From NCBI GenBank assembly GCA_947303535.1, contig CAMYYQ010000024.1, positions 1 to 8,897 of the forward strand: a stretch of DNA of 8,897 bases. Direction: 5' to 3'. Below, piece by piece: positions 1-8,897 of this stretch. Position numbers and translations under genes: made by a program. This stretch comes from an uncultured Ruminococcus sp. Lineage in GTDB: Bacteria; Bacillota_A; Clostridia; Oscillospirales; Ruminococcaceae. Below the pieces are notes generated by a model. It was not told the DNA's origin and did no database searches. It saw only the letters and a list, made by a program, of their open reading frames with translations. The number at the start of each line of letters is the position of its first letter. The first letter of the stretch is position 1.

Positions 1-240
1 TCATCTTCGGAAGAAAAATTCATCTATATATCCATTGTACAGAACGATAACAAGATCAGGATATGCGTAATGAATTCCTCGGACGAGGTAGATACAGAAA
101 ACCTTACAACTAAAAAGACAGGTGTCGGTCACGGCATAGGCGTCAGCAGTATCCGTGAAGCCGTCGATCAGCTGGACGGTATCCTCTCTTTTAAATACGA
201 AAAAGAAATATTTACAGCTGATATCATGATAGCATATTAA
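1..240 (+). CDS. GHKL-type sensor histidine kinase, AgrC/VirS-like, C-terminal end only
   Basis: Frame 1 is open from the first base to TAA at 238-240 and gives the last 79 residues of a protein whose start lies outside the window. The fragment is the end of a GHKL ATPase (HATPase_c_5) domain: beta strands around residues 7-24, an asparagine-serine pair after the strand (NSSD, 25-28), then TTKK followed by the glycine box GVGHGIG (41-47), and a terminal helix and strand pair (SIREAVDQLDG, FTADIMI). The HGIG box after a TxK stretch is typical of quorum-sensing kinases such as AgrC, VirS and ComD, which bind ATP here and phosphorylate LytTR-type response regulators. The sensor half is missing, so the signal is unknown. 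A hairpin terminator follows directly, so the gene is the last of its transcript. The family is fairly sure; the peptide-sensing role is inferred. Confidence 0.85.
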   Translation, partial: SSSEEKFIYISIVQNDNKIRICVMNSSDEVDTENLTTKKTGVGHGIGVSSIREAVDQLDGILSFKYEKEIFTADIMIAY

Positions 241-267
241 CGCCTCAATACTGAGGCGGTATTTTTT
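241..267 (+). terminator. Rho-independent terminator of the kinase gene
   Basis: The base after the kinase stop codon begins a perfect 7-bp stem, CGCCTCA (241-247) with TGAGGCG (252-258), loop ATAC, followed by GTA and six T (262-267). It separates the kinase transcript from the structured region downstream. Confidence 0.85.
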
Positions 268-318
268 ACATGAAATCACCAAAGACTTTAAATATTAATA
301 AATAATGAACAAAAATGT

Positions 319-347
319 GCATTTCACGCTAAAAAACTACATTTCAC
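319..347 (+). promoter_or_regulatory. Tandem direct repeat, candidate LytTR response-regulator site
   Basis: CATTTCACGC occurs twice, at 320-329 and 340-349, exactly 20 bp apart, which places both copies on the same face of the helix. The 9-bp cores are GCATTTCAC (319-327) and ACATTTCAC (339-347). Known LytTR regulators bind 9-bp direct repeats about 21-22 bp apart just upstream of a promoter; the second core closely resembles the pneumococcal ComE half-site ACATTTCAG. The sites end 9 bp before a -35-like box. The kinase encoded just upstream is of the class that pairs with LytTR regulators. The match to the class is by eye, and the cognate regulator is not in the window. Confidence 0.55.
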
Positions 348-356
348 GCAAAAGTA

Positions 357-390
357 TTGATTTATGCCATTTTATGCGCTATTATATAAT
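357..390 (+). promoter_or_regulatory. Promoter of the structured RNA region
   Basis: TTGATT (357-362) is followed after 17 bp by TATTAT (380-385). A consensus TATAAT at 385-390 is the alternative -10 box but leaves a 22-bp spacer; it could be used if an activator on the upstream repeats replaces the -35 contact. The first choice puts the transcript start near 391-393, right at the foot of the first hairpin, which favours it. Confidence 0.55.
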
Positions 391-391
391 T

Positions 392-620
392 TAATATCTG
401 CTCCGTCTGAAAGCAGATATTTACTTACGGCTTAGAGCCGTAACGAACTCCGCTTAATTTGGCTTTGTCCCCTGCGGAGACCCTTGACACTTGGTCATTC
501 GGACTTCCCCCCTATACCGAATATGGAGTCTCCGTGATAGGAAATCTTACGATGAAAACAATCTTTGTTTTCTTCTTGAAATAATATAGCAAAAAACTCC
601 CGAGGAACGGGAGCTTTTTT
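392..620 (+). ncRNA. Candidate structured small RNA with C-rich loops
   Basis: This stretch has no convincing gene but many hairpins between a promoter and a terminator. H1 is a 10-bp stem, 393-402 with 412-421. H2 is an 8-bp stem, 425-432 with 436-443, loop TAG. H3 pairs CTCCGC (448-453) with GCGGAG (474-479) around a 20-nt loop that holds GTCCCCT. A competing stem pairs CGGAGAC (475-481) with GTCTCCG (528-534). H4 pairs ATTCGG (497-502) with CCGAAT (517-522) around a 14-nt loop with six C (507-512). H5 pairs GAAAACAA (554-561) with TTGTTTTC (565-572). The terminator at 591-620 ends it. No + strand gene follows, so it is not a leader or riboswitch of a downstream gene. C-rich loops that pair with ribosome binding sites are known from staphylococcal RNAIII and other Firmicute small RNAs. 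I do not recognise a named RNA family; function is inferred from layout only. Confidence 0.5.
591..620. terminator. Bidirectional Rho-independent terminator
   Basis: CTCCCG (597-602) pairs with CGGGAG (608-613) around the loop AGGAA. Six A (591-596) lie before the stem and six T (615-620) after it, so it works in both directions: it ends the structured RNA on the + strand and the six-gene operon on the - strand, whose last stop codon is at 625-627. Confidence 0.85.
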
Positions 621-624
621 GTTT

Positions 625-2124
625 TTATGACATTTTCTCGCTGAGTATCACAGATGAGAGGTTATAATTTCTCAGATCGTCCCTTTCTGACCTGTAGCGC
701 AGTATCTCTTCCTCTGTTACAACGTCCTCATTATACGCCGTAAGAACTGCGTCATCGGACATTTTAAGAAGTGTTTTTGTATCAAGCTCTTCAAGGCAGC
801 CCGATTTGTACATCTCTATATTGTACTTCGCAATAACAGCCTCGGGACGTGAGAAGCAAAGGAGTCCGAACATAAGCACAAATGCCAGTGATATATCCCT
901 CGATATCTTCATCTCGAACCTGAACTGCTTTATGATGATAAATACGAATATTACTGCAAGAAGCACCATGAACCAGCTCGTGTAAAATCTCAGTGCTGTA
1001 AGTCCGTATCTGTTGATGTACATTATCATTTTGCTCATGGCTGTAGCTATAAGGATAAGAGTGAAAACGCTTATCATAATATTGTAGAATTTAAGCGCAA
1101 AGGGCTTTTCTCTGCCTGATTTTTTTGAGAAAAGGCTCATAAAGCAGGTAACTCCAAGATTTATGAGTGCAACTGCAAAAAGCTCGAAAAAGCCGCGTCT
1201 TGCGTAATTTGCATAGGTAAAGCCCTCGGGGAGCGAATTCGTAAAGGCTGAAAGGAAATATCCTGCCTGAGAAATGAAGAACAGCACATAAAGTACGCAT
1301 ATGGGCGTTACTGCTGTATATACGATAAGATTGCTCAGGAAGCGCATATTGTACATCTTCTGTGTGCATGACTGCTCATCAAGGGCATTGAGAGCGTTGC
1401 GGTGAGCGTTTGAATAAAACAGTCCGAAGAGATACATTGAGCATGGCAGAGCTAATATGAGCTGGAGGATAATGTCCCAGAAGCCGTTTCCGATATTATT
1501 GAATATCCCGTTCAACATTCGTTCAAGACCGTCATCAGCCGACATGAGCAGAGCTGCAACTACTGCCGTAAGAGGTACTGTAATGAGAAGTCCTATCAGT
1601 ATGTATCTTGCATTTGAAGCTTTTTTGGAATTTGAAAGCACATCTGAGGCTATTTTTCCCTGTGTGCCTAAATGTGACAAAGGGAACTGAAAAACAGCCT
1701 TGCACATGGCAAACGGAAGAAAACGGTCGATATTCCTGTTTGAAGCTCCCACAGAGTATACGAAATACGCTCCTGCACCTATGAGAAATACTGTATCCAG
1801 CCCTTTTATGAGATCATTTGCGGTAATTGAAAATACTCCGCTGAAAATATACAGTACTGCTGCAAGCAGCTTATTAAAGCGTGAAAACTCACATTCCTTT
1901 TTCTTTAAGTAGATGATCGCCGCGGAAATGATAGCTATGAAAAGTCCCGTTGTTACGAATCCCATTACATGAAACAGCACATATCTCACGAAACAAAACG
2001 CCGCTATCATCGCAAATACGGATATCACCACGTCTGCCCTTGTGTATTCGGGCTTTTCCGTTTCATCGTGCTGAGCAGCAAAAGCGTTGCTCTCATTAGA
2101 TACGCTAAGCATATTATTCTCCAT
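625..2124 (-). CDS. DUF4173 multi-span membrane protein
   Basis: The product is a 499-residue integral membrane protein of unknown function. After a polar cytoplasmic start of about 30 residues come roughly ten to eleven hydrophobic segments (near 31-50, 55-72, 86-104, 110-127, 173-193, 216-238, 265-290, 312-333, 346-368, 380-399, 409-425), then a polar tail. Features that recall DUF4173 proteins are YARRGFFELFAVALIN (307-322), YINRYGLTALRFY (369-381) and a tail beginning RPEAVIAKYNIEMY (426-439) followed by LLKMSDDAVLTAY. The ATG at 2124 has GGAGAG about 8 bases upstream and overlaps the end of the preceding gene by 11 bases, so the two are probably translationally coupled. It is the last gene of the operon. 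No enzymatic motif was seen; the family is likely, the role unknown. Confidence 0.8.
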   Translation of the reverse strand: MENNMLSVSNESNAFAAQHDETEKPEYTRADVVISVFAMIAAFCFVRYVLFHVMGFVTTGLFIAIISAAIIYLKKKECEFSRFNKLLAAVLYIFSGVFSITANDLIKGLDTVFLIGAGAYFVYSVGASNRNIDRFLPFAMCKAVFQFPLSHLGTQGKIASDVLSNSKKASNARYILIGLLITVPLTAVVAALLMSADDGLERMLNGIFNNIGNGFWDIILQLILALPCSMYLFGLFYSNAHRNALNALDEQSCTQKMYNMRFLSNLIVYTAVTPICVLYVLFFISQAGYFLSAFTNSLPEGFTYANYARRGFFELFAVALINLGVTCFMSLFSKKSGREKPFALKFYNIMISVFTLILIATAMSKMIMYINRYGLTALRFYTSWFMVLLAVIFVFIIIKQFRFEMKISRDISLAFVLMFGLLCFSRPEAVIAKYNIEMYKSGCLEELDTKTLLKMSDDAVLTAYNEDVVTEEEILRYRSERDDLRNYNLSSVILSEKMS

Positions 2125-2509
2125 AATAGTTCTCTCCGTTCTGAAGCATTTCCGCTTCTTCTTTTTTTCCTTTTCTGTATTCTCTGAAAGCCATTATCAG
2201 CGGTATGGGCATAAGAAATATAACAGCAATGATCTCCGCAGCTGCCACGATAGAACCATATTCTTCATTTGCTATATCTCTTGCCAGATATGTTGTCAGC
2301 AGCAAGGTTATAAATATGGCTGTACCCGAGTACCATACATAAGGTCTTGCAAAACAGTCAAATGACACGACTATTGCAGTTACAAGGCTGCACAGGAAGT
2401 TTATAACGCAGTACACCGTAAAAAATATCATCATCGGCATAAATATGAACATCGTTGTCAGCAATGACATAAAAAACCAGTAACGTACCTTTTTCCATTG
2501 CTCTTTCAT
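2114..2509 (-). CDS. Small multi-span membrane protein of unknown function
   Basis: The 131-residue product has hydrophobic segments near residues 11-33, 34-50, 62-79 and 86-107 and a charged lysine- and glutamate-rich tail, as in a small four-span membrane protein. I do not recognise the family. The frame stays open to a GTG at 2527, but that codon has no ribosome site in front, while the ATG at 2509 follows GGGGGGAG by four bases, so the ATG is chosen. The start is 14 bases after the stop of the upstream gene, and the end overlaps the DUF4173 gene by 11 bases; it is clearly inside an operon. The six-G ribosome site is unusual and is discussed under findings. Confidence 0.7.
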   Translation of the reverse strand: MKEQWKKVRYWFFMSLLTTMFIFMPMMIFFTVYCVINFLCSLVTAIVVSFDCFARPYVWYSGTAIFITLLLTTYLARDIANEEYGSIVAAAEIIAVIFLMPIPLIMAFREYRKGKKEEAEMLQNGENYYGE

Positions 2510-2523
2510 TTTGCTCCCCCCGT

Positions 2524-2817
2524 TCACGCTACGAGAAAATAGTCTATACCGTACAGCATAAGTACCGAAAGCAATACCCTGTACATCGCCATAACAGCTC
2601 CCACTGACTTTGGAATGGATTCGTCCTTGAAGTAGAGCCGCTTGAAGCCTATGGGTATGACAGCTGTTATAAGAGCTATTATGCCTGCGATATTAAGATA
2701 TTCGCTGCCGCCTGCACACAGCACAGAGCAGATAAGGAAATCAAACACACACAGAGCCATGTCTATGCCGTGAGTATATCTCAGTTCATGTACCTTTGTA
2801 GCTGCTGTTTTTTTCAT
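2524..2817 (-). CDS. Small three-span membrane protein of unknown function
   Basis: The 97-residue product has three hydrophobic stretches (near residues 18-36, 42-57 and 74-95), with basic residues KRLYFK after the second. No family is recognised. The ATG at 2817 has a very strong ribosome site, GAGGAGGG, about 7 bases upstream. It lies between a hairpin-containing 97-bp gap and the closely following 131-residue membrane gene. It could be the first gene of a sub-transcript if the weak promoter-like sequence in the gap is used; otherwise it is the fourth gene of the operon. Confidence 0.7.
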   Translation of the reverse strand: MKKTAATKVHELRYTHGIDMALCVFDFLICSVLCAGGSEYLNIAGIIALITAVIPIGFKRLYFKDESIPKSVGAVMAMYRVLLSVLMLYGIDYFLVA

Positions 2818-2839
2818 AACGATCCCTCCTCAAAGACTT

Positions 2840-2868
2840 ATTATAAATATCTGTATACTATGTTTAGA
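2840..2868 (-). promoter_or_regulatory. Weak possible internal promoter in the operon
   Basis: Read on the - strand, TATAAT (2845 down to 2840) stands about 20 bases before the ribosome site of the 97-residue gene. The hexamer 17 bp upstream, TCTAAA, is a poor -35 box, so this is only a possible internal start that could separate the last three genes from the first three. Confidence 0.25.
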
Positions 2869-2881
2869 GCTTGCCCCCGTG

Positions 2882-2914
2882 TGCGGAAATACGTTACCCC
2901 GTATTATTTCCGCA
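2882..2914. other. Hairpin between two genes of the operon
   Basis: A 10-bp perfect inverted repeat, TGCGGAAATA (2882-2891) with TATTTCCGCA (2905-2914), encloses a 13-base loop and begins right after the stop codon of the 123-residue gene (2915-2917). On the operon strand no T run follows, so a strong intrinsic terminator is unlikely there; it could stabilise or mark the 3' end of the upstream messenger, or reduce read-through. On the + strand it is followed by TTATTTTATTG, but no + strand gene precedes it. Confidence 0.45.
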
Positions 2915-3286
2915 TTATTTTATTGTTATCTGTATCTCGGAACAAACGTCTCTTCTGTCCCCTTTTGCCTTTACCATGACATTGAGCTTTCCTGTTTTTT
3001 CGCCTACCATAAGTGAGCTTCCGTCGCTCATTATGGCAAGCTTTTCGTGTCCGCCGTCCTCCCACTGAGCACTTGATATCTCTTTATCTATACAGCTTTC
3101 AAATTCAGCTATATCGCTCAGTTTCACCTCTGAACCGGGTGGGAATACAAGCTGTTCCTTTGCAGTTATAACAGGTATTTTCTGATAATGCTTTATCTGA
3201 AATGCAGTATATCCTGCAATGAACAGCCCGAATACGAATATCACAGCTACGATAAGCTTTAATATCCGCCATATCGCCCTTGACAT
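2915..3286 (-). CDS. Membrane-anchored protein with an extracellular Ig-like domain
   Basis: The 123-residue product has a short basic start, one membrane span (about residues 6-28), then an outside domain of about 90 residues rich in predicted beta strands: it contains PPGSEVKLSDI, a tryptophan strand (SSAQWED), IMSDGSSLMVGEKTGKLNVMVKAKG and ends with an SEIQITIK strand. That spacing resembles bacterial Ig-like (BIG2-type) domains, but the likeness is by eye. The frame can be extended upstream to 3361, inside the regulator gene, but the ATG at 3286 is chosen because AGGGG lies about 8 bases before it and the regulator gene stops only four bases upstream. The location suggests a surface partner of the membrane proteins in the same operon. 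Function is unknown. Confidence 0.7.
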   Translation of the reverse strand: MSRAIWRILKLIVAVIFVFGLFIAGYTAFQIKHYQKIPVITAKEQLVFPPGSEVKLSDIAEFESCIDKEISSAQWEDGGHEKLAIMSDGSSLMVGEKTGKLNVMVKAKGDRRDVCSEIQITIK

Positions 3287-3290
3287 ATAC

Positions 3291-3503
3291 TCACCCCTGT
3301 TCCCGTCTGAATTCCAGTATATCTCCCGGCTGACATTCAAGCTCCTCGCATATCTTTTCAAGAGTCGAAAAGCGCACAGCCTTTGCCTTGCCTGTTTTCA
3401 GTATGGATAGATTTGCAGTTGTTATGCCTACTCTTTCTGCAAGCTCCTGAGAGGACATCTTCCGCTTCGCCATCATTACATCAAGATTTACTATGATCGG
3501 CAT
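3291..3503 (-). CDS. YozG-like XRE-family transcriptional regulator
   Basis: The 70-residue product is a single Cro/C1 helix-turn-helix domain of the YozG type. It begins MPIIVNLDVMMAKRKMSSQ, with the helix-turn-helix at about residues 18-36 (SQELAERVGITTANLSILK) and a final helix and strand STLEKICEELECQPGDILEF (46-65), the standard end of this family. The ATG at 3503 is chosen: AAGGAGGT sits 8 bases before it, whereas the GTG at 3512 is inside that ribosome site. The site overlaps the TAA of the DUF2975 gene, 13 bases upstream. YozG-like regulators beside DUF2975 proteins are a frequent Firmicute pair, and the regulator is expected to control its own operon, probably through the repeats at 4047-4082. 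Its ligand, if any, is unknown. Confidence 0.9.
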   Translation of the reverse strand: MPIIVNLDVMMAKRKMSSQELAERVGITTANLSILKTGKAKAVRFSTLEKICEELECQPGDILEFRREQG

Positions 3504-3516
3504 GGAAAACACCTCC

Positions 3517-3984
3517 TTATATAGTAAAGTCGTTTTCCGACTTTATCTCTACAGCCTTCTCAAACACGTTTTTCAGCACGCGCATGATAAGCCCGAACAT
3601 TATGGCTACCATTCCTACAAAGGCGAATATTGAGCTCCACAGCCCGAATATGATGCATACTGCTCCTGCCGCCATACATATCCACGATATCCTGCGCAGA
3701 CAGCTTGTGTTCTTTGGTATGAACACCTCGTCCTTTCGGATATTGCCAAGAAGTACGTGCAGATTCCAGAGTGCTGCCAGTGCAAGTGCGTCACATACAT
3801 AAAGGGTTATGCACATGGGCAGATACATGGTCTCTCTGTCAAGTACACCTGCCGCTTCGACAGTCATTTCGTACTGATACCATTCGGCTATGGTAGGTAT
3901 GAAAAAGGCTACAAATACAGCCACACCTGCTGCCGCTATGGTAAGTACACGGGATAAAAATAAAGATCTGTTGTTATTCCACAT
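3517..3984 (-). CDS. DUF2975 family membrane protein
   Basis: The 155-residue product has four membrane spans, near residues 9-30, 55-79, 98-117 and 118-137, which is the usual size and layout of DUF2975 proteins. The charged link between spans two and three (NIRKDEVFIPKNTSCLRRISW, about 81-101) carries the family pattern of an F-x-P-x-N segment followed by LRxIsW. The ATG at 3984 follows GAGGAG by about 9 bases. It is the first gene after the promoter at 4031-4059 and is followed at 13 bases by the YozG-like regulator. Its biochemical role is not known; the stable pairing suggests that it may sense something at the membrane and affect the regulator, which is inference. Confidence 0.85.
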   Translation of the reverse strand: MWNNNRSLFLSRVLTIAAAGVAVFVAFFIPTIAEWYQYEMTVEAAGVLDRETMYLPMCITLYVCDALALAALWNLHVLLGNIRKDEVFIPKNTSCLRRISWICMAAGAVCIIFGLWSSIFAFVGMVAIMFGLIMRVLKNVFEKAVEIKSENDFTI

Positions 3985-4030
3985 ATATCGTCGCTCCTCT
4001 GTGTTTTTTCAGTTTTCTTACTGTGACTAT

Positions 4031-4059
4031 AGTATAGCACATAAAATATCATTTGTCAA
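4031..4059 (-). promoter_or_regulatory. Strong sigma-A promoter of the DUF2975 operon
   Basis: On the - strand TTGACA (4059-4054) is followed after exactly 17 bp by TATACT (4036-4031), a near-consensus promoter about 45 bases upstream of the DUF2975 start codon. Its -35 box lies inside one of two repeated sites, as expected for repression. Confidence 0.85.
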
Positions 4060-4082
4060 TAGAAAATTATCGTTTTTCAATA
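4047..4082. promoter_or_regulatory. Two-copy operator, probably for the YozG-like regulator
   Basis: TATCATTTGTCAATA (4047-4061) and TATCGTTTTTCAATA (4068-4082) match at 13 of 15 positions and start 21 bp apart, two helical turns. The second copy sits in an imperfect 17-bp palindrome, TTATCG-N5-CAATAA (4067-4083), with one mismatch between arms; the first has weaker symmetry. Copy one covers the -35 box of the DUF2975 promoter; copy two lies upstream of it and about 25 bp before the -35 box of the divergent sigma-factor promoter. Autorepression by the operon's XRE protein is the simplest reading, but no binding data exist here. Confidence 0.5.
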
Positions 4083-4106
4083 ATTTTTTTCTGTTTCTCA
4101 AAATCG

Positions 4107-4135
4107 TTGCTTTTTTTGTGAAAAAATGGTATAAT
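4107..4135 (+). promoter_or_regulatory. Promoter of the ECF sigma factor gene
   Basis: TTGCTT (4107-4112) and a perfect TATAAT (4130-4135) are separated by 17 bp, giving a start near 4142 and a leader of about 65 bases before the ATG at 4208. It looks like an ordinary sigma-A promoter rather than a self-recognised ECF promoter. Confidence 0.75.
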
Positions 4136-4207
4136 AAAGTGTCTGAAATATACCCATTCATTCGATTATTTTTATTGAATGCATTCAAAATAAAGGAGGA
4201 ATTTCTG

Positions 4208-4786
4208 ATGACAGATGCCGAACTGAAAGAGCTTATGTCTCAGTCTGTACCAAAATGTCACAGAGCAGTCTTTGACCTGTACTGTAACTATGTCTACGCG
4301 ATAGTTATAGATATCCTCAGAAATTGTGGGACTCGTGAGGATATAGAGGATTGTGTCAGTGATATATTCATGAAGCTTTATAAGCGTTTTGACGTAAATA
4401 CTGACTTTTCAGGCAACCTCAAGGGATACATAGGTACGATATCAAGGAATACAGCTATAGACGCTTTTCGCAGACTCAGCGTCCATAACAACAGGAATTT
4501 CTCTATAGACGAAAACAACATGGAAGAACTGCGTTCTGACGACTCATTGATGGAAAATTCAGAAAAAAAGGAACAATCACGTATCATTCTCGGAAAGATC
4601 AAGGAATTGGGAGAGCCCGACTCAACTATTATAATCCAGCAGTATTATTACAACCGGACAGCTAAAGAGATCGCTGAGAGTATCTCTATGTCATCTGCTG
4701 CCGTACAAAAACGCAGCAGCCGCGCAAAACAAAGACTTAAATTACTTCTCGCTGAAGCAGGCATTGGCAAGGAGGGGTTGATTTGA
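4208..4786 (+). CDS. RNA polymerase sigma factor, ECF subfamily
   Basis: The 192-residue product has the two domains of an extracytoplasmic-function sigma factor. Region 2 covers about residues 18-90: the helix VFDLYCNYVYAIVIDIL, the acidic segment REDIEDCVSDIFMKLYKRF that contacts core polymerase, and KGYIGTISRNTAIDAFRR, which reads the -10 box. A polar linker (about 91-125) leads to region 4 (about 126-182) with the helix-turn-helix NRTAKEIAESISMSSAAVQKR that reads the -35 box. The frame is open well upstream, to 3890, but GGAGG lies 8 bases before the ATG at 4208 and the promoter is at 4107-4135, so the longer form is rejected. Its stop codon overlaps the TTG start of the next gene by three bases, typical of a sigma and anti-sigma pair. 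The target genes are unknown. Confidence 0.93.
   Translation: MTDAELKELMSQSVPKCHRAVFDLYCNYVYAIVIDILRNCGTREDIEDCVSDIFMKLYKRFDVNTDFSGNLKGYIGTISRNTAIDAFRRLSVHNNRNFSIDENNMEELRSDDSLMENSEKKEQSRIILGKIKELGEPDSTIIIQQYYYNRTAKEIAESISMSSAAVQKRSSRAKQRLKLLLAEAGIGKEGLI
4771..4777 (+). promoter_or_regulatory. Ribosome site that supports a TTG start
   Basis: GGAGGGG lies 5 bases before TTG at 4783-4785, which overlaps the TGA of the sigma gene (4784-4786). A second site, AAGGAG (4795-4800), stands 9 bases before an in-frame ATG at 4810, so a product shorter by nine residues is also possible. Confidence 0.6.
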
Positions 4787-6099
4787 GTTTATTTAAGGAG
4801 ATTGATAACATGATCATTGACAAAATTTCGGAGGAATTCCCTGTTCTCACGGATGCTGAGAAGGAGAGAATTTTTGCAATGAGCGAAAAAAAGTACAATA
4901 TGGATAACCAGGAAAAAGATAACGTGGGTTTCGATGATGAGTCAGAAGTAAGAGGAGTTGAACAGTATAACAGACCGATATTATCAAGATTAGCAAGCAT
5001 TGCAGCAGCTGCAGCAATACTCGTAGTAGGTCTTTCCGGCGGTACGGTATTTATGAAATACAGAAAGAATAATCCCGCAACCGAACAGATAAGATCTACT
5101 GAGGCTGTTTCAGAGATCGCTACAAAGGAAGCAAAACACGACATTGCAGCAGAATATGCAGAAATAGCTTACAAGCTGACAAACAGATTTGCAGAACTGG
5201 AAAATAAATATTATAATCATGCATTAAGTGTAGATAATGATGATACTCTTACATTTAGTGTGTATAATTCAGATGCACCGGGACAGAAAGCAACTGAAAA
5301 ACACTATTACAGAGTTACCGATCCTGATTTTCAGTCAGGTGATGACCTGAAAAATGATATAAAAAGTCTGCTTACAGATGAGTTTTATAACAGACTTTTC
5401 AGTGTAAATTCAGGCAACGACTATGAGACGCTCATTATCGCGCCTCAATACGCCTACCTTTTCACAAACAGCGATTTCGACAAGGATCTCAGCAAATATG
5501 AAAACAATTCGGCTATAGACTTAGCAGATGTTAATTATCATTCACTTGATTTCATTACCTATAAAGGCGGATTCTATGTTTCATCATTCCATAATCCGCC
5601 CGTGGAAAGCGGCAGCTATTCAAGCTATCCGAATGTTATAAAAATAAAGAAAAATGGTTTCTCGGCAACTCTGTTTGCAAATTTCAAGCCTTTCATCAAC
5701 ACTGATAATTCACAGATAGGCACAAATCTGCAATTCGACTTCGTTTGCGAAAACGGCGAATGGAAGATAAGTGATATCATCATAGGTCGTAATATGGAAA
5801 GTGCAGCAGCATATGCTATCAAGGACTATTTCATAAACGACTGTGAAGAATACAATATCAAAGACCTTATGATAACAAAGGATAAATTTATTAATGACCT
5901 TGAAGAGGATGTTAAAATTTTAAGCTACAATGATGATAACAGCTGTAAGGTAGTCTGCGTCATAAAAGACAAGTATGGCAATGATTTCCTCGAATTCAAC
6001 GGAAATGTTGTATTCACATATGACGGGTTCGTATACGCCAGGGCTAATGATCGTTCCGGAATTGAACTTACCGATGTTAAGGTAAAACAAATCAAATAA
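4783..6099 (+). CDS. Probable anti-sigma factor, single-span membrane protein
   Basis: The 438-residue product has a cytoplasmic N-terminal part (about 1-65) that begins FKEIDNMIIDKISEEFP and VLTDAEKERIFAMSEKK, one membrane span after PILSRL (about 68-91), and an outside region of about 345 residues. This is the layout of an anti-sigma factor that holds the upstream ECF sigma factor and senses something outside the cell. The outside part seems to have two alpha/beta halves: the first runs to about WKISDII (around 330) with a YYRVTDPDF...LKNDIKSLLTDEFYNRLF stretch that faintly recalls IseA-type or NTF2-like folds, the second covers the last 100 residues. No zinc-binding HxxxCxxC motif of the common anti-sigma class is present, so it would be another type. 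The TTG start at 4783 is preferred because it couples to the sigma gene and keeps the first helix. Role is inferred from position and layout. Confidence 0.75.
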   Translation: MSLFKEIDNMIIDKISEEFPVLTDAEKERIFAMSEKKYNMDNQEKDNVGFDDESEVRGVEQYNRPILSRLASIAAAAAILVVGLSGGTVFMKYRKNNPATEQIRSTEAVSEIATKEAKHDIAAEYAEIAYKLTNRFAELENKYYNHALSVDNDDTLTFSVYNSDAPGQKATEKHYYRVTDPDFQSGDDLKNDIKSLLTDEFYNRLFSVNSGNDYETLIIAPQYAYLFTNSDFDKDLSKYENNSAIDLADVNYHSLDFITYKGGFYVSSFHNPPVESGSYSSYPNVIKIKKNGFSATLFANFKPFINTDNSQIGTNLQFDFVCENGEWKISDIIIGRNMESAAAYAIKDYFINDCEEYNIKDLMITKDKFINDLEEDVKILSYNDDNSCKVVCVIKDKYGNDFLEFNGNVVFTYDGFVYARANDRSGIELTDVKVKQIK

Positions 6100-6103
6100 C
6101 AGG

Positions 6104-6130
6104 AAAAGCTCCCTTTTTGGGAGCTTTTTT
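6104..6130. terminator. Bidirectional terminator between convergent genes
   Basis: GCTCCC (6108-6113) pairs with GGGAGC (6119-6124) around five T. AAAA comes before and TTTTTT after (6125-6130), so the stem can extend with A-U pairs and serve both strands. It starts five bases after the anti-sigma stop and ends two bases before the GH5 stop codon. Confidence 0.85.
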
Positions 6131-6132
6131 CT

Positions 6133-7323
6133 TTAGTTATGATTTTTTCTTACGCAAAGACCTGCCATTGGGTCTTTGTTTTTTACGCCTTTTACTATGG
6201 CTTCGATTATAGCAGGCTGAGTCTGTGTGAGATTCCGCCTGTCAAAGAGCGCAAGACCGTACTTTCCGTTGAAGCCGTTGTCCCAGTATATGGGAGTTAT
6301 ACCGTTCTTTGCGGCAGTTCCTGCAACAAAACCGTTGTAATACGCACGGTTCTCGGCTATTTTGTTTGATATAGCCTCATTTGCTATGCCCTTGTCGATA
6401 CAGCCGAATTCCCCCAGTACAACAGGTATGCCCTTGTCGATATACTTCTTTTTCAGCTTTTCAAACTGGAACTGCATATGGTTCTCGTCGCCCCAGTTGG
6501 CAACGCTGTCAGGTGAAAGTCCGTACTCGTCGGATATTTTCTGTCCCTTTTCGCCCCAGAGGAAAACGTCCTTTTCCTCTTCGCCGCAGTAGTCCCAAGG
6601 GTCGTAAAAATGCACGGAAAGGATAAGCCTTCCCTCATCTGCGGTATTGCCATTGTCCTCGGGAAAACAGAAGCCGTAATCCCCGCAGGTATAGTCTATA
6701 TTTGTATTCCAGCCGCAGACCATGAGCCAGCGGTGGGTATTGTTCTTGCCACATTCGCGGACTGTATCAACGAATATGCGGTTGTAATCATTGATATTCA
6801 CATAATACTCGGGTACGGGATCGTGATATACGCCGTCAAAGACCTCGTTCATGCTCTCGAATATGAGGTGCTCGTCAAGGTCTGCAAAACGTTCAGCCAC
6901 CTGCCTCCACACAGCTTTGAATTTATTCTTTATGCGTTCCTGATCTTCTTCATCACAGAACAGCCAGCCGCCTTTTATGGTGTGGTAGGCATCGCCGTGG
7001 ATATTGATTATCACGAACATTTCCCTTTTATAGCAGTAATCAACTACCTCTGCTATTCTTTCGAGCCATTCATGGTCGATCATATAGCCGTTTTCATCAT
7101 CTATCTTGCTGAGGTAGGTTATGGGTATCCTTACGGTATTAAAGCCTGCATCGGCAACAGCGTCTATTATCTCCTGTGAGGTTTTCGGATTGCCCCATAC
7201 AGTCTCGCTGGGTATACCGCCGAAATTCGCTTCGAGGGTATTTCCGCAGTTCCAGCCTACGCCCATTTTTTCCGCGATCTCAGCCGATGAAGCAGTAAAT
7301 ATTCTGTTGTCTTTTCTCTCCAT
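6133..7323 (-). CDS. Glycoside hydrolase family 5, cytoplasmic endoglucanase-type enzyme
   Basis: The 396-residue product is a complete GH5 (clan A) TIM barrel that would cleave beta-1,4-linked glucan or a related polysaccharide or oligosaccharide with retention of configuration. Visible landmarks are GVGWNCGNTLEA (21-32), TVRIPITY with R65, NIHGD with H109, IFESMNE with acid/base E160, HFY with H238 and Y240, VVLGEFG with nucleophile E305, and PIYWDNG with W347. The GWNxGNTL start resembles subfamily GH5_4, but the subfamily is not certain. There is no signal peptide, dockerin or binding module, so the enzyme should act inside the cell, perhaps on imported oligosaccharides. The frame runs on to 7428 because it passes through the promoter; the ATG at 7323 follows AAAGGGG by 11 bases and is chosen because the barrel begins soon after it. 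H109 is in NIHGD where many relatives have NLHHD. Confidence 0.93.
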   Translation of the reverse strand: MERKDNRIFTASSAEIAEKMGVGWNCGNTLEANFGGIPSETVWGNPKTSQEIIDAVADAGFNTVRIPITYLSKIDDENGYMIDHEWLERIAEVVDYCYKREMFVIINIHGDAYHTIKGGWLFCDEEDQERIKNKFKAVWRQVAERFADLDEHLIFESMNEVFDGVYHDPVPEYYVNINDYNRIFVDTVRECGKNNTHRWLMVCGWNTNIDYTCGDYGFCFPEDNGNTADEGRLILSVHFYDPWDYCGEEEKDVFLWGEKGQKISDEYGLSPDSVANWGDENHMQFQFEKLKKKYIDKGIPVVLGEFGCIDKGIANEAISNKIAENRAYYNGFVAGTAAKNGITPIYWDNGFNGKYGLALFDRRNLTQTQPAIIEAIVKGVKNKDPMAGLCVRKNHN

Positions 7324-7398
7324 TACATCGGTATCCCCTTTCGCAGAATAATAAACTGTAATTATATCAGATTTGTGCTGTATTATAATGCTGTACTC

Positions 7399-7428
7399 AT
7401 TATACCATAACTTTTCCACTGTTTTCAA
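7399..7428 (-). promoter_or_regulatory. Promoter of the GH5 gene
   Basis: On the - strand TTGAAA (7428-7423) and TATAAT (7404-7399) are 18 bp apart, giving a leader of about 70 bases before the ATG at 7323. Two further TATAAT hexamers downstream (7387-7382 and 7366-7361) lack good -35 boxes. Confidence 0.75.
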
Positions 7429-7441
7429 CCTACAGTTGAAA
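7423..7441. promoter_or_regulatory. Perfect palindrome over the GH5 -35 box, candidate operator
   Basis: TTTCAAC (7423-7429) and GTTGAAA (7435-7441) are perfect inverted 7-bp arms around CTACA. The left arm contains the whole -35 hexamer of the GH5 promoter, so a dimeric regulator bound here would block it. The site is 45 bp upstream of the -35 box of the divergent dehydrogenase promoter, so it could affect both. No regulator gene is adjacent in the window, so the protein is unknown. Confidence 0.5.
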
Positions 7442-7485
7442 CAGGAGATTATATGCTACAAAAAAGCGTTTTTTCTACCCATGTA

Positions 7486-7514
7486 TTGACACTGCTCTTC
7501 AAAACAGGTACAAT
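7486..7514 (+). promoter_or_regulatory. Promoter of the alcohol dehydrogenase gene
   Basis: A consensus TTGACA (7486-7491) and TACAAT (7509-7514) are 17 bp apart. The start would be near 7521, giving a leader of about 44 bases before the ATG at 7565, with no terminator or riboswitch fold visible in it. Confidence 0.8.
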
Positions 7515-7564
7515 ATTATTATAGGTAAAAAAAGAGTATTCTATATAACGAATGAGGTAAAAAT

Positions 7565-8656
7565 ATGATGTTTTTCATGCCTGCAAAGGTAATTTATGAA
7601 TCTGACTGCGTTGTTTCTCACAGCAATGACTTAGCAGCTCTCGGTACTCACGCACTTATAGTTACAGGACATAATTCTTCACAGCGAAACGGCTCTCTTG
7701 ATGATGTTATCACTGCTCTTGAGATGCACAGCGTAAAATATACGGTATTCAATGAGACTGAGGAGAACCCTTCCGTTGAAACTGTTATGAAAGCACGGGA
7801 TATGGGACTTTCCTGCGGTGCTGACTTCGTTATCGGAGTCGGCGGCGGTTCAGCTCTCGATGCTTCAAAAGCTGTGGCAGTAATGATGAAAAATCCCGAA
7901 AGCTCATGGGAGCTTATGTATGACAATTCTGCTGCTCCCCATTTTCTGCCATTAGCTGCTGTCCCCACCACCTGCGGAACAGGCTCTGAGGTAACGGGAG
8001 TTTCTGTACTCACGCGGCACGACCTGAAAACAAAAATGTCTATGGTACACAAGGTGTTCCCGAGCCTCGCTCTCTGCGATGGTAAATACCTGCTTACTGC
8101 GCCGAAACAGCTCATTGCAAATACTGCTGTTGACGCTCTCAGCCATATGATAGAAAGCTATATCCACTCCTCTGCTTCACCGCTCAGCCGTATGTGCGCC
8201 GATAATGGCATGAAGCTCTGGAAAAGCTGCAAGGACTTCCTTGCAGGAGATATGCCCCTTGACATAAATACTGCCAATGACCTGCTCACCGCTTCTACGC
8301 TGGGCGGAATGGCTATTGCTCAGACAGGCACTACCCTGCCTCATGCTCTCAGCTATACTCTCACCTATGAGGGCGGTACCCCTCACGGTGCGGCTGTGGG
8401 AGCTTTTCAGCGCGGCTATCTCAGAAATGCCGACCGCTCCGACCGTGAACACGTTCTGTCCATGACAGGCTTTGCAGATACAGACCTGCTTGGACAGTTC
8501 ATTGCTGATATAAGCCCTGTAAACGTGTCACAGGAGCTTCTGGAAAAGGCTGGGGAAATACTCCTCGGCAATCCTAAAAAGCTTGCAAGCTGTCCATATA
8601 ATGCAGATGCGGACGTTGTACGCGATATTATCGGAGGTGTAATATGTTCTGGCTGA
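7565..8656 (+). CDS. Iron-containing (group III) alcohol dehydrogenase
   Basis: The 363-residue product is a two-domain metal-dependent NAD(P)H alcohol dehydrogenase that interconverts an alcohol and an aldehyde in the cytoplasm. The N-terminal nucleotide-binding domain begins MPAKVIYESD and carries GVGGGSALDASKAVA (91-105, with the GGGSxxD loop) and VPTTCGTGSEVT (133-144). The C-terminal helical domain carries the metal ligands D190 and H194 in DALSHMIESY, H260 in LPHALSYTL and H274 in GGTPHGAAVG, spaced D-x3-H and H-x13-H as in active members. It is slightly shorter than the usual 380 or so residues, nearer the propanediol-dehydrogenase-like branch, but the substrate cannot be read from sequence. 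The ATG at 7565 follows GAGG by 7 bases. Its last 13 bases overlap the next gene, so the two are cotranscribed. Confidence 0.93.
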   Translation: MMFFMPAKVIYESDCVVSHSNDLAALGTHALIVTGHNSSQRNGSLDDVITALEMHSVKYTVFNETEENPSVETVMKARDMGLSCGADFVIGVGGGSALDASKAVAVMMKNPESSWELMYDNSAAPHFLPLAAVPTTCGTGSEVTGVSVLTRHDLKTKMSMVHKVFPSLALCDGKYLLTAPKQLIANTAVDALSHMIESYIHSSASPLSRMCADNGMKLWKSCKDFLAGDMPLDINTANDLLTASTLGGMAIAQTGTTLPHALSYTLTYEGGTPHGAAVGAFQRGYLRNADRSDREHVLSMTGFADTDLLGQFIADISPVNVSQELLEKAGEILLGNPKKLASCPYNADADVVRDIIGGVICSG

Positions 8657-8897
8657 TACTTTTTGCACTTGCAGGCGTTATAAGTCTTGGAAGTATATTT
8701 TATCTTCTCACAAGATTCCATAAATTCGGATTTATACAGAAAATAGCCGAAAACCACAAGAATCTCTCATGGCTGCTGTGCCTTGTTCCATTGATCGGCA
8801 TAGGCTGTTTCGCACTGATAAATACCTATGCGGTAGTTATAATAATTCTTCATCTGGCAGCATTCTGGCTAATAGCTGACCTTTTGGGAAAGATAGT
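8644..8897 (+). CDS. Start of a membrane protein, possibly a metallophosphoesterase, cut by the window
   Basis: ATG at 8644 lies inside the end of the dehydrogenase gene in another frame and follows GGAGG by 6 bases. The 84 residues available begin MFWLILFALAGVISLGSIFYLL and form three hydrophobic segments (about 2-22, 42-59 and 61-80) with a basic link between the first two (TRFHKFGFIQKIAENHK). Membrane-embedded metallophosphoesterases of the YkuE-like group in Clostridia start with such spans before the catalytic domain, and FALINTYAVVIIILHLAAFWLIADL resembles that region. The catalytic domain is outside the window, so the assignment is tentative; that this is a real coupled gene is much surer. 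Confidence 0.55.
   Translation, partial: MFWLILFALAGVISLGSIFYLLTRFHKFGFIQKIAENHKNLSWLLCLVPLIGIGCFALINTYAVVIIILHLAAFWLIADLLGKI

Follow-up and report, generated by a model that had tools for sequence, protein, structure and literature searches.

An agr leader orphaned by gene loss may persist as a free-standing regulatory RNA in a Ruminococcus genome

Introduction

Beside the gene for an AgrC-like sensor kinase in an uncultured Ruminococcus sp. lies a stretch of some 230 nt that is predicted to be transcribed and folded, and that ends in a terminator with no gene following it on the same strand. The question raised by this locus is what such an RNA is and whether it still does anything. The DNA analysed, referred to here as the window, is the 8,897-nucleotide stretch at positions 1 to 8,897 of contig CAMYYQ010000024.1. 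A first-pass annotation of the window had proposed an agr-like circuit whose output is a quorum-regulated, RNAIII-like effector RNA. The RNA proved to be homologous to the 5' leader of agrBD mRNAs rather than an independent RNAIII. Its retention as a regulatory RNA is a reading to which we give an even chance.

Organization of the locus

The window opens with the 3' end of the gene for a GHKL (AgrC-like) sensor kinase (positions 1-240, plus strand; PF14501, E 1.5e-13), in agreement with the first-pass annotation, and a full-length relative of this gene is found in locus L001. The two terminators that had been called are also apparent as terminator-like hairpins on the plus strand, one located 3' of the kinase gene (241-258) and the other with its core at 597-613. 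The 20-bp-period direct repeat noted earlier corresponds to an exact LytTR-type double site, CATTTCACGC-N10-CATTTCACGC, at 320-349 (plus strand, 0 mismatches), and no match to it arose in 200 shuffles (0/200). The promoter that had been placed downstream of the repeats fared less evenly. A promoter-like pair, TTGATT-17-TATTAT (357-385, plus strand), scores 9/12 and similar elements are seen by eye in the same place in relatives, but the window holds 22 promoter-like matches where its shuffles average 23.3, so that the call rests mainly on recurrence in relatives. From the position of this pair, the 5' end of the RNA would lie near 392. The RNA itself (392-620, plus strand), recognised from its fold, a covariance model, covariation and conservation, is closed by a predicted intrinsic terminator at 591-619 that is terminator-like on the minus strand as well, where it would serve a convergent DUF4153 gene. 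This gene ends at 625, beyond the RNA. The earlier description of the RNA as free-standing in the window is borne out.

Judged by protein identity in the best segment, the closest relatives of the window are Ruminococcus flavefaciens YAD2003 (92%) and Y1 (79%) in a scan of one genome per species that gave 14 loci, which places the window nearest to R. flavefaciens. Elsewhere in the window (4208-6099), a sigma-70-like factor gene is followed by a gene for a probable membrane-anchored protein without a Pfam match, a pair that in our reading resembles a sigma/anti-sigma pair.

The gene for the regulator lies outside the window, and its domains were taken from L001, with the genes of other relatives read as open reading frames. 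In L001 a LytTR response regulator (PF04397 and PF00072) directly precedes the full-length GHKL kinase (PF14501), and a second, inverted copy of the site is located upstream of the regulator, facing a divergent family-2 glycosyltransferase gene. Of 125 Ruminococcus genomes, 9 contain the exact double-site pattern, at 18 places in all, and the reversed control contains none, which upholds the view that the repeats are a recurrent site. All nine of these genomes carry the RNA. The LytTR regulator that partners the adjacent kinase is the most likely activator of transcription from 320-349. At a further locus, L147 (G016:C11:74029), a LytTR-type double site lies shortly before a possible transposase gene on the opposite strand, which we read as if an insertion had separated the promoter from its gene.

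Distribution of the RNA

A covariance model, R1, was built from nine sequences and matched 17 of the 125 Ruminococcus genomes, with 16 of the matches at this locus; the match in G114 was discarded as it falls inside a gene that we read as encoding a pseudouridine synthase. A DNA search of the same 125 genomes gave matches in 20, some of them to the double site alone. In a family-wide sample of 396 genomes the model matched only G001 and G016, both already known, and the RNA therefore appears to be confined to one part of the genus. A search of a phage collection returned three records with short matches (E 0.4). When the window was compared with Rfam by cmscan to an E value of 5, there was no match to RNAIII and all matches fell below the gathering score, as anticipated in the first-pass annotation, which knew of no described RNA of this kind. 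An Rfam scan of ten loci, two of which have this leader (L060 and L068), returned only 5S rRNA and tRNA.

Homology to the agrBD leader and loss of agrB and agrD

In 8 of the 16 RNA-bearing genomes (G016, G005, G019, G119, G106, G022, G072 and G004), the RNA runs straight into an intact gene for AgrB (PF04647, E 3.7e-36 to 7.1e-40). A frame bearing ACWFWFNQPKVPE or close variants, which we take to be an AgrD precursor from its appearance, follows AgrB in all eight and is present in none of the other eight; in G016 this open frame starts inside agrB. The RNA is thus the agrBD leader in these genomes, and the ribosome site of agrB sits there within a predicted hairpin. At the locus in the window agrB and agrD are absent, and what is present of the former is a start remnant on the plus strand, GUG VIGNLTMKTIFVFFLK stop (534-584), in frame with the AgrB N-termini VIGKLSLKTAVFF. 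The frame after the hairpin reads VIGNLTMKT.. where AgrB has VIGKLSLKT.., and then stops.

AgrB was not found at the locus in 6 of the 16 genomes (G001, G002, G009, G090, G049 and G078), in which a terminator is seen by eye after the RNA, and in G065 and G028 the agrB frame is broken after 13 codons. These losses fall into three groups in the tree, namely the flavefaciens-like genomes with G090, G049 with G078, and G065 with G028, if agrB is ancestral, as the start remnant in the window suggests. The rooting of the trees is weak: the paralogous-regulator outgroup has a branch length of about 2.5, and the tree with this root rests on the regulator, with the kinase included for one genome only, while the kinase was used for 11 of the 16 genomes in the other locus tree. 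A second AgrB is encoded elsewhere in 15 of the 16 RNA-bearing genomes, G019 having only the one at the locus. Where this other AgrB was inspected in free-standing genomes (the five G001, G002, G009, G090 and G078), it adjoins another regulator, and no double LytTR-type site was seen in the stretch examined near the separate AgrB loci L098, L099, L100, L101 and L104. The agr circuit proposed in the first-pass annotation is retained in part. A LytTR regulator, a GHKL kinase and, in eight relatives, AgrB and AgrD are associated with the RNA, but the signal genes have been lost from the locus in the window, which makes the description 'quorum-regulated' uncertain.

Folding and covariation

The plus strand of 392-620 is predicted to fold with -65.8 kcal/mol (z -4.35), and none of 200 shuffles did as well. 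The minus strand also folds better than all of its 200 shuffles (z -5.09), so that energy is no guide to strand and was dropped as evidence for it; the plus strand was chosen from the double site and the relatives. All elements described below are on that strand. Hairpin P1 (393-421) presents UCCGUCUG in its loop and is followed by hairpin P2 (425-443) and by CUCCGCUUA (448-456), which is invariant in 17 of 17 sequences and directly preceded by an A in 15 of them. CUCCGC within CUCCGCUUA can form the 5' arm of an alternative helix, P3, by pairing with GCGGAG at 474-479. A further helix, P4, joins CGGAGAC (475-481) to GUCUCCG (528-534) in the minimum-energy fold of all 15 full-length copies, and is predicted to cover the former ribosome site of agrB as far as the start codon, of which it takes in the first base. 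Between the arms of P4 lies a C-rich hairpin, UUCGGACUUCCCCCCUAUACCGAA (498-521), set apart by its sequence identity among some of the free-standing copies. Hairpin P5, GAAAACAA/UUGUUUUC (554-572), belongs to the predicted fold and reads GAAAGC/GCUUUC by eye in G009. Hairpins with C-rich loops had been reported for this interval; the hairpins are there, but a genuinely C-rich loop is confined to the one at 498-521. Another C-rich segment, GUCCCC (467-472), falls where two foldings compete.

In a nine-sequence alignment to which no structural fitting was applied, 94.4% of cells are paired and 8 of 20 pairs have changed on both sides, a number reached by 4 of 500 shuffles, while versions with the structure slid along the alignment gave three or fewer. 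In an alignment of 17 sequences fitted to the model structure, the values rise to 95.8% and 11 of 20, four of the five measures exceed those of every one of 500 shuffles, and no slid version has more than four both-side pairs. The fifth measure, which counts further pair types, was equalled or exceeded by 491 of 500 shuffles with 17 sequences and by 500 of 500 with nine. The signal is carried by P1, with both-side changes in 3 of 6 scored pairs, and P2, with such changes in 8 of 8 over the 17 sequences. These are compensatory changes of the sort that the first-pass annotation would lead one to expect among homologues. P3 is almost invariant and hence not assessable by covariation, and the covariation of P4 is not above that of the shuffles.

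Proposed role of the freed leader

The reading to which we give an even chance, drawn from sequence comparison, is that an orphaned agr leader survives as a regulatory RNA, driven by a LytTR regulator and similar in its working to RNAIII or VR-RNA. The locus would be an agr-type quorum-sensing locus without its former signal genes, in which the neighbouring LytTR regulator turns on transcription at the double site and the transcript is the former agrB-agrD 5' leader, now closed by a terminator. Acting in trans, the transcript would pair through exposed C-rich segments (the UUCCCCCC loop, GUCCCC and CUCCGC) with stretches rich in G at the ribosome site or in the 5' UTR of target mRNAs, and a candidate for such a target is the mRNA of the divergent glycosyltransferase, whose gene has the same kind of site. 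Both the transcription of the RNA and its action in trans are inferred.

A bolder version of the proposal, which we advance tentatively and regard as somewhat short of an even chance, is that the leader was already dual-purpose, serving as a translation switch for agrB and as a regulator in trans, before it was freed several times, independently, by the loss of agrBD. A receptor pair would then drive an effector RNA without a signal of its own at this locus, in an RNAIII-like output that evolved from the leader of the signal operon itself. Should the proposal hold, the related species would display, from intact through newly broken to completely freed, the stages by which an mRNA leader can become a regulatory RNA in its own right. 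It would also suggest that cellulose degraders of the rumen may retain an agr receptor and an RNA output without the signal genes of the locus, and would thereby be eavesdropping or sharing a signal. The presence of agr genes in rumen genomes has been noted (PMC10838665).

Conservation after the loss and alternative explanations

It is possible, though unlikely, that the RNA is a leftover agrBD leader, still transcribed, which has been functionless since agrBD was lost and has simply not yet decayed. The loss of agrB and agrD is clear, G065 and G028 resemble recent breakages, and the former ribosome site and start are decaying (by eye, the start codon of agrB is gone in G090 and the ribosome site in G002 and G009). 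Such a relic would also fit the observation that, over its full length, the RNA does not clearly surpass four other intergenic stretches of the window in conservation, with 222 of 229 positions identical to YAD2003 against 457 of 488 (p 0.07) and 199 of 227 identical to Y1 against 419 of 488 (p 0.56). However, the same 222 of 229 stand against 517 of 645 at the fourfold sites of five window genes (Fisher p 2e-11), and P1-P3 match Y1 at 84 of 88 positions where the fourfold sites match at 361 of 585 and the intergenic stretches at the 419 of 488 just given (p 0.014). By these yardsticks the constraint beyond that of ordinary intergenic DNA lies in the 5' half and is not clear for the whole RNA; the segments after 480 are merely 66-77% identical to G009.

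Two further observations are difficult to reconcile with simple decay. The C-rich hairpin at 498-521 is identical at 24 of 24 positions in G001, G002 and the distant free-standing copy of G090, and at 23 of 24 in G009, whereas it has 13-17 positions in common with the four agrB leaders compared. Elsewhere in the RNA, G090 agrees with the window at 8 of 25 positions in P2, 6 of 17 in the P3 loop and 6 of 22 in columns 98-120, and the contrast between hairpin and remainder within this one genome has a p value of 1.5e-9. In G049 and G078, P1, P2 and CUCCGCUUA have been retained; the absence of the C-rich hairpin there tells against the preferred reading. The pattern, as read from these alignments, is the one expected if the RNA rather than a reading frame is kept.

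A second alternative, ranked after decay and likewise improbable, is that P1, P2 and CUCCGCUUA bind a protein, a ligand or another RNA, opening the ribosome site in agrBD mRNAs by a choice between P3 and P4, and that the free-standing copy titrates the factor or has some duty other than pairing. P3 and P4 have GGAG in common and are mutually exclusive, and UCCGUCUG is nearly and CUCCGCUUA fully invariant across leaders and free-standing forms alike. A decoy of this kind gives no account of why the C-rich hairpin has stayed fixed in the free-standing copies of G090 and the flavefaciens-like genomes but not in the leaders, and its switch would rely on P4, for which covariation offers no support. 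It is very improbable that the region is mainly a 3' antisense or terminator region for the DUF4153 gene, as the two-way terminator and the end of that gene at 625 might suggest, for in the eight leader forms agrB and agrD come after the RNA and P1-P3 are the same there.

Least probable is a small peptide gene, with either a 16-aa frame (534-584) or a 41-aa frame with a TTG start (459-584) as its product. The window and G001 have both frames open, the longer one differing by a single residue in G001. The reading was nevertheless set aside as largely contradicted by the relatives: in G009 the residues differ and a stop interrupts the longer frame, G002 diverges and reads on past the position of the window's stop, and the start is absent by eye from G090, leaving no conserved protein in the interval of the kind that would have told against an RNA.

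Candidate targets

For the preferred reading, in which the freed leader regulates target mRNAs by pairing, the 5' UTR of the glycosyltransferase is a candidate lead that has partial support. As judged by eye, GCAGGGG is present in this UTR wherever the RNA has GUCCCC (nine of nine genomes), accompanied by CGGTATGGGG in seven of the nine, while in the six other gene-bearing genomes GCAGGGG is lacking from the UTR and GUCCCC from the RNA, a co-occurrence that involves related species and few independent events. The candidate complementary segments are CCCUAUACCG and CGGUAUGGGG. The longest ungapped pairing between RNA and UTR was equalled by no more than 9 of 200 shuffles in 7 of 15 genomes (G001, G002, G016, G005, G019, G119 and G065), with the best match in G002 lying elsewhere than in the C-rich hairpin. 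It was weaker in G028 (18/200) and G022 (14/200, at another site) and at chance in six genomes, namely G106, G072 and four of the six free-standing ones: G009 (58/200), G090 (155/200), G049 (176/200) and G078 (124/200). The glycosyltransferase alone therefore cannot explain the retention of the RNA. Gapped duplex energies gave no signal for this pair except in G019 (4/300).

The complement of the CUCCGC segment, TTAAGCGGAGT, gave 23 listed matches in 16 genomes, including the RNA itself in eight, and was rejected as a target seed: of nine other loci examined, four belong to a dispersed repeat of G090 and five are scattered. The complement of the C-rich loop, TATAGGGGGGAAG, with up to one mismatch, gave 17 matches in four free-standing genomes and 18 in the reversed control. 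Three exact matches are the RNA itself, and 4 of the other 14 lie by eye just before an ATG: one in G001, at a gene that we read as encoding a glycosyltransferase-like protein, one in G009, at a gene read as encoding a long protein, and two in G090. None of these places recurs between the four genomes, so that they yielded no conserved target for the C-rich loop.

Other stretches with LytTR-type sites in relatives

A second stretch that has a LytTR-type site but lacks any evident gene was observed in ten genomes (L034:1583, L024:1586, L079:1836, L080:2024 on the minus strand, L025:1590, L085:1605, L053:1595, L055:1092, L050:1471 on the minus strand and L073:2156 on the minus strand), with a looser relative at L074:3459. 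The copies have the common start TTGCTTGTGATGAGCA and, in most, C-rich runs such as ATCCCC that are followed by hairpins terminator-like to the eye. They adjoin a gene that we read as acetyltransferase-like. By its appearance this stretch encodes a further free-standing RNA belonging to the same regulon; four of its loci were scanned against Rfam and had no match. Downstream of LytTR-type sites in L081, L082, L084, L137, L146 and L078 is a common 5' leader that by eye carries CAATAC(C/T) early on, (G/A)GTATTG farther along and a CAGTAAYATC-like motif that resembles one in the second stretch. The next gene reads as encoding a secreted protein in L082, L084, L137 and L146. The dispersed repeat of G090 (L163, L166, L168 and L169) contains TTAAGCGGAGTAC.

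Comparison with known systems

RNAIII carries hld and is about 514 nt long, and staphylococcal agrBD sits on a separate transcript, RNAII. Like RNAIII, the window RNA is structured, has a LytTR-type site and adjoins the gene for an AgrC-type kinase, and one of its loops is C-rich and suited to G-rich ribosome sites. It differs in its length of about 230 nt, in the lack of hld and of any RNAIII match, and in its homology to an agrBD leader. RNAIII acts by loop-loop and ribosome-site pairing, and RNAII and RNAIII are two transcription units (PMC4691137).

The window RNA, which would likewise be driven by a two-component system and pair with a 5' UTR, is comparable to VR-RNA of Clostridium perfringens. 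The regulator of VR-RNA, VirR, is of the LytTR type with repeat boxes, and we know of no homology of VR-RNA to a leader, whereas the window RNA is found in an agrBD locus. VR-RNA is described as a 386-nt non-coding RNA that is driven by VirS-VirR and pairs with a 5' UTR (PMC4691137). In Clostridioides difficile, the RgaS-RgaR system has a regulator with direct repeats like those of VirR, and agrB1D1 and the small RNA SpoZ are both under its direct activation (PMC10602386). There the RNA and agrBD are separate loci, while leader and agrBD are in line in the relatives of the window and the RNA stands alone in the window itself. Among the matches listed in a search of the open-licence literature, none describes this RNA, and none describes an agrBD leader set free by the loss of its genes. 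If the proposed pairing holds, the window RNA works in the manner of RNAIII and VR-RNA while being a member of neither family.
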